A stretch of DNA of 64,000 bases, taken from Chloroflexus aggregans DSM 9485. Its GTDB lineage: Bacteria; Chloroflexota; Chloroflexia; Chloroflexales; Chloroflexaceae. Shown here piece by piece: positions 1-64,000 of the stretch. The translations under genes and the position numbers were made by a program. The stretch is from positions 1,501,353 through 1,565,352 of the forward strand of contig NC_011831.1 in the NCBI RefSeq assembly GCF_000021945.1, given 5' to 3'. The notes below the pieces were generated by a model that saw nothing but the letters and a program-made list of their open reading frames with translations, did no database searches and had not been told where the DNA came from. The stretch's first letter is position 1, and each line of letters begins with the position of its first letter.

Positions 1-41
1 TTACCAACGCCGCCTTTTCCGGTAAAGATCAGAGTGCGCAT
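1..41 (-). CDS. ArsA/MinD-type ATPase, N-terminus only
   Basis: Only the first 13 codons are in the window; the gene continues past the left edge. They read MRTLIFTGKGGVG and then enter a lysine codon, giving the deviant Walker A motif (KGGVGK) of ArsA/Get3 and ParA/MinD ATPases. The MRTLIFTGKGGVGK opening is more usual in ArsA-like ATPases, which couple ATP hydrolysis to arsenite export or to handling of hydrophobic proteins. Chloroflexota genomes often hold several copies of unclear role, so the substrate cannot be told from this stub. A near-consensus promoter lies about 150 bases upstream. Confidence 0.7.
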   Translation of the reverse strand, partial: MRTLIFTGKGGVG

Positions 42-186
42 CAGGGCCTTTCCAGGAGCTTACTGCTCGGCTGTCGTCTACTGCCGCCAGAGCGGCGCCT
101 CCAGAGGTTACGAACGAACTTTACATGAAGTTTTTGCTTAAAAGCCAAAACCGGTGGTATCCCCCTCTAGTTTGGCTTGTATCGCA

Positions 187-215
187 ATAGTAGCACGAAT
201 ATTGATGTGTGTCAA
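187..215 (-). promoter_or_regulatory. Sigma-70-type promoter for the ArsA-like gene
   Basis: On the minus strand TTGACA (215-210), a 17-base spacer and TACTAT (192-187) give a near-consensus promoter. It points at the ArsA-like gene and predicts a leader of roughly 140 bases. The remaining noncoding sequence from 42 to 482 shows nothing else I can name. Confidence 0.6.
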
Positions 216-482
216 CAAATATTACTCATATGTACCGAGACTCCGTCAGCGATTGACGGCATTCTAATGACGTATAACGACTTTTGTCATCCATCGCTCA
301 GCACCGTCGAGCAACCGTTCATTGCGGTATAATACCACCGTCTCGCCCGTGGAGCCAACCCCTACCACGAAAAAGCTCGTAGTATGATTTGCAACGAGGC
401 ATGCATGTGTGGCTGAGGCATGGTCGCTTACCCACTGCCAACGGTGTTGGTATCCATCGCTTGCACAACTACTGCGCCGTTA

Positions 483-1358
483 TTATACCAGTTCATTGAC
501 CGATTTGCTGAGGTGTTTGAAAAGATCTTGCCGATCTATTGGTACTGACCATGGCGCGAGGAACCAGATCTCATCGTGGGTAATGGTCGCACCGGGAGCA
601 AGGTGTCCCAACGGTGCCAGTGTTTCCAGTTCGGTACAGCCTTGGTCGTAGTAGATTTCGAGATTGCAGTTCCGATCAGGGTAGATACCGGTCGGTTGGT
701 AGGCTGCCCATTTGACGACAACCACGCCCTGATGGATATACGCTAGCCAGCCGGCGGCACTGTGCGTACCGACTTTGGCCGGTGGGCCGGCGAGCGCTGT
801 ATCGATCAATAAGGCATCGTCGGTGAGGTGGAGCCGCGGATCGGGCAACGACGTGTAGGGCCACAACGCAAGCTGACGATTGGGAAGTAATGGGTTTGGC
901 GGTGGTTGGGCATCGTGGAGCGGAAGAACGGCGAGTCCACCCGGTACCAATTGTGTGATAGCCCATGGGGCTATCTCGACCGGCCAAAGACCGTGATTGG
1001 TTAAGGCATGACGCAGATGGAGTCGCGGTTGCTGTGGATCGAGCGTAACGGTGAGACTCTTCGCGATGCCACCGGGATCGATAGCGCTGCGCAATATCAC
1101 ACCATGCTCGACCGGTTCAGCAGGTGGGCCATCGAGATCGGGCCAGTAGCTGCGCGGGAATGCTTCAGGGGCGTGCCAGAGCCGATGACCACCGAGTAGG
1201 GCAAACTCTCCCCAAGGAGTCTGCCAGCGTGCCGCCGGTGTTTCGGCCAGAAGGTTAGGACCGTTATCAAGATGGAGTGCAAGAATGCGCGGCCCACCGG
1301 CAGCCAGTACGGTGAGACGAATCCGTTCGGTGGCGATAGTGATAGTGGAATACTTCAT
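483..1358 (-). CDS. Galactose-mutarotase-like protein (DUF4380-like)
   Basis: A 291-residue cytoplasmic protein with no signal peptide or membrane segment. Its make-up (alternating short strands, LLGGHRLWHAPE near residue 55, a tryptophan- and proline-rich middle, a basic C-terminus) resembles the carbohydrate-binding, mutarotase-fold proteins grouped as DUF4380. That suggests binding or epimerisation of a sugar, but I cannot point to the catalytic His/Glu pair of true aldose 1-epimerases, so the activity is unassigned. It is transcribed divergently from the globin gene and stands alone on its strand. The assignment rests on remembered family resemblance. Confidence 0.55.
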   Translation of the reverse strand: MKYSTITIATERIRLTVLAAGGPRILALHLDNGPNLLAETPAARWQTPWGEFALLGGHRLWHAPEAFPRSYWPDLDGPPAEPVEHGVILRSAIDPGGIAKSLTVTLDPQQPRLHLRHALTNHGLWPVEIAPWAITQLVPGGLAVLPLHDAQPPPNPLLPNRQLALWPYTSLPDPRLHLTDDALLIDTALAGPPAKVGTHSAAGWLAYIHQGVVVVKWAAYQPTGIYPDRNCNLEIYYDQGCTELETLAPLGHLAPGATITHDEIWFLAPWSVPIDRQDLFKHLSKSVNELV

Positions 1359-1534
1359 ACCTGCCGATCCCTCACAACATGACGGTGGCCTGGATTGGGT
1401 GCAAGAAAACGGTTAGGCAAGAGCGGGTCGGCTGATGTAGCCTGGATAAGCACGGAATATTCTGAACACTTATGGTAGCATAAAAAGAGCGCCGGTGACG
1501 GCGCAAGTGCAATCGTTATCATGTGGGTACTTCG

Positions 1535-1912
1535 ATGAGCGAGCCAACTATTTACGAACAGATCGGCGGCGAGTCCACGTTTCGCCGGATCGTTGATATC
1601 TTTTACGCGCGGGTCGAGGCCGATCCGCGTCTGCGGCATCTCTTCCCGGCGAACCTCGAGCCGGGCAAAGAGCATCAACGGCTCTTTCTCATGCAATACT
1701 TCGGCGGGCCACGCACGTACAGCGAACGGCGCGGCCACCCGCGGCTACGAATGCGGCATCTACCGTTTCCAATCGGCCCGGTTGAACGCGATGCATGGCT
1801 CGAACATATGCTGGCTGCGCTGGATGAGGCCGGTGTGCCCGAACCGGCGCGCAGCGTGATGGAGGCCTATTTTCGTAATGCGGCTCAGGCGATGATGAAT
1901 CGTGACGAGTAA
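1535..1912 (+). CDS. Truncated haemoglobin, group II (TrHbO-like)
   Basis: A single-domain globin of about 125 residues, the usual size for 2-over-2 haemoglobins. It opens with IYEQIGGESTFRRIVDIFYARVEAD (A/B helices with the distal-site Tyr), then LFP, QYFGGP and the proximal-histidine segment MRHLPFPIG, followed by RDAWL with the tryptophan expected at G8 in group II proteins. Such globins bind O2 or NO and are linked to oxygen scavenging or nitrosative stress; the precise role here is inference. The ATG at 1535 is preferred over an in-frame GTG at 1523 because it gives the normal N-terminus; neither has a strong Shine-Dalgarno. The gene is monocistronic, divergent from the mutarotase-like gene and followed by a hairpin. 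Confidence 0.88.
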   Translation: MSEPTIYEQIGGESTFRRIVDIFYARVEADPRLRHLFPANLEPGKEHQRLFLMQYFGGPRTYSERRGHPRLRMRHLPFPIGPVERDAWLEHMLAALDEAGVPEPARSVMEAYFRNAAQAMMNRDE

Positions 1913-1918
1913 GTGACA

Positions 1919-1946
1919 ACGCGCCGGAGATGTCCCACCGGCGCGT
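1919..1946 (+). terminator. Inverted repeat after the globin gene
   Basis: Perfect 9-bp arms ACGCGCCGG (1919-1927) and CCGGCGCGT (1938-1946) with a 10-base loop start a few bases after the globin stop codon. There is no T tract, so this may be a weak terminator or an mRNA-stabilising hairpin. Confidence 0.4.
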
Positions 1947-2048
1947 AGACAGTAGACAATAAGCGAACACGTACCCTTGCGCCTCGCAAGAACGGGCGAC
2001 GCCATAACCCTATATACGCTCTCCCAACGTACCGGCGAATAAGGCACC

Positions 2049-2927
2049 TCACCTCAACCGACGCACCCATGGCAACAAGATGTCGAGAAACTCCTGTGGG
2101 GTTTCATCGAACGGGCAGTGACCACTATCGGGAATGATTTTGATTTCGGCATCCGGGATCATGCGATTCTTGATGATTTCGGCATGAGATGGTGGAATAG
2201 ATTGATCTTCTGCGCCCCAGATCAACAGTGTAGGCATCCGAATCTCGCCCGGCTGGAGATCGAGTACAAGGTTGGCGAACTCGCGGCTAACCTTCAGGTA
2301 GGAACCGGCCCCATAGCGACGTAACGGGCCACTAAACGTCTCCACTAATGCCGACGTTACCCGCTCTTTGCGATGGTAGGCCGACAACAACCCTTGGCGT
2401 ACTCCCCAGCGATTACCGAACACGCCGGCTAACGTCTCGCCGATCAACGGTGCGCCGATGGCGTCAAGCATCAGCCGGTCGAATGCACTTAGCGGACGGG
2501 CTTGTAACTGCGCACCTGAACTGTTAACGAGAATCAGCGCCTTCACCAATTCAGGATACGCGCGAGCCAACTGAGCACTAACCACACCACCCATCGAGTG
2601 CCCCACGACAACCGCCGGCTGACCGATGGTGTCGCGGATAAACGCCGCTGCTTGAGCAGCCCAACGTTCGCGACTCGGTCGCCCGGCAGGACGCGCTGAG
2701 TAGCCGAAATAGTAGAGATCAATCGCGTACAAGGTGTGTTCGGCGGCGATCGGGCGCATCACCGGACGCCAGTGTTCGATGAGTGCGCCGTAGCCGTGGA
2801 TGAGCAGGATTGGCAGACCATGTTGCGGCGATGAGATCCATGCCCGCATCGGGCCATCGGGACCGCTACGGTATTCTTCACGGATCTCAAACTTGCGTCC
2901 TGTGGTAGAAGCTGTCGTTGTACTCAT
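2049..2927 (-). CDS. Alpha/beta-hydrolase-fold protein
   Basis: A 292-residue soluble alpha/beta hydrolase. Visible are the oxyanion-loop segment LLIHGYGALIEHW (about residues 41-53), the nucleophile elbow GHSMGG (about 109), the acid segment LLIWGAEDQSIPPSH (about 235) and the catalytic-histidine segment IPDSGHCPFDETPQEF (about 265), so the Ser-Asp-His triad is complete. The layout is that of haloperoxidase/epoxide hydrolase-like or meta-cleavage-product hydrolases; the substrate is unknown. It is monocistronic and an unusual inverted repeat sits immediately before its start codon. Confidence 0.85.
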   Translation of the reverse strand: MSTTTASTTGRKFEIREEYRSGPDGPMRAWISSPQHGLPILLIHGYGALIEHWRPVMRPIAAEHTLYAIDLYYFGYSARPAGRPSRERWAAQAAAFIRDTIGQPAVVVGHSMGGVVSAQLARAYPELVKALILVNSSGAQLQARPLSAFDRLMLDAIGAPLIGETLAGVFGNRWGVRQGLLSAYHRKERVTSALVETFSGPLRRYGAGSYLKVSREFANLVLDLQPGEIRMPTLLIWGAEDQSIPPSHAEIIKNRMIPDAEIKIIPDSGHCPFDETPQEFLDILLPWVRRLR

Positions 2928-2949
2928 ATATCGAAAGCTTTCTCGATAT
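2928..2949 (-). promoter_or_regulatory. Inverted repeat abutting the hydrolase start codon
   Basis: ATATCGA (2928-2934) and TCGATAT (2943-2949) flank an 8-base centre that contains AAGCTTT. The element ends exactly at the ATG of the hydrolase, so in mRNA it would place the ribosome-binding region in a hairpin; as DNA it has the size and symmetry of an operator. The function is inferred. Confidence 0.35.
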
Positions 2950-3100
2950 GCTTATGGTATCTACTCTCTATCAGCATACCACGCTTGCAATGATTTTGCA
3001 CAGATTTTGTAACAAGTTCACACCTCGTTGCCGGCCACTATCTCACACCGGCTCACGCCTCAGCAAACCGCACCACGTTCCAACCCTGCACGATGCCGTG

Positions 3101-4177
3101 TCACTGCTCTGCTAAGCGCAACGTAATATTGCCCGACGTTGCCTCAACGTTCAAGAGTGACCGACCTTCACCAAGCGTTGTTTGCAGCGAACGAGCATTA
3201 CTCACTTGCGTAGCCAAACGGGCAGGCACATCGATCTTGCCACCGATGGTACGGAAGTTGAGCTGAACATCGAACGGCGGCGAGAGCGTTAATTGCACAT
3301 TACCGGAAATGGTGCTCACGTGCTGTTCACCGTCCGCTAGACGACCAGAAAAGGAAATGTCACCGCTGGTGGTGTCGATCGCAAGCCGAACCGCCTCGTC
3401 ACTTGCCTTAATATCGACATCGCCGGAAACGGTCGTTACTTGCACCGGCCCACGCACACCGATGAGCCTGACATCACCGCTCGTTGTCTGAGCGATGACC
3501 TCGCCAAGGAGGCCACTTGCCGACAGATCACCGCTCACCGTCAAGAAGGTAAGCTCACTGTGATGATCGCTCAGCGTGACATCACCGCTCGTTGTGTTAA
3601 GGGTAAGCTGACCGGTAGTGCCTTCGGCGCGCACCTCACCACTGATCGTCGTAATGGTGCCATGAGCGGCTACCTGACGTAATGTAGCATCGCCGGAGAC
3701 AAGGGAAAGCTCAAACGTAGCATCCGATGGGAGCGCTAATTCAAGGTAGGCATACGGATTACGACCGAAACTCCACGGCGCCCATTGTGGGTGTTTCACA
3801 TTGATATGGAGTGTATCACCACGTTGTTCGATCTGTAGCTCGATCTTGGTCGCCGCATCGGCAGCAGCATTGGCCGCCCAACCAAACCCGCGCCGTTCAC
3901 CGCGGAGGACGACTTCCTCACCGGTGGTGCCGGTCAGAACGACCTGATCGTTTACCCCGACGACTTCTACTCGCTTCACGATAAATCGTTGCTCTGCAAT
4001 ACGCTGCACACTATCAGAGCGAGCAAGATTGAGGTCAATACCGGCAATCGTACCGCGAATCAACAGTTCAAACAACAACCATCCCAGTCCACCGAGGATC
4101 AACACCATCCCCAGCCATCGTCGGCTGAGCTGTCGCTCGACCGGGCGTTCGGAATCTCTTGGTACATCGGTTTTCAT
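3101..4177 (-). CDS. Membrane-anchored DUF4097 beta-strand-repeat protein
   Basis: 358 residues. A charged N-terminus is followed by one transmembrane segment (WLGMVLILGGLGWLLFELLI, about residues 21-40) and then an all-beta region made of repeats of the type TTSGDV/TVSGDV (at least seven SGD or SGN units between about residues 150 and 350). That is the signature of the DUF4097 putative adhesin family, whose ladders form a right-handed beta-helix-like surface. It is probably displayed outside the membrane. Its job is unknown; in other bacteria such proteins often sit with anti-sigma or envelope-stress genes, but no such partner is adjacent here. Confidence 0.75.
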   Translation of the reverse strand: MKTDVPRDSERPVERQLSRRWLGMVLILGGLGWLLFELLIRGTIAGIDLNLARSDSVQRIAEQRFIVKRVEVVGVNDQVVLTGTTGEEVVLRGERRGFGWAANAAADAATKIELQIEQRGDTLHINVKHPQWAPWSFGRNPYAYLELALPSDATFELSLVSGDATLRQVAAHGTITTISGEVRAEGTTGQLTLNTTSGDVTLSDHHSELTFLTVSGDLSASGLLGEVIAQTTSGDVRLIGVRGPVQVTTVSGDVDIKASDEAVRLAIDTTSGDISFSGRLADGEQHVSTISGNVQLTLSPPFDVQLNFRTIGGKIDVPARLATQVSNARSLQTTLGEGRSLLNVEATSGNITLRLAEQ

Positions 4178-4759
4178 AGCACATACCCTTCACTTGGTAC
4201 TTTTCACTGCATCCGACGTTATGCCAACACTGAGGGTTGCATCGTTACCCAACTCCACCCATCTGCCTGTGTACGATATTGCGTGACTGTGAGTATGAAC
4301 GGTTCATGTGGCCATCGTTTGCCGACAACGAGCTAGTGCTACCAACACCGCGTCGCCCGTATGACCATTGCACGCCAACGAACCCCGACCACCGGCGCGG
4401 CACGGCTGCAACAAGTGGCGACAAACCCTCTCGCCATCAGCTTGCCCAACGTCTATCATCGCCGGCGATGCCGGCACACCAACATCGGGGATCGGAAAAC
4501 GGAGATGCTGCACAATGGCAGATTGTGCAACAATAAAATCACGAGACACCGGTCGTGATATACCACGGCAGAAGAGGCTCATCTGCTGCGGTAGAAGCGA
4601 GATTCGCACCGGAGATACTGTGCAGCATGACGAAATACACGTTACGATGTAGTATAGCGATGAAGCTGAGCGACGATCACCAAAGCAGCGCAACGATATC
4701 GGTTATATCGCCATATCCTTCACACCAGCATTCTCATCGACATCAGGTACAATGAATAT
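4178..4759. other. 582-bp noncoding stretch
   Basis: Between the divergent DUF4097 and NYN genes. Short open frames exist on both strands but have no codon bias, ribosome site or recognisable sequence. A TACAAT hexamer at 4748-4753 stands only 6 bases before the NYN start, which would give a leaderless transcript if it is a -10 element, but I see no matching -35. Nothing else is recognised. Confidence 0.4.
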
Positions 4760-5254
4760 ATGCCTATTCTCATTGACGGCCACAACCTGATTGGGCAAAT
4801 GCCTGACATTGACCTTAGCGACCCCGACGACGAAGAAAAGTTGGTCGCGAAACTCCGCCGCTACGCTGCACGTAAGCGTGGCCGGAAGATTGTGGTCGTC
4901 TTTGATGGTGGCGTATACGGCCACCCGCAAAACTTGAACGGTTACGGCGTGGAAACACGCTTCATCAAACCACCACACAACGCCGATCAAGAGCTGATCC
5001 GGCAAATTCGAGCGATTCGTCGCCGTGACGAGTGGCTGGTCGTTTCATCAGACCGAGCAGTCGTCAGAGAAGCGCAGGCACGTGGCATTCCGGTCATCTC
5101 GGCCCAAGAGTTTGCCCGTCGTTTGCAACAGCTCGACCAACCACGGATCAATGCGCGTGACAAACGTGGCGACCGCCCGTTGAGTAAAGCCGAAATTGAG
5201 GATTGGCTACGTTTTTTTGGCGTCGATGAAGACGAAGACACGCTCTATTATTGA
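4760..5254 (+). CDS. NYN-domain RNase (YacP/Rae1-like)
   Basis: 164 residues. The N-terminal MPILIDGHNLIGQMP and the later VVVFDGG, VVSSDRAVVREA and GIPVISAQEF segments carry the spaced aspartates of the PIN-like NYN fold; the DGHN motif is typical of the YacP group. Known members (Bacillus Rae1) cleave mRNA at the ribosome; the target here is unknown. The C-terminus is acidic. It precedes the methyltransferase by about 60 bases on the same strand and could be the first gene of the pterin-like string, though nothing functional ties it to that pathway. Confidence 0.8.
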   Translation: MPILIDGHNLIGQMPDIDLSDPDDEEKLVAKLRRYAARKRGRKIVVVFDGGVYGHPQNLNGYGVETRFIKPPHNADQELIRQIRAIRRRDEWLVVSSDRAVVREAQARGIPVISAQEFARRLQQLDQPRINARDKRGDRPLSKAEIEDWLRFFGVDEDEDTLYY

Positions 5255-5317
5255 ATGCATGTGCCTCCCTCAGCGGGGGACTGCGTTCAGCATATCATTG
5301 CGATTCGCATCGAGACT

Positions 5318-6184
5318 ATGACACCTGACCCGATCACCGAACAAAACCGCCGCTCGTGGAACGCCGTTGTCCCGGTCCACACCAGCCATCGTGCCGACGA
5401 AGCCGACTTTCTCCGTAACGGTGGCTCTACCCTCTTTCCTGAAGAGATAGCCTTGCTCGGCGACATACGAGATTGCCGTCTCCTCCATTTGCTCTGCAAC
5501 ACCGGCGCCGATAGTCTCTCGTTAGCAGCGCGCGGCGCAATCGTCACCGGTGTTGATCTGAGCGATGCCGCGATTGCCTATGCGCGGGCGTTGAGTGGGG
5601 CCAGTGGCATTCCGGCTACGTTCGTGCAGGCCGATGTCTACGACTACTTGGCAGCAGCAGCCGTAGATGGCTTGCGCTTCGAGCGCATCTATGCCGGCTA
5701 TGGTGTGATCTGCTGGCTGCGCGATCTGCACGCTTTCGCCCACGGCATCGCTACGTTGCTCACCCCCGGCGGACGCTTCGTGTTGATGGAGTTTCACCCG
5801 ACATCGAACATGTTTAGCGCCGATTGGCAACTGGCTTACAACTACCCGCACGGCGGCACGCCGTTAGAGCTGCCGGGAGTAGGGGATTACGTCGGCGCCG
5901 CCGAAGGCGGCTTGTCGCCGTCCGGCTTTTTGCCCGGTGTGAGCGATTTTACTAACCCAGAGCCATGCACCCTCTATCGCTGGGGAGTGGGTGAAGTGGT
6001 GACAGCCTTCGCACAGGCTAATCTGCGTTTGCGGGTTCTCCACGAGTATTGTTATGTCAATGGAGAACGACCTTTCACCCGCATGGTACAAGCTGAGGGT
6101 CGGCGACTGTATCCACCACCAGACATACCGGCACTGCCCCTCATGTACGGTTTGGCGGTAGAAAAGGATCACAACGATGAGTGA
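5318..6184 (+). CDS. Class I SAM-dependent methyltransferase
   Basis: 288 residues from the ATG at 5318 (MTPDPITEQNRRSWN); a longer frame to 5255 adds 21 residues that look untranslated. Motif I is LLHLLCNTGADSLSLAARG followed by VTGVDLSDAAIAYAR, the glycine loop and acidic end of beta-2 that bind S-adenosylmethionine. FVLMEFHP lies at the post-motif III position. Substrate unknown. Its last 8 bases overlap the start of folB, so the two are translationally coupled, which suggests that it methylates a product of the following pterin-like genes. Confidence 0.8.
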   Translation: MTPDPITEQNRRSWNAVVPVHTSHRADEADFLRNGGSTLFPEEIALLGDIRDCRLLHLLCNTGADSLSLAARGAIVTGVDLSDAAIAYARALSGASGIPATFVQADVYDYLAAAAVDGLRFERIYAGYGVICWLRDLHAFAHGIATLLTPGGRFVLMEFHPTSNMFSADWQLAYNYPHGGTPLELPGVGDYVGAAEGGLSPSGFLPGVSDFTNPEPCTLYRWGVGEVVTAFAQANLRLRVLHEYCYVNGERPFTRMVQAEGRRLYPPPDIPALPLMYGLAVEKDHNDE

Positions 6185-6560
6185 TTGGGGTATTGGTCAC
6201 GACCGGATAATCCTGAGCGGCATGCAATTTATCGGCTACCACGGCACGCGCCCCGAAGAGAACCGGCTCGGCCAGCGGTTTGTGGTTGATGTGGCGATCG
6301 AACTTGACTTACGCGCCGCCGGCACGAACGACGCTTTGAACCAAACGGTTGACTACAGCCAGATTCACGACCGGGCGCGCGAGATCGTCTGTGGGCGGCC
6401 ACTCAACTTGACCGAAGCCGTTGCTGAACGGATTGCCCAAGCCGTGCTCGACGATCATCCGCAGATTCGCGCAGTGGCGGTACGGGTGGCGAAACCAGGC
6501 GTGCGGTTGGGTGAGACAATATTAGCCGGTTCAGTCGTGGAAATTGTGCGCCGACGATGA
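6177..6560 (+). CDS. folB: Dihydroneopterin aldolase (FolB family)
   Basis: 127 residues, a typical length. RIILSGMQFIGYHGTRPEENRLGQRFVVDVAIELDL is the N-terminal signature with the catalytic Tyr/His region, VDYSQIHDRAREIV supplies the substrate-pocket motif and NLTEAVAERIA carries the conserved glutamate that binds the pterin ring. FolB cleaves 7,8-dihydroneopterin to 6-hydroxymethyl-dihydropterin in folate synthesis and forms a ring-shaped oligomer. No folK, folP or folE is adjacent. It overlaps the methyltransferase upstream and, by ATGA, the RibD-type reductase downstream, so here it may serve either folate or a dedicated pterin product. Confidence 0.9.
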   Translation: MSDWGIGHDRIILSGMQFIGYHGTRPEENRLGQRFVVDVAIELDLRAAGTNDALNQTVDYSQIHDRAREIVCGRPLNLTEAVAERIAQAVLDDHPQIRAVAVRVAKPGVRLGETILAGSVVEIVRRR

Positions 6561-7225
6561 TCCGACCAAGAGTAACCCTTAGTTTTGCGCAGACGCTTGA
6601 CGGACGGGTAGCCGCCGTTGATGGCAGTTCACAGTGGATCAGTAGCGCGGACTCGCTGCATTTTTGTCATTCCTTGCGTGCCGCTAGTGATGCAATTATG
6701 GTCGGCGTCGGTACCGTGCTGCGCGACGATCCGCGGTTAACGGTGCGGCTCGTGGAAGGATGCGATCCGGTGCGGGTTATCGTTGATAGCACGCTGCGCA
6801 CACCACCCACTGCGGCAGTGATTCGTGATGGTGCAGCGCGTGGTACCGTGCTGGCCTGCACCGCAGCCGCACCATCAGAGCGCCGCACGGTCTTACGGGA
6901 GCTTGGAGCAACTATCCTTACGCTACCGGCTACTCCAGATGGTAAAGTTGATCTGGTGGCGCTCCTCGCGAGCCTAGCAGAACGAGGTATCGCCAGCATC
7001 ATGGTCGAAGGTGGTGCGTGTCTCATAACCGGTCTGCTCCGCGCGCACCTGGTTGATGCAGTCGCCATTACCATTGCCCCTTTGATCCTCGGCGCGGGGC
7101 CGGCAGCCGTTGGTGACTTGGGGATCACGACGTTAGCGCAGGCTATCAAACTCGGTGATGTACGCTGGACGACCTACGGCGTTGATGTGGTTCTAGAGGG
7201 TGAGGTGTTGTGGTCAGCAACATAA
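6557..7225 (+). CDS. RibD C-terminal-type reductase, stand-alone
   Basis: 222 residues forming only the reductase half of RibD (dihydrofolate-reductase fold); the zinc deaminase half is absent. Visible are SFAQTLDGRVAA, the SSQWISS loop, LRAASDAIMVGVGTVLRDDPRLTVR, VIVDSTLRTPP and the NADPH-site segment SIMVEGGACLI. Family members reduce the ribosylamino group of a pyrimidine intermediate with NADPH; stand-alone copies also occur in archaeal and fungal riboflavin routes and in uncharacterised clusters. Translational coupling to folB and to the MDR gene (16-base overlap) points to a dedicated pathway rather than housekeeping riboflavin synthesis. Confidence 0.82.
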   Translation: MIRPRVTLSFAQTLDGRVAAVDGSSQWISSADSLHFCHSLRAASDAIMVGVGTVLRDDPRLTVRLVEGCDPVRVIVDSTLRTPPTAAVIRDGAARGTVLACTAAAPSERRTVLRELGATILTLPATPDGKVDLVALLASLAERGIASIMVEGGACLITGLLRAHLVDAVAITIAPLILGAGPAAVGDLGITTLAQAIKLGDVRWTTYGVDVVLEGEVLWSAT

Positions 7226-8241
7226 CCACCAGCACGCGGAGTGTACTCCCTGCCGATGCAATCTGGTTTCCTGCGCCGCGTACCGTCACCGTGTGCCGAG
7301 AAACCGCGCCGCCACCCGATGCCGGTGAAGTGCAGGTGGCTGCCATCGCCTCACTGATCAGTCACGGCACCGAACGGCTGGTCTATCGGGGAGAGGTCGA
7401 TCCGACGCTCCCCCTCGACTTGCCGACCCTACGCGGTAGTTTCGCGTTTCCGATCAAGTACGGCTACGCAATTGCCGGACGGATCATCGACGTTGGTCCT
7501 GGCGTTGATGATCTACGCATCGGTGATGCAGTCGCTGCCTTGCACCCACACCAGAGTATCTTCACCATCCCGGCGGCGCTTGTCAAACGCCTACCCGCCA
7601 ACCTCGATCCGGCCTTAGGCGGCTTTTACGCCAATGTCGAAACGGCGCTGACCATCTGCCACGACGCTGCACCCCGGCTCGGCGAAACGGTGATAGTTTT
7701 CGGGCAGGGGGTGATTGGGCTGCTCGTTACGCAACTGCTGCAATTGGCCGGCGTACACGTGATTGCCGTCGATCCTGATCCGCAGCGACGTGAGTTGGCG
7801 GCGCGTTTTGGGGCCACCGCGTTGGCCCAGCCCGATCCGGCAGTCATTGCCGATCTCACCGACAAACGCGGGGCTGATATTGCGATTGAGGTGAGTGGCG
7901 CCCCGACAGCATTGCAACAGGCGATTGAGGCGGTCACGGTGGAAGGGTTGGTCATTGTGGCATCGTGGTACGGACAAAAGCCGGTAACGCTCACGCTCGG
8001 CGGCCACTTCCACCGCGGTCGGGTTCGGGTGCGCTCATCGCAGGTCGGACGGCTGGCGCCGGAAACCCTGCCGCGCTGGGATTACACACGGCGGACGGCA
8101 ACCGTAATGCGCCTGTTGCCTCGTCTGCACCTCGCTGAGCTGGTCAGCCATCGCTTTCCGCTGGAACAGGCGCCAGCCGCATATGCATTACTCGACGCGG
8201 GTACCACCGGTCTGGTGCAGGTGATGATCAGCTACAGATAG
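7210..8241 (+). CDS. MDR-family (zinc-type) dehydrogenase, BchC-like
   Basis: 343 residues from a GTG start that overlaps the previous gene. It has the medium-chain dehydrogenase layout: a GroES-like N-terminal half (SLISHGTERLVYRG, YGYAIAGRIIDVGPGVDDLRIGDAV) and a Rossmann half with VFGQGVIGLL and VIAVDPDPQRRELAARFGA. The usual catalytic-zinc cysteine near residue 40 is replaced by the S-H-G-T-E sequence, as in BchC-like proteins, so metal use is uncertain. It probably oxidises or reduces a hydroxyl/keto group on the product made by the neighbouring enzymes. BchC itself works in bacteriochlorophyll synthesis, but no other bch gene is near. Confidence 0.75.
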   Translation: MVSNITTSTRSVLPADAIWFPAPRTVTVCRETAPPPDAGEVQVAAIASLISHGTERLVYRGEVDPTLPLDLPTLRGSFAFPIKYGYAIAGRIIDVGPGVDDLRIGDAVAALHPHQSIFTIPAALVKRLPANLDPALGGFYANVETALTICHDAAPRLGETVIVFGQGVIGLLVTQLLQLAGVHVIAVDPDPQRRELAARFGATALAQPDPAVIADLTDKRGADIAIEVSGAPTALQQAIEAVTVEGLVIVASWYGQKPVTLTLGGHFHRGRVRVRSSQVGRLAPETLPRWDYTRRTATVMRLLPRLHLAELVSHRFPLEQAPAAYALLDAGTTGLVQVMISYR

Positions 8242-8404
8242 CCGTCTGAACCGGTTGATGAACGTTACTTGTGCAATCGAGCATGCTACGCCGTGAGGTC
8301 TTTTCACGCCTAATGCGATCCCTCAATGCGTTCGGGCGGATGGTGGAGACGGCACCACATCTCATGTCATGCACGGTTGAGCAAGCACGACCCAAGGAGC
8401 GGTT

Positions 8405-8797
8405 ATGTATGAAGTATGCGTCAGCGCCCAATTTGAAGCTGCCCATCAGCTTGAAGGCAATTTCGGTCCGGCCACCCGTATGCACGGCCACACCTACCGG
8501 CTAGAAGCCATCGTCACCGGTGAGCGTCTCCAACCCGACGGCACGCTCGTTGATATGAGTCAACTCCAAGCAGCAGTGCAGATGGTTGTCGCCGATTTAC
8601 ACTATCGCGATCTCGGAACCGTCGAAGGGTTGCGTGACATCAACACCACTGCTGAGCATGTTGCCTACTATTGCTGGCGACGGATTGCAGCGGCGCTCAG
8701 CGGAGCCGGCCTCAGGACCCTAACCGTGCGTATCTGGGAAAACCCACAGGTCTATGCGGCGTACAGTGAAACACTGGTATCATCAGACGGTACATAG
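8405..8797 (+). CDS. PTPS/QueD-like protein, copy 1, lacking the catalytic Cys
   Basis: 130 residues of the 6-pyruvoyl-tetrahydropterin synthase / 6-carboxy-tetrahydropterin synthase fold. The zinc triad is present: His14 in FEAAH and His27/His29 in MHGHTY. TAEHVAYYCW and WENPQVYAAYSE supply the later His and Glu. The nucleophilic Cys normally four residues before the HGH motif is Ala23 (PATRMHGH), so neither the PTPS nor the QueD reaction is expected in its standard form. The start has a good AAGGAG ribosome site. A second copy at 12567 differs at five residues (4, 5, 15, 60, 103). This copy is followed by a broken gene, so copy 2 may be the main functional one. Confidence 0.82.
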   Translation: MYEVCVSAQFEAAHQLEGNFGPATRMHGHTYRLEAIVTGERLQPDGTLVDMSQLQAAVQMVVADLHYRDLGTVEGLRDINTTAEHVAYYCWRRIAAALSGAGLRTLTVRIWENPQVYAAYSETLVSSDGT

Positions 8798-8951
8798 GTA
8801 GATCACCTCATGTCCTACACGATAGGTTTTCTCACCGTCGGTGATCCCAACCGGTTCACCGGTGGCTATCTCTACCATCGCGAAGTCTTCCGACGCTGGC
8901 GTGCGCAAGGCCACCGCATTGACGAAATTGTGTTAAGGCCGGCGGATGTCG
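8405..8951 (+). repeat. 547-bp segmental duplication, copy 1
   Basis: Sequence from the PTPS-like start codon to codon 47 of the following glycosyltransferase head is nearly identical to 12567-13113 (constant offset 4162). Identity ends sharply on both sides: upstream of the ATG the two copies have unrelated sequence, and after GATGTCG at 8951 this copy turns into DNA-methylase remnants. Confidence 0.9.
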
Positions 8952-9359
8952 CCAGTTTTCGTAAGCACGACGAAAACGGCAAAGGTATCGTCTCGCGCTG
9001 GTACCCTCAGACCTTAGCCCGCCGGCTGCACGATCTGCAACAGGTTGCTCACGGATCGATGTTTGCTGCGCTGATGGGCTTTATTGATTCGCTTTACACA
9101 GCCGGCGGTAAGCGGACCGGCAAACGGCTCTACCGCTCAGATTGACCACCGGAGTCTGTTCCACTTGTGCCGGCAGGTGGCCGGTGAGGTGCTGCTGACG
9201 TATGATGAAGTGGAAGAGGTGGAAGAACTTGCGCGCGAGTATGGCTTTCAGATGCGATTAGTGCCGATGAAAAATACCTATCATGCCACGCTGCGCGAAT
9301 TGGCGTGGCTCGCTGGGTTGCCGGTGATGCGCGACGAGCGGGGCATCTACCACGTCTGA
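8810..9359 (+). pseudogene. Chimeric pseudogene: glycosyltransferase head joined to decayed DNA adenine methylase
   Basis: The first 47 codons match the N-terminus of the intact GT4 gene at 12972. After about 8951 the frame instead encodes remnants resembling a D12-class N6-adenine DNA methyltransferase: FRKHDENGKGIVSRWYPQTL, then a deletion, then FIDSLYTAGGKRTGKRLY, where the catalytic motif should read DPPYTAGGKR. A one-base frameshift near 9140 moves the rest (IDHRSLFHL, VLLTYDEVEEVEELA, VPMKNTYHATLRELAW) to another frame, ending at 9359. The lost DPPY, the internal deletion and the frameshift make both parts non-functional. It looks like the junction left when a duplicated segment landed in or beside an old restriction-modification gene. 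Confidence 0.75.
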
Positions 9360-9391
9360 GCAATGAGGCACTCTTGTGATGCAGCGGAACG

Positions 9392-9410
9392 GCGGCAGTC
9401 AAACTGCCGC
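9392..9410. repeat. Short REP-like palindrome
   Basis: Perfect 8-bp arms GCGGCAGT / ACTGCCGC with a 3-base loop, in the gap between the pseudogene and the convergent membrane-protein gene. The same core (GGCAG..CTGCC next to GGCGTG/CACGCC) recurs at 52888-53055, so it belongs to a dispersed family; it could also help end transcription from both sides. Confidence 0.5.
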
Positions 9411-9492
9411 ACTCCATATGAGACCAACCATCAGCAAGCCAGCGTGCGAGAGGTTTCTGGAATGGCGACAGGGTAATTGTCACGCGCCATAG

Positions 9493-11445
9493 CTATTTGC
9501 GCAGCGCAAACACCAAGAGCACGAGACCAACCGCCATCAAACCGGGGCCGGCGCTTAGGATGAAGGTAGCCAAACGTTGCGCGGGTAGGCCAGCCAGTTC
9601 AGAACGCGGCAGGTACCATGCCCAGTGATCAACCAGATGCTGATTGGGCGGATCGTAGTTCCATGCCCAACGGGAGAGCGGATTCACCGGCAGCGGTGCG
9701 ATGGCGGTATCGACCACTGCTAGTTCAACGCCACGCGCTGTAACCCCGCGCAATCGGGTGATGAGCGGCCCTAGCGGATCATTGCGATCGCTGAAGCCAA
9801 TAGCCATCGGATTCCACGTGCGCGCGACAATCTCAAGCTGCGCCTGACCGGGTTCGATCAGCAGATGGTATACCCGCCGCTGACCTTCCGGCAGCACACC
9901 GAGGTCATTGCCGTTCAGACGCAGACGGAGCGCGCTGGTAGGTGCTTCGACAGGACGCCAATCATCAATCACGAACGTAAGCCGGCCCCCATCCTCAGTT
10001 ACACAGTCCACTACGCCGCGCTGTCCCGTGCGCCGCGGCAAGGCAGCGCCATCCGGCGCTTCCGAAGGATACATCCCGGCTCCCAATTTGCATACCGGCG
10101 GCGCAGTCGCGTACCGCTGCCAGCGTTCAGCTAGCAGACACCAATGCCCTATAAGCGGCGATGGCTTGATCGGGCAATGTTGCTCTGCTGGCGGAACGTA
10201 GACTACGTAGGTGTCAAAATTCAACAGCACGCCCCCCAAATTGCCGGCAAAACCGAGGAGACCGGTAAGCACGACCAGCACCACACGCCGGTACGTAGCC
10301 GCCGGTTGCCGCGCCTTGCGCAGAAACATACCGGCCCCAAGCACGATGAGCGGCGCTACTACCGGCAGGAGATACCGCGGCCCCCATACACCACCGCCTT
10401 GCCACTTACCCCACATAGCGTACAACCCAAGGTGTGTGCAAAACAGGCCAATCACCAGCAGCACAACCGCCCGCTCCCCACGCCGCCAGAGCGCGATCCC
10501 GCCCGGTATCGCCAACAAGATTGGCGGTGCAAAGCAAAATACGCTCTTGCCAGGACTGAACAACATACCGGTGAGACCTATAAGCAACGGCGTTGTAAAG
10601 TCGTAGGCCTCACTCGCATAGCCCGATGCGAGCGGTGTACCAAACCGAGCAAGGTTGTACCAGATAAAGATCAACCCGCCCGGAATCATTCCACTGATCC
10701 ATACGGCCACAAGACCGAGCGTCTGAGTGATACGCCTGCTGATCGCTGCGAAAGGGGTGGATTGTGACACATTGGATACGCACGCCGAACGGCACCAAGC
10801 CTCCCATAGGACGTAGACGCCGAAGACCGGCAGAACAATACCCGCCGCAATCCGAGTTACCAGCAATAAACCCGCGGCAATCCCAGACACGAATAGGGCC
10901 AGCCAGCGCGCGATCGGTCGCTGGTATGACCACGCCGTATGCGCGCGTTCGGCAGCAATCAGGATCAGCAAGCCGGCCAACGGTTCGGAGAAAAACGTGC
11001 GGGCATAGGGCCACGCAAAAGTCGCCAGACCGTAGAGCAGGGCAAGGATAACGGACCAACCCTTGGTTACCCCCAGCCGCAACGACCACAAGGCCAGCAC
11101 AGCGCAGGTAGCAGCAGTGAGCAGACCATTGAGCGCCATCACCGCAAAGCGCGTCGCGTAATCAGCCCGCGCGCCAGACGAAGCAATCAGCTCACCGAGC
11201 AGATGAAACGGGATAGCCAGCAATGAAGGGAGAACACCGAAGGGCGAATAGCTTCGATCGTCTACACCGGGGAGCAACGCCACAAACGGCGATTCTACCA
11301 CCGCTACTACCGCGACATCGCCCCGCTCGATCAGACTACGGGTTACGGCCAGCATCGTCTCTTCGTCGGCTGAGTAGGTATGGCCGCTCATGGTGAGCAG
11401 GTAGAAGCCGCAGAAGAGCAGGAAGATCGCGCTCGCAAGACGCAT
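9493..11445 (-). CDS. Polytopic membrane protein, GT39/ArnT-like glycosyltransferase candidate
   Basis: 650 residues with about ten hydrophobic helices: one at the N-terminus (residues 3-20), a dense series between about 70 and 400, and one at the very C-terminus. The first extracytoplasmic loop has the acidic motif SADEETM near residue 27, in the position of the catalytic Asp/Glu of GT-C lipid-carrier-dependent glycosyltransferases. A soluble domain of about 200 residues (about 415-620) lies before the last helix. This fits a GT-C enzyme adding a sugar from a polyprenyl carrier to an envelope molecule, but no specific family signature was secured. It lies on the opposite strand inside the pterin-like string and may have arrived with the rearrangement there. 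Confidence 0.6.
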   Translation of the reverse strand: MRLASAIFLLFCGFYLLTMSGHTYSADEETMLAVTRSLIERGDVAVVAVVESPFVALLPGVDDRSYSPFGVLPSLLAIPFHLLGELIASSGARADYATRFAVMALNGLLTAATCAVLALWSLRLGVTKGWSVILALLYGLATFAWPYARTFFSEPLAGLLILIAAERAHTAWSYQRPIARWLALFVSGIAAGLLLVTRIAAGIVLPVFGVYVLWEAWCRSACVSNVSQSTPFAAISRRITQTLGLVAVWISGMIPGGLIFIWYNLARFGTPLASGYASEAYDFTTPLLIGLTGMLFSPGKSVFCFAPPILLAIPGGIALWRRGERAVVLLVIGLFCTHLGLYAMWGKWQGGGVWGPRYLLPVVAPLIVLGAGMFLRKARQPAATYRRVVLVVLTGLLGFAGNLGGVLLNFDTYVVYVPPAEQHCPIKPSPLIGHWCLLAERWQRYATAPPVCKLGAGMYPSEAPDGAALPRRTGQRGVVDCVTEDGGRLTFVIDDWRPVEAPTSALRLRLNGNDLGVLPEGQRRVYHLLIEPGQAQLEIVARTWNPMAIGFSDRNDPLGPLITRLRGVTARGVELAVVDTAIAPLPVNPLSRWAWNYDPPNQHLVDHWAWYLPRSELAGLPAQRLATFILSAGPGLMAVGLVLLVFALRK

Positions 11446-11518
11446 AGCAAAAGCTTTGTGAGAGATGTGAGACTGCTGGCCTGATCACTAAGCGCAGCGA
11501 TTATATCAAAGAACCACT

Positions 11519-11720
11519 TTGGGAGCAAAAGATTGATGCGGGAGCTTTTCCCCGCGAGCACGGGAGCATACTCGCAGCGCTTGCTCTCGCTACAGCAAGA
11601 GATTGCTTCAAGCGCTCCGCACCCTCGCAACGACCACCGGGTACGTCTCCTTGCAATGACAGGGCAAGCTTGTGATTGCGAGCCGCCGTTAGGCGGCGAC
11701 GTCATCCCCCGCGCGTGCGG
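11519..11720. repeat. Dispersed intergenic repeat (GCAATGAC-type)
   Basis: The stretch with CAAGAGATTGCTTC, GCGCTCCGCACCCTCGCAA and TTGCAATGACAGGGC resembles 63395-63440 (GAGACTGCTCC, GCGCTCCGCGCCTCGCAATGACC). Repeats of this general form, with TCGCAATGAC, are common between genes in many bacterial genomes. No coding sense is apparent. Confidence 0.4.
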
Positions 11721-12400
11721 CGTCTTTGCACACGTCGCGCCTTTGCGTTACCCCCGCGGCGTCTTTGCACACGTCACGCCTTTGCGTTACCCCCCCGCGG
11801 CGTCTGTGCGCACTTCGCGCCTTTGCGTTACCCCCCTCAGCGTCTGTGCGCACTTCGCGCCTTTGCGTTACCCCCCCGCAGCGTCTGTGCGCACTTCACC
11901 CCTTTGCGTTACCCCCCTCAGCGTCTGTGCGCACTTCGCGCCTTTGCGTTACCCCCCTCAGCGTCTGTGCGCACTTCGCGCCTTTGCGCTACCCCCCTCA
12001 GCGTCTGTGCGCACTTCGCGCCTTTGCGTTACCCCCCTCAGCGTCTGTGCGTACTTCGCGCCTTTGCGCTACCCCCCTCAGCGTCTGTGCGCACTTCACC
12101 CCTTTGCGTTACCCCCCTCAGCGTCTGTGCGCACTTCACCCCTTTGCGTTACCCCCCTCAGCGTCTGTGCGCACTTCGCGCCTTTGCGTTACCCCCCCTC
12201 AGCGTCTGTGCGCACTTCGCGCCTTTGCGCTACCCCCCTCAGCGTCTGTGCGCACTTCACCCCTTTGCGTTACCCCCGCGGCGTCTGTGCGCACTTCGCG
12301 CCTTTGCGTTACCCCCCTCAGCGTCTGTGCGCACTTCGCGCCTTTGCGTTACCCCCCCGCGGCGTCTGTGCGCACTTCGCGCCTTTGCGCTAATCCCCGC
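11707..12400. repeat. Tandem array of about 17 copies of a 40-bp repeat
   Basis: The core CGCGCCTTTGCG recurs every 39-41 bases from about 11738 to 12381. Units read roughly CGTCTGTGCGCACTTCGCGC then CTTTGCGTTACCCCCCTCAG, with variants at a few positions (CTCAG or CCGCGG at the junction; GCGTT or GCGCT). Units abut with no unique spacers, so it is not CRISPR. Because 40 is not a multiple of 3, all three frames stay open over long runs, giving meaningless ORFs of Cys/Arg/Leu/Pro. It lies directly before the intact PTPS-like copy and is the reverse complement of the GCAAAGGCGC family found elsewhere in the window. Confidence 0.93.
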
Positions 12401-12449
12401 GGCGTATCTACGAGCGCGTATGCTGTCTGCACGAAACAAAGACAAAACC

Positions 12450-12478
12450 TTGACAAAAGAGACGGACTGTGAGATTAA
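12450..12478 (+). promoter_or_regulatory. Candidate promoter for PTPS-like copy 2
   Basis: TTGACA (12450-12455), a 17-base spacer and GATTAA (12473-12478). The -35 is perfect and the -10 weak. It would give this copy and the glycosyltransferase their own transcription after separation from the upstream genes. Confidence 0.4.
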
Positions 12479-12566
12479 GGTGGTAACTCTCTTTGCTCGT
12501 GCAAACCAGCAGCAAAGCAGTCGCACCCGATATCACCCGACCAGTGCCCGACACAGGAGTACCCGC

Positions 12567-12959
12567 ATGTACGAAATTGGCGTCAGCGCCCAATTTGAAG
12601 CTGCCCACCGGCTTGAAGGCAATTTCGGTCCGGCCACCCGTATGCACGGCCACACCTACCGGCTAGAAGCCATCGTCACCGGTGAGCGTCTCCAACCTGA
12701 CGGCACGCTCGTTGATATGAGCCAACTCCAAGCAGCAGTGCAGAGGGTTGTCGCCGATTTACACTATCGCGATCTCGGAACCGTCGAAGGGTTGCGCGAC
12801 ATCAACACCACTGCTGAGCATGTTGCCTACTATTGCTGGCGACGGATTGCAGCGGCGCTCAGCGGAGCCGGTCTCACGACCCTAACCGTGCGTATCTGGG
12901 AAAACCCACAGGTCTATGCGGCGTACAGTGAAACACTGGTATCATCAGACGGTACATAG
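12567..12959 (+). CDS. PTPS/QueD-like protein, copy 2, lacking the catalytic Cys
   Basis: 130 residues, differing from the copy at 8405 at only five positions (Ile4, Gly5, Arg15, Arg60, Thr103 here). It keeps the zinc ligands His14, His27 and His29 and likewise has Ala23 where PTPS and QueD carry the nucleophilic Cys. The ATG at 12567 follows an AGGAG ribosome site (12555-12559); the much longer open frame reaching back to 11676 is only the 40-bp repeat array. The intact GT4 gene begins 12 bases after the stop, the same spacing as in the broken copy, so this pair is probably the ancestral, working arrangement. Confidence 0.85.
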   Translation: MYEIGVSAQFEAAHRLEGNFGPATRMHGHTYRLEAIVTGERLQPDGTLVDMSQLQAAVQRVVADLHYRDLGTVEGLRDINTTAEHVAYYCWRRIAAALSGAGLTTLTVRIWENPQVYAAYSETLVSSDGT

Positions 12960-13113
12960 GTAGATCACCTCATGTCCTACACGATAGGTTTTCTCACCGT
13001 TGGCGATCCCCACCGGCTCACCGGTGGCTATCTCTACCATCGCGAAGTCTTCCGGCGCTGGCGTGCGCAAGGCCACCGCGTGGATGAAATCGTCTTAGGA
13101 CCGGCCGATGTCG
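12567..13113 (+). repeat. 547-bp segmental duplication, copy 2
   Basis: Partner of 8405-8951. Here the segment is followed by the full glycosyltransferase gene, so this copy most likely preserves the original downstream context. Confidence 0.9.
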
Positions 13114-14021
13114 ACGGGCAACTAGCCGCCGCACCACAGGCCGGTTCACGGATCAGCGTTGACCGGTACGATGCGATCATCGTTGACGCTTTGGCCCGTG
13201 CGGTCGTGGCGCCATGGCTTGAGTATTGGCGCACCCGGCGGCCACTACTCGCACTGATCCATGAATTACCGGCGGTAGCCGGCGCAAGCGATCCGCGGGA
13301 ACGGGAATGGGAACAGGCACTGCTGCGCGCTCATATACTCGTCACGGTAAGCGATGATGGAGCGGCAACCCTGATCGCCCGTGGCGCAGATCCGAACCGA
13401 CTAGTTGTAGCTTCCGGCGGATGTGATCGTCTGCTACCCTTGCTACCGGTCAACTGCACCCGCGAGCCACTGATCATCGCCGTTGGCCAATGGATTCCGC
13501 GCAAGAATCTAGCCAACCTGGTACGAGCATGGGGACAAGCCGCAGTGAACGGCTGGCATTTAGCACTGATCGGCGAGACTGAAGCCGATCCAACTTACGC
13601 CGCCGAAGTCTGGCAAGCGGTGCGCAACTGCTCGGCCCCGGTACTGGTGCGAGGCACGCTTAGCGATGATGAGTTAGCCCACCTCTACGCACGCGCCAGC
13701 GTCTTTGCCCTCCCCTCCCGCTTTGAAGGCTACGGATTAGTCTTTGCCGAAGCACTCGCATGCGGTCTACCGGTGATTGCCGGCGCGGTCGGACCCGTGC
13801 CGGCCCTGGTCGGTAATGGTGGGCTCCTCGTACCACCTGACGACGAACCGGCATTGGCAGCGGCCCTACACCGCATTGCTATCGACACTACACTCCGTCA
13901 ACGTCTCAGCGCTGCTGCTCGTCAACGCGCCCATACTCTGCCACGTTGGGATGACACTGCGCAACGTTTGTTAGCTGCCGTAATCCATGCATGCACATCC
14001 TCGGCAAGCGCTCAAACTTGA
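12972..14021 (+). CDS. GT4-family glycosyltransferase
   Basis: 349 residues with the GT-B fold. The N-terminal domain opens with a glycine-rich acceptor loop (FLTVGDPHRLTGGYLYHREVF). The C-terminal domain has IIAVGQWIPRKNLANLVRAW, the donor-phosphate region, and SRFEGYGLVFAEALACGLPVIAG, the E-x7-E nucleotide-sugar motif of retaining GT4 enzymes. No membrane segment is seen. The acceptor is unknown; tight coupling to the PTPS-like gene suggests a glycosylated pterin or related heterocycle, as known for biopterin glycosides of cyanobacteria and green sulfur bacteria, but that is inference. Confidence 0.83.
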   Translation: MSYTIGFLTVGDPHRLTGGYLYHREVFRRWRAQGHRVDEIVLGPADVDGQLAAAPQAGSRISVDRYDAIIVDALARAVVAPWLEYWRTRRPLLALIHELPAVAGASDPREREWEQALLRAHILVTVSDDGAATLIARGADPNRLVVASGGCDRLLPLLPVNCTREPLIIAVGQWIPRKNLANLVRAWGQAAVNGWHLALIGETEADPTYAAEVWQAVRNCSAPVLVRGTLSDDELAHLYARASVFALPSRFEGYGLVFAEALACGLPVIAGAVGPVPALVGNGGLLVPPDDEPALAAALHRIAIDTTLRQRLSAAARQRAHTLPRWDDTAQRLLAAVIHACTSSASAQT

Positions 14022-14043
14022 TCAAATTGTCATCTATCTCCCC

Positions 14044-14072
14044 TTGTGAGCCGAATCCTTACATGCTAGAGT
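14044..14072 (+). promoter_or_regulatory. Promoter for the lipoprotein gene
   Basis: TTGTGA (14044-14049), exactly 17 bases, TAGAGT (14067-14072). The same layout with TTGACC and TAGAAT occurs before the gene at 44785. The gene has a clear AGGGGAG ribosome site. Confidence 0.55.
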
Positions 14073-14121
14073 TTCAATCGAAGCTTGCCTACCACCACAA
14101 CTACAAGGGGAGTTCTTCATA

Positions 14122-15231
14122 ATGAACAAAAGTAAGACGGTACCAACCCTCATCAGCTTCGCGCTTGTTGTTGTGCTCACCGCCTGCGGCGGTACTGCCA
14201 GTGCCCCTGCTCCCACTCCCACAACGGCAGAATCGGCAAACCCAACACGCACGCCTCGCCCAACAGCCGCTAATGCGCAACCAACAGCCGCACCAACCAC
14301 TGCCGCAGAGGGATCGATCATCCGACCGCCGCCCACTAACAACCAAAGCGGACTGACCACACTCGGTAATGTTCAAGTAGAGATGAGCATTGAGGGGACC
14401 ATCAAAACGGAAGGGCAAGCTGATGAGTCGATCCAGATAGTGATGCGGGAGATCCGGCTGCAAAACGGCAATCGGAACCTTGTAATCGAATCGACAACAC
14501 CTGACCAAGGAATCGAGCGCATCAACTACTTTCTCATCGACGGTGAAAGCTTTCAATACGCTGAACGCGACAACGATCGTACCTGTATTAGCGTGAGCGG
14601 CAGCGATTTCTTTACCGGAAGTATAATCACACCAGAGTCCTTGATCGGTGATCTCAAAGAAGCAACTCTCGCCGAACGTGGTGTACAAGTCAACGGTTTT
14701 ACCACCGATCGTTACACCTTCAGCTTAAACGAGCAGAATCTTGGTTATCAAGGGCAAGCAAACGGCGAAATCTGGGTAGCAAGCAACCCGAACATCGTGG
14801 TACGACATATTGGCACCCTGAACGGCTCATTTGGTGGGATAGCTGTTGAAGAAGGGGGCGAGATACTTCCGCAATCGACCGGGAATCTGAGCTGGAAGTA
14901 CAACGTCACTCAGATCGCGGCAAACACCACCATCACCCTCCCTGAGGTATGTGCGCAACAGCAAACAGCCGGTGCCGACATTCCACTCCCGCCAAACATC
15001 AGCAATACGTTGCGTACCAGCAATTTGATCAGCTTCGAGACAAGCGACACAGCAGCAAACATCGCTCAGTTTTATCAGACCGAGATGGTGGCAAAGGGAT
15101 GGCAAGCGAGCGAAACCAATCAGTACGGTGACACATACCAACTAACATTTACCAAGGACGGTCGTACTGCAACTGTCAACATCTCGGCAGGTGATAAACA
15201 AACGATGGTGATCATCCTTCTTGACTCGTAG
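14122..15231 (+). CDS. Secreted lipoprotein of unknown function
   Basis: 369 residues. A positively charged start, a hydrophobic core and the lipobox LTAC (Cys about residue 21) show a lipid-anchored exported protein. A Thr/Pro/Ala-rich linker (about residues 25-65) leads to a mainly beta domain (about 75-275) with the general look of LolA/LppX-like or outer-leaflet carrier proteins, then a smaller domain (about 290-369) with ANIAQFYQTEMVAKGWQ. No enzyme motif is seen. It has its own promoter, is not part of the ilv operon downstream, and its function is not assigned. Confidence 0.75.
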   Translation: MNKSKTVPTLISFALVVVLTACGGTASAPAPTPTTAESANPTRTPRPTAANAQPTAAPTTAAEGSIIRPPPTNNQSGLTTLGNVQVEMSIEGTIKTEGQADESIQIVMREIRLQNGNRNLVIESTTPDQGIERINYFLIDGESFQYAERDNDRTCISVSGSDFFTGSIITPESLIGDLKEATLAERGVQVNGFTTDRYTFSLNEQNLGYQGQANGEIWVASNPNIVVRHIGTLNGSFGGIAVEEGGEILPQSTGNLSWKYNVTQIAANTTITLPEVCAQQQTAGADIPLPPNISNTLRTSNLISFETSDTAANIAQFYQTEMVAKGWQASETNQYGDTYQLTFTKDGRTATVNISAGDKQTMVIILLDS

Positions 15232-15435
15232 GACACGATTAACGTCACAAGAGCGGTGCGTATCGAATAACGGGGGCAAGCGACAAGCGCGGTTACCGAC
15301 ACACCCGACGGGATCAAACTCCGACTGCTCGATTCAGGCGGCATTACAACGCAGCAACACCGCATCGGGAAAGGACAGGATAGCATCCTTTCCCATTCCT
15401 ATGTCAGCCAGATCGCACTTCGGTATGATCCCAGA

Positions 15436-15464
15436 TTGACAAATTCGTCACCCTATGGTATCCT
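15436..15464 (+). promoter_or_regulatory. ilv-leu operon promoter
   Basis: A perfect -35 TTGACA (15436-15441), a 17-base spacer and TATCCT (15459-15464). Transcription should start near 15471, about 30 bases before the leader peptide ORF. It is among the strongest promoter matches in the window. Confidence 0.75.
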
Positions 15465-15501
15465 CATCGCGGATAGTCATTTAGGCAAAGTACACAAACC
15501 T

Positions 15502-15585
15502 ATGGCCGCTCACTTTGTAAGCCTTATCCTCCTTGTACTCGTACTCCTCCTTAGCCTTATTGGCGGGTGGAGCAAGCGTGTTTAG
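15502..15585 (+). CDS. Branched-chain amino acid leader peptide (ilvL-like)
   Basis: A 27-codon ORF between the promoter and a terminator. Residues 8-20 read LILLVLVLLLSLI: 12 of 13 are Leu, Val or Ile, and 14 of all 27 residues are branched-chain. This is what a ribosome-stalling control peptide for an ilv-leu operon should look like, comparable in concept to enterobacterial ilvL and leuL. The stop codon (15583-15585) touches a GGGAGG segment (15585-15590) that can pair with CCTCCC (15630-15635), which is also the 5' arm of the terminator. Stalling at scarce BCAA codons would leave GGGAGG free to form the antiterminator; fast translation would cover it and allow termination. There is no strong Shine-Dalgarno. 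Confidence 0.75.
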   Translation: MAAHFVSLILLVLVLLLSLIGGWSKRV

Positions 15586-15627
15586 GGAGGGGAAGGTCAC
15601 AAAGCCCCGGCTCAGGATGTAAGACTG

Positions 15628-15656
15628 AACCTCCCGCAAAACGGGAGGTTTTTTAG
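15628..15656 (+). terminator. Attenuator (intrinsic terminator) of the ilv-leu leader
   Basis: Perfect 9-bp stem AACCTCCCG (15628-15636) / CGGGAGGTT (15642-15650) with a 5-base CAAAA loop, running straight into a T tract (15649-15654). It lies 43 bases after the leader-peptide stop and more than 300 bases before ilvB, so it can only serve premature termination. Confidence 0.85.
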
Positions 15657-15672
15657 TACCCTACTGAAACGT

Positions 15673-15777
15673 ATGATGCGGCTCATCAACATCATCATCA
15701 ACTACTGGCAACACCTTTGGTTGCAGCCGCACGTCGCGCTCGTGCCGGTTGTCATCAATCGGCAACGCAAACAATGA
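15673..15777 (+). CDS. Possible second leader ORF, Ile/Val/Leu-rich
   Basis: A 34-codon ORF just after the attenuator. Residues 4-9 are LINIII and residues 21-28 include VALVPVVI; 13 of 34 residues are branched-chain. It has no clear Shine-Dalgarno and no following hairpin with a T tract, so it may be chance, but the composition next to a true-looking leader peptide is notable. Confidence 0.25.
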   Translation: MMRLINIIINYWQHLWLQPHVALVPVVINRQRKQ

Positions 15778-15984
15778 TTCACCGCCGCCACGTCGGCGCA
15801 TTGCCGCGCGTCGGCTTGCTCACATCGCAGTGAGCAGCGGCGAAACGCCCCACTGCTGTGGCTCGTCGGTTGTTGGATCGGTCGTCGTCAACGGTGCCAT
15901 CGCTTACGAGAATGGCAACCGTGAGGTACGACTGTGCAAGCAATGGTTGTTTCAGATTCATCACATGAGGACAGGAGTAGTTCG

Positions 15985-17727
15985 ATGACCAAACCACTCA
16001 CCGGCGCCCAGATCATGTGCGAGGCCCTCATCCGCGAGGGTGTCGAAGTCATGTTCGGTATTCCCGGCGGCGCAATCATGCCCTTCTACTATGCGATGTG
16101 GGACTATCGCGACCGGCTGCGCCACGTGCTCTGTCGCCACGAGCAAGGGGCCGGTCACGCGGCTGAAGGCTACGCCCGCGCAACCGGTAAAATCGGCGTG
16201 TGCATCGGCACCAGCGGACCCGGTGCGACCAACCTCGTCACGCCCATCGCCGATGCAATGATGGACAGCACCCCTCTGTTGGCCATCACCGGCCAAGTCG
16301 GTAGCCACGTGCTCGGGAAAGATGCTTTTCAAGAGACCGACATCACCGGCATCACGATGCCGATCACCAAACACAACTATCTCGTCAAGAATGTTGACGA
16401 AATCGCCTACGTTTTCAAAGAAGCAATCTACATCGCGACGACCGGACGTCCAGGCCCGGTATTGATCGACATCACCAAAGACGCGATGCAGAAAACGACG
16501 GTACCGAATTGGGATATCAAATTGAATTTACCCGGTTACAAACCAACCTATCAGGGCAACCGTCGCCAGATCCGTGAAGCAATTAAGTTGCTCATCAATG
16601 CCAAGAAGCCGCTCATCATCGCCGGTCACGGCATTATTATGTCGGGTGCGCATCGTGAACTACAAGAGTTTGCCGAACGGCTGCGCATCCCGGTGATTAC
16701 CACCCTCCACGGGATCGGCGCCATTCCCGAAAATCACCCACTCTGCATTGGTATGCCCGGCATGCACGGCTGGGTCCACGTCAACCGCGCTATTCAGGAA
16801 TGTGATGTTCTATTCAACATCGGTGGTCGCTTTGATGACCGGGTGACCGGCAAAGCAAGCACCTTTGCGCCTAACGCCCGCATCATTCACGTGGACATCG
16901 ATCCATCGGAGATCGGAAAGAACGTGCGGGTTGATGTGCCGATCGTCGGCGATGCCCGGCTCGTGTTGCAGGCGCTGCTCGAGGATTTGCCGCCGCCGAG
17001 TGAGCTGGCCGAACTGCACACTCATGCTTCCGACTGGATGGAGCATATTCGCGAGATGCAAGACAAGCATCAGGGGAAGCAACAGTACAAGAACCGAGCC
17101 GCAATGGCCAACATGGCGTTACCGCCACACGATGTCTATGAAGCGCTCAGCCGTACCCTTAACGCACGTGGCAACTATCGAGTGGTGACCGACGTTGGCC
17201 AGCACCAAATGTGGGCCGCTCAGTTGATCGACTGGAACCATGGGCCGCGCACGCATATTACCTCGGGGGGGGCCGGAACGATGGGCTTCGCGGTACCGGC
17301 AGCGCTTGGTGTGGCGATTGCGTGCCCGCACGAAACCGTCTGGGCCATTGTCGGTGATGGTGGTTTCCAGATGACCAACCAAGAAATGGCGACGATTGTC
17401 CAAGAGGGTCTTAAGAACATTAAGGTAGCAGTGATCAACAATGGCTACCTCGGTATGGTGCGGCAATGGCAAGAGTTGTTCGAGAATAAGCGCTACAGCG
17501 GCACGCCACTCTCCGGTCCCAATTTTGCCAAGCTGGCCGAGGCCTATGGCTGGAAGGGGCTGACCGTCGAGCGCAGCGAAGATGTCCAAGCCGCCATTGA
17601 TGAAGCGTATGCAACCGATGGCCCTGTCCTGATCGACTTCCGCGTTGAGCGTGAAGTGAACGTCTTCCCGATGGTGCCACAGAACAAGTCGATTGGCGAG
17701 ATGATTCTCTCGGAGTCGCAGGCGTAA
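15985..17727 (+). CDS. ilvB: Acetolactate synthase, large subunit
   Basis: 580 residues from the ATG at 15985, which has an AGGAG site (15973-15977); the longer frame to 15934 is leader sequence. The enzyme joins two pyruvates (or pyruvate and 2-oxobutyrate) to acetolactate/acetohydroxybutyrate with ThDP, Mg and FAD, the first common step to Val, Leu and Ile. Visible are the catalytic-Glu segment HEQGAGHAAEGYARATG (about residue 50), the central FAD domain, and the ThDP motif from GDGGFQMTNQE to VAVINNGYLGMVRQWQ (about 455-495). It opens a seven-gene operon and is followed after 39 bases by its regulatory subunit. Confidence 0.97.
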   Translation: MTKPLTGAQIMCEALIREGVEVMFGIPGGAIMPFYYAMWDYRDRLRHVLCRHEQGAGHAAEGYARATGKIGVCIGTSGPGATNLVTPIADAMMDSTPLLAITGQVGSHVLGKDAFQETDITGITMPITKHNYLVKNVDEIAYVFKEAIYIATTGRPGPVLIDITKDAMQKTTVPNWDIKLNLPGYKPTYQGNRRQIREAIKLLINAKKPLIIAGHGIIMSGAHRELQEFAERLRIPVITTLHGIGAIPENHPLCIGMPGMHGWVHVNRAIQECDVLFNIGGRFDDRVTGKASTFAPNARIIHVDIDPSEIGKNVRVDVPIVGDARLVLQALLEDLPPPSELAELHTHASDWMEHIREMQDKHQGKQQYKNRAAMANMALPPHDVYEALSRTLNARGNYRVVTDVGQHQMWAAQLIDWNHGPRTHITSGGAGTMGFAVPAALGVAIACPHETVWAIVGDGGFQMTNQEMATIVQEGLKNIKVAVINNGYLGMVRQWQELFENKRYSGTPLSGPNFAKLAEAYGWKGLTVERSEDVQAAIDEAYATDGPVLIDFRVEREVNVFPMVPQNKSIGEMILSESQA

Positions 17728-17766
17728 GGGCGCATTCATTCCTATTGCTAAAGGAGAGTAGTCACT

Positions 17767-18306
17767 ATGAAGAAGCATACCATCGTCGCCCTCTTGCAAG
17801 ATCGGCCCGGCGTGTTGAGCCGTGTGATCGGGCTGATCCGTCGCCGCGGCTATAACATCGAGAGTCTGGCCGTCGGCCATAGCGAAACCCCCGGCGTGAG
17901 CCGATTGACCATCGTGGTCGAATCGGAAGATGTGGAGCAGGTCGTCAAGCAACTCTACCGCCTGATCGAGGTGCTCAAAGTCAGCGATGTTACCGACGAT
18001 CCGACGGTTGAGCGGGAGATGACGATGATCAAAGTTCATGCGCCACCGGCAGCCCGCCACGAGATTATCTCGATGTGTAGCGTGTTCGGCGCCCGGATCG
18101 TTGATGTGGGGGCGAACACGATGATTATCGAGATGACCGGGACGCCCGGCAAGGTGGAGAACTTTATCGAGGTCGTGCGCCCTTACGGGATCAAGGAAAT
18201 GATGCGCACCGGTCGAATTGCCATGGTACGCGGCGCCCGTGGGCACAACGCCGGCGAGTATGTCGAGCCGGCGACCAACGGTGCGAAGGTACCGGTGCTT
18301 AACTAA
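17767..18306 (+). CDS. ilvN: Acetolactate synthase, small (regulatory) subunit
   Basis: 179 residues, typical of the longer IlvH/IlvN type. The N-terminal ACT domain is plain: HTIVALLQDRPGVLSRVIGLIRRRGYNIESLAVGHSETPGVSRLTIVV, the site where valine binds for feedback inhibition. The second half (about residues 80-165) is the partner domain that activates the large subunit. AAGGAG precedes the start. A short C-terminal tail beyond residue 165 is not conserved in my recollection. Confidence 0.96.
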   Translation: MKKHTIVALLQDRPGVLSRVIGLIRRRGYNIESLAVGHSETPGVSRLTIVVESEDVEQVVKQLYRLIEVLKVSDVTDDPTVEREMTMIKVHAPPAARHEIISMCSVFGARIVDVGANTMIIEMTGTPGKVENFIEVVRPYGIKEMMRTGRIAMVRGARGHNAGEYVEPATNGAKVPVLN

Positions 18307-18320
18307 ACAGTGCTATGCCT

Positions 18321-18343
18321 GAGACGCCCTTTGCGGGCGTCTC
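18321..18343 (+). terminator. Intercistronic hairpin between ilvN and ilvC
   Basis: Perfect 9-bp arms GAGACGCCC / GGGCGTCTC with loop TTTGC start 15 bases after the ilvN stop. It is followed by GGTATTTCT, a weak T content, so it is more likely a partial terminator or RNA-processing/stability element than a full stop. It could set the ilvBN to ilvC expression ratio. Confidence 0.5.
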
Positions 18344-18405
18344 GGTATTTCTAACCAACCGCTTGTGGCATACGGTTGCCACGTTAGAGTGAGGAATGAA
18401 CCATC

Positions 18406-19428
18406 ATGGCAGAGCTGTACTACGACAATCAGGCCGACCTTAATCGCTTGAAACACAAGCCGATTGCGATTATCGGCTTCGGTAGCCAGGGTCACGCTCA
18501 CGCCCGTAATCTGGCCGATAGCGGTCTCGATGTACGGGTCGGCCTCTACCCCGGCTCGAAGAGCTGGGCTAAAGTCGAGGAAGCCGGACTGAAAGTGATG
18601 ACGGTGGCAGAAGCCGCCCGTGAAGCTCAGATTGTGATGATCTTGACACCGGATATCGGTCAAGCTGAGCTGTACCGCGAGCACATTGCCCCGGCAATGG
18701 AACCGGGTAAAACGCTAATGTTCGCCCACGGTTTTAACATCCGCTTCGGCCAAATCGTGCCACCCGCAGGGATCGACGTGAGTATGGTCGCTCCCAAAGC
18801 CCCCGGTCACCGGGTGCGTGAGGTCTTCGTGCAAGGTGGTGGTGTGCCGGCGCTGATTGCAGTAGAACAAGATGCAACCGGTGGTGCGTTCGAGGATGCC
18901 TTGGCGTATGCTAAAGGGCTTGGCTGCACCCGTGCCGGTGTGTTGCGCACCACGTTTGCCGAAGAGACCGAGACCGACCTGTTTGGCGAGCAGGTCGTAC
19001 TCTGTGGTGGGGTGAGCGCACTGGTGAAGGCTGCCTTTGAAACGCTCGTCGAGGCCGGCTATCAACCGGAAGTGGCTTACTTCGAGTGTATGCACGAGCT
19101 GAAACTGATCGTTGACCTCTTTTATCAGGGTGGTCTCAATTACATGCGTTATTCGGTGAGCGACACGGCAGAGTGGGGAGATTATACCGCCGGCCCCAAG
19201 ATTATCACCGAACAGACCCGTGCCGCGATGCGCCAGATACTGGCAGACATTCAGAGTGGTGCGTTTGCCGAAGACTGGATCGAAGAGAACCACAATGGCC
19301 GACCGCGCTTTAATGCGTACCGACAGGCCGACATTAATCACCCAATTGAGCAAATTGGGCGCGAATTGCGCCGAATGATGCCGTTTGTCAACCCGCGCGA
19401 AGTGAAGCCAGGTGAGGGCGGGGCGTAA
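18406..19428 (+). CDS. ilvC: Ketol-acid reductoisomerase (class I)
   Basis: 340 residues, the short class I length. The Rossmann loop [25 protein letters not shown] (residues about 18-42) binds the nucleotide, with the following GLYPGSKSW loop typical of NADPH preference. [14 protein letters not shown] and [13 protein letters not shown] (Mg-binding Asp/Glu) and the second-domain [12 protein letters not shown] are in place. It rearranges and reduces acetolactate to dihydroxyisovalerate using Mg and NADPH. The last 20 residues are loosely conserved. Confidence 0.97.
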
Positions 19429-19436
19429 TGTAGATA

Positions 19437-19462
19437 GGGGCACACGGTCGTGCGTGTGCCCC
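19437..19462 (+). other. Intercistronic hairpin between ilvC and leuA
   Basis: Perfect 9-bp arms GGGGCACAC / GTGTGCCCC with an 8-base loop directly after the ilvC stop; no T tract follows. Probably an RNA stability or processing element. Confidence 0.45.
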
Positions 19463-19497
19463 ATTCAGAACTTAACCATGTTAGCAGGAGGCGATGT

Positions 19498-21204
19498 ATG
19501 ACCAACACCACCGAACCGAGTGTAGAATACGTCCGTATTTTCGACACGACCCTCCGTGATGGCGAGCAAGCTCCCGGCTGCACAATGACCCTGGAGGAGA
19601 AGCTAGAAGTCGCCCGCCAACTTGCCCGCCTCAACGTTGATATCATCGAAGCCGGCTTCCCTGCGGCCTCGCCCGGCGACTGGGCTGCCGTTCACGAGAT
19701 TGCCCGCGAAATCGGTACGCCCGATGGCCCGATTATCGCGGCGCTGGCCCGCGCCAACCGTGACGATATTGACAAGGCGTGGAGCGCGATCCAACCCGCC
19801 GCCAAGAAGCGCATTCACACCTTTATGTCAACTTCAGACATTCATCTGGAGTATCAATTCCGCAAGACCCGGGCTGAAGCGCTGCAACTCATCCACGAGA
19901 TGGTGAGCTATGCCCGTTCATTGTGCGAGGATGTCGAGTTCTCACCGATGGATGCCGGACGCACCGATCCGCTCTTCTTGCGCGAGGCGGTGGCGGTAGC
20001 GGTGGCTGCCGGTGCCACGACGTTGAACATCCCCGATACGGTCGGCTATCTCACCCCCGATGAGTACGGTGCAATGATCCGTGACTTGCGCGAGAACGTG
20101 CCGGGGATCGAGAACTGCATCCTCTCGACCCACTGCCACGACGACTTAGGCATGGCCGTGGCCAATTCACTGGCCGGAGTGCGAGCAGGCGCACGGCAGG
20201 TGGAGTGTACGATTAACGGGATCGGTGAGCGAGCCGGCAATGCTTCACTCGAAGAAGTGGTGATGGCGCTGCATACCCGCCAACAGTATTACGGACTGCG
20301 CACCCGCATCAATACGCGCGAGATTGCACGGACCTCACGACTGGTCAGTAGTTTTATCGGTGTGCCCGTACCGCCGAACAAGGCGATTGTGGGGGCGAAT
20401 GCGTTTGCCCACGAATCGGGTATCCATCAAGATGGCGTTTTGAAGTATCGCCAGACCTACGAGATCATGAGCGCCGAGACGGTCGGTTTCGATAGCAATA
20501 CGCTGGTGCTCGGTAAACACTCTGGGCGTCATGCTTTCCGCAAGTATCTCGAAGAGAAGGGGTACAAGCTGAACGATGACGAATTCCAGCATGTCTTCGC
20601 CCGCTTTAAAGATCTGTGTGACCGCAAGAAGAAGGTTGACGATCGCGACATCGAGGCGCTGATCGCGGGTGAGATGCAACACACCCCAGAGCTGTATAAA
20701 CTCGATCACGTGCAGTACGCTTCAGGGGTTGGCATGATCCCAACCGCGACGGTGCGGCTGATCGGTCCCGATGGTCAGGCCAAAGTGGATAGCGCACAAG
20801 GTACCGGCCCGGTCGATGCGGTGTATCAGGCGATTAACCGGATCATTCAGCGCCCAAACGAGTTGATCGAGTTTTCGATTAACGCCATTACCGAGGGGCT
20901 TGATGCCGTTGCCGAAGTAACGGTTCGCATTCGCGAGCAGGGTTCGTCGGCACGCCTTTCGGAGAGTAGTAGCACTGCAACGAGCTTGACCGGTCGGCGA
21001 CAGTCCCAGCAGATCTTTAGTGGGTATGGTGTTCATACCGACACGATTGTTGCCGCTGCGCAAGCGTATATGGCGGCGCTGAATAAGATGCTGGCCGCCC
21101 GCCAAGAGCGGATCAAGGCTGAGGCGATGGCGTATTCTGCCGGCTATAGTGGTGAAGCTACAACCCTGCCGGTGGATATTTTTGGCGGTAGTACGTTGGG
21201 GTAG
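19498..21204 (+). CDS. leuA: 2-Isopropylmalate synthase
   Basis: 568 residues from the ATG at 19498, which follows AGGAGG; the longer frame from 19450 has no ribosome site. The catalytic TIM barrel has [16 protein letters not shown] at the N-terminus and the metal-binding [16 protein letters not shown] (about residue 218). [16 protein letters not shown] and HESGIHQDG follow. The C-terminal LeuA allosteric domain (about residues 425-560) carries the leucine-inhibition site. It condenses acetyl-CoA with 2-oxoisovalerate, committing carbon to leucine. The last 30 residues extend past the usual domain end. Confidence 0.95.
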
Positions 21205-21304
21205 CGGACCATACGATGGGTGGGGGCAGGATTCATCTGCGCCCATCCACATACTGTTCTTGCGCAGGTGGTACGAAGTATCCGGTTGTTGTCATTGATG
21301 TTGT

Positions 21305-22156
21305 ATGCAAACGATTGCCTACCTCGGTCCACCGGGGACATTTAGTGAAGAGGCTGCGCTGGCGTATGCTGCCGGTCGGGAAGTGCGTTTGTTGCCTCTC
21401 GCAAGCATCCCAGCCGTCGTGACGGCGATTGAAACCGCAGCAGCGACGGTCGGTGTTTTACCGATTGAGAATTTACTTGAGGGGAGCGTCAGCTATACGC
21501 TTGACTTACTGATCCACGAGACCAATTTACAAATCACGGGCGAGATTGTCGTACCGATTCGACAATATTTGCTGGCCCGACCCGGTTTACAGTTGAGCGA
21601 CATTAAAGTCTTGTACGCGCACCCCCAGTCACTTGCCCAGTGCCGGCGTTTCGTTGAACGATGCTTACCCGGTGTGATCACCGTCGCATCGCTGAGCAAT
21701 TCGGCTGCACCGGCTGAAGCGATGGCCGATGAGCGGCCGGCAGCCGCTATCGGTACGCTACGCGCTGCCGAGTTGGTGGGAGCAAGTATCTTAGCACGCG
21801 AGATCGCCGATAGTCCGCATAACGTTACCCGTTTTGTGGTCCTGGCACACGAAGATGCCCCACCGACCGGCGATGATAAGACGAGTTTTTGCTTCGGTTT
21901 CACCCGCGAGGATCGCCCCGGTAGCCTGGTTAGTGCGTTGCAGGAATTGGCCGCTGAAAATATTAACATGACGAAACTCGAATCGCGACCAACCCGCGCG
22001 ATTCTGGGGCAATATATCTTTTTGGTTGACATCAACGGACATCGGCACGAACCACACGTTGCACGTGCCCTTGAACGGATTCGCGAACGTACCGGAATGC
22101 TGAAGATTTTTGGCAGTTATCCTCGCTGGAAAGGAAGCAACGGCAATCACCGCTAG
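21305..22156 (+). CDS. pheA: Prephenate dehydratase
   Basis: 283 residues, monofunctional (no chorismate mutase domain). It opens with the diagnostic AYLGPPGTFSEEAAL, has GVLPIENLLEGSV and the catalytic TRF motif in HNVTRFVVLAHE (about residue 177). The C-terminal ACT domain (about residues 195-275) contains NMTKLESRPTR, the ESRP segment for phenylalanine feedback. It turns prephenate into phenylpyruvate. Its place between leuA and leuC is odd: it is the only aromatic gene in an otherwise BCAA operon, 100 bases after leuA and 21 bases before leuC. Confidence 0.95.
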   Translation: MQTIAYLGPPGTFSEEAALAYAAGREVRLLPLASIPAVVTAIETAAATVGVLPIENLLEGSVSYTLDLLIHETNLQITGEIVVPIRQYLLARPGLQLSDIKVLYAHPQSLAQCRRFVERCLPGVITVASLSNSAAPAEAMADERPAAAIGTLRAAELVGASILAREIADSPHNVTRFVVLAHEDAPPTGDDKTSFCFGFTREDRPGSLVSALQELAAENINMTKLESRPTRAILGQYIFLVDINGHRHEPHVARALERIRERTGMLKIFGSYPRWKGSNGNHR

Positions 22157-22177
22157 CCGCGGCAAGGAGTGGTAAGG

Positions 22178-23611
22178 ATGGATAAACCGCGCACGTTATT
22201 TGAAAAGGTCTGGGAATCTCACCTGGTGCGTCCAGAGACGCCGGAAACACCGGCCGTTCTTTATATCGATCTGCATCTGATCCACGAAGTAACGTCACCA
22301 CAGGCATTTACCGAGTTGCGCCGACGCGGATTGCGTGTACGCCGACCCGACAAGACGTTAGCGACGATGGATCATAGTACACCGACGACGCCACGGAACC
22401 ATCTCGGTATCATCCCGGTTGTCGACCCAATGGCGATGAGCCAACTTGAGCAATTGCGGAAGAATTGCGCCGAGTTTGGGATCCCGTTGTTTGAGTTGGG
22501 TGATGAGAATCAGGGAATCGTACACGTGATCGGGCCGGAGCAGGGGTTGACTCAGCCGGGTATGACGATTGTGTGTGGTGATAGTCATACCAGTACCCAC
22601 GGTGCGTTTGGAGCGTTGGCCTTTGGGATTGGTACGTCGGAGGTGGGGCATGTTTTGGCTACCCAGTGCCTCTTGCAGCGTAAACCAAAGACCTGCGCTG
22701 TGCGGATCGATGGTCGGCTTGGCCCTGGCGTGACTGCTAAAGACATTATCCTGGCTCTGATCGCGAAATACGGTGTCGGTGGTGGCACCGGCTACGTTTT
22801 TGAGTATATGGGTGAAGCTATTCGCGCGCTCTCGATGGAAGAGCGGATGACGATCTGCAATATGAGTATCGAGGGTGGGGCCCGCGCCGGCATGGTCGCA
22901 CCTGATGATACGACGTTTGAGTATATTGCCGGTCGTCCGTTTGCTCCGAAAGGGGCTGCATTTGAGGCGGCGGTCGCTTACTGGCGCACGCTCCCAACCG
23001 ACGATGGGGCTGTGTTCGATCATGAACTGACGTTGTCGGCCGGTGATCTGAAGCCGATGATTACTTATGGAACGAATCCCGGTATGGGGATTCCGATTGA
23101 TGCACCAATCCCCCGACCTGAAGAGATGCCTGATGCGCGCAGCCGGGCGGCACTCGATAAAGCGTTGGCGTATATGGGTCTTGAGCCGGGGAAGCCGCTC
23201 CTCGGTCATCCGGTTGATGTTGTCTTTATCGGTTCATGTACGAACTCGCGCTTGTCGGATCTGCGACAGGCAGCCCAGTTCTTCCGTGGACGTAAGGTGG
23301 CGCCGGGGGTGCGTGTCATGGTAGTACCGGGTTCGCAGCAGGTGAAGCGTGCGGCGGAAGCTGAGGGGTTGGATCGGATTTTCAAGGAGGCAGGCGCTGA
23401 ATGGCGCGAAGCCGGTTGCAGCGCTTGTTTGGGAATGAACGACGATAAGGTGCCGCCGGGGAAGTATGCGATTAGCACCTCCAACCGTAACTTTGAGGGG
23501 CGACAGGGTCCGGGTGCCCGCACGATGTTGGCTAGTCCGTTGACGGCGGCGGCAGCGGCGGTTACCGGTGTCGTTACCGATCCGCGCACGTTGTTAACGC
23601 AAAGGCGCTAA
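22178..23611 (+). CDS. leuC: 3-Isopropylmalate dehydratase, large subunit
   Basis: 477 residues, bacterial LeuC type. The ATG at 22178 is chosen because AAGGAG ends 8 bases before it; an upstream GTG at 22169 overlaps that site. Aconitase-family motifs: [32 protein letters not shown], then the [4Fe-4S] cysteines in IGSCTNSR and CSACLGMN. With LeuD it isomerises 2- to 3-isopropylmalate. The final residues and the stop codon (23609-23611) lie inside the first unit of a 17-bp repeat array, so the natural C-terminus seems to have been rewritten by the repeat. Confidence 0.96.
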
Positions 23612-23714
23612 GAACGCAAAGGCGCTAAGAACGCAAAGGCGCTAAGAACGCAAAGGCGCTAAGAACGCAAAGGCGCTAAGAACGCAAAGGCGCTAAGAAC
23701 GCAAAGGCGCTAAG
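23596..23714 (+). repeat. 17-bp tandem array at the leuC-leuD junction
   Basis: Seven perfect head-to-tail copies of AACGCAAAGGCGCTAAG, then a partial eighth at 23715. The first unit encodes the last LeuC residues and its TAA stop; the array fills most of the space before the leuD ribosome site. The unit is a member of the GCAAAGGCGC family seen elsewhere. Confidence 0.95.
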
Positions 23715-23744
23715 AACGCAACCCAAGGTTGACAGGAGATGGGC

Positions 23745-24359
23745 ATGGAACCAATTTCAACGATTACCGGTAAAGTGGTCGTCTTACCGGTTGAGAATAT
23801 TGACACCGATCAGATTATTCCGGCGCGTTTTCTCAAAGTTACAGACAAGAGTGGTTTGGCGGCGGGGTTGTTTGAGGCATGGCGCTACCTACCCGATGGG
23901 ACTCTCAACCCCGATTTTCCGCTGAATCGGCCGGAAGCAGCAGGAGCTACTATTCTCATTAGCGGTCGCAATTTTGGCTGCGGTAGCTCACGTGAGCACG
24001 CGCCATGGGCTTTGCAAGACTACGGTTTTCAAGCTGTGATCGCTCCCTCGTTTGCCGACATTTTTCGGAATAACGCGCTCAAGATCGGGTTGTTGCCGGT
24101 AATGGTCGAGCAGAGTGTCTACGATGAGTTAGTGGTCATGTATGCGAATGACCCTTCCATGGTGCTAACAATTGATCTAGCAGCGCAGATCGTCGCCTTA
24201 CCCGATGGCCGGCAGGTACATTTTCCTATCGATGCGTTTAGTAAGTATTGCCTGCTGCACGGAGTCGATCAGCTTGGCTTTTTGCTCCAACAAGAAGCGG
24301 CGATTGCGGCTTACGAGGCAGCACACCCCCAGCCGGTGCAAACGACGGTACGCCGTTAA
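23745..24359 (+). CDS. leuD: 3-Isopropylmalate dehydratase, small subunit
   Basis: 204 residues. The ATG at 23745 has AGGAG 6 bases upstream, whereas the ATG at 23739 sits directly against that site. ENIDTDQIIPARFL, then NFGCGSSREHAPWALQDYGFQAVIAPSFADIF, the swivelling-domain motif that contacts substrate. It is the partner of LeuC. It ends the operon; leuB (isopropylmalate dehydrogenase) and ilvD/ilvE are not in the window, so the pathway is completed elsewhere. Confidence 0.95.
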   Translation: MEPISTITGKVVVLPVENIDTDQIIPARFLKVTDKSGLAAGLFEAWRYLPDGTLNPDFPLNRPEAAGATILISGRNFGCGSSREHAPWALQDYGFQAVIAPSFADIFRNNALKIGLLPVMVEQSVYDELVVMYANDPSMVLTIDLAAQIVALPDGRQVHFPIDAFSKYCLLHGVDQLGFLLQQEAAIAAYEAAHPQPVQTTVRR

Positions 24360-24385
24360 CGAGATTTGCAACTGTATGCAACTAA

Positions 24386-24428
24386 TCGGCGCTGTCTGCG
24401 TTATTATAAGTAGACGCAGCAGCGCCGA
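24386..24428 (+). terminator. Strong inverted repeat after leuD
   Basis: Arms 24386-24401 and 24414-24428 pair over 15 bp with a single bulged T (24395); the core is TCGGCGCTG / CAGCGCCGA. It begins 26 bases after the leuD stop and is the only candidate terminator for the ilv-leu operon. It lacks a T tract after the 3' arm. Confidence 0.5.
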
Positions 24429-24455
24429 AATGTCTTGATTCTGTGTTGGCGAACT

Positions 24456-26831
24456 ATGCACCGACTTGCCCGCTGGCTCATGATCTTGTGCTTACTCGTC
24501 GCAGCTCCACCGGTACACGCGCAGCCAGCGGGTAGGTGGAGTGTTGCCGAGTTTTTAGCCGATCAACCGGGACGGTTACGCGATCTCACCTTTGATGGGC
24601 GTAGTGCAGCTCAGATTATTGAGGAGCAGAGTAGCTATTTTGGGATCAGTCCGTTTTTGATCCTTGCGCTGCTCGAAGCTACTGCCGGTCTCCTGAGTGA
24701 TCCGTCACCGCCGGCAGACGCTATTTCGTACCCTTTCGGACGACACGGCCCTGAGGGTTTCGTCGCGCAAATTGAATGGGTCAGTCGTGAATTGCGTGCC
24801 GGATTGGGGCCGTACCAACAATCGCCTACGTTGCGCCTAAGCGATGGCTTAACGCTAACCCTGTCGCTCGATGAACCGGCAGAATGGATTGCGATCAAGC
24901 GTTTCTTGGCCCACGGTCGCGATTCGACGGCATGGTTAGCAGCGGTAAAGGCTACACATACCGCATTACGTACCTATTTTGACGGGCAACTGGCTCCTCC
25001 GGCAACGGTTGCCTCGTCGAACACAGGTTGGTTGCGTGCGCCATGGCCTCTGGGTACACGTGTCGTCCATCTGGCCTATTTCGATCACATGTACCCTATG
25101 GTCGATCTTGGCAGTGATGGCAATAGTGAGATGGTTGACTATCTCGGTCGGCGTAATCTCCAATACAACAGCCATGACGGTCACGATTATGTCTTTCCAG
25201 ATGCGCCGTTTACCACACCTATTCTCGCCACCGCTGCCGGAACAGCCTACGCTTTTAGCGAGGCGCGCGGACTTGGAGTAGTGATTATTCATCCGAACGG
25301 CTATGAAACCGTCTACTGGCACTTGAGTGCGCTCGATCCTATCTTCAACACCGGAAACGGTGTGCCGGTCGTGGCCGGTCAGCCAATTGGGGTCAGTGGT
25401 GCTAGTGGGGTAAGTGGTACACCCCATCTCCACTTTGAAGTCCGTCGTTGGGAGGGTGGGATACGTAAACAAGTCGATCCGTATGGTTGGTATGGGACGG
25501 GAGTCGACCCTTGCCCTATGTACGCCGGTTGTGCGATAAGTACGTGGCTATGGCATCCCGACCTCAGCGGCCAGTATGACTTTACCCCGCCCAATTACCC
25601 ACCACCACCTGGCGACACGACGCCGCCGATTGGTACAATGCGGGTAGCACCACCGTCTGATCTACTATTGGCCGCCACCTTTGATGGGCATCCTCTCCAA
25701 ACGGTTGGGCAGGGGTTACCGCAGATCAGCGGTGTACTCAGCTTTGAAGCAGGGCGTTTTGGGCAAGCGTGGAATAGTGAGCGTGGTTCCTTAGCCTTCC
25801 CCACAACCGGTAACCTCGATCTCGCGCAGGGGACAATTAGTTTGTGGGTAGACATTCCGACCGACTATCCGGTCAATAGTCGCAACCGTCATTACCTCTT
25901 CGCGACGAGTGCTGACCCAACGGGAGCACCGGTGTATACGGGTACCCTAGCACTGCGACGAGACCGGTTAGGACCGCATGGAAGCGCCCAATGGACATTC
26001 TGGACGGTGCAGGATGCCGATAGGGGTGAGGATCAATTGAGTGTACCGGACACCTTATCGCCGGGATGGCACCATTTTGCGGTGAGTTGGGAAGCAACGA
26101 GTGGCACGAAAGCGCTTTATATCGATGGTGTGCTGGTTGCAGAGCGGAGCAATACTGCATTCCCGACAATTGCCGGCGCGCTCTTGCACCTCGGTCGTTT
26201 CAGTAGTGATAGTCCAGGCGCCGGGGTGCGGGTTGATGAACTGGCCGTCTACAACCGTCCGTTAACAGCAGAGGAGATTGCCGATTTAGCCAAAAAGCCG
26301 CCGCTTAGCACTGAGCCGATACCGATTACCGACCAATTGATCCGGATTGATACCAACGCCCTCGACGATAATGGTGGCATTGCAGCGGTCATTCTTGGGA
26401 TCAACGATGAACTGAGCGATCCACTGCCGTACTACGACAGTTACCGATGGAGCTTGCCGGCGGTGAAGGGTGAGCATATGGTGTCTGTCCAGTATATTGA
26501 TCGGGCGGGTAATACAACCGTGGTTACTCAGACGGTGCGAGTTAATCTACCACCACACGTTGATGTGGATAGTGAATGGCTCGATCAAGTGACGGTGCGC
26601 TTGCGTTTTAACGTGCGCGATGCTGAATTACCGGTCGAGATGCAATTCAGCACACAGCCCGACTTTGCCGCTACACCATGGTTGCCGCTGGTACCGGAGG
26701 TGCGCTGGCGATGGGAGGAAACCGAGCGACCACACCTCTTCGTGCGTTTTCGTGATGCAGCCGGTCTGGTGAGTGTCCCGATAGAGATTACCCTACGCCA
26801 TCAGGTGTTTATCCCGCTGGTGGGACATTAG
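24456..26831 (+). CDS. Secreted M23-family peptidase with LamG-like domain
   Basis: 791 residues from the ATG at 24456, which starts a classic signal peptide (LARWLMILCLLVAAPPVHAQ). After an alpha-helical region (about 20-180), an LytM/M23 domain carries the zinc motifs HDGHDYVF (H-x3-D, about residue 240) and HLHFEV (about 325); both metal sites look intact, so it should cut peptidoglycan cross-bridges or a related peptide. A concanavalin/LamG-type domain (about 400-605) and an Ig-like tail (about 620-790) suggest binding to a surface polymer. It converges on the small membrane-protein gene, overlapping it by 4 bases. Confidence 0.82.
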   Translation: MHRLARWLMILCLLVAAPPVHAQPAGRWSVAEFLADQPGRLRDLTFDGRSAAQIIEEQSSYFGISPFLILALLEATAGLLSDPSPPADAISYPFGRHGPEGFVAQIEWVSRELRAGLGPYQQSPTLRLSDGLTLTLSLDEPAEWIAIKRFLAHGRDSTAWLAAVKATHTALRTYFDGQLAPPATVASSNTGWLRAPWPLGTRVVHLAYFDHMYPMVDLGSDGNSEMVDYLGRRNLQYNSHDGHDYVFPDAPFTTPILATAAGTAYAFSEARGLGVVIIHPNGYETVYWHLSALDPIFNTGNGVPVVAGQPIGVSGASGVSGTPHLHFEVRRWEGGIRKQVDPYGWYGTGVDPCPMYAGCAISTWLWHPDLSGQYDFTPPNYPPPPGDTTPPIGTMRVAPPSDLLLAATFDGHPLQTVGQGLPQISGVLSFEAGRFGQAWNSERGSLAFPTTGNLDLAQGTISLWVDIPTDYPVNSRNRHYLFATSADPTGAPVYTGTLALRRDRLGPHGSAQWTFWTVQDADRGEDQLSVPDTLSPGWHHFAVSWEATSGTKALYIDGVLVAERSNTAFPTIAGALLHLGRFSSDSPGAGVRVDELAVYNRPLTAEEIADLAKKPPLSTEPIPITDQLIRIDTNALDDNGGIAAVILGINDELSDPLPYYDSYRWSLPAVKGEHMVSVQYIDRAGNTTVVTQTVRVNLPPHVDVDSEWLDQVTVRLRFNVRDAELPVEMQFSTQPDFAATPWLPLVPEVRWRWEETERPHLFVRFRDAAGLVSVPIEITLRHQVFIPLVGH

Positions 26832-27229
26832 CCTTCGGATGATGCGGTTGCAGAACGCCCTCGCCACCATACCAACCCCAAGACTCCGATCAGGTGGATG
26901 GTTAATACGCTAATGAAATAGACGGTATGTGGGCCAACGGTTTGACGTGCCGCGTCGGGGGCGAGTATGGTCTCGATGCGAGCCGCAACAAAGGGTGTGA
27001 AAAAGTAGAGCGCGCCACAACAAGCAGCGGCTAATCGCCACTCATCACGGCGCACGATCACCCAGCCGATGAACGTCGCCAGCGGTGTCGCAAGGATGAC
27101 CAAGGCGAGCCAGCGTAGTACCTCAGGGTTGCGATTCTCGGTAAGCGGATAATAGGTTGCCAGTGCAATCACCCAGCCGGTACCACCGGCCAACGCCACA
27201 AACAACATTGTACGAAGAGTTCGATCCAT
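26828..27229 (-). CDS. Small four-helix membrane protein
   Basis: 133 residues with four hydrophobic segments (about 7-26, 38-59, 66-84, 101-122) and no recognised motif. Its start is 12 bases after the DUF4139 gene stop, so it is the last gene of that operon. Function unknown. Confidence 0.6.
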   Translation of the reverse strand: MDRTLRTMLFVALAGGTGWVIALATYYPLTENRNPEVLRWLALVILATPLATFIGWVIVRRDEWRLAAACCGALYFFTPFVAARIETILAPDAARQTVGPHTVYFISVLTIHLIGVLGLVWWRGRSATASSEG

Positions 27230-27241
27230 TGCAGTACGTCA

Positions 27242-29131
27242 TTATTGTAATTGGCGCAGCATGCGATCAAGCCGATCTTTGTGCTTTTTGATCAGATTCT
27301 GTTGATCGGTGATAGCTGCCTCTATCTGTTCGAGCTGATTTTCAAGCTGATCTAACGTCGCGACATACCGCTGCCGCAACGCCCCTTCCTCACCATCGCT
27401 ATGCAAAGGTGTAAGCTGTTGCTGTAAACGCTTTTGACGCTCGAAGATGCGCTGCTGCTCGCGCTCGTACTCGGCAATCTGCTGTTTGGCAGCATCAATT
27501 TGGCGCAACAGATTCAAAACACGTGACAAGTGCTGAAAGGTTGTGTCGTCGATAACTTTATCGTGTAACCACGCTTGCAACTTTTCACCGGTCAGGCTCG
27601 AAATTGTTTCGTAACGTGAGCTAGGGGAGCGTTCGCAAACCGTAAACTCGACACTACCGAAGGCCGGCACTTCAACATTCCAGCTTGCCAATTCGTTGGT
27701 TTGGCTCTGTGGCGGTGGTGTATCAACGAGTTCGGCATTATCCGAGAGCGTATGTTCAATGGTAACCGTACACGATTTGGCCAATGTACTGGTAATCTTG
27801 TACCGGGAAAACGTCAGAAGGTACGAATCGGCAATCAAATCGCCTTGCCCCAAACGAATACTCCGTAATATATTTTGAATATCAAAAGATTCACTCACCG
27901 TCACGCCTAACTCAGCAGCGTAGAGCACTTTGATCTCGGCGCCGGCACGGGTAAACGGTACGACCGCTTCACCGGCATACTCACCGCCGATCAAGACCGT
28001 TACCGGACCTTGCTCGAGGGTCAAGTCGGTAGTATTGGTGAGAAACAAGGCAGCAAAGGGATGGCGATTCATCTGTTTTGAGTTGTAGACAAGGACACGC
28101 CGCGCCGGCAGGTAGGAACCGACAATCGGTGCCATCGCCGACTGACCGCGTCCGACACTCACCGGCTGGTGAACACGATAGGCAAAGAGCACATCACGAT
28201 CCTCACCGGAAGCTGCCGTTGGTGTACTTTCAGCCGCTTCCGTTGAATCAGACACTGCAAGAGCGTGTATTTGTATCTCATCCTCACTAACACTTTCTTC
28301 CAAAAACGACGCTCTTCTTTTCGGCTTCGGTGATGGAGGCGGTCGATTGGTGACGACGGGTCGATCAGGCGTCTGTGGTTGATACAACTGGTAATGAAAC
28401 GAGATCGGCTGACCGGCGACTAATGTCACCTCTACATCACGCAGATCCTCGTCTAAAAGGTTATCGAACAGACCCCACCCCTGTAACCAACAACGAGCCT
28501 CGTTACCGTCCTCCTCGAACAGCAAGCGATAGCTCACCCGCCAGGCCGGCGCCGGAGCCACATAACCGATCAGCAAATCGTGGTCGCCGGGTGTAAGGTG
28601 AACGGTGACCGAGCGGTCGCTCCGATCGCCGTGGTCGGCGTGTAAGAAAAAGATGAGATCATTGTGGACGACTTCCTCAAGCAATTCGACTTGAACGATG
28701 TCGTCAAGAGTAAACGGTCGTACCACCCGTTGATCGCTCAGGTACAGGCTGACCAATGCCCGACGCAACGGTTGCTCATGTTCAACATCAACCCCAATGA
28801 CTAAACCTTTGACTTGTTCAGCTTGCTTACCGGCAAGGGTGAGCCGCACAGATCGGCCACGCAGATCGCGCAATAAATCGAGCAAACTCTGCTCTTGAGA
28901 AAGATGAAAACCGGACCGTGCTAACCGGTCGGCACGATCTTCGGGAGTCGTAAAATCGATATTGCGCACCTGTCCACTGCGGTCGATCACGATCAGGCTC
29001 TTCAACACATCGTCCATCGCGGTGCGGGGAAAGCTCAACGTCAACGTCTCGCCATGGAATTGACCACGACGTTCAAAATAACCGACACCGTGTTTATAGA
29101 GCACCATACGCTTAATCGGTGGCATCGTCAT
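27242..29131 (-). CDS. DUF4139-like protein with C-terminal coiled coil
   Basis: 629 residues, no signal peptide. The body resembles the DUF4139 / mucoidy-inhibitor-like family: PAWRVSYRLLF (about 205), GWGLFDNLLDEDLRDVEVTLVAGQPISFHYQLYQP (about 230-262), a low-complexity linker with PPPSPKPKRR, then VYNSKQMNRHPFAALFLTNTT and LEQGPVTVLIGGEYAGEAVVPF. The last 120 residues are a long Gln/Glu-rich coiled coil ending in KKHKDRLDRMLRQLQ. The family role is not known. It starts 3 bases after the beta-lactamase-like gene ends and is clearly cotranscribed with it. Confidence 0.72.
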   Translation of the reverse strand: MTMPPIKRMVLYKHGVGYFERRGQFHGETLTLSFPRTAMDDVLKSLIVIDRSGQVRNIDFTTPEDRADRLARSGFHLSQEQSLLDLLRDLRGRSVRLTLAGKQAEQVKGLVIGVDVEHEQPLRRALVSLYLSDQRVVRPFTLDDIVQVELLEEVVHNDLIFFLHADHGDRSDRSVTVHLTPGDHDLLIGYVAPAPAWRVSYRLLFEEDGNEARCWLQGWGLFDNLLDEDLRDVEVTLVAGQPISFHYQLYQPQTPDRPVVTNRPPPSPKPKRRASFLEESVSEDEIQIHALAVSDSTEAAESTPTAASGEDRDVLFAYRVHQPVSVGRGQSAMAPIVGSYLPARRVLVYNSKQMNRHPFAALFLTNTTDLTLEQGPVTVLIGGEYAGEAVVPFTRAGAEIKVLYAAELGVTVSESFDIQNILRSIRLGQGDLIADSYLLTFSRYKITSTLAKSCTVTIEHTLSDNAELVDTPPPQSQTNELASWNVEVPAFGSVEFTVCERSPSSRYETISSLTGEKLQAWLHDKVIDDTTFQHLSRVLNLLRQIDAAKQQIAEYEREQQRIFERQKRLQQQLTPLHSDGEEGALRQRYVATLDQLENQLEQIEAAITDQQNLIKKHKDRLDRMLRQLQ

Positions 29132-29134
29132 AGC

Positions 29135-30649
29135 TCACTCCTGCAGTAAGCGATCGAGTCGGATCGGGTTGTAAGCAGTGTACACGAGGCGACTAACATC
29201 GGCAATTACACCGCCGAGTAGTTCGTCGGGCCAAGCCCACCGATCACCGAGCGGTTTATATACATAGACTGCCAGTACATAATCACCACCGGGCGAACGG
29301 ACAATACCGGCATCGGCTTGCGTATGTTCGATCCAGCCCGACTTGTGTTCAACCCGAATATCGGGCGGCAACCCGGCGACCATACGGGTCGTATCTGCAT
29401 TTTCGGCTAACAGATCGAGCATCTCTTGACAACGTTCGGGACTAAGCAGATCAAATTTCTCGAGCAAAACCCCCTCACCGCGGGCACACTCATCGATCAT
29501 GCGATAGAGCTGGCTGATGGCATACGGTGTCGCACGGAGGGCACAACCGGTCTCGGCGTAGGGCGGTTCGCCGACCGGGTCCTTCGGGCCACAACGAAAC
29601 TTCACGTTGTACAGCCGAATGTAATCAAGTGACTCGAAGGGGATGTACAGATAAAGATACTCTAGCCCCAAATCGGCCAGCATATCACTCATCTCTTCGG
29701 CGCCGCGAAACGCACTCTCGGTACTTGTACCACCGACGCCGGCGGCCAAAATATCGTTGGCGGCCAGATTATCGCTTTCGATAATCATTGCCCGCATCTG
29801 TTGCCACTGATCTTCGGTGAACGACGCCAATTTGGTATAGCCATACAGCATAATTGCCGTCTTGATGGTACTTGTCCCGGCGAAGACGGTACGGGCATTG
29901 ATTGCCGTTTCAATACCGGTTTGTAGATCGTACAGATAGACTCCGATGACCCCATCCCATTCAGCCACCAGCGCTTCGAGTTGTTCGGTCAGTTGTTCGG
30001 GAGGGACTCGTGGGACTTCAGACGTTGGCCAGCGCGTCAGGTAGATCGGATGGGTAAGCTGACCACGGCGGAGTAAGCTGCTGACAATTTCCAGCGAGCG
30101 ATCGAGATCAATAGCCCGCCCGGGCAGATAGGCAAAACTGCGTGAAAGCACATCGGTCGAGGTGATAACGGTAAACGTTGGAGCAAGGGCCGATGCAACG
30201 GCGAACTCGGTAAGCTTGGCGTGAAGAGCAGTTGCATCAAACGAGTATTGCACCGGCACCTTCAGCGGTGTACCACTACCGAGTGCCGGAGCAGCCGCTG
30301 CCAGCAACCGATTCAGATCGGGACGCAAACGAATAGCCGCCGGATCAATGGGTTGGCGAACATCTCCGGCGACCAGTAGGATCGGTGTCGTTGGCGCAGG
30401 CAACGCAGTGGTCAATAAGGCCTGCGCTTCTGCCATGCTCAAACCACCTACAGGCACACCGGCAATTTCGGTACCATCAGCATAGACGGGGACCAACGGT
30501 GGAAGAGGGATCGGTGTCGATGGAGGTTGTACTGCTGCCGTGGCCTCCGCGGAATCGGTAACCACAGACGAACGCGGTGACGTGGTACACCCGGCAAGAA
30601 GAGCCACGCAAAGCAGGGCAGTGGCAAACAAACGTGGCCGGAAGTTCAT
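29135..30649 (-). CDS. Class A beta-lactamase-like serine hydrolase lipoprotein
   Basis: 504 residues from the ATG at 30649, which begins a lipoprotein signal with lipobox LAGC (Cys about residue 20). The N-terminal half (about 55-235) looks like a VanW-associated/PG_binding_4 domain. The C-terminal half has all three class A motifs: STIK (nucleophile Ser in GTSTIKTA), SDN (IESDNLAANDIL) and KSG (EHKSGWIEHT). It may open beta-lactams or, given the cell-wall-binding half, act on peptidoglycan like a DD-peptidase; the sequence does not decide. It sits between clpS and the DUF4139 gene. Confidence 0.82.
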   Translation of the reverse strand: MNFRPRLFATALLCVALLAGCTTSPRSSVVTDSAEATAAVQPPSTPIPLPPLVPVYADGTEIAGVPVGGLSMAEAQALLTTALPAPTTPILLVAGDVRQPIDPAAIRLRPDLNRLLAAAAPALGSGTPLKVPVQYSFDATALHAKLTEFAVASALAPTFTVITSTDVLSRSFAYLPGRAIDLDRSLEIVSSLLRRGQLTHPIYLTRWPTSEVPRVPPEQLTEQLEALVAEWDGVIGVYLYDLQTGIETAINARTVFAGTSTIKTAIMLYGYTKLASFTEDQWQQMRAMIIESDNLAANDILAAGVGGTSTESAFRGAEEMSDMLADLGLEYLYLYIPFESLDYIRLYNVKFRCGPKDPVGEPPYAETGCALRATPYAISQLYRMIDECARGEGVLLEKFDLLSPERCQEMLDLLAENADTTRMVAGLPPDIRVEHKSGWIEHTQADAGIVRSPGGDYVLAVYVYKPLGDRWAWPDELLGGVIADVSRLVYTAYNPIRLDRLLQE

Positions 30650-30744
30650 AGCAGTGGGCTTGCTCCTTGATAGACTACTACAACGTTGTTTGTCATCGGC
30701 TGTGGGAGACGTACCCATCAACCACCGACGGTACGGGTACGCCC

Positions 30745-31068
30745 CTACGAATCAGGCTCGAGGTAGAAGGTGAGAGGATAACCGGCCTCACGAGCCGCAT
30801 GATGTGCTTGATACACCCGTTCTTGCGCCTCTTGGAACGGCAACACGGTCACCAGTGCGCGCCCTTCGTAATGGGCAGTAAGCATCACTTGTTCGGCCCG
30901 CGCCAGATCAAGACCAAAAAAGACCCGCAATACGATGACCACAAAATCCATCGGCGTCACATCATCGTTTTGCACGATGACACGATACGGGCGTTCCAGC
31001 TCCTCATCACCGGCAACAACAAAAGTGACGGCGGGCCGCACGACGACTGTTGGTTGTTCAGTTGACAT
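30745..31068 (-). CDS. clpS: ATP-dependent Clp protease adaptor ClpS
   Basis: 107 residues. The hallmark PYRVIVQNDDVTPMDFVVIVLRVFFGL is the N-degron pocket region with the conserved Asn-Asp pair, followed by MLTAHYEGRALVTVLPFQEAQERVYQAHHAA and YPLTFYLEP. ClpS delivers N-end-rule substrates to ClpAP or ClpCP. The N-terminal extension of about 25 residues is variable. No clpA or clpC is nearby. An extended -10 promoter lies just upstream within the short gap after the VWA gene. Confidence 0.92.
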   Translation of the reverse strand: MSTEQPTVVVRPAVTFVVAGDEELERPYRVIVQNDDVTPMDFVVIVLRVFFGLDLARAEQVMLTAHYEGRALVTVLPFQEAQERVYQAHHAAREAGYPLTFYLEPDS

Positions 31069-31105
31069 GGGCTGCTCCGTCGCTACACTACAACACCTTA
31101 TAGGC

Positions 31106-31114
31106 AGTATAGCA
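31106..31114 (-). promoter_or_regulatory. Extended -10 promoter before clpS
   Basis: Minus-strand TGC followed by TATACT (31111-31106) gives a TGN-extended -10. The -35 region is poor. The predicted start is about 30 bases before the clpS ATG, so clpS and the genes after it can be expressed apart from the VWA gene. Confidence 0.45.
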
Positions 31115-31121
31115 TAAACCG

Positions 31122-33866
31122 TTATGGTTCTTTACGCCGGCGTCGTTTTGCTGTCAGTAAAGCAGCGATTCGCTCTTCATCACTCAGTGGTCGTCGCAGT
31201 GCATCAGATGCGTCAGGCGGAGATGGTGATGGCCGGTCAGACGGTGAGGACGACGGGGTAGGCGCAGCAGTCGTCCGCGACCGTGACTTGCCGATGGCCG
31301 ATGGTAGCTCAGGCAGTGGTACCAACAAGCGACGCAAAGCGACATCAATCGGTAACAACACGAGTGCTATCCAGAGGAGTGGGATTGTCACCGACCGCAC
31401 TTCGTAAACCGATTGTGCAGTTGGCGCGAAGACCGTTTCCGGCGGTGGATCAATGGACCCACCGGTCAGCGCAGCGATGTCGGCGAGTAAGCCGGGATTG
31501 GCAGCCAACCGGCCATATTCAGGAGAGAAATTGATCGTAAAAGCGGTGGTCACGTTGCCTATGGGTTGGCCGGTGCTATCGCTTGCACCGATTTGTACGA
31601 GATAGGCACCAATTTGATCGATAGTCGTGATCGCCCGATACCGATCAGGAGCCACTTGGCTAAACGACAGCTCGAAACTCCCTGCAAGACCACTGACCCG
31701 ATTACGAAGCTCACCGAGTTCAAGAGGACGACCGAGTTCGTCACGAGCCAGCACCTCGATTTCGACTCGGTTCGCATTGACAGTCGTAGTCACGGCCAGC
31801 CGTTCATCGCTACCCAACGGCAACACTTCGGCAACCAGATTTGCGGCAAAGCGTGGAAAATCCGGCCACGTCAACCATGCCGCTGCCCATCGTCCACTCA
31901 GATCGCTCGTCCAGGCCACAACACGACCCAAACCAACCTGCGCCGTGGCCAGCAGAGGCGCACCATCTTCGGCTACCAACAACACGCGGGAGGTAGAGCG
32001 GGCAGATGCAGCATTCCGACCACGCAACAGTGGCAGCGGCCCTAGCTCACGCAACCACGCAGTGGGGAGCGCTGATACCGGTCTGAACGGCTCTTCGATT
32101 ACATCACGATTAGCCACCCGTACTGTCTCTTCAAGGACAACCTGTGGCAAATCCGGGACACGTTGCACCAGATAATACTTCCCACCACCGATTTGGGCCA
32201 CCCGTTCGAGCGCCGGATCGGTATCTAGTCCGATTGCAATGGCACTAACGGTAATACCCTGCGCACGGAGATCAGCAACGAGATCGGCATATTCCGTCTC
32301 GGAGACTCCGTCGGTGAGAAGGATTACATGACGGATCCGGGCCTGCGAGGTCGCAATTGTCTCGGCAGCCAAGGCGATACCACTGCGAATATTCGTCCCG
32401 CCACCGGCTACCAAGCGGCTGAGGGCGTCTTCAATGGTGAAGAGGCCAGGCAATGGCTGTAACGGCAACAATGTATCGGCAATGCTATCGAACGCGATCA
32501 GAGCTATCTGATCGCGCTGAGTCAAACCACGACTAGCCTGATAGACTGCTTCACGTGCCAGATCGAGCTGAGTACGACCATCATCAACGAGTTCTCTCAT
32601 ACTACCGCTGCGGTCGATCACCAACACCAACGCCAGATCGGGTCGTTCTTCGCGGAGCGGCGGGTCGAGTGCAACCGGCAAGATCGGTTCTAGCAAAGTA
32701 CGACGCCAACCACCGGCTCCAAACGAGCGAGGACCGCCGATCACGAGCAACCCACCACCGTTATCACGGACGTAAGTCGTCAACGCACGTTGCAAGGCGG
32801 TTGGAACCTCATCTGCGGGCGTATCAACCAACGCAATGGTATCGAACGCACGCAGAGCGCGTGGATCGGCCGGCACTTGTGAAGGTTCTTGCACCACAAC
32901 CGTGATACCGGTGGCCTGCCAGGCGGCGACCAATGCAGTAACCTGATCGGGCGTGGTGGTCAGGAGCAGGAGACGGGGAGGGCCACTGACGAAGGTAAAG
33001 GCCACAGCCTGATTATTTGCCGGTTGGGTATCGAAAGGAGCAATGAGACGCACTCCAAACTGACGAAAACCGGGTTCACCGGCAGGTGCGGTGATCGTGA
33101 GTTGATTATCACCGATCACCAAATCGAGCGGCACCTCCGTCTGCAACCGACCATCGACGAGCAATTGCACCGTCGCCGCACCACTGACCGCGCTCTCAAT
33201 CGTCACAGTAAGGGGAATCGTCTGCTCAGCCTGAGCCATCTTCGGCGCTACAAACGCCGTAATCAACGCATCAGCGGCCCGTTCGATCACGAGCGGCACC
33301 ACCTCAATCGGTACACCACGGGCCGCCGCTAGCCGAACGGCAGCCAATGTATCGCCCTCATTCGCGCCGCCATCGGAGAGCAGTACCAAACGCTGATGCA
33401 GCGCAGCCGGCAAAAGGGCTAGACCAAGCTCAATCGCATCGGCAATGTTCGTCCGTGAGGAAAACACCGGCGTATCGATCCGGGTAAGCGGATACGGCGG
33501 TTCGGCAATACGTTCGACAGCCGCCCGCGCGCCAAACACAACTACAGCCATACGGTCATCGGGATCGGCGTTAGCTTGGGCTTGCGCGAGATAGTCAAGG
33601 ATTGCTGCGCGCTGGACGGGTGCGATCGAGTCGCTTGCATCGATTAGAAACACCGTCGCCGTTGCCCACACCGGACGACCAATCTGCAAGCCGGCCATCG
33701 CCAACACCAAAGCCGTTAGCAAGCCCAATCGCACGATCAGCAGCGCCCATACCCGCCATCGGCCAAGGCGACGACGCAGATCGGCCCAACCTAACCACAT
33801 AAAAACGAGGATAGGAACGGCGAGAGCAAAGAGCCACAGCGCGGCTGGTTCAACGACACTTAGCAC
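31122..33866 (-). CDS. Large membrane protein with two VWA domains
   Basis: 914 residues. Two N-terminal membrane helices (about 8-26 and 40-61) precede a first von Willebrand A domain with a modified MIDAS (FLIDASDSIAP, about 74) and SDGGANEGD. A Rossmann-like/glutamine-amidotransferase-like section contains GGGLLVIGGPRSFGAGGW (about 370). The second VWA domain has the full MIDAS DRSGSM (about 420), GGTNIRSG and LLTDGVSE. A beta-rich stretch follows, then a helix (IPLLWIALVLLPIDVAL, about 832-848) and a basic tail KRRRRK. The layout matches BatA/YfbK-type membrane VWA proteins that assemble ion-dependent complexes, often with MoxR ATPases; none is adjacent. Monocistronic or leading the clpS group. 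Confidence 0.8.
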   Translation of the reverse strand: MLSVVEPAALWLFALAVPILVFMWLGWADLRRRLGRWRVWALLIVRLGLLTALVLAMAGLQIGRPVWATATVFLIDASDSIAPVQRAAILDYLAQAQANADPDDRMAVVVFGARAAVERIAEPPYPLTRIDTPVFSSRTNIADAIELGLALLPAALHQRLVLLSDGGANEGDTLAAVRLAAARGVPIEVVPLVIERAADALITAFVAPKMAQAEQTIPLTVTIESAVSGAATVQLLVDGRLQTEVPLDLVIGDNQLTITAPAGEPGFRQFGVRLIAPFDTQPANNQAVAFTFVSGPPRLLLLTTTPDQVTALVAAWQATGITVVVQEPSQVPADPRALRAFDTIALVDTPADEVPTALQRALTTYVRDNGGGLLVIGGPRSFGAGGWRRTLLEPILPVALDPPLREERPDLALVLVIDRSGSMRELVDDGRTQLDLAREAVYQASRGLTQRDQIALIAFDSIADTLLPLQPLPGLFTIEDALSRLVAGGGTNIRSGIALAAETIATSQARIRHVILLTDGVSETEYADLVADLRAQGITVSAIAIGLDTDPALERVAQIGGGKYYLVQRVPDLPQVVLEETVRVANRDVIEEPFRPVSALPTAWLRELGPLPLLRGRNAASARSTSRVLLVAEDGAPLLATAQVGLGRVVAWTSDLSGRWAAAWLTWPDFPRFAANLVAEVLPLGSDERLAVTTTVNANRVEIEVLARDELGRPLELGELRNRVSGLAGSFELSFSQVAPDRYRAITTIDQIGAYLVQIGASDSTGQPIGNVTTAFTINFSPEYGRLAANPGLLADIAALTGGSIDPPPETVFAPTAQSVYEVRSVTIPLLWIALVLLPIDVALRRLLVPLPELPSAIGKSRSRTTAAPTPSSSPSDRPSPSPPDASDALRRPLSDEERIAALLTAKRRRRKEP

Positions 33867-34335
33867 AGCTTACTGCTCTCAAGAACGTGCATAAAAGCAC
33901 ACACGGTTCACTTCCCGCCCCGAACCCGGTTCGTATCTGACGGGCGACTTTTCTGCCTATGGAATGCAAAGGCGCAAAGGAATGCAGAGGGATGCAAAGA
34001 GCCGGTCGTCGGACGGCGCCTGATTGTAAACGAATGAACCATGGGCATAACCCCGGCAACTCCAGCCGTTCCAGTACCCGATGTTGATCGACAGGGGCTG
34101 ACTTCTATGCAGTGTGAGAGTCGTGCCGTGCGCAACCAGCCGCAAGGTTCAGACGCCGGGTTACGCACACTGCTGTATGCACGGATCTGCGATTCGGTAG
34201 ACAAACGACGATTACTGTCCGTGCGTGTGGTTGGAATCAACGCCCTCCACACTCTCATCACTGCAAGGGTTCGACCGAAGCCTCCAGCAGCTTCGTCACC
34301 TCACCTAAGCTTATGATATGTTCCATGATACACTA
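33867..34335. other. 469-bp noncoding stretch with GCAAAGG repeats
   Basis: Around 33960-34000 three imperfect units of the GAATGCAAAGGCGCAAAGG type occur; the rest shows no promoter or ORF I would support. It separates two minus-strand transcription units. Confidence 0.5.
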
Positions 34336-37300
34336 TCACGCACCATTGTGCATGGCAGTTTCAGGCTCCATACGCACAATCACGAGCGTCATATCATCGT
34401 GAACCGCACGGCCTTCGCTAAACGATCGCACTTCAGCCAGCAAACGTTCAAGCAATGCTTCGGGAGGCAAATGACCCCAATGGCGAACCAACTGTTCGAG
34501 CCGGTCAAAACCGAGCAGCTCATGTTGCCGATTCTGGGCTTCGACCACCCCATCGGTGTAGAACACCAACGTATCACCGGGGAATAATTCGAGTTCGATC
34601 TGATTGTAACGGGTATCACGATGCATACCGAGCGGCAGCGCCCCAGCGGTTTCCAGAAAGCTGGTGCGCCCATCGCTATGACGTAGCAACGGCGCCAATT
34701 GACCGGCATTAGACAAAATCAACCGATGCTCTATTGGATCGATCAGGGCATAGCCAAGCGCGACAAAGGTATTCCGTGGCACATCCTCTACCAACCAGCG
34801 GTTGGTCTCGGCCATCACCAAACGAGGAAACTCGTGATTACGCGCCTCTGAGCGGGCAGTTGAGCGTGCTACGGCCATTAACATCGCCGCCGGCAACGAC
34901 TTCCCACTCACATCACCGATGATTATCCCAATCCGCGAGCCAAGGTCGATCACATCGTAGAAATCGCCACCGGTTTCACGGGCTGGCAAACAACGTGCAG
35001 CAATCGACACCCCCGAACAGCTCGGTAGCGTGCGCGGGAAGAGGTTTGATTGAATCTGGCGTGCAATCGCGAGTTCTTGCTCAACCCGCGCCACCGACTC
35101 CTGGTACAGTTGCGCATTTTCAATTGCGATGGCGGCATGGTTGGCAAACGTCTGCGCCACCTCAAGATCACGTGCATTGAATGCATTCCGGCGGTACGAG
35201 TCGATATTGAGTACACCGAGCACGCGGCCTTTGGAAATCAGGGGGACACCGAGCCACGTTAGAATCCGGTCACCTATATCACCCTTTGGCCAAATCGTAC
35301 TGTCAGGTGGGGCAACCAACAAGATCGGTTCACGTTGGCGAACCACTTTACCGGCGCCACTGGCTTCAATCGGCAAAGTACGCCCAAGCGGCGCGCTATC
35401 GATTGGCCAACCACTCGCTGCGGCAATCCGCAAGACCGAACCATCGACCAACATAATCGTTGCCGTATCATAGTTGATCAGCTTACGCAATTCGGCCAGC
35501 ACGAGCGGCAAAACCTCGTGCGGATCAAAGCTCGAACTCAGCACGCGGGCCACTTCGCGCAGCGTCTCGGCGGTTCGGCGTTGTTCTTGCTCGGCGGCAA
35601 AGAGCATCGCATTTGCGTAGGCTGTCGCCACCGATGTTGCGACGGTCATCATCAATTCCACCTCGTCCTCAGTATAGGAACGAGGTTCACCAAAACTATC
35701 AAACGAGATCGAGCCAAACATCTGATCACGACTGATCAGTGGCACGATAACCAGCGAACGTATTCCTATTGACTGCCAGTATTCACGCAATATTACGGCG
35801 CGAGGATCGGTGGCAACATCGTGGATCACCTGTGGACGGCGCGTGGTTTGTAGTGCGTTAACCAATGGATTGTCATGGAGAGGAATCTTGGTACCCAGTA
35901 TCCCAATCTGCGGATATTCAGCAGCCACCACACCGGTTTCATCATCTTGGAACAACACCAGACCGGTATGATCGGCCCAGAACAACTGCACCAATTCACG
36001 AGTGGCAATTTCAAGTATCGCCTGTTGATCAAGGCGAGTAGCGAGTAAGCCAGCGATACGGTTAACCAACGCCATCCGGGACGCCTGTCGCTCGGCAGCA
36101 ACCGCGTGCGCTTGCGCCTCCTTGAACAGCCACGCATTCTCTTTCGCCCGTCGTTCGCGTTCTTCAAACAGGCGCACCTTCTGCACAGCCAGGCTGAGGA
36201 GACTGGCAATTTGGGCGAGGAAATCGACCGTGCCATCATCGTAGCGGTACGGTCGTTCATCTTGCAACGCCAGTACGCCGATGGCAACTTCGTTCTGGGC
36301 TAACAACGGCACCCCAACCCACGAACGCATGAGGTGGGATGAACCAATCGGATACGGCTGAATACCCAACGCTTCGACCCGATCACGTTCGACACTTAGA
36401 TCATCGAAACGTAACGAACGACGTTGGGTCAGGAGCCAATCGGTGAGGGAACGGGGATGTATCGGGCGACCCATCAACTCGGCCCCAAGTTGATGGTGAT
36501 GCTCAACAAAAACGGCATACTGCACCACGCGCGTGTCTGGGTCACACAGCAACAGATAAAAGACAGAAGCCTCCGTTAAATCAACCACAATGCGCCGGAC
36601 TTCGTTAAAAATGCGGTCAAGATCATACGACGCCGCCACCAGCGTTCCGATTTGATTAATCGCCTGCAACTCGGCAATCTGGCGTGTGCGTTGAACTTGC
36701 AAGGTAACATTTTGCACGTGCAACGCCAACTGCGCAGCCACATTACCGAGAAACTCCATATCACGGAGCGTAAAGGCGTATGGCCGGTAACTCTGGACGG
36801 AGACAACCCCGATCGGGCGACCATCGCGATCGAGTAACGGCCAACCAATCCACGATTGCGCCATCCGATCGGCGCCGATGATCACCCCTTCAACATCAGG
36901 CAATGTTGTAATTTCAGAGGGCAAATTATTGAGAAAAATCGGCTGACACTCACGCAGAATCCATGCCGTCAGTGAACGCGGCGGTGGTGGTTGACTAATC
37001 CAGTATCGGTAGACGTTTCCCTCATCGAGAGTAATACCATCGCTGATCAAATTGCGTACCGGATCATAAATCACCATCGAAAACACATCAAGAGCCATAC
37101 AGGCGCTTAACTCGGCTGCAGCCCGTTGCAACAATTCGTGAGCAGTTTGGGTCGTCGAAGCGGCGAGGCTGATCTCGCGCATCGCGCGCAATTCGGAAAT
37201 TTGTCGTTCACGCTCTTCAGTTAAACGGTTGTGTTCGATCAGAATAGCGATTTGATTCGCGACTGACTGCGCCAGCACCAATTCGTGTGGTGCCAATTCA

Positions 37301-38334
37301 CGTGGGCTAAAACCAAACAGGCTCAATGTACCCAACACTCGCCGGCCAACGACCAACGGTAAGTTAACCGTCGACTCGAAGCGCGGGAAGAGGTGTAATG
37401 GAAAGTGCGCCGGATCGTAGAGTGCATACCACTCACGCTCGATAATCCGGGGTTGGACGTTGGTAATCACCTCACGGAGCGGACTGATCTCGATTGGCAC
37501 CTGGTACGTTTGCTCAACATACTCCTCAGTAAAACCCTGTTGGGCCCGCAATACCAAAAGAGTACCGGTTTCATCGAGTAATCGCACATTACCGGCATCA
37601 AAGTGCAGCGTTGTCAGCGCAATTGATAACGCCTCGTTAAGCACCTCATCGAGCGGACGTGGGTCAACCAACGTTGCAGCCAATCGGCTAAGCGAGGCCA
37701 ACTCCTCACTCCGAACGGCCAGTTGCTCGGCCAATTCACGGCTGAGCCGATCCTGCTCGGCGTTGAGAACGACATTTTCGAGCGCCAACGCAATGACATT
37801 AGCCACCCGCTGTAACAGATCGACAGTCTCTTGATTGTAGCGATAAGGTTCGTAGCTCTGGAGGGAAATCACCCCGATAGCCGCCTCACTGATCATCAGC
37901 GGCACTCCAACCCACGAACGCGAGAGTTTAGTAACATTGCCAAAGGGGACTGTCGGCAAGGTTGTATCACGCTCGACAACCAGATCGCCGAAGAGGATCG
38001 GCTCGCGCCGACGCACAATGAGACCGGTCAGATAGCCATATTCACGGTTTTCAAGAAATTCGATAACCCCCTCATCGTACAAGAGCGCCGCCCTGAACCG
38101 TTCGGGCTGTTCATCACACAGGGCGAGGTAACAGGCATCAAACTCAAACACGTTGTGTAATTCATGCACAATAGTCTCGAACATGGCGCGCAGCGACGGA
38201 TGATCACGTGCAACCAAGCCGATTGCATACAACGTGGTCAAAATCCGCTGATCACGCTCTTGTTGGCGGCGCAACAGATCGCGTTGGCGTTCGAGTTCGT
38301 CGATCAATTGGCGGCCAGGGTCACTACGACTCAT
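34336..38334 (-). CDS. Hexa-GAF PP2C-type (SpoIIE/RsbU) phosphatase
   Basis: 1332 residues with no membrane segment. Six GAF-type sensor domains follow one another (about residues 40-200, 215-375, 390-545, 550-715, 745-890, 900-1060), each marked by a SWVGVPL- or SWIGWPL-like strand and a VANQIAI- or FANHAAI-like final helix. A short coiled linker (ELAIARQIQSNLFPRTLP, about 1085) leads to a SpoIIE-type phosphatase with the metal motifs GGDFYD, GDVSGKS and HDDMT. Such enzymes dephosphorylate anti-anti-sigma factors in partner-switching. No anti-sigma factor or STAS protein is adjacent. It is last in a P450-ygfZ-phosphatase operon. Confidence 0.9.
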   Translation of the reverse strand: MSRSDPGRQLIDELERQRDLLRRQQERDQRILTTLYAIGLVARDHPSLRAMFETIVHELHNVFEFDACYLALCDEQPERFRAALLYDEGVIEFLENREYGYLTGLIVRRREPILFGDLVVERDTTLPTVPFGNVTKLSRSWVGVPLMISEAAIGVISLQSYEPYRYNQETVDLLQRVANVIALALENVVLNAEQDRLSRELAEQLAVRSEELASLSRLAATLVDPRPLDEVLNEALSIALTTLHFDAGNVRLLDETGTLLVLRAQQGFTEEYVEQTYQVPIEISPLREVITNVQPRIIEREWYALYDPAHFPLHLFPRFESTVNLPLVVGRRVLGTLSLFGFSPRELAPHELVLAQSVANQIAILIEHNRLTEERERQISELRAMREISLAASTTQTAHELLQRAAAELSACMALDVFSMVIYDPVRNLISDGITLDEGNVYRYWISQPPPPRSLTAWILRECQPIFLNNLPSEITTLPDVEGVIIGADRMAQSWIGWPLLDRDGRPIGVVSVQSYRPYAFTLRDMEFLGNVAAQLALHVQNVTLQVQRTRQIAELQAINQIGTLVAASYDLDRIFNEVRRIVVDLTEASVFYLLLCDPDTRVVQYAVFVEHHHQLGAELMGRPIHPRSLTDWLLTQRRSLRFDDLSVERDRVEALGIQPYPIGSSHLMRSWVGVPLLAQNEVAIGVLALQDERPYRYDDGTVDFLAQIASLLSLAVQKVRLFEERERRAKENAWLFKEAQAHAVAAERQASRMALVNRIAGLLATRLDQQAILEIATRELVQLFWADHTGLVLFQDDETGVVAAEYPQIGILGTKIPLHDNPLVNALQTTRRPQVIHDVATDPRAVILREYWQSIGIRSLVIVPLISRDQMFGSISFDSFGEPRSYTEDEVELMMTVATSVATAYANAMLFAAEQEQRRTAETLREVARVLSSSFDPHEVLPLVLAELRKLINYDTATIMLVDGSVLRIAAASGWPIDSAPLGRTLPIEASGAGKVVRQREPILLVAPPDSTIWPKGDIGDRILTWLGVPLISKGRVLGVLNIDSYRRNAFNARDLEVAQTFANHAAIAIENAQLYQESVARVEQELAIARQIQSNLFPRTLPSCSGVSIAARCLPARETGGDFYDVIDLGSRIGIIIGDVSGKSLPAAMLMAVARSTARSEARNHEFPRLVMAETNRWLVEDVPRNTFVALGYALIDPIEHRLILSNAGQLAPLLRHSDGRTSFLETAGALPLGMHRDTRYNQIELELFPGDTLVFYTDGVVEAQNRQHELLGFDRLEQLVRHWGHLPPEALLERLLAEVRSFSEGRAVHDDMTLVIVRMEPETAMHNGA

Positions 38335-38351
38335 GTGGTCAATTTCCTAAC

Positions 38352-39320
38352 CTACTCAGCGGTAAAGGGCAACCGGCACACGTTTGCCACTTGATCGGCA
38401 ACCAACACCGTTGTACCGTCATCGGCGTAACTACTCCGCACATACGCCAACCCGATCAGACCATATCGTGGTGAGTGGGCAGCACTGGTGAGAACACCAA
38501 CTTCTTTACCATCAACTGTGAGTGGAGTCGGTACGATTGTCGGCAGTGCCGTCAATCGCAACCCGCGCAACTGCTTAGCAATCCGACCCCGGCTCTCCAT
38601 CCGTGCAATAATCTCTTGGCCGACGTAGCAACCCTTCTGAAAACTCACCGCACGCCACAGATCGGCCTCAAGCGGAATGTAGTCGAGGGTAATTTCATGC
38701 CCAAAGCGTGGATACCCATGTTCGATACGCACTACCTCAGCGGTTTCAGCATTAAGTGGCGCAGCACCGGCAGCAACCAGCGCAGCCAGCAACGCCTCGG
38801 TTTGGGCTACCGGCGGATAAAGGGTATAGCCATCACCACCGAGCGGCTCACAACGGGCGATCAATACCGGTGTCTCACCCCACTGCGCAGCAACGATCCC
38901 ATAGCGTTCCGCGACCATCGGTAAACCAAGAGCTTGCACAATCTCACCCGCCTGCGGCCCATAGATACCGATCTGACCCAATTCACTACCGGCATCTGCA
39001 ACGGTGACCTGGTCGTTAAAAAAGATATTTTTACGCAAATGACGCAAGATTGGCCCGCCATGACGCGGTCCCGTTTCCAGCAAGAGTGCATCGGGAAGGG
39101 CATACACCCGTAGCAGGTCGATCATGCGACCGATTGGCGTCGTGAGGACCGTCAATGTCCCCTGACCGGGTTGAAGTCGCGCGATATGGTTCGTCGAGAG
39201 GCGATGCAACAGCGACGCCCGATCACGACCTCGCATCCAGAGTCGCCCTCGGTCAGACTCATCAATAACCGCAGCGGTGGTATACACCGCTTCATAGTCA
39301 TGCGCGACAACACTATTCAT
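38352..39320 (-). CDS. ygfZ: YgfZ/GcvT-like folate-dependent Fe-S protein
   Basis: 322 residues of the aminomethyltransferase-like fold. The YgfZ signature is intact: SFQKGCYVGQEIIARMESRGRIAKQLRGL (about residues 225-253), with the KGCYxGQE cysteine that is redox-sensitive in known YgfZ/IBA57 proteins. RASLLHRLSTNHI near the start is also typical. These proteins use tetrahydrofolate to help build or repair certain [4Fe-4S] enzymes. Its stop is 17 bases before the phosphatase gene and its start 51 bases after the P450 gene. Confidence 0.88.
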   Translation of the reverse strand: MNSVVAHDYEAVYTTAAVIDESDRGRLWMRGRDRASLLHRLSTNHIARLQPGQGTLTVLTTPIGRMIDLLRVYALPDALLLETGPRHGGPILRHLRKNIFFNDQVTVADAGSELGQIGIYGPQAGEIVQALGLPMVAERYGIVAAQWGETPVLIARCEPLGGDGYTLYPPVAQTEALLAALVAAGAAPLNAETAEVVRIEHGYPRFGHEITLDYIPLEADLWRAVSFQKGCYVGQEIIARMESRGRIAKQLRGLRLTALPTIVPTPLTVDGKEVGVLTSAAHSPRYGLIGLAYVRSSYADDGTTVLVADQVANVCRLPFTAE

Positions 39321-39371
39321 AGGTTAGTAATCAGCTATCCTGGAATCGCATAACGACATGTGCGTTTAATA

Positions 39372-40709
39372 TTACATTGTAGCACGGTCATTACACGATG
39401 ATAACCGCAAACGAATCCCATAACGAGGACGAAGAGTTATCCCCGTCTGCAAAACGACCGGATGCTCAGGCACAAGATCAAACTGCCGGCGTCGCGCCAG
39501 TGTTGCCAGCACCAACACCCCTTCCATCCACGCAAACGGTTCACCGATACAGTTCCGCGGGCCACCACCAAAGGGAAAGAAGGCGAATTTTGGTCGTGTC
39601 GCTTGGGCTTCGGGCGTATGACGTAACGGATCACAGCGATAGGGATCGGGGAAGACACGGGGGTCGTGGTGCATCAACCACGGACTCATCAGCACAATGG
39701 TATGAGGTTGCACCCGCATATCGCCAATGGTCACCGGTGTGATGGCGCGCCGTCCGATCAACCACGCCGGTGGATAGAGGCGCAGCGCCTCGGCAAATAG
39801 CCATTCGGTATAGCGGAGGGCCGGCAAATCGGCAACCGTGGGATCGCGGTTACCGAGCACGGTCGTCAACTCAGCCTTCAGCCGTGCTGCAATCGGTGGA
39901 TGGAGGGCAAGCAGATACAAAGCCCACGTTAAGGCATTGGCGGTCGTCTCATGACCGGCTAAAAAGAGGGTAAGCACCTCATCACGTAGTTGTGTATCGG
40001 TCATTCGATACCCACCACGTTCATGATCGACGGCCAACAGTAACATCGAGAGGAGATCGCCGTGATCAACCGGATTGGCGCGACGTTGGGCGATAATTCG
40101 GTAGATGATGGTATCAAGCCGAGTTTTTGCCGTTTGAAAGCGACGCACCGGTGGTAACGGCAGAGCCAGCAGCCAATCGGCAAACGGCAAGACGGCTAGA
40201 TCGAACATCGCCACCAGATCGTGCATTGCGGCAAAGACCTCATCGGCATCGGATTCCGTCTCTACGGCGAAGAGAGTAGCACCGACAACACGCAACGTGA
40301 TCGCCATAAGTTCGCGATTCACATCAAGCACAGCACCGTCGGTCCAGCGTGCGCTCCGATCGGCGGCAGATGCCACCATGGTCTCGCCGTAAGCGGCAAT
40401 CCGTTGCCGGTGGAAGGCCGGTTGAATCAACCGGCGTTGGCGCAAATGCAACTCCCCTTCGCTTGTGAGCAAACCCTCGCCCAGTAACCGTTTTGCCCGT
40501 TCCAGCACACGGCCTTTCACAAAGGCACGATTGTGGGTCACCAATACGTCACGGATAAGTGACGGATGGTTGACTAACAGCATCTCTTGCGGGCCGGCAC
40601 GAAACGGAACCAGATCACCACGATCCGCCAATTCGGCCAGTAGCGTCAGCGGATCGCGGCGCAATCGTTGCAGATTGCGAAGCGCAGCCGACGAAGACAG
40701 ATGCTGCAT
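39372..40709 (-). CDS. Cytochrome P450
   Basis: 445 residues from the second of two adjacent ATGs (40709), 5 bases after an AGGAGG site; the longer frame to 40766 adds 19 unlikely residues. Visible are the I-helix AGHETTANAL (about 260), the K-helix EALR (E-x-x-R, about 318), the PERF-like RCDPLRH (about 370) and the haem-thiolate loop FPFGGGPRNCIGEPFA (about 390). It is soluble, with no N-terminal membrane anchor. The substrate is unknown; bacterial P450s of this CYP102/CYP4-like look often hydroxylate fatty acids or carotenoid-like lipids. A P450 is noteworthy in an organism that grows anaerobically in light and aerobically in the dark. No ferredoxin partner is adjacent. Confidence 0.95.
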   Translation of the reverse strand: MQHLSSSAALRNLQRLRRDPLTLLAELADRGDLVPFRAGPQEMLLVNHPSLIRDVLVTHNRAFVKGRVLERAKRLLGEGLLTSEGELHLRQRRLIQPAFHRQRIAAYGETMVASAADRSARWTDGAVLDVNRELMAITLRVVGATLFAVETESDADEVFAAMHDLVAMFDLAVLPFADWLLALPLPPVRRFQTAKTRLDTIIYRIIAQRRANPVDHGDLLSMLLLAVDHERGGYRMTDTQLRDEVLTLFLAGHETTANALTWALYLLALHPPIAARLKAELTTVLGNRDPTVADLPALRYTEWLFAEALRLYPPAWLIGRRAITPVTIGDMRVQPHTIVLMSPWLMHHDPRVFPDPYRCDPLRHTPEAQATRPKFAFFPFGGGPRNCIGEPFAWMEGVLVLATLARRRQFDLVPEHPVVLQTGITLRPRYGIRLRLSSCNDRATM

Positions 40710-40742
40710 CATAACCTCCTTGATAAGCATAGAGACATATGC

Positions 40743-40751
40743 ATCATACCA
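40743..40751 (-). promoter_or_regulatory. Extended -10 promoter for the P450 operon
   Basis: Minus-strand TGG followed by TATGAT (40748-40743); start predicted about 27 bases before the P450 ATG. No convincing -35. Confidence 0.4.
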
Positions 40752-40814
40752 CGCTTGACCGTGCAAAGGTTAGGCAGAACAAAGGAACGGTGTGTGAAAT
40801 TTGGAACAAAAGCA

Positions 40815-40823
40815 TGGTATACT
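40815..40823 (+). promoter_or_regulatory. Extended -10 promoter for mcr
   Basis: TGG followed by TATACT (40818-40823), with a predicted start near 40830 and a leader of about 54 bases before the mcr ATG. It lies less than 70 bases from the divergent P450 promoter, so a regulator bound between them could control both. Confidence 0.5.
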
Positions 40824-40883
40824 ATAGCTATCGTGACAGTCGTAATGTTAAGACAGCGCCAACCACTGGCGATGGGGGAGCGC

Positions 40884-43800
40884 ATGAGCGTAACAGGGCG
40901 ATTAGCAGGAAAGATTGCGCTAATTACCGGCGGTGCAGGGAACATCGGAAGTGAAATGACCCGTCGCTTTCTCGCCGAGGGTGCCACCGTGATCATCAGC
41001 GGACGGAACAGCGCCAAACTGGCGGCGTTGGCCGAACGGCTACGGAGCGAAGCGGGTGTACCGGCAAAACGGATCGATCTTGAAGTGATGGATGGGAGTG
41101 ATCCGGCGGCGGTGCGTGCCGGCGTTGCAGCGATCATTGGTCGACATGGTCACATTGACATTCTGGTTAATAATGCGGGGAGCACCGGCGCCCAACGACG
41201 ATTGGCCGAGATACCTCTGAACGAAACCGACCGTGACCTCGATGATGAAGAGGCGTTGAGTACAAGTGTCGCGAATCTCCTGGGCATGGCGTGGCATCTG
41301 ATGCGAATTCTCTCCCCCCATATGCCGCCCGGTAGCGCGATTATTAACATTTCGACTATCTTTTCGCGGGCTGAATATTACGGTCGTATTCCTTACGTCG
41401 TACCGAAAGCAGCCCTCAATACGCTCACCCAAATTGCAGCACGTGAGCTGGGTATCCGCGGGATCCGCGTCAACACGATCTTCCCCGGCCCAATCGAGAG
41501 TGAACGGATTCAGACCGTCTTTCAACGCATGGACCAGCTCAAAGGTCGGCCAGAAGGTGATACGGCTAGCCAGTTCCTCGCCACGATGCGGTTGTACCGC
41601 GCCAATGATCAAGGCCAGCTCGAACGCCGCTTCCCTACCATCTGTGACGTAGCCGATGCAGCAGTCTTTCTGGCCAGTGATGAAGCAGCGGCCCTGACCG
41701 GTGAGACGATAGAGGTGACACACGGCATGGAATTGCCGACCAGCAGTGAAACGAGTCTGCTCGCCCGCACCGACCTTCGCACCATCGACGCAAATGGCCG
41801 CACGACGCTGATCTGTGCCGGCGATCAGATCGAAGAAGTGATGGCACTCACCGGTATGCTCCGCACATGTGGGAGTGAAGTGATTATCGGCTTTCGTTCG
41901 GAAGCGGCACTCGCCCAATTCGAGCAGGCAATCGGTGAGAGTCGGCGCCTGGCCGGCGAGTCGTTTATACCGCCAATTGCCCTTCCAATCGACCTCCGTA
42001 ATCCGAGCACGATCGATGCCCTCTTCGACTGGGCCGGCGAGAATACCGGAGGTATCCACGCTGCGGTTATCCTTCCGGCGTCGGGGCGCGAGCCGGCCAC
42101 GCAGGTTATCGATATTGACGACGCCCATGTGCAAGCGTTTTTGAACGACGAGATCGTCGGTTCGATTATCATTGCAAGCCGACTGGCACGGTATTGGCAA
42201 GCCCAGCGGATCGCACCGGGAGCGCGGGCACGCGAGCCGCGTGTAATCTTTCTCTCGAATGGCGCCAGTACCGCTGGCAACCCTTACGGACGGATTCAGA
42301 GTGCCGCTATCGAACAGTTGATCCGTGTCTGGCGCCATGAGGCTGCCCTCGACTATGAGCGTGCAACAGCAGCCGGTGAACGGGTGTTGCCTGCGGTATG
42401 GGCCAGCCAGATTGTGCGCTTTGCGAACCGTAGCCTCGAAGGGTTGGAGTTTGCCTGTGCGTGGACAGCACAGCTCTTGCATAGCCAGCGTCGGATCAAC
42501 GAGATTACCCTGACCATACCGGCCGACATTAGCGCAACGACCGGTGCCCGCAGTGCCTCGGTCGGTTGGGCCGAAAGCCTCATCGGCTTGCATTTAGGCA
42601 AAGTGGCGCTGATCACCGGCGGTAGTGCCGGCATTGGCGGGCAAATCGGTCGCTTGCTCGCCCTTAGCGGGGCGCGTGTGATGCTCGCTGCCCGCGACCC
42701 ACACAAGCTCGAGCAGATACAAGCGACGATTCGGGCCGAACTGGCCGAGGTCGGCTACACCGACGTGGAGGAGCGGGTGCAAATTGCACCGGGCTGTGAT
42801 GTGAGCAGTGAAGAACAGCTCGTCGATCTGGTAGAACGAACACTCGCTGCGTTCGGCACGGTCGATTATCTGATCAACAACGCCGGTATCGCCGGAGTCG
42901 AAGAGATGGTGATCGACATGCCGGTTGAGGGCTGGCGGAATACCCTCTACGCCAATCTGATCAGCAACTACTCGCTGATGCGTAAACTGGCGCCACTCAT
43001 GAAGAAGCAGGGGAGTGGCTATGTTCTCAACGTCTCGTCGTATTTTGGCGGCGAGAAAGATGCGGCAATTCCCTACCCGAACCGCGCCGACTACGCTGTC
43101 TCCAAGGCCGGTCAGCGAGCGATGGCCGAGGTATTTGCCCGCTTCCTTGGCCCCGAGATTCAGATCAACGCTATTGCGCCGGGGCCGGTTGAGGGTGACC
43201 GGTTACGCGGTACCGGCGAGCGACCTGGCCTATTCGCGCGACGGGCACGGCTGATCTTGGAGAACAAGCGACTCAATGAACTACACGCTGCCCTGATTAC
43301 GGCGGCCCGCACCGATAACCGCCCAATGCGTGAACTGGTCGAATTGCTCTTACCCAACGATGTTGCCGCGCTTGCCCAACATCCGGCAGCCCCTGACGTA
43401 TTGCGCACATTGGCAAAGCGATTCCAAAGTGAGGGAGACCCGGCAGCTTCTTCGAGCAGCTTCTTGCTCAACCGCTCAATTGCGGCTAAGCTACTGGCTC
43501 GGCTGATCAACGGTGGGTACGATCTACCGGCTGACATCTTTGCTAACCTGGCAGTACCACCCGATCCCTTCTTCACCCGTGCGCAAATCGACCGTGAGGC
43601 GCGGAAGGTCCGCGACGGCATTATGGGGATGCTGTACCTACAGCGTATGCCGACCGAGTTTGACGTGGCGATGGCGACCGTCTACTACCTCGCCGACCGC
43701 AACGTCAGCGGTGAAACCTTCCATCCATCGGGCGGCCTGCGCTACGAACGCACTCCTACCGGTGGCGAACTGTTCGGATTACCGGCGCCAGAACGGCTGG

Positions 43801-44543
43801 CCGAACTCGTTGGGAGCACCGTCTATCTGATCGGTGAACATCTCACCGAGCATCTCAACTTACTGGCGCGTGCCTATCTGGAGCGATACGGTGCGCGACA
43901 GGTTGTGATGATCGTCGAAACGGAAGCCGGCGCCGAGAAGATGCGTCATCTCTTACACGATCACGTTGAGGCCGGTCGTTTACCGATCATCGTTGCCGGT
44001 GACCAGATCGAAGCAGCCATTGACCAGGCCATTGCCAACTATGGCCGACCAGGCCCGGTGGTTTGCACTCCCTTCCGGCCACTACCAAGCGCACCGTTGG
44101 TTGGACGTAAGGACAGCGACTGGAGTACGGTGCTTAGTGAAGCAGAGTTTGCCGAATTGTGCGAACATCAACTAACGCACCATTTCCGTGTCGCCCGCAA
44201 GATTGCACTGAGCGATGGAGCGAGTTTGGCGTTGGTCACACCCGAAACGACGGCGACATCGAGCACCGAACAATTTGCCCTGGCCAATTTCGTGAAGACA
44301 ACGCTCCATGCATTTACAGCTACGATTGGAGTGGAAAGTGAACGTACCGCGCAGCGGATTCTGATCAATCAGGTTGATTTGACCCGGCGTGCCCGTGCCG
44401 AAGAACCACGTGATCCACGTGAGCGCCAGCAAGAGTTGGAACGCTTTATCGAGGCTGTCTTGTTGGTCACTGCACCGTTGCCGCCAGAAGCTGATACGCG
44501 CTACGCCGGACGGATCCATCGTGGGCGGGCAATTACGGTCTAG
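40884..44543 (+). CDS. mcr: Malonyl-CoA reductase, bifunctional
   Basis: 1219 residues, the exact length I recall for the C. aurantiacus enzyme. The ATG at 40884 follows GGGGGAG; the open frame back to 40668 is untranslated. Two SDR modules: the N-terminal one has TGGAGNIG (about 15) and YVVPK (YxxxK), the C-terminal one has TGGSAGIGG (about 578) and YAVSK. Published dissection of the Chloroflexus enzyme assigns malonyl-CoA to malonate-semialdehyde reduction to the C-terminal half and semialdehyde to 3-hydroxypropionate to the N-terminal half, both with NADPH. This is a defining step of the 3-hydroxypropionate CO2-fixation bicycle. The gene stands alone, with accessory bicycle genes elsewhere. 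Confidence 0.98.
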   Translation: MSVTGRLAGKIALITGGAGNIGSEMTRRFLAEGATVIISGRNSAKLAALAERLRSEAGVPAKRIDLEVMDGSDPAAVRAGVAAIIGRHGHIDILVNNAGSTGAQRRLAEIPLNETDRDLDDEEALSTSVANLLGMAWHLMRILSPHMPPGSAIINISTIFSRAEYYGRIPYVVPKAALNTLTQIAARELGIRGIRVNTIFPGPIESERIQTVFQRMDQLKGRPEGDTASQFLATMRLYRANDQGQLERRFPTICDVADAAVFLASDEAAALTGETIEVTHGMELPTSSETSLLARTDLRTIDANGRTTLICAGDQIEEVMALTGMLRTCGSEVIIGFRSEAALAQFEQAIGESRRLAGESFIPPIALPIDLRNPSTIDALFDWAGENTGGIHAAVILPASGREPATQVIDIDDAHVQAFLNDEIVGSIIIASRLARYWQAQRIAPGARAREPRVIFLSNGASTAGNPYGRIQSAAIEQLIRVWRHEAALDYERATAAGERVLPAVWASQIVRFANRSLEGLEFACAWTAQLLHSQRRINEITLTIPADISATTGARSASVGWAESLIGLHLGKVALITGGSAGIGGQIGRLLALSGARVMLAARDPHKLEQIQATIRAELAEVGYTDVEERVQIAPGCDVSSEEQLVDLVERTLAAFGTVDYLINNAGIAGVEEMVIDMPVEGWRNTLYANLISNYSLMRKLAPLMKKQGSGYVLNVSSYFGGEKDAAIPYPNRADYAVSKAGQRAMAEVFARFLGPEIQINAIAPGPVEGDRLRGTGERPGLFARRARLILENKRLNELHAALITAARTDNRPMRELVELLLPNDVAALAQHPAAPDVLRTLAKRFQSEGDPAASSSSFLLNRSIAAKLLARLINGGYDLPADIFANLAVPPDPFFTRAQIDREARKVRDGIMGMLYLQRMPTEFDVAMATVYYLADRNVSGETFHPSGGLRYERTPTGGELFGLPAPERLAELVGSTVYLIGEHLTEHLNLLARAYLERYGARQVVMIVETEAGAEKMRHLLHDHVEAGRLPIIVAGDQIEAAIDQAIANYGRPGPVVCTPFRPLPSAPLVGRKDSDWSTVLSEAEFAELCEHQLTHHFRVARKIALSDGASLALVTPETTATSSTEQFALANFVKTTLHAFTATIGVESERTAQRILINQVDLTRRARAEEPRDPRERQQELERFIEAVLLVTAPLPPEADTRYAGRIHRGRAITV

Positions 44544-44569
44544 ATCATTCATTATGTAAGCTTGACCTT

Positions 44570-44596
44570 AGAGAGTCGCACGTTGTGCGACTCTCT
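44570..44596 (+). terminator. Hairpin after mcr
   Basis: Perfect 12-bp arms AGAGAGTCGCAC / GTGCGACTCTCT with a 3-base loop, 27 bases after the mcr stop. Very stable, but only GCGTTTCAG follows, so it is an intrinsic terminator with a poor T tract. Confidence 0.65.
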
Positions 44597-44693
44597 GCGT
44601 TTCAGTTATGAGATTTGAAAAAAACTATTTGCACTTTTGCAAGTCATGGGTAGTATCTAGCGCGTATGAGTGCGTCGGATCCTGTGAAAAGTG

Positions 44694-44722
44694 TTGACCA
44701 TTACAAATATCCATGCTAGAAT
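44694..44722 (+). promoter_or_regulatory. Promoter for the TPR membrane-protein pair
   Basis: TTGACC (44694-44699), exactly 17 bases, TAGAAT (44717-44722). About 55 bases of leader and a GGAAGGAT ribosome site precede the gene at 44785. Confidence 0.7.
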
Positions 44723-44784
44723 AGGCGCGATTACCGCACAATTCTGATCGCTGCCTTCAGGCGGGAATAAAGGAAGGATAGGTC

Positions 44785-46179
44785 ATGGCGGATCCCGAAA
44801 GCATCTTGCAGCTTGGCGTTGAAGCCGCACGAAAAGGGGAGAGGGACGAAGCACGCAAGCTCTTCCGCCTGCTGACCCGCGAACATCCCGATCATATTCA
44901 AGGATGGCTCTGGCTGGCCGGTGTTGCAGAAGATCGTGAAGAGCGGCAGGCCGCGCTTGAGCAGGTGTTGCGTCTTGATCCGAACAACGAAATGGCAAAG
45001 AAGGGATTACAGGCCTTGGGAGTATCACTCCCTCAAGCAGCGCCAACACCGCCACCAACGCCTCCTCCAACTGCACGACCGCCGGCACCCGAAATTGATG
45101 AGGATGATCCATTTGCCGCCCTCGATGAGTTATCAGAGGTTATGGCTGCCGATTCGGGTCCGGTGCGGCGCGATCCCAACATTCCTCGCCCAGAAGCAAC
45201 CCCTGGCAGTGAACCGGCGACCAGTCAACCAACAGGCGAGCGAGCACCGACAGCATCTGTATCACGTTCTACACGTTCGAGCGAGCCACCATCACGACCC
45301 AGCAACCGACCAAGCACCAGTTGGGCGCGCGGCAGTAGCAAGCCGGCGACAAAACCACCTCGCCGCAGTGGTGGCTTTAGCCTGGGCAATCTTTTCCGGC
45401 GTTCTGGCCCACCCAAGCCGAACAATACCGATCTTGAGGCAGAGACCGTACCGGCGAAGAAGGGGTTAACGCCGCTCACGGTGATTTTGCTCGCTGTTTT
45501 GCTGGTCGCATGCGTAGGACTAGGCTTTGTGTTCCTGGCACAGCGCAACCGTACTGCCAGTACACCATCTACCCAGGCGACCAGCCAGGCGGCGACGAGC
45601 GCTGCCGTCACCGCCGAGTCTGTACTGGCACCGACAACCCCACCGGTTACAGAACCGACGGCCGTACCGAGTGAGGAGCCTACGCCTGAGGCAACTGTCG
45701 AACCAACGCCAGAGCCGGCGCCGCCACCACCGCCGACAATTGATCCGGCCTTAGCCAACCCGACGTTGGTTAACCCCGGTACTGAATTGACCAGCAATGG
45801 TTGGGCATACGACTTCAATCAGCCTACCTATGCTGCACCGATTATTGGGCCGCTCAATGGCATTACTCCGAACAATGGCCGATTCGTGGTTGTGTTGGCG
45901 TTTGTACGGAATACAACCGGGCAAGATCAGCCGGTTCCGCTTGACTTCTTCGTGCTGAAAGATGCGCAGGGTCGAGTGTGGACACCGCGTCTGGATGCGT
46001 CAGACGCCTATGTGATCCGGGGGATCAATGCCGACCTGAGCCATAGTGATCCGGTACCCGCCGATGGCTTTGTGCGTAGTGTAGCTATTCTGTTCGATGT
46101 CGCCCCCGATGCGACCGATCTGGTTTTCTTTGCCCGTAGCAATCCCAATCAAGGTTGGCTTGTGCTACGGCGAGTTTAA
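44785..46179 (+). CDS. TPR-like, single-pass membrane protein with DUF4352-like domain
   Basis: 464 residues. The N-terminus (1-75) is a TPR-like helical repeat (SILQLGVEAARKGERDEARKLFRLLTREHPDHIQGWLWLAGVAEDREER). Residues 80-225 are a Pro/Ser/Thr-rich disordered linker. One transmembrane helix (about 229-252, LTPLTVILLAVLLVACVGLGFVFLA) puts the rest outside: another Pro/Thr linker and a beta-sandwich of about 130 residues (GRFVVVLAFVRNTTGQDQPVPLDFFVLKD) like the DUF4352/telluride-type extracellular domain. Probably an envelope sensor or scaffold with cytoplasmic protein binding. The next gene is a diverged paralogue. Confidence 0.7.
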   Translation: MADPESILQLGVEAARKGERDEARKLFRLLTREHPDHIQGWLWLAGVAEDREERQAALEQVLRLDPNNEMAKKGLQALGVSLPQAAPTPPPTPPPTARPPAPEIDEDDPFAALDELSEVMAADSGPVRRDPNIPRPEATPGSEPATSQPTGERAPTASVSRSTRSSEPPSRPSNRPSTSWARGSSKPATKPPRRSGGFSLGNLFRRSGPPKPNNTDLEAETVPAKKGLTPLTVILLAVLLVACVGLGFVFLAQRNRTASTPSTQATSQAATSAAVTAESVLAPTTPPVTEPTAVPSEEPTPEATVEPTPEPAPPPPPTIDPALANPTLVNPGTELTSNGWAYDFNQPTYAAPIIGPLNGITPNNGRFVVVLAFVRNTTGQDQPVPLDFFVLKDAQGRVWTPRLDASDAYVIRGINADLSHSDPVPADGFVRSVAILFDVAPDATDLVFFARSNPNQGWLVLRRV

Positions 46180-46214
46180 GTGTAAGCTCGCGTTGGCAGG
46201 TACGGGAACGTAGG

Positions 46215-47336
46215 GTGGACAACGAGCAGGTTATCGATATCGAGCGATGGCTAAGCCGCGGTGCGTTGGCTGCGCACCGCGGTGATCTATTGACCGCACG
46301 ACGAATTTTTCGTGCGCTTGCCCGCATTGCCCCCTACGACCAACGGGTGTGGATTGGACTGGCGCGCGTCGCTGCAACCGCTGCTGAGCGCGCTGAAGCA
46401 CTGAGTCGGATCGGCCCGTCACCTCGCTCCCCACTCCCTCTAAGCGGGGAGCGAGTGATTGAACCCTCGCCTCTCTCACCGATCCCACTCCGTGGCGAAC
46501 CGGATAATCAGACGACGGCAACACCCTATACCGATGGGGCGAAGGGGATACGACCCTCACCTCTGGACTCACTCCCTGACAAGGTGCCGGTGGCGACCTC
46601 CGCCGGTGGAGAGATGGCACTACCGCCACCGCTGACTTCAACGCGACGGCACGACCAAACCCAACCACGCCAACGTCGATTGGGATGGCAATTGCCGGCG
46701 ATGCTCTTACTGATTGCCGGTGGGTTACTGGCAGTTGTGATGTGGCAGCGGCAGACGCTACCCTCACCACCAGCGCATCAACTCCCTGCCACCAATCTGC
46801 CACCAACACTGGCGGCGATCGGTCCGTTACCGACACCGTTGGCCGGTGGGACGATGGTAACGCAGAACGTGCCAACCCCTTCGCCCCTACCACCGACCCC
46901 TACCCCACAACCAACTTCATCGCCAGAACCGGCAATGCAGCCCATTGGTCGCTTGGTGACGTATGATAACTGGCAGTTCGGGTTGCTCCGGCGCGAGGAT
47001 GTAGTCGCGATTGAGCAGGGAATCGGCGACATTAAACCTACCGGACAGTTGTGGGTAGCGCTGATCGCAGTGAGTAATGATACACTGCTGGAACGGACAC
47101 TATCCGCCACCGTTTTTATGCTCGAAGATGATGCGGGTCAGCGCTACCGACCAATTGCCGGGGCTTCGAGCCGCTACCTCGATCTGCTTGGGCGGAGCGT
47201 ATATGGTGATTTGGCGCTTGAAGACCGCTTTGCTCCGCAGAGTGGTCTGCGGAGCGTACCGTTACTCTTCGACCTGCCACCCGAACGTGTTCCGATCCGG
47301 CTATGGGTAGATGATAAGGGATGGTCACTCCGTTAA
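46215..47336 (+). CDS. Paralogue of the preceding TPR/DUF4352-like membrane protein
   Basis: 373 residues from a GTG at 46215 ([24 protein letters not shown]); the frame is open to 46155 but that part overlaps the previous gene. Same order as its neighbour: an N-terminal TPR-like pair ([38 protein letters not shown]), a Pro-rich linker, one helix ([19 protein letters not shown], about 160-178) and a C-terminal beta domain ([36 protein letters not shown]). A palindromic repeat sits in the linker. Its 3' end overlaps the convergent cobQ by 12 bases. The start is uncertain because no strong ribosome site is seen. Confidence 0.65.
46423..46455. repeat. In-frame palindromic repeat within the linker
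   Basis: Perfect 10-bp arms CTCGCTCCCC / GGGGAGCGAG with a 13-base loop, inside a Pro/Ser/Arg-rich coding stretch (about 46405-46620) that looks like inserted intergenic-type repeat kept in frame. The paralogous gene lacks it. Confidence 0.5.
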
Positions 47337-48800
47337 TCGGAATAACCGGTCGAGCACCGTCTCACCTAACGCGCGTGCGACGTGATCGGCCAGACGGTTG
47401 ATCGGATCGACTGATCCTGAGACGGATGTTGTCGGTTGCCAGCCCAACTGTCGGAGCCAGCCGTGCCGGAACTCGTCGTTGGTGAAGAGGCCGTGGAGGT
47501 AACATCCCCACACGCGGCCATCAGGGCTTATGCAACCATCTTCTTCGAGGACGGCCTGCGCACCACGTTGGATGATGGTCAACAGTGCGGACGCCGCTCC
47601 GATCCGGTGCGTGCGACCCATATGGATTTCGTAACCATGCAGCGGTGCTTGCCCTCCCCACGGTACCCGTGCGTGCGCTACCGTTTGCGTTGTCTGCTTA
47701 GTCGTAACGAAGATGGTTTCGACCGGTAATAAGCCTAAACCGACTTCATCACCGCCATTACCTTCTACCGCTAACGGATCGCTGATTCGCTCACCGAGCA
47801 GTTGGTAGCCGCCACAGATACCGACAATGGCGCCGGGAAAACGACGTAACGCTTCATCAAACCCACGTTCGCGCAACCAACGCCGAGCAGCAATCGTATG
47901 CTTGACACCGGGAATAATCACGGCAGCGACACCGGCCAGTTCACCCGGACGGTCGATATAACGCACCGTCACTCCGGGTTCACGTGCTAGCGGATCGAAA
48001 TCATCGAAATTGGCAATAGTCGGTAGCCGAATAACGGCAATGGTTATCCCTTGTGCCATCACAGGGGTAGATTGCTCAATGGCGACTGCATCCTCTTCGG
48101 CCAGACCGAGATCCTCGATCCACGGTACCACACCCAATACCGGTATACCGCTGCGCTCTTCCAGTATGCGCACGCCATCGACGAACAAGGCCGGATCGCC
48201 GCGGAAGCGGTTGACGATCAGGCCTTGGATCAGTTGACGCTCGGTAGGATCGAGGAGCATAAGTGTGCCGAGCAATTGGGCGAAAATACCACCGCGATCG
48301 ATGTCGCCTACCAACAGCGTGCGGGCTTGGGCATAGACAGCTACCCGCATATTGACAATGTCACCCGCTTTCAGATTCAACTCTACCGGACTACCGGCGC
48401 CTTCCGCTATCACGAGATCGTAGGTAGCGCGCAGCGCATCCAGATTACGGGTAACCACTTCCCACAACAAGGTTTTACGGCGCCAGAAATCACCGGCAGC
48501 GAGTGTTTGCCATGGTCGGCCCTCAACGATAATCTGGCTGCGACGCTGGCCTTCAGGCTTGATCAAGATCGGATTCATAGCAACCGTAGGAGCAATACCG
48601 GCAGCCGCTGCCTGTACGGCTGTACTGCGCGCAATTTCGCCACCATCGGCGGTCACTGCTGCGTTGTTACTCATGTTTTGGGCTTTGAACGGGGCAACAC
48701 GCAAGCCGCGTCGAGCAGCTAACCGGCAGAGTGCAGCGACCAGCGTGCTCTTGCCAACCGATGAAGCGGTACCGATGACCATTACGACAGGCGCAGGCAT
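47325..48800 (-). CDS. cobQ: Cobyric acid synthase (adenosylcobyrinate b,d,e,g-tetraamidase)
   Basis: 491 residues from the ATG at 48800 ([18 protein letters not shown]); the frame runs 24 bases further without a ribosome site. An N-terminal dethiobiotin-synthetase-like ATPase (P-loop [22 protein letters not shown]) is followed by a class I glutamine amidotransferase domain (about 255-445) with the nucleophile loop [10 protein letters not shown] and a later GYEIHMG. It amidates four carboxylates of adenosylcobyrinic a,c-diamide using glutamine and ATP. Last gene of the cobamide cluster. Confidence 0.95.
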
Positions 48801-48836
48801 GATGGTTCCTCGTGAAACGTTCAAAAAACAAGTTGC

Positions 48837-49934
48837 TTACACATCACCGGTATGAGCATACTTCGGTATTAGCACCTGCCATGCCGTCAGCAAACGTGCA
48901 TTTTCTGCCGGACGACGTGGCGCGACCCGTACCCAATCCGGCAAACCAAACGACGTGCAATCACGAACTACACAGCCGTGGGTCAACAATTGTCGGCGGG
49001 TGAAGGTAGCATCGGTGCTTTGCACCAGCATGAAGGGCATCTGGGCACGCCACACGTTCAAGCCAAGCTGGCGCAACCCGGCGACCAATTCATCGCTGGC
49101 AGCCCATAGTTGCGGTAGTGTCGTCGGTAAAAATGCGGGATCGGCCAGCATCGCCAACGCCGCCGCCTGTGCCGCACTACTGACACTCCACGCAGGTTGA
49201 AAACGGGCAATTGTACTGACTACCTCGGGAGTAGCAATCAGATAGCCGATCCGCAACCCGGCCACGGCATAACTTTTGGTGAGCGAATAGATACGGATCA
49301 GACGAGGCACGGCGATGGAGTCAAGCGGATCGCAACCGGTGTAGTCACGGGTCAGCGAGAGATAAGCCCGGTCGAGTATCAGCCAACCATCGTAGCGCGC
49401 GCAGACGTGGGCACATTCGAGGATGGTCGCCGTATCTAACGCCACACCGGTTGGGTTATTGGGCGAGCAGAGCCAGAGCAGACGCGGACGGAAGTGTTCG
49501 ATAGCCGCGATAAGAGCGGTTCGATCAAGTTGAAACTGATCGGCGGCAGTACTGCGCACTTCAGCGATTGTCATGCCAACAAGGTTGGCAGCGTAGGCGT
49601 ATTCACCGTAGGTCGGGGCCACCATGAGTGCGGTCGTATCGGGCTGCCCCAACCCTCGCGCCACGAGATGGATCAGCTCATTGGCACCATTCCCGACTAA
49701 CACCGCAGCCGGATCACAATGATGCAGGTGCGCCAACTGTTGGCGCAGACGGAGACAGCTTCGGTCGGGATAGGGAGCCGGATTGAGCGCACGTAAGGCA
49801 GCCAAGACAGTTGCAGGTGGGCCAAAGGGATTGATATTACTACTGAAATCAATGAGTTGTTCGGCATGCAACCCCAGCATTGCCAGCTCAGCTTCATCAA
49901 GCGCACCGTGGACTACAGTTCCGTGCGGTTCCAT
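48837..49934 (-). CDS. cobD: L-threonine-O-3-phosphate decarboxylase
   Basis: 365 residues, PLP-dependent class I/II aminotransferase fold. It begins HGTVVHGA and has IDFSSNINPFGPP, the WLCSPNNPTG motif, ILDRAYLSLTRDY and the PLP-lysine segment YSLTKSYAVAGLRIGYL (about residues 225-241). CobD makes (R)-1-amino-2-propanol phosphate for the nucleotide loop. HisC is the nearest relative, but the cobamide context decides. It overlaps cobU by 22 bases. Salmonella naming is used; this is cobC in aerobic-pathway naming. Confidence 0.9.
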   Translation of the reverse strand: MEPHGTVVHGALDEAELAMLGLHAEQLIDFSSNINPFGPPATVLAALRALNPAPYPDRSCLRLRQQLAHLHHCDPAAVLVGNGANELIHLVARGLGQPDTTALMVAPTYGEYAYAANLVGMTIAEVRSTAADQFQLDRTALIAAIEHFRPRLLWLCSPNNPTGVALDTATILECAHVCARYDGWLILDRAYLSLTRDYTGCDPLDSIAVPRLIRIYSLTKSYAVAGLRIGYLIATPEVVSTIARFQPAWSVSSAAQAAALAMLADPAFLPTTLPQLWAASDELVAGLRQLGLNVWRAQMPFMLVQSTDATFTRRQLLTHGCVVRDCTSFGLPDWVRVAPRRPAENARLLTAWQVLIPKYAHTGDV

Positions 49935-50467
49935 GCAGCCTCCAATGCGCGTAGCTCGACCGGAATACCGCAGACAACCAGGTATACTGCGGTGGCAGCA
50001 GCGGCGACGCGCTGATTAGCCAGACCGAGCAGATCGCGGTACTGCCGGCCTAGCGGATAGGCAGGCACAATCCCCATGCCAACTTCATTGGTAACGGCGA
50101 TCAACGTCAGATCGCGCTGGTCAACCATCGCCAGCAGATCATCGAGTTCACGATTAATAGCCGGCTCAGGATGTGATTCGTTCGCCAGCAAAAGATTACT
50201 CACCAACAACGATAAGCAATCGAGCAGCACGACCGTTCCCGCAGGTAGTTCGGCAAGCACGGTCGCAAGATGAGCGGTTGCTTCAACCGTGCGCCACGTC
50301 GATGGTCGGCGCCGACGATGGTGTTCAATTCGTAACCGCATTTCATCATCGTCGGCGGTAGCGGTGGCAAGGTACACAACATGTTCGCTGAGCCGAGTGG
50401 CGTATCGTTCGGCACAACGGCTTTTGCCACTGCGGGCACCTCCGGTAAAGAGAATGATGGAACTCAT
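49913..50467 (-). CDS. cobU: Adenosylcobinamide kinase / guanylyltransferase
   Basis: 184 residues from the ATG at 50467 (MSSIILFTGGARSGKS). P-loop GGARSGKS, YLATATADDDEMRLRIEHHRRRRPSTWRTVE with the histidine that takes GMP, LLDCLSLLVSNLL and VTNEVGMGIVPAYPLGRQYRDLLG are all diagnostic. It phosphorylates adenosylcobinamide and then attaches GMP. The longer frame (to 50563) has no support. Confidence 0.95.
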   Translation of the reverse strand: MSSIILFTGGARSGKSRCAERYATRLSEHVVYLATATADDDEMRLRIEHHRRRRPSTWRTVEATAHLATVLAELPAGTVVLLDCLSLLVSNLLLANESHPEPAINRELDDLLAMVDQRDLTLIAVTNEVGMGIVPAYPLGRQYRDLLGLANQRVAAAATAVYLVVCGIPVELRALEAAWNRTEL

Positions 50468-50565
50468 AGGCACATACCCTCTCGCCAAGAAGCACAGGGT
50501 TGGATATGGGTGAAAGCGTAGCCGATGCCGCTGTACATAGGCCATACCTTTGTGTCTAACCATCG

Positions 50566-51960
50566 TTACCGCTGTGTCTGGCTAAATGTGCTGGCAGCGG
50601 CGACAAACCGCTCGGCGACATACGGGCAGGCCAGAAAATGCAAATGAATGTACGACGCTAGCGTCTGGCCGATCGCCACCCCCTCGCTGGCCGGTTGCGG
50701 ACGCATCGCATCAGGCAGGCAAGCGTAGAGCGGCGGCAGATCGGTGGGCCGCGCTTCCCAGACCGAATAGTGGAACTCGTGACCACGGACCGTTTCACCG
50801 ACGCGCCACAGCCACGAGTCGGTTTGGGCGGTGACCGTGCGGTAGCCAAGGGTAAGGCGCGGTGTCATTCGCGAATGGCCGGGCAACACACCAACCATAG
50901 CGAAAGCTTGACCCTGCAAATCGATGAGGGTCTCGGTCAGATACATCAAGCCACCGCACTCGGCGTAGATCGGCATCCCGCTCGCCGCCGCTTCCCGAAT
51001 GGCTGTTAGCATCGCTTGATTGGCGCTCAGTTGCGCGGCAAAGAGTTCAGGAAAACCGCCGCACAGGTAGATCGCTGCCGTCCCTGACGGCAATGCGGTA
51101 TCGTGAAGGGGACTGAAGAAGGCGACCTCGGCTCCGGCGGCCTGGAGGAGATCGAGATTATCGGGGTAGATAAAGTTGAACGCCTCATCGCGGGCTACGG
51201 CAATCAACGGACGTGGGCCGCTGTTGGACGACACAAGCGGTTCCAGCGGCGGCGCGATCAACGGCGGTGCAGTCGTCGCTACCGCCAGTAAACGGTCGAG
51301 ATCGATGGTGGTTGCCACACGCTGCGCCGCTTCATCAAGCCACTCTTGCCAACGGCCCGGTTCGGCCACCGGTACCAAGCCGAGATGACGTTCAGGCAGG
51401 GTGAGCATCTCGTTACGTAACAGATAGCCTAACACCGGCACGCCGACCGTCTGTTCAATAGCTTGCTGTACGAGGGCAGCGTGGCGCGGACTACCAACCC
51501 GATTGAGGATCACACCGCCTATCTTCACCCGTCGATCAAAATCACGCAGACCAGCGATGAGGGCAGCAGCGGTGCGCGCCATGGCGCGCGCGTCAAGCAC
51601 GATTATGACCGGTGTAGCCGTCAGGCGGGCGATATGGGCACTACTCCCGGTATCATCATCACCGGCGTAACCGTCGAATAAGCCCATCACCCCTTCGATC
51701 AGGGCAAGATCGGCATCGGCACTTCGACGCACCAGTACTCCGGCAATCTGGTCAGGCGGAATCAGCCACGAGTCGAGGTTGTGGCACGGTCTGCCGGCAG
51801 CGAGCGTATGGTAGCCGGGATCGATATAATCAGGGCCGCACTTAAATGGGGCGATGCGCAGGCCGCGCTGACGCAAGGCAGCGATCAATCCGGCGGTAAT
51901 CGTTGTTTTGCCGCTGCCGCTCATCGGTGCGGCGAATAATAGGCGGGGCAGGTGGATCAT
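50566..51960 (-). CDS. cbiA: Cobyrinate a,c-diamide synthase
   Basis: 464 residues from the ATG at 51960, overlapping cobA by ATGA. The N-terminal ATPase domain has FAAPMSGSGKTT and PFKCGPDYIDPGYH; the C-terminal amidotransferase has PIYAECGGLMYL with the nucleophilic Cys. It amidates carboxylates a and c of (co)byrinate. The first segment (GKTTITAGLIAAL) and DYIDPGYHT are the usual CbiA/CobB signatures. The protein is cytoplasmic. Confidence 0.95.
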   Translation of the reverse strand: MIHLPRLLFAAPMSGSGKTTITAGLIAALRQRGLRIAPFKCGPDYIDPGYHTLAAGRPCHNLDSWLIPPDQIAGVLVRRSADADLALIEGVMGLFDGYAGDDDTGSSAHIARLTATPVIIVLDARAMARTAAALIAGLRDFDRRVKIGGVILNRVGSPRHAALVQQAIEQTVGVPVLGYLLRNEMLTLPERHLGLVPVAEPGRWQEWLDEAAQRVATTIDLDRLLAVATTAPPLIAPPLEPLVSSNSGPRPLIAVARDEAFNFIYPDNLDLLQAAGAEVAFFSPLHDTALPSGTAAIYLCGGFPELFAAQLSANQAMLTAIREAAASGMPIYAECGGLMYLTETLIDLQGQAFAMVGVLPGHSRMTPRLTLGYRTVTAQTDSWLWRVGETVRGHEFHYSVWEARPTDLPPLYACLPDAMRPQPASEGVAIGQTLASYIHLHFLACPYVAERFVAAASTFSQTQR

Positions 51961-52739
51961 AGGTCGTCCCACAACATCGGATTGGCAGGAAATTGGGCCG
52001 GATCGTACCATGCCAACGAATTGGCCAATGCCGCCACTTCACCCACGACCAGCACGGCAGGTGACGGTAATTGCGCCGTTTGTTGCTTGGCCGGCAAACT
52101 ATCTAACGTCGCCAGCAGCACGCGCTGATCGGCGCTGGCTCCGCGGCTGATCAGGGCTGCCGGTGTATCACGATTGCGTCCGGCGGCGATTAGAGCAGCA
52201 CAGACTTGCTCGAGGCGACCCAGTGCCATCAGGACCACCAGGGTGGGTGAGGCGGCTAACAAAGCCCAACTAATTCCACTGCAACCGTGAGGAGTAGCTT
52301 CGTGCCCAGAGACGACGGTGAAGGCCGATGCGATCCCGCGCCACGTGAGGGGAATGCCGGCGTGCAACGGGACGGCTAACGCCGACGAGACGCCGGGAAC
52401 AATCTCGAACGGTAAACCGGCAGCCGCTAACGCGCTCGCCTCTTCGGCGAGATGGGCAAAGACGCCGGGATCACCACCTTTCAGCCGTACTACTTGCAAA
52501 CCATTGCGCACCAGTCGCACCAATGTCTCGGTGATACCATCTTGGCAGAAGGTATGATGACCGGGTTGTTTGCCGACAAAGATCCGCTCGGCATATGGCG
52601 GCGCTTCGTCGAGCAAGCTCGCCGCGATCAGACGGTCGTAGAGGACGGCATCGGCCTGGCGCAAGACGGTCAAGCCACGTACTGTTATCAAATCGGCGCG
52701 ACCGGGGCCGGCACCGACGAGATAGGCTTTTCCGGTCAT
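51957..52739 (-). CDS. cobA: Uroporphyrinogen-III C-methyltransferase (SUMT)
   Basis: 260 residues of the tetrapyrrole methylase fold. YLVGAGPGRADLITVRGLTVLRQADAVLYDRL at the N-terminus, VRLKGGDPGVFAHLAEEA and the PGVSSALAVPLHAGIPLTWR loop are diagnostic. It methylates uroporphyrinogen III at C2 and C7 to precorrin-2, the branch point to cobalamin, sirohaem and F430. The monofunctional form fits with the dehydrogenase being fused to CbiG-CbiH upstream in the operon. It is translationally coupled to cbiA. Confidence 0.95.
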   Translation of the reverse strand: MTGKAYLVGAGPGRADLITVRGLTVLRQADAVLYDRLIAASLLDEAPPYAERIFVGKQPGHHTFCQDGITETLVRLVRNGLQVVRLKGGDPGVFAHLAEEASALAAAGLPFEIVPGVSSALAVPLHAGIPLTWRGIASAFTVVSGHEATPHGCSGISWALLAASPTLVVLMALGRLEQVCAALIAAGRNRDTPAALISRGASADQRVLLATLDSLPAKQQTAQLPSPAVLVVGEVAALANSLAWYDPAQFPANPMLWDDL

Positions 52740-52887
52740 AAGCTACTCCGGGTTGGACATGGATACGGAGGCATACGGATGAACACAGGTTGAAAATAGA
52801 ACACGGATGCACACGGATTTGGACGGATAAACACGAATCGGATGGAGATTTGGAATCATCAGCGTCTCTTATCTGCACCTCACCATT

Positions 52888-52922
52888 TGTGGCGTGCGGC
52901 AGTGTAACTGCTGCACACCACA
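52888..52922. repeat. REP-like palindrome in the 324-bp cobA-upstream gap
   Basis: Arms TGTGGCGTGCGGCAG (52888-52902) and CTGCTGCACACCACA (52908-52922) pair with a few mismatches around a TGTAA loop. It is preceded by CACCTCACCATT, which also precedes the second palindrome at 53021. Confidence 0.55.
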
Positions 52923-53020
52923 CGCTTGCGTAGAACAGCATTCATGCCGTAGGCAAACTGCCACACTCTATGCTCTCGCGTAGAACGTCATCGCAATGCA
53001 TAGCAATGCACCTCACCATT

Positions 53021-53055
53021 TATGGCGTGCGACAGGCAAACTGCCACACGCCATA
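53021..53055. repeat. Second REP-like palindrome in the same gap
   Basis: Perfect outer arms TATGGCGTG (53021-53029) / CACGCCATA (53047-53055) with an inner CAG/CTG pairing, 133 bases after the first copy, directly behind the stop of the CbiG fusion gene. The gap 52740-53063 holds only these repeats and a half copy near 52945; no cobalamin riboswitch was found in it. Confidence 0.6.
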
Positions 53056-53063
53056 CAGCTACA

Positions 53064-55400
53064 TCACGCTTCCGCTAACCATTCGGCAATCGCGTCGCGG
53101 ATCGCGGCGGCGCGGGCCGGCGCGGCGCCATTGCTGCTCACGGCAATGGTGATGCCGCCGCTGCGATGTATTGCCGGCACATGGAAATCGCCGGCGCTGG
53201 GATCATCGGCGACGTTGCAGAGTGCGCCGGCGGCGCTGGCGGCCGCGGCAATGCGGGCATTGACGGTGCGATCATCGGTGGCGGCGAAGACGAGCCGCGC
53301 GCCGGTGAGGTCGCCGGCTTGGTAGCTGCGCTTTTCCCAGATTAGCTTTCCTGCCGAAGCCCATTCCGCCAGTTGCGGCGTGACAGTGGGGCTGATCAAC
53401 CGCACCGGAAAACCGGCAGCGAGCAGACTGCGCACTTTACGCTCGCCGACAGCACCGCCGCCAATGACGACCGCCGGCATGTGCGATGATTTGGTCAAGA
53501 CGATCGGGTAATCCGGCACTGGCGACGCAGCAGTGGTTGGGGTTGGCGCAGCGGTGCGATTGGTGTAGCCGCGCGGCGTCACCACGTGGCCGGCCAGCGC
53601 AAAGCTCTGGCTATTGCCGATCAACACCACCGTCAACATATCGGCTTGCTCTGGATCAACTTCGGCGAGGGTGGTCAGCATAATCTGCTCATCGGCGCGA
53701 GTGACTTGACGGCCAAAAGCGACCGGCGTATGCGGCGGACGATGGTCGCGCACAATGGCGATGGCTGCGGCCAATTGCCAGTTCCGCCCTTGCGAGCGTG
53801 GATTGTAGAGCGCGATCACGAAATCGGCTTGGGCTGCGGCGCGCAGCCGGCGCTCGATCAGCGGCCATGGCGTGAGCAGGTCGCTGAGGCTGATCAGGCA
53901 GAGATCGTGATTGACCGGCGCGCCAAGGCGGGCCGCCAACGCCTGAAATGCGCTCACGCCGGGAATGACTTCGACAACAGGATCGCGGCCAGTCCACCCC
54001 TCGGCGTGCAAGGTCTCGAAGACGGGTGCGGCCATCGCGTAGATACCGATGTCGCCGCTGCTGACCAGCGCCACCCGCCGGCCAGCCCGCGCCAGTTCGA
54101 TGGCGGCCCGCGCCCGCCCCATCTCATCACCCATCGCCGGGGTGGCGATGACCTCTTGGTTAGCGCGGAGCAGAGGGCGGATCAGGTCGATGTATCGTCC
54201 GTAGCCGGTGACCACATCGGCGTTGGCAAGCGCCTGCCGGGCCGCAACCGTGAGCTGGGACAGATCACCCGGCCCGATGCTGACCAGCGCCAGTTGGCCG
54301 GCGGCGGGAGCGGCGTCGCACGGGTTGGCAACCGGTGCACGCAAGGCAACGGCGACGGTGCAACGGGCAAACGACCGTTTCGGCGCGAGCAACGGCCCAT
54401 GCGCCGCCACCACCGCGCATGGCTCGGCCACACCCGGCAACTCGAAGCGGCCGGCAGCGCTGGGGCTAAAGCTCTCTGGGTCGAGTGCACGCAACTGCTC
54501 GGTGGAAATAATCGTGAGCGGGACGCCAAGTTGGGCTGCGAGCGCGATGATCCCCGGCTCGGTCGCCTTCAGCTCGGCGGTGGCGATGGTGGCAACGCAC
54601 TCTGGCAGCAGATCGGCCTCTGCCAGCGTTGTCGCCAACGCCTCGGCCAGCTCGCCGGCTGGCGTCTCACGCCGGCAACCAATGCCCACTGCCAAGACCG
54701 GCGGTAGATAGCGCAAGGCTTTGGGACGAAGGGTCTCCCACAGATCAGCCAAGCGTCGGTGGGAAACGACAATTGCGGCGGCGAAATAGTCATTGGCAAG
54801 AGTAGACGGTTCGCTGACCCATTCGACGACCGGCACAGCAGCGAGTTCAGCAGCCAGCACATCACGCGCCGTTGACAAGGCCGGATCAACCCACACCCCA
54901 ATCGGTTCACCATTGACCAGACAGGCCATAACGTGGGTGACAGCCGAATCGGGGGCAATCCGCCATCCTGCTTCACGCCCGATGAGATCAAGCGCGGGTA
55001 ATCCCTGGGTATCGCTAGCGGTGGTGATTGCGGCTCGTCCGCCGGTGATCGCAGCGATCTGGCGAGCCAGTTGGTTCGCGCCGGCACGATGACCACCCAC
55101 CAGTGGTACGGCAAAGCGGCCATCTTCATCGAGACAAACCACTGCCGGATCATCGGTTTTATGGGACAACATTGGCGCTATAAGGCGCACGATGATACCG
55201 GCGGCGCCAATGAAGACGATAGCACGTGCCGCTGACCATGCCGTCTGTACCGCTTCAGCAACGGTCGTGTATGTTCGGGCAGTCGGCCAATCGGTGGCAA
55301 AACGGGCCGGCACCCACACCGTAGCCGGCATCGCACGCGCCAGACGCCGAGCAAGTTCGACACCGGTTCGGGTGATCGCGATAATGGCAAGTTCGGTCAT
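53064..55400 (-). CDS. CbiG-CbiH-Met8 triple-domain fusion
   Basis: 778 residues from the ATG at 55400. Residues 1-355 are CbiG (cobalt-precorrin-5A hydrolase): [52 protein letters not shown]. Residues about 375-615 are CbiH/CobJ (precorrin-3B C17-methyltransferase): [56 protein letters not shown]. Residues about 640-778 are the precorrin-2 dehydrogenase half of CysG/Met8: [59 protein letters not shown]. Fusing C17 methylation with the next ring-opening step makes sense for channelling; the dehydrogenase acts three steps earlier. Confidence 0.93.
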
Positions 55401-55448
55401 AGATTCCTCAGTCTGATGACACATTGCTGCGTCGAGCCGTCGCAAATA

Positions 55449-56252
55449 CTACTCAACCACACGACGCCGGAGCCGATGACTGTAGGTAGGATCGTACAAT
55501 CGACTCGTTGGCCGATCGGTCCGCTTGTGGATCGGGTTAAGAGCCTCACTCACCAGAATCAGGGCTTGCCGCGTAAAACCGGCAGCCTTAACCTTAGGCA
55601 CAATATCACCGAGGGTACCGGAGAGAATCACCTCGTCGGGCCACGTCACTCGATACGCCACAACGACCGGAGTGTCCGACGTATACGCACCTGACGCCAG
55701 CAGCGTCTCGATCACCTGTGGCAAGCGCGTAATACCGAGATAGATGGCGAGTGACGCGCCATGGGCGGCCAAACCCGCCAATTGCTCGCGTTCGGGCAAC
55801 GGAGTACGTCCGGCAGGCCGCGTAAGAATAATCGTCTGCACCAATTCCGGCACGGTCAGCTCAACACCGAGGCGAGCCGCGAGCGCGAACGCAGCCGTCA
55901 CACCCGGCACCACTTCGTAAGGAATACCGGCTTCATCGAGTGCTGCCATCTGCTCGTGGATCGCGCCGTACAATGCCGGATCACCGCTGTGCAAGCGTAC
56001 AACGACTTGACCGGCTTGGGCTGCTTGACACATCAGTTCGACAATCTGGGCTAAATGTAGCTCAACCGAACCGACGATCTGCGCATCGGGACGGGCATAC
56101 GCCGCCGGTAAGGCAGCATCAACCAGACTATCGGCATAGAGAATAAGATCGGCTTGGGCCAGCACATCGCGCCCACGCACGGTTATCAGATCCGGCGCAC
56201 CGGGGCCGGCACCGACGAAATAGACAGTTCCGGGGACAGCAGGGTAGGTCAT
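55449..56252 (-). CDS. cbiF: Precorrin-4 / cobalt-precorrin-4 C11-methyltransferase
   Basis: 267 residues, tetrapyrrole methylase fold: VYFVGAGPGAPDLITVRGRDVLAQADLILYADSLV (the ADSLV end is typical of CbiF/CobM), VVRLHSGDPALYGAIHEQM and YEVVPGVTAAFALAARLGVELT. It transfers a methyl from SAM to C11. It overlaps cbiL by 4 bases and lies 48 bases before the CbiG fusion. The last 25 residues (from HKRTDRP) are a basic tail not expected from the family. Confidence 0.94.
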   Translation of the reverse strand: MTYPAVPGTVYFVGAGPGAPDLITVRGRDVLAQADLILYADSLVDAALPAAYARPDAQIVGSVELHLAQIVELMCQAAQAGQVVVRLHSGDPALYGAIHEQMAALDEAGIPYEVVPGVTAAFALAARLGVELTVPELVQTIILTRPAGRTPLPEREQLAGLAAHGASLAIYLGITRLPQVIETLLASGAYTSDTPVVVAYRVTWPDEVILSGTLGDIVPKVKAAGFTRQALILVSEALNPIHKRTDRPTSRLYDPTYSHRLRRRVVE

Positions 56253-56971
56253 AGACTTTCTCCACGACGCACAATGACAAGCGATAGGTAGGGACGAGGT
56301 TGCGATGGCAACTGACGCAGATCGCGAGTAATAAACTCGCCCTCCAGTCCGACTCTCTCGGCATAGAGAGCATGGTCAAGTAACCCGGCTTGGGTAAGCG
56401 CAGTGAGAATGGACGGCAAGACCGAGCCGGCTTTCATCAACACTACCGTAGCAAACTCGGTGAGCAGACGTTGCAGGGTAGCGGCATCGGTCTCATAGCT
56501 GGCCGGCAGCACAATCAGCCGCTCGTCGGCCATAGCGAGCGGCATGCCGGCGGCGGCGGCAGCGGCGGCAAATGAAGTGACGCCGGGAATAACTTTGACC
56601 GGCAGGGTAGGAGCGCACACCCGTAACTCACGCCACAGGTAGAAAAAGGTGCCGTAGAGCAGCGGATCGCCGAGCAAGAGATAGACCCCGCGCCGCTCGG
56701 TGCCGAGGGTCGTGGCCATCACTTCGGCGGCGGCTTGCCACGCCGGACGTAGTTGGCCGGAATCGCGCGTCATCGGCAGCGGCAATGTCACCACTTCTTG
56801 ACGGGAAGGAGTGATCCACGGCGTCGCAATACGCAGAGCAATGCTGGCGTCACCGTCACGGCTCTGCGGTGCGAAGATAACATCAGCCGCCTGCACGGCG
56901 CGCAAGCCTTTGAGCGTAATCAGTTCGGGGTCGCCGGGGCCAAGCCCGACTGCGGTGAGTTCAGCATTCAT
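56249..56971 (-). CDS. cbiL: Precorrin-2 / cobalt-factor II C20-methyltransferase
   Basis: 240 residues, tetrapyrrole methylase fold: AVGLGPGDPELITLKGLRAVQAADVIFAPQSRDGDAS (the long insertion after APQS is typical of CobI/CbiL), YLLLGDPLLYGTFFYLWREL and VIPGVTSFAAAAAAAGMPLA. It methylates C20, the carbon later extruded. Translationally coupled to cbiF downstream; a repeat-rich gap of 259 bases separates it from cbiET. Confidence 0.93.
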   Translation of the reverse strand: MNAELTAVGLGPGDPELITLKGLRAVQAADVIFAPQSRDGDASIALRIATPWITPSRQEVVTLPLPMTRDSGQLRPAWQAAAEVMATTLGTERRGVYLLLGDPLLYGTFFYLWRELRVCAPTLPVKVIPGVTSFAAAAAAAGMPLAMADERLIVLPASYETDAATLQRLLTEFATVVLMKAGSVLPSILTALTQAGLLDHALYAERVGLEGEFITRDLRQLPSQPRPYLSLVIVRRGESL

Positions 56972-57029
56972 ACCAACACCTAACTCTCAGGCGCAGAGCA
57001 AGCAAAGGTGCAGAGGATGTGAACGCAAA

Positions 57030-57144
57030 GGCGCGAAGGGCGCGAAGATAAGCAACGTTTTTTGAGTCCGCATAACTTTAATCGTTTCGATCAGGTCATT
57101 GATTGACGGCGCGAAGGGCGCGAAGATAAGCAACGTTTTTTGAG
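57030..57144. repeat. 37-bp direct repeat pair, GCAAAGGCGC family
   Basis: Bases 57030-57066 and 57108-57144 are identical (GGCGCGAAGGGCGCGAAGAT then AAGCAACGTTTTTTGAG), 78 bases apart. Around 57183-57215 the complementary form (CTTAGCG, TCTTTGCGTTAATCCTTAGCG) appears. They fill the gap between cbiL and cbiET. Confidence 0.8.
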
Positions 57145-57230
57145 ATTTGGCATAAGCATGCTTTCGCTACCCCCATAAAACCTTAGCGATCTTAGCGTCT
57201 TTGCGTTAATCCTTAGCGTTCTGAGCATCT

Positions 57231-58436
57231 TCAGACTCGCCACGTCACGATGAAGATCGGATTGAGTGCAGCGAAGCGTAGATCGAATTGGATCGGCGCA
57301 CCGCGGTTGATCTGTACCTGTACCACCCGCGCCGCTGGCAAGAGAGCCAGCGCCGTAGCGAGATGGCCGGCAGTCACGAGGTTGAGCACCAGCCGGCCTC
57401 CAGCGCGTAGCCGTTGCTGAGCCAGCGCGATGATCGCCTCCAACCTCCCGCCGCTCCCGCCGATGAAGATCGCATCGGGATCGGGCCAATCGGCGCACGT
57501 CTCCGGTGCTTCACCGTGTACCACGTGCAGGTTAGGAGCGGGGAACCGACGCAGATTGGTGTGAATATGTTCGATAAACTCGGCCCGCCGCTCAACGGCG
57601 TAGACGTGGGCGGTCGGACAAGCACGCGCCGCCTCGATCGCCACCGCACCACTACCGGCACCGATGTCCCACAGCACCTCGCCGGGTTGCAACGCCAACT
57701 CGGCCAAACTGAGCAAACGTACTTCGCGCTTGGTAATTTGGCCGGCTTCGGTGCTAAAGGCCTCGTCGGGCAGGCCGGGTGGAATGGGGCGCACGGGCCG
57801 GTCGTTCCAAACCACCAGCACGTTGAGCGGATCAAACGCAGCAGTGACGAGATCGGCGAGAGTGGCGGAGACGACGCGCTGGCGCGGCCCGCCAAGCTGC
57901 TCGCAGACTGCGCAGCGGCTGGCGGGTTCCATCCCGGCGGCAATCAATGCTTGCGCGATCACTGCCGGCGTCTGCCGGTGATCGGTCAGAATCGCCGCTT
58001 TGGACGCGGCCAGCACCGCCGGAATGATCGCGGCCAAGGGTCGGCTATGAGCACTGAGTAACACCGCATCGTGCCAGGGTTCGGCCAGCGCAGCAAAGGC
58101 AAGCTGGGCAGAAGTCGGGGCCGGCACAATGTCGAGCGCCTCCGGTGGAAACACCCGCCGCAAACTGGCGCCAATGCCGTACCAGAGTGGATCACCCGAC
58201 GCCAACACCACTGCCTGCTCGCCGGTTGCCCATGCTTGTTGCAGACGGGCTAATGCCGGTTCAACACTCGCTTCGACCACCAGCCGCTCGGCGGCCACCT
58301 CAGGAAACGCAGCCAGATGGCGCTTCCCGCCGACCAGCAGATCGGCGCGAGCAATGCGTAGAAGAAGCTTAGCCGGCAAACCATCAGCGCCGGCATCGGT
58401 CAGACCGACCACCAAAATCGGTACGCGCCGGCTCAT
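57231..58436 (-). CDS. cobL: Precorrin-6B methylase, CbiE-CbiT fusion (CobL)
   Basis: 401 residues. Residues 1-200 are CbiE, a tetrapyrrole methylase (PILVVGLTDAGADGLPAKLLLRIARADLLVGGKRHLAAF, VVLASGDPLWYGIGASL). Residues about 215-395 are CbiT, a class I methyltransferase with ITKREVRLLSLAELALQPGEVLWDIGAGSGAVAIEAAR and IFIGGSGGRLEAI. Together they methylate C5 and C15 and decarboxylate the C12 acetate. The first half lacks a separate stop, so this is a true fusion as in aerobic CobL. The stop of cbiD overlaps its start. Confidence 0.95.
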   Translation of the reverse strand: MSRRVPILVVGLTDAGADGLPAKLLLRIARADLLVGGKRHLAAFPEVAAERLVVEASVEPALARLQQAWATGEQAVVLASGDPLWYGIGASLRRVFPPEALDIVPAPTSAQLAFAALAEPWHDAVLLSAHSRPLAAIIPAVLAASKAAILTDHRQTPAVIAQALIAAGMEPASRCAVCEQLGGPRQRVVSATLADLVTAAFDPLNVLVVWNDRPVRPIPPGLPDEAFSTEAGQITKREVRLLSLAELALQPGEVLWDIGAGSGAVAIEAARACPTAHVYAVERRAEFIEHIHTNLRRFPAPNLHVVHGEAPETCADWPDPDAIFIGGSGGRLEAIIALAQQRLRAGGRLVLNLVTAGHLATALALLPAARVVQVQINRGAPIQFDLRFAALNPIFIVTWRV

Positions 58437-59668
58437 GGCTCACCCTCCACGACCGTATCATCTTCGGGCAACGGCTCGGTCGGCAACCGCTCGATCAACG
58501 GGGGCGGCAGAGTCGCAGGATGCGCGTGAGCGGCAGCGACTGCCGCAGCACGTGCCAACACCTTGCCATCAAAATCAACCAAGATGGTCTCGAAATCCAT
58601 TGCACCGCCGTGGGCGGCAATGAAGCGCAGGCACTGTTCGAGGGCCAAATCCACGATCCGCTGCAACGGCGCTTGCTGACCATACTGCTGGCACAACTCA
58701 AGAAAATGGCGTCCGGTATTCGCCTGCGCCACCGCCTGCACCAACTCGTCCGGCGCACCTACCTCGCGGCAGACCTGCGCCAAAAAGGTAAAATCAACCT
58801 GATTACCGGCAACGTGAGTTTGCATATGGCCTTGCGCCGTTTTAATCATCTTGCCGATCATGCCCACAAACACGGCTGACGGCACCCCGTGGGCAATGCA
58901 GGTTTTGAGCGCATCACCGGTAAAGACACTCAATTCAACAAAGGCAATCTCCGGTAAATCGGGGAAGATCTGCATGGCAAACTTTTCGGAACGGCCACCG
59001 GTACAGAGAACAATTTTGGAAACACCGTTCCGTGCAGCCATCTCCACCGCTTGAATCACACTCGCCCGCCACGCGGCGGTGCTATAGGGAAAGACCTTGC
59101 CGGTGGTGCCAAGAATGCTAATCCCGCCGATAATGCCGAGGCGCGGGTTGAGCGTCTTTTGCGCGATCTGCTCACCACCGGGGACGCTGATAACCACCTC
59201 TAAGCCGCGTCGGTCGAGAAACGCCTCACCGTCGGGCGCATACTCGCGCACTGCATCACGTACATTAGCGGTAATCTGCTGGCGCGGCACCGGATTGATC
59301 GCCGGCCCGCCGACCGGCAAACCCAAACCGGGCAGCGTCACCCGTCCCACCCCCTCGCCGCCTTCCAGATGGATGCCCGGCGTGGTCACAAGCCGCACCC
59401 GCGCGCAGATCAACGCACCGTGGGTCACATCTGGATCGTCACCGGCATCTTTGCGCATACAACAATATGCACTTTCGGCATCAAACTGGGTAACGACCGG
59501 TGTCATTGTGGCCGTCTCGCCGATCGGTAAGGTAATCGTCACCTGTTCCGGCCAGCGGCCACTCAAGAGGGCAATCGTGGCAGCTTTGGCAGCGGCGGCG
59601 GCGTTGCTGCCGGTGGTGTAGCCGGTGCGCGAACCGCGTTTGTTGCGAGGTGGAACCATATCGGCCAT
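58433..59668 (-). CDS. cbiD: Cobalt-precorrin-5B C1-methyltransferase
   Basis: 411 residues from the ATG at 59668, which has GGAG 7 bases upstream; a GTG one codon earlier is also open. RTGYTTGSNAAAAAKAATIALLSG is the CbiD signature, followed by TLPIGE, DAGDDPDVTHG, GVGRVTLPGLGLPVGGPAINPVPR and GIIGGISILGTTGKVFPYS. It methylates C1 and occurs only in the anaerobic (early cobalt) route, so it identifies the pathway type. Four-base overlap with cobL downstream. Confidence 0.95.
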   Translation of the reverse strand: MADMVPPRNKRGSRTGYTTGSNAAAAAKAATIALLSGRWPEQVTITLPIGETATMTPVVTQFDAESAYCCMRKDAGDDPDVTHGALICARVRLVTTPGIHLEGGEGVGRVTLPGLGLPVGGPAINPVPRQQITANVRDAVREYAPDGEAFLDRRGLEVVISVPGGEQIAQKTLNPRLGIIGGISILGTTGKVFPYSTAAWRASVIQAVEMAARNGVSKIVLCTGGRSEKFAMQIFPDLPEIAFVELSVFTGDALKTCIAHGVPSAVFVGMIGKMIKTAQGHMQTHVAGNQVDFTFLAQVCREVGAPDELVQAVAQANTGRHFLELCQQYGQQAPLQRIVDLALEQCLRFIAAHGGAMDFETILVDFDGKVLARAAAVAAAHAHPATLPPPLIERLPTEPLPEDDTVVEGEP

Positions 59669-59749
59669 CACGTGTCTCCGTATGTACGTGTTTCACCGCA
59701 GAGGGCGTGGGTGGTTCTTACCGCAAAGGCCGCAGAGGATGGCGTACTT

Positions 59750-59831
59750 GTTGTATACTCCAAAACCCTTTGCGCCCTTTGCGCCTTTGCGTTCATTGTC
59801 TCTGCGCCTTTGCGCCCTTTGCGCCTTGATG
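59750..59831. repeat. GCGCCTTTGCG repeat cluster between cbiD and cbiC
   Basis: Several imperfect units of the form CCCTTTGCGCCTTTGCG fill this gap, the reverse complement of the GCAAAGGCGC family. No ORF is supported here. Confidence 0.7.
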
Positions 59832-60491
59832 TCACACATCGCGGTTGTCTTCACCGAGCGCCAACCGCAGCAGCGCATTGACAATCGCCGTCGCCACCGG
59901 TGAACCGCCTTTGCGACCAGCGGTGACGATCCACGCCACATCCTGGCGGGCCATGAGCGCCGCTTTGCTTTCGGCGGTGTTGACGAAGCCGACCGGCACG
60001 CCGATGATCAACGCCGGCTGTGCGCCGCGGTCAAGGAGATCGAGCACCTCGAACAAGGCGGTCGGTGCGTTGCCGATGGTCACGATCGCACCGGTCAGAT
60101 GGCCCTGTTCGTGAGCCCAGCGCAAGGCGGCAGCGCTGCGGGTAAGACCGGTCGCCGCAGCGAGTTGGATAACGTCCGGCAGGTCGTTGAAGCAGTACAC
60201 TGCGCCACCGAAGCGGTGCAGCCGCCGCTGGTCAATGCCAACCCGTGCCATCTGCACATCGGTGATGACCGCGCAGCCGCGTTGCAACGCAGCGACACCG
60301 GCTTCGATCGCGCCGGGGCTGGCTTTGGTAATCGTGGCGAACTCAAAATCGGCAGTGGTGTGAATGATCCGCTCGACGACCGTCGCCAGCGGTTGCGGCA
60401 AAGTGATCCCGCGTTCGGCCAGCTCGGCGCGGATAATCGCGAACGAGCGAGCGGCGATCTCGGCGCCGGTCACAGGCACGTGCTCGGTCAT
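59832..60491 (-). CDS. cbiC: Precorrin-8X methylmutase
   Basis: 219 residues. EIAARSFAIIRAEL, the catalytic His region VVERIIHTTADFEF (about 40-53), CAVITDVQMARVGID, GNAPTALFEVLDLL and IIGVPVGFVNTAESKAAL are diagnostic of CbiC/CobH, which shifts the C11 methyl to C12 to give hydrogenobyrinic or cobyrinic acid. Overlaps the flavodoxin-like gene upstream by 4 bases. Confidence 0.95.
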   Translation of the reverse strand: MTEHVPVTGAEIAARSFAIIRAELAERGITLPQPLATVVERIIHTTADFEFATITKASPGAIEAGVAALQRGCAVITDVQMARVGIDQRRLHRFGGAVYCFNDLPDVIQLAAATGLTRSAAALRWAHEQGHLTGAIVTIGNAPTALFEVLDLLDRGAQPALIIGVPVGFVNTAESKAALMARQDVAWIVTAGRKGGSPVATAIVNALLRLALGEDNRDV

Positions 60492-61012
60492 AGGTTCGCT
60501 CCCCGGCGCAACTGCACAGCAATCTGCGCCACCCGCCGGCCTAAGGCGTGCGCCTGCAACAGATCGGCTTCGGTAATATCACCAACCGACGTCGCACCGT
60601 AATAGGAACCGGCCTGCTCCATCAGCGGTGTCCACGGCAAGCCAACGATGATCATGCCGCCGCCGAGCATCCAGTGCAACACTGAGAGCAAGGTAAATTC
60701 GGTGCCGGAATGGCGTCCGGCGCTGCTAGTAAAGGCCGCGCCCACTTTGCCGGCTAAGCTTCCCTCTTCCCAAAGGTCGCCGGTAGTGTCGAGCCACCGC
60801 TTCAACGTGCCCTTAATGCCCGTCCAGTTCGGCGTGCCGATAATGATCCCATCGGCTGCGATCAAATCGGTTTTAGTCGCACTATTTGGCACACGGATGA
60901 GCACCTCTGCACCAGGTACCGTCACCACACCGGCGGCGATGGCCTGCGCTAATTGAGCTACGTGATCGCCAACGTCGTGCAAAATAAAGATGCGGCACGT
61001 CACATCAGTCAT
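60488..61012 (-). CDS. Flavodoxin-like / NADPH-dependent FMN reductase in the cobamide operon
   Basis: 174 residues of the flavodoxin-like (WrbA/NQO-type) fold: RIFILHDVGDHVAQLAQAIAAGV (a degenerate phosphate loop), ADGIIIGTPNWTGIKGTLKRWLDTTGDLW, VGAAFTSSAGRHSGTEFTLLSVLHWMLGGGMIIVGLP. It overlaps cbiX and cbiC by 4 bases each, so it is translated as part of the pathway. No classical corrin enzyme has this fold except redox partners; candidate jobs are cobalt or corrin reduction, or standing in for the precorrin-6A reductase that I do not find. The role is inferred. Confidence 0.78.
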   Translation of the reverse strand: MTDVTCRIFILHDVGDHVAQLAQAIAAGVVTVPGAEVLIRVPNSATKTDLIAADGIIIGTPNWTGIKGTLKRWLDTTGDLWEEGSLAGKVGAAFTSSAGRHSGTEFTLLSVLHWMLGGGMIIVGLPWTPLMEQAGSYYGATSVGDITEADLLQAHALGRRVAQIAVQLRRGANL

Positions 61013-62406
61013 TGGCGGATATGCTCCTTCCAGTAGTGGTAGGTCTTGGCAACGGCGGTCACAACATTCTTGATCTCGGCTTCGAGCCGGAACTGCGGTC
61101 CCGCCGGGAGCAGCAAGACCCGATTTTCACGCCGCACACTGACATTTTCCACGATAATCGCCCGCAACAGCCAGATCGCCATCTCTTCGCTCTCACAAAC
61201 TAGCCCAATCCAACCGGGAGCGGTATCGGTCTTGACCGGCAGATCGGTGACCATCGTTAGCGCACGGGCCAATTCGGTGATCACTCGAGCATACCCTTCA
61301 GGATCGGCATGCACCGTCGCCGGATCGACCGGTTCGAGCAGGGTACCGCGATGCGGCGGACCGCCGGCTAATGCGAGTTCGCAGAAAGGATTGTTGGGAT
61401 CGTCACCACCCCACACCCGATCCCACGCTACTTGTCCGGTTTCATCATAGACAAGCGGTGCAGCCGTCATCGGCGCCGCACTCACCGCCCGCCCACCACG
61501 GTAGCGCGGCGGCAAGATCGTCTCCAACCGATTGGTCGGTGTTTCACCACGCAGCCCATGCTCGTGGTCACTGGTTTGGGGTCGGCCAAAATCGGCGGTG
61601 AAGCCGGGGAAGAGCCGCCGATACTTGCACACATCGCAATTGACGGTGACTTGTCCCTGCACCGCTTCGTGAAACCGCTGCTCGATTGCCGCGATCACAC
61701 CCTCGTGCAACCCAAGATGGCCGGTAAGCACGAGATCGTGATCGGGATAGCGTTGGCGCGCTGCGATCACTTGTTGCTCAATCCGCTGCAAAATCCGCCC
61801 GGTAAAGAGCAGATAGGGAATGACGATCACCCGCCGTGCGCCGAGTGCGATACACGCATCGATGGTTTCGGGGACACGCGGCGTTGTGATGCTGTAAAAA
61901 CCATACATGACCCGCGCATAACCACGCCCTTCCCAGAGCAAGCGGGCCATCCGCGCGACATCGGCATTACTATCGGGATCACTGCTGCCGCGGCCAATCA
62001 AGGCCAACGCCGTCTCGGCGCGCGGTACTGGCGGCGCTGCCGCTTCGGCTTCAGCCAAGCGGTCGCCGAGAGCTTTGAGCAGCGAATACTGCACCCCCAG
62101 TGGCGCGCCGTAGTGGATGGTGAGTTCGGGCCAGCGTGCGCGCGCCTCGCGCAACGCGACCGGAATATCGTTCTTTTGGTGGCCAGCCGCGCCGAGCAAG
62201 AGCGGCAATGCGACGATGCGCTGATAACCGGCGCGAGCGCAGGCATCTATCGCTTGCCCGATCGACGGATCGGCCAATTCAAGAAAACATGGCTGCACAA
62301 ACAGACCGAAGCGTTCTTGTACCAACGCCGCCAACTGATGGTATTCGGCGATACCGGCAGCATCGTCGGTACCATGACCGATGAGTAACAGAGCCGTGTC
62401 ATTCAT
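61009..62406 (-). CDS. cbiX: Long sirohydrochlorin cobaltochelatase (tandem CbiX) with extra C-terminal domain
   Basis: 465 residues. The first CbiX domain (1-125) keeps both metal-site histidines, LLLIGHGTDDAAG and GAAGHQKNDIP. The second (about 130-245) is degenerate: LALIGRGSSDPDSN has Arg in place of His, and the second His is also gone (LLFTGRILQRI). A CDVCKYR pair of cysteines (about 256-259) could bind a metal or Fe-S cluster. The final 165 residues (VWGGDDPNNPFCELALAGGPPHRG through RVLLLPAGPQFRLEAEIKNV) form a conserved-looking domain I cannot name. It inserts Co into sirohydrochlorin. Coupled by 4-base overlaps to cbiB upstream and the flavodoxin gene downstream. Confidence 0.88.
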   Translation of the reverse strand: MNDTALLLIGHGTDDAAGIAEYHQLAALVQERFGLFVQPCFLELADPSIGQAIDACARAGYQRIVALPLLLGAAGHQKNDIPVALREARARWPELTIHYGAPLGVQYSLLKALGDRLAEAEAAAPPVPRAETALALIGRGSSDPDSNADVARMARLLWEGRGYARVMYGFYSITTPRVPETIDACIALGARRVIVIPYLLFTGRILQRIEQQVIAARQRYPDHDLVLTGHLGLHEGVIAAIEQRFHEAVQGQVTVNCDVCKYRRLFPGFTADFGRPQTSDHEHGLRGETPTNRLETILPPRYRGGRAVSAAPMTAAPLVYDETGQVAWDRVWGGDDPNNPFCELALAGGPPHRGTLLEPVDPATVHADPEGYARVITELARALTMVTDLPVKTDTAPGWIGLVCESEEMAIWLLRAIIVENVSVRRENRVLLLPAGPQFRLEAEIKNVVTAVAKTYHYWKEHIRQ

Positions 62407-63344
62407 AGCGTAGACCTCTGCTTGACTAAGCGCATCACCGACAAGCCGAGCAAGAAGCCGGTCACGAGAAACATCACCATTCGCCCGATCCGACGAGCTT
62501 CTCGGATGAGTGCAGCATCGGCCATACGTGTACCGGTACCGAGTGTGTAGTGCTCACGCTTGGTCAACACCGTATCCAGCGCACCGGCCATTGCAGCCAT
62601 CGGCCAACCGGCATTGGGCGAAGCCGTGCGTCGGGCGTCCCGGATTGCTCCAATGAGCGCCTGCCGACCACGGCGGTTGACGATCTGAGCAGCCAGCGCG
62701 ATAAGGAGCGCGGTGAGGCGAGCGGGGAGCCAATTGAATAGATCATCGCTCCGTGCTGCCACTTTACCCAAATATTCAAACCGTTCGGTGCGGTAGCCCC
62801 ACATCGCGTCGGCAGTGTTGGTGAAGCGGTATATCAACATCGCCGGTAAACCACCAATTAAGAGCGCCGATACCGGTGCAATAACGCTATCGCTTAGATT
62901 TTCTGCCAGCGACTCAATAGCGGCACCGGCCACTTCAGCAGTACTCAAATCGTTTGTTTGCCGGCTTACTAAATGCCAACCGAGTAAACGCCGCGCCTCG
63001 ACCAGATCGCCGGTGGCTAACGCCGTCTCGACTGCGGCAACCGCGCGATCGAGACCACGATAGGCCAACAACAGCGACGCCAGCGCCCCCTGCGCCAGCC
63101 AATGGCGCGGTGCGAGCGCGGCAACGCCGCCGAACATCACCCAACCGCCGGCCAGCCACACCGCCCCCCACGCCAACCGCGCCCCCGGCGCAGCCGGCGC
63201 AAGCCGCTCACCCCAGCGCAACCAGCGCCCCATCACCCCGACCGGATGCAGGTAGTTGGGCGGATCGCCAAAAACGGCGTCTATGACTAAGGCTGCTAAC
63301 GCCGCTGCGGCACGTTGTTGGATGAGGTGAGCTATAGGTGGCAT
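62403..63344 (-). CDS. cbiB: Adenosylcobinamide-phosphate synthase
   Basis: 313 residues, integral membrane. ALVIDAVFGDPPNYLHPVGVMGRWLRWGERL is the CbiB signature, with TNDLSTAEVAGAAIESLAENLSDSVIAPV and YRFTNTADAMWGYRTERFEYLGKVAARSDD (both in the active-site region) and PNAGWPMAAMAGAL. Four to five hydrophobic segments, the last at the C-terminus (VMFLVTGFLLGLSVM). It attaches aminopropanol phosphate (made by CobD) to adenosylcobyric acid. ATGA overlap with cbiX. Confidence 0.95.
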   Translation of the reverse strand: MPPIAHLIQQRAAAALAALVIDAVFGDPPNYLHPVGVMGRWLRWGERLAPAAPGARLAWGAVWLAGGWVMFGGVAALAPRHWLAQGALASLLLAYRGLDRAVAAVETALATGDLVEARRLLGWHLVSRQTNDLSTAEVAGAAIESLAENLSDSVIAPVSALLIGGLPAMLIYRFTNTADAMWGYRTERFEYLGKVAARSDDLFNWLPARLTALLIALAAQIVNRRGRQALIGAIRDARRTASPNAGWPMAAMAGALDTVLTKREHYTLGTGTRMADAALIREARRIGRMVMFLVTGFLLGLSVMRLVKQRSTL

Positions 63345-63479
63345 AGATACTCTTACCGTGAATGATCCATTCTATTCTATTCATTCTTCCCGTATGAGGG
63401 AGAGACTGCTCCGGGCGCTCCGCGCCTCGCAATGACCGCTATCCCCTCGCCCTTTGCGGCACCGGACAGCCGTCCGGCG

Positions 63480-64000
63480 CTACCACCCTTCCCACGCTTC
63501 CGGTGGTGCAATCAGCATCCGCAACTCTGGATCGGCCCATACCTGTGCCGGCGGTGCGACCGCGACGATCCGGCCCTCGTGCAACACCACGACCAGATCG
63601 GCCCAGCGGCGAGCCAACGCCAGATCATGCGTGGCGAGCACCACCGTCCCACCCTCCGCCACCAGCCGGTCGAACACCTGTACCACCTGGTGCCGTGCCC
63701 ACAGATCGAGACCCGCCGTCGCCTCATCGACCAGTAGGCATTGCGGGCGCATGGCCAAGACGCCGGCCAGCGCTACCCGCGCCTTCTGCCCGCCGCTCAA
63801 CGCATGGGTCGGACGGTCGAGCAGATCGGTCACATCACACATCGCCGCCGCGTCGAGCACCGCCTGCCGCGCTGCGGCGGCGCTCAGCCCCAGATTGAGC
63901 GGGCCGAAGCTTATGTCTTGCCAAACGCTCGCGCTAAACAGTTGATCGTCCGGTGACTGCATCACCAAACCGACGTGCCGGCGTAACCGGTGGAGACCAG
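63480..64000 (-). CDS. cbiO: Energy-coupling/cobalt-type ABC transporter ATPase (CbiO-like), C-terminal part
   Basis: The gene enters from the right edge; about 173 residues are in the window and the Walker A is outside. In frame from the edge, HRLRRHVGLVMQSPDDQLFSA contains the Q-loop, LSGGQKARVALAGVLAMRPQCLLVDEATAGLD the ABC signature and Walker B, and ATHDLALARRWAD the H-loop. The QSPDDQLFS segment is typical of CbiO/EcfA. With a membrane CbiQ/EcfT and substrate unit (not seen) it would import Co2+ or another substrate. Adjacency to cbiB favours cobalt. The remaining gap to cbiB (63345-63479) is noncoding with a short dispersed repeat. Confidence 0.88.
   Translation of the reverse strand, partial: GLHRLRRHVGLVMQSPDDQLFSASVWQDISFGPLNLGLSAAAARQAVLDAAAMCDVTDLLDRPTHALSGGQKARVALAGVLAMRPQCLLVDEATAGLDLWARHQVVQVFDRLVAEGGTVVLATHDLALARRWADLVVVLHEGRIVAVAPPAQVWADPELRMLIAPPEAWEGW

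Follow-up and report, generated by a model that had tools for sequence, protein, structure and literature searches.

A probable leader-peptide attenuator of the ilv-leu operon in Chloroflexus aggregans and its conservation in the order

The upstream region of the ilv-leu operon

The window analysed here, a stretch of 64,000 nucleotides from Chloroflexus aggregans DSM 9485, carries a set of genes for branched-chain amino acid synthesis headed by ilvB. Judging from gene order and spacing, ilvBNC-leuA-pheA-leuCD are likely co-transcribed. The gene pheA (prephenate dehydratase, 21305-22156) lies between leuA and leuC, and given this position inside the operon, phenylalanine synthesis may share the branched-chain amino acid switch. 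The features of the locus are as follows.

15436..15464, + strand: predicted promoter, TTGACA and TATCCT spaced by 17 bases, with TG before the -10 hexamer; predicted start near 15471
15502..15585, + strand: leader ORF 1 of 27 codons, MAAHFVSLILLVLVLLLSLIGGWSKRV; Leu control codons CTC/CTT, Val control codon GTA
15544..15552, + strand: segment 1, CTCCTCCTT, part of the Leu codon run; putative protector, able to pair with segment 2
15585..15590, + strand: segment 2, GGGAGG, 5' strand of the putative antiterminator, overlapping the leader stop codon
15628..15650, + strand: segments 3 and 4, hairpin of the predicted intrinsic terminator, AACCTCCCG-CAAAA-CGGGAGGTT, with its T tract reaching 15654
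15676..15777, + strand: ORF 2, 33 codons, MRLINIIINYWQHLWLQPHVALVPVVINRQRKQ, Pro-Val/Arg-rich; a further ATG at 15673
15783..15842, + strand: candidate three-way-junction RNA; closing stem 15783-15788/15837-15842, hairpin A 15792-15815, hairpin B 15817-15836
15985..17727, + strand: ilvB, acetolactate synthase large subunit (NCBIfam), first gene of the operon; its ATG at 15985 is preceded by AGGAG
17767..24359, + strand: ilvN, ilvC, leuA, pheA, leuC and leuD (NCBIfam), rest of the likely operon

An earlier note on this DNA had proposed that the region upstream of ilvB works by attenuation, and the elements it named were all recovered: the promoter with its 17-base spacing and TG, the 27-codon ORF in which 12 of the 13 residues at positions 8-20 are Leu, Val or Ile, the 9-bp terminator stem followed by six T, and the complementarity of GGGAGG (15585-15590) to CCTCCC (15630-15635). 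ORF 2 and the three-way junction, which lie between the terminator and ilvB, were absent from that note. Two hallmarks of an attenuator are found in the window: an intrinsic terminator lies between the leader and the first gene, and a short ORF with a run of end-product codons, whose translation is predicted, precedes the first enzyme gene. No clear Shine-Dalgarno sequence was seen before the ATG of leader ORF 1 in the window.

We asked how unusual this arrangement is. In a custom scan of both strands of the 64 kb, a short ORF rich in Leu, Ile and Val (LIV-rich) followed by a terminator occurred only once, and it appeared in 0 of 2000 first-order Markov resamplings of 15236-15984. The pattern of the terminator hairpin occurs once in the genome. 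A standard terminator scan did not list this hairpin in the window, which we think is because the stem uses part of the T tract. The RNA from 15471 to 15660 folds better than shuffled sequence (z = -4.2), and the protector pairing between segments 1 and 2 is present in the predicted fold. The 6-bp match between GGGAGG and CCTCCC is unremarkable by itself, as 18 of 100 shuffles of the G-rich stretch equal it; what makes this pairing convincing is its covariation in relatives.

Two further observations concern the window at large. A strict scan found one intrinsic terminator per strand in the 64 kb, so that such hairpins seem rare. The stretch 11533-12959 is rich in repeats, with several overlapping long frames and CALRAFALPP-like repeats, and is perhaps not coding.

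Conservation of the leader in the order

We looked for ilvB in 82 genomes from the order and could read the head of the operon in 75. Apparent repeats of counted genomes (loci L004-L012, L018 and L020-L025) were left out of the counts. The family labels are inferred from the titles of matching loci; f1 includes Chloroflexus, f2 Herpetosiphon and f4 Roseiflexus. Inspection upstream of ilvB gave a leader and hairpin in 53 genomes, and the leader of G016 was reached via its ORF 2. A covariance model of the leader, R1, built on 19 f1 sequences, matched 62 of the 82 genomes at E <=0.1 (some matches partial) and indicated, for many of the remaining genomes, a leader roughly 2 kb upstream; these sites, together with the corresponding region in relatives, brought the total to 75. 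Seven genomes were left unjudged, five with no usable ilvB start (G009, G038, G041, G062 and G072) and two at contig ends (G039 and G063); R1 gave no match at E <=0.001 in these seven, and it also misses many leader-bearing genomes.

In 22 of the 75 genomes ilvD comes first, and the leader still heads the operon. The ilvD assignment comes from NCBIfam in G016 and was made by eye from an MRSD start in the others, including G030 and G054, where the link to ilvB was not seen. An apparent absence of the leader in g5, g6, g8, g14, g16, f4g26, Herpetosiphonaceae (f2) and part of f3 proved wrong: these genomes carry it before ilvD, some 2 kb farther upstream or, in G030 and G054, on a separate contig.

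Within the genus, the ORF, the codon run and the hairpin are kept in all seven readable Chloroflexus genomes (of eight). The promoter hexamers, with TTGACAAA and TGGTATYCTC present in 7/7 aligned genomes, are preserved together with the leader, the GGGAGG at its stop codon and the terminator stem, while the flanks diverge and the terminator loop varies. Beyond the genus, the conservation that the earlier note had suggested looking for holds throughout: every one of the 75 readable heads has the Leu/Val/Ile-rich ORF with its codon run, a promoter-like site, the hairpin and, near the leader end, a complement of the hairpin 5' arm. This complement offers at least 5 contiguous pairs in 75/75 and at least 6 in 62/75. 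The sigma-70-like site upstream of the leader matches at 9-12 of 12 positions in 75/75 genomes, an agreement that is partly by selection, since the best match in a 200-nt stretch was taken per genome. As scored, the hairpin stem has one or two mismatches in 12/75.

A run of at least four T follows the hairpin in 63 of the 75 genomes and is missing in 12, mainly Roseiflexus (f4g32) and its neighbours. These 12 hairpins bear on the possibility that the leader acts through translation control or Rho-dependent polarity, above all where the tail is poor in T. Leaders of similar look can indeed behave unexpectedly: according to excerpts of PMC1262725, a similar-looking ilvB leader in Streptomyces coelicolor does not respond to changed control codons. 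Nevertheless, the six T behind the window hairpin and the T runs of the other genomes among the 63 are what transcription termination would call for, and we regard control by translation or Rho as very unlikely.

Covariation of the pairing segments

Segments 2, 3 and 4 change together in several lineages. They read GAGAGG/CCTCTC/GAGAGG in f3g23, GCGGAAGG/CCTTCCGC/GCGGAAGG in f3g24 and three of the four f3g25, and GGGAGGGGCT/AGCCCCTCCC/GGGAGGGGCT in f2g20 and f2g21. f4g30 was dropped as a further triple compensatory change; its hairpin has two mismatches. To quantify the agreement between segments 2 and 3, hairpin 5' arms were swapped among genomes. A first test over 21 genera gave native 2:3 pairing equalled or bettered in 51/5000 permutations. 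When 31 genera were used, this happened in only 2/20000, and with swaps within families the native pairing was matched in 145/20000. Segment 2 has a predicted antiterminator pairing that would exclude the terminator and covaries with it. Together with the conservation in all 75 heads, these co-varying partners support the attenuation reading of the earlier note.

The protector pairing between segments 1 and 2 is supported more weakly than the antiterminator pairing. Its swap test was weak (153/5000). Across 21 genera the leader codons paired with segment 2 better than synonymous recodings did, with a combined P of 7e-6 in which kinship is uncorrected. L132 of f4g34 showed no pairing advantage over synonymous recodings, and no CCTCC was found in the f4g34 codon run.

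Codon usage in the leader

The leader codons are strongly biased. In a 14-codon stretch of the seven Chloroflexus leaders, all 56 Leu codons were CTC or CTT, and all 21 Val codons were GTA. For comparison, in 12 genes of the analysed DNA, CTC and CTT together made up 181 of 526 Leu codons (34%) and GTA 68 of 416 Val codons (16%). The 21 other f1 leaders used CTC/CTT for 130 of 136 Leu codons, and the f4g34 leaders used CTA for 30 of 39. In all 19 aligned f1 sequences GTA-CTCCTCCT was invariant, with one extra codon after GTA in L109. According to excerpts of PMC1183508, theory holds that attenuators pick codons read by a sensitive isoacceptor. The bias observed here fits this theory and a constraint from RNA pairing alike, and the frozen CTC/CTT/GTA codons offer a test of the isoacceptor theory outside Proteobacteria.

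The codons also help to judge whether ORF 1 might instead encode a small membrane protein that acts as a protein, with the hairpin an unrelated terminator. The Chloroflexus leader peptide does consist of a hydrophobic stretch and a basic tail, like a single membrane helix. Such a protein would not account for the frozen third codon positions of GTA-CTCCTCCT or for the extreme codon use. Moreover, between genera the C-terminus and the stop of the leader shift while the RNA complement stays, and a hairpin with a matching complement is found in 75/75 genomes. Overall, a membrane protein seems to us very unlikely.

A model of attenuation and its kinetics

The anatomy, conservation, covariation and codon bias are direct observations, and they make it very probable, on comparative grounds, that the leader controls the ilvBNC-leuA-pheA-leuCD operon by ribosome-mediated attenuation of transcription. 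We infer that the leader is translated, that ribosomes stall in it, and that Leu is the main signal, with the following order of events. Transcription would start near 15471, and a ribosome would translate the 27-codon leader. When charged tRNA-Leu (also Val and Ile) is plentiful, the ribosome would reach the stop codon and mask GGGAGG at 15585-15590; CCTCCC at 15630-15635 would then pair with the downstream GGGAGG, and transcription would terminate in the T tract. When Leu is scarce, the ribosome would stall on the CTC/CTT codons and mask CTCCTCC, so that the freed GGGAGG could pair with CCTCCC before the 3' arm of the terminator exists, with read-through into the operon. If the leader were not translated, CTCCTCC would pair with GGGAGG and the terminator would form.

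We utilized a simple ribosome footprint to model, for nine lineages, how far the terminator 5' arm is sequestered before the 3' arm is made. In L001, sequestration of the 5' arm was 0.63-0.72 when the A site lay between 14 and 2 codons upstream of the stop (0.65-0.67 at codons -14 to -10); it was 0.36 without a ribosome and 0.37 when the stop codon occupied the A site. In 9/9 lineages, sequestration with the ribosome at codons -14 to -10 exceeded both the free-RNA value and the stop value. The contrast was small in L094 (0.91 versus 0.72 and 0.62), and in L123 the effect had disappeared by codon -6 owing to the position of segment 2 within the ORF. At equilibrium after full transcription, the terminator won in eight of the nine lineages at any ribosome position, the exception being L094. 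This suggests that the switch must be kinetic. A kinetic decision is also what known attenuators make.

The hairpin could still belong to the gene upstream (14122-15231) as its 3' terminator, with the operon starting downstream of the hairpin. The distance from the end of that gene to the hairpin is about 400 bases, and downstream of the hairpin (15749-15778) there is a sigma-70-like site matching at 9 of 12 positions. Against this, the conserved promoter precedes the leader, and in each of the four families of the order leader and hairpin accompany the start of the ilv operon; both facts make an upstream-gene terminator highly improbable. Finally, control by a T-box, a ppGpp riboswitch or another known RNA class deserves almost no weight: among 20 loci scanned, ilvB is preceded by a T-box in two, L027 and L028, which their titles and distance place outside the order, but in the window no hit to an Rfam family, T-box RF00230 and the ppGpp/ykkC riboswitch included, reached its gathering score, and a search of 15430-15990 at E <=5 gave three matches (E 0.028, 1.2 and 2.4), all far below gathering scores, one of them the Phe leader at 17.9 bits against a gathering score of 55.

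Relation to known leaders

The ilv and leu operons of Proteobacteria have leader-peptide attenuators. The Chloroflexus leader resembles these in its run of control codons, its putative protector, antiterminator and terminator, predicted to be mutually exclusive, and the synonymous codon bias in the run; it differs in belonging to another phylum and in having no RNA-family match in the window. The Leu codons also differ, being CTC/CTT in Chloroflexus and CUA in the Salmonella leu leader described in excerpts of PMC1183508.

Actinobacterial ilvB leaders, including that of Corynebacterium ilvB-II, likewise have an upstream ORF rich in branched-chain amino acid codons and a terminator before ilvB, whereas their sequence and spacing differ, and the excerpts of PMC1262725 and PMC10272879 describing them mention neither a second ORF nor a three-way junction. 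When our scan was applied to actinobacterial-titled loci, ORF and hairpin were found in 2/15 (L054 and L077). The ilvB-OMG and Leptospira ilvB RNA motifs are similar too, as they are associated with ilvB, contain an upstream ORF rich in branched-chain amino acids and are proposed attenuators (PMC10272879, in part). The lack of an Rfam match in the window would set them apart from the Chloroflexus leader. According to the same excerpts, ilvB-OMG occurs in 'various bacterial phyla', and an overlap with the Chloroflexus leader is possible. In some Chloroflexota, T-box leaders (RF00230) ahead of ilvB likewise respond to the supply of amino acids, whereas none is present in the window; T-boxes have been reported in Chloroflexi in excerpts of PMC3766115.

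The earlier note knew of no described case of such attenuation in Chloroflexota, and the open-access matches listed do not contradict it: none of them described by title or abstract a leader-peptide attenuator in this phylum. Lopatovskaya et al. 2010, reportedly an attenuation survey, lies outside that scope. Our results would thus extend leader-peptide attenuation to a phylum with no described case among the matches listed. As stated in excerpts of PMC2965389 (2010), leader-peptide systems had by then been shown only in Proteobacteria and Actinobacteria, ermC aside, and that work adds Firmicutes.

ORF 2 and the three-way-junction RNA

ORF 2 is recognizable in 22 of the 75 genomes, namely 12 in f1, 8/8 in f2 and 2 in f4. 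The encoded peptide begins in an amphipathic-looking manner, contains a PVPV or PIPI-like stretch and is rich in Arg at its end. In the 20 cases measured, the hairpin and the ATG of ORF 2 are 25-46 bases apart, mostly with a Shine-Dalgarno-like sequence ahead of the ATG, and pairwise dN/dS was 0-0.9 in three groups. In the window genome no clear Shine-Dalgarno sequence precedes it, and it has diverged in L084 and L087; on account of this loss and divergence, ORF 2 may be decaying in Chloroflexus. A profile of ORF 2 gave 14 hits at E <=1.3e-7, 13 of them its own rows and one new (G016), and the next hit was at E 4e-4. All 14 lie upstream of the ilv operon, which gives no support to further copies of ORF 2 elsewhere. 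The profile did not find the f2 ORFs, whose kinship with the f1 versions is suggested by place, length and pattern only. If the two are kin, ORF 2 would be ancestral and often lost.

For the three-way junction, a model (R2) gave one strong match each in 24 of 41 f1 genomes at E <=7.9e-6, of which 19 are rows of the model and 5 are new. Each of these 24 is placed after the leader hairpin and ahead of the first gene, and the remaining 41 genomes of the order gave no match of that strength. Elsewhere there were weaker matches, with E from 0.0056 to 0.05, three of them in the window genome. The junction as a genome repeat was not borne out. Over the window element, Rfam gave no match even at E up to 5. 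In the alignment of 19 sequences, 87.4% of cells pair, and both-side changes occur in 10 of 17 pairs versus 5.0 in shuffles (reached by 0/500), a comparison that favours the structure since it was drawn from the same sequences. The count of further pair types is not unusual, being reached by 75/500 shuffles, and one proposed pair fails in 13/19 sequences. Ten of the 19 fold unaided into the three-way junction.

We rejected ORF 2 and the three-way junction as one unit: each occurs alone, and their spacing varies. A composite switch, in which the attenuator would be followed by a second checkpoint made of ORF 2, which may encode a small protein or a nascent-chain arrest peptide, and a new three-way-junction RNA class confined to the ilv leader of the Chloroflexus family, is a tentative and rather doubtful reading. 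Possible roles for ORF 2 and the junction include a second checkpoint, mRNA stabilization and a small protein.

Distribution outside the order

When R1 was run over 158 genomes of the class, 72 matched at E <=0.001, 19 of them outside the order. We examined 20 stretches covering 18 of these 19 genomes. A LIV-rich short ORF was present in 19/20, and 17 had an IlvB frame behind it, 14 recognized by eye from the N-terminus and 3 by NCBIfam. A hairpin follows the ORF in 8/17, in families f9, f10, f11 and f14, a count to be read with the preference of R1 itself for such hairpins. In family f5 the LIV-rich ORF is present, and no hairpin was found after it. This spread suggests a leader attenuator in the common ancestor of the order, perhaps of the class, and the T-boxes at the same gene in two other Chloroflexota loci offer a natural comparison for the replacement of one sensing system by another.

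Several minor observations emerged from these searches. In five f5 genomes (L219, L221, L222, L224 and L234), ilvB is preceded by two short LIV-rich ORFs, of which the second ends in LVLILLGL or a looser version of it. In L236 (G018:C330:5249-5396), a second LIV-rich short ORF and hairpin precede a malic enzyme gene (NCBIfam) rather than an ilv gene. MAGs titled Gemmatimonadetes (L013-L017 and L019) carry an IlvB 65-71% identical to that of Chloroflexus (Herpetosiphon, 64%), reflecting either transfer or misbinning, and no leader was seen within 700 bases upstream. In Thermus igniterrae (L081), the region 119 to 50 bases before the start of the IlvB match contains MRSVLALSLALVLIVGPAGGRV together with a hairpin rich in G+C and a short run of T, possibly an attenuator in another phylum.
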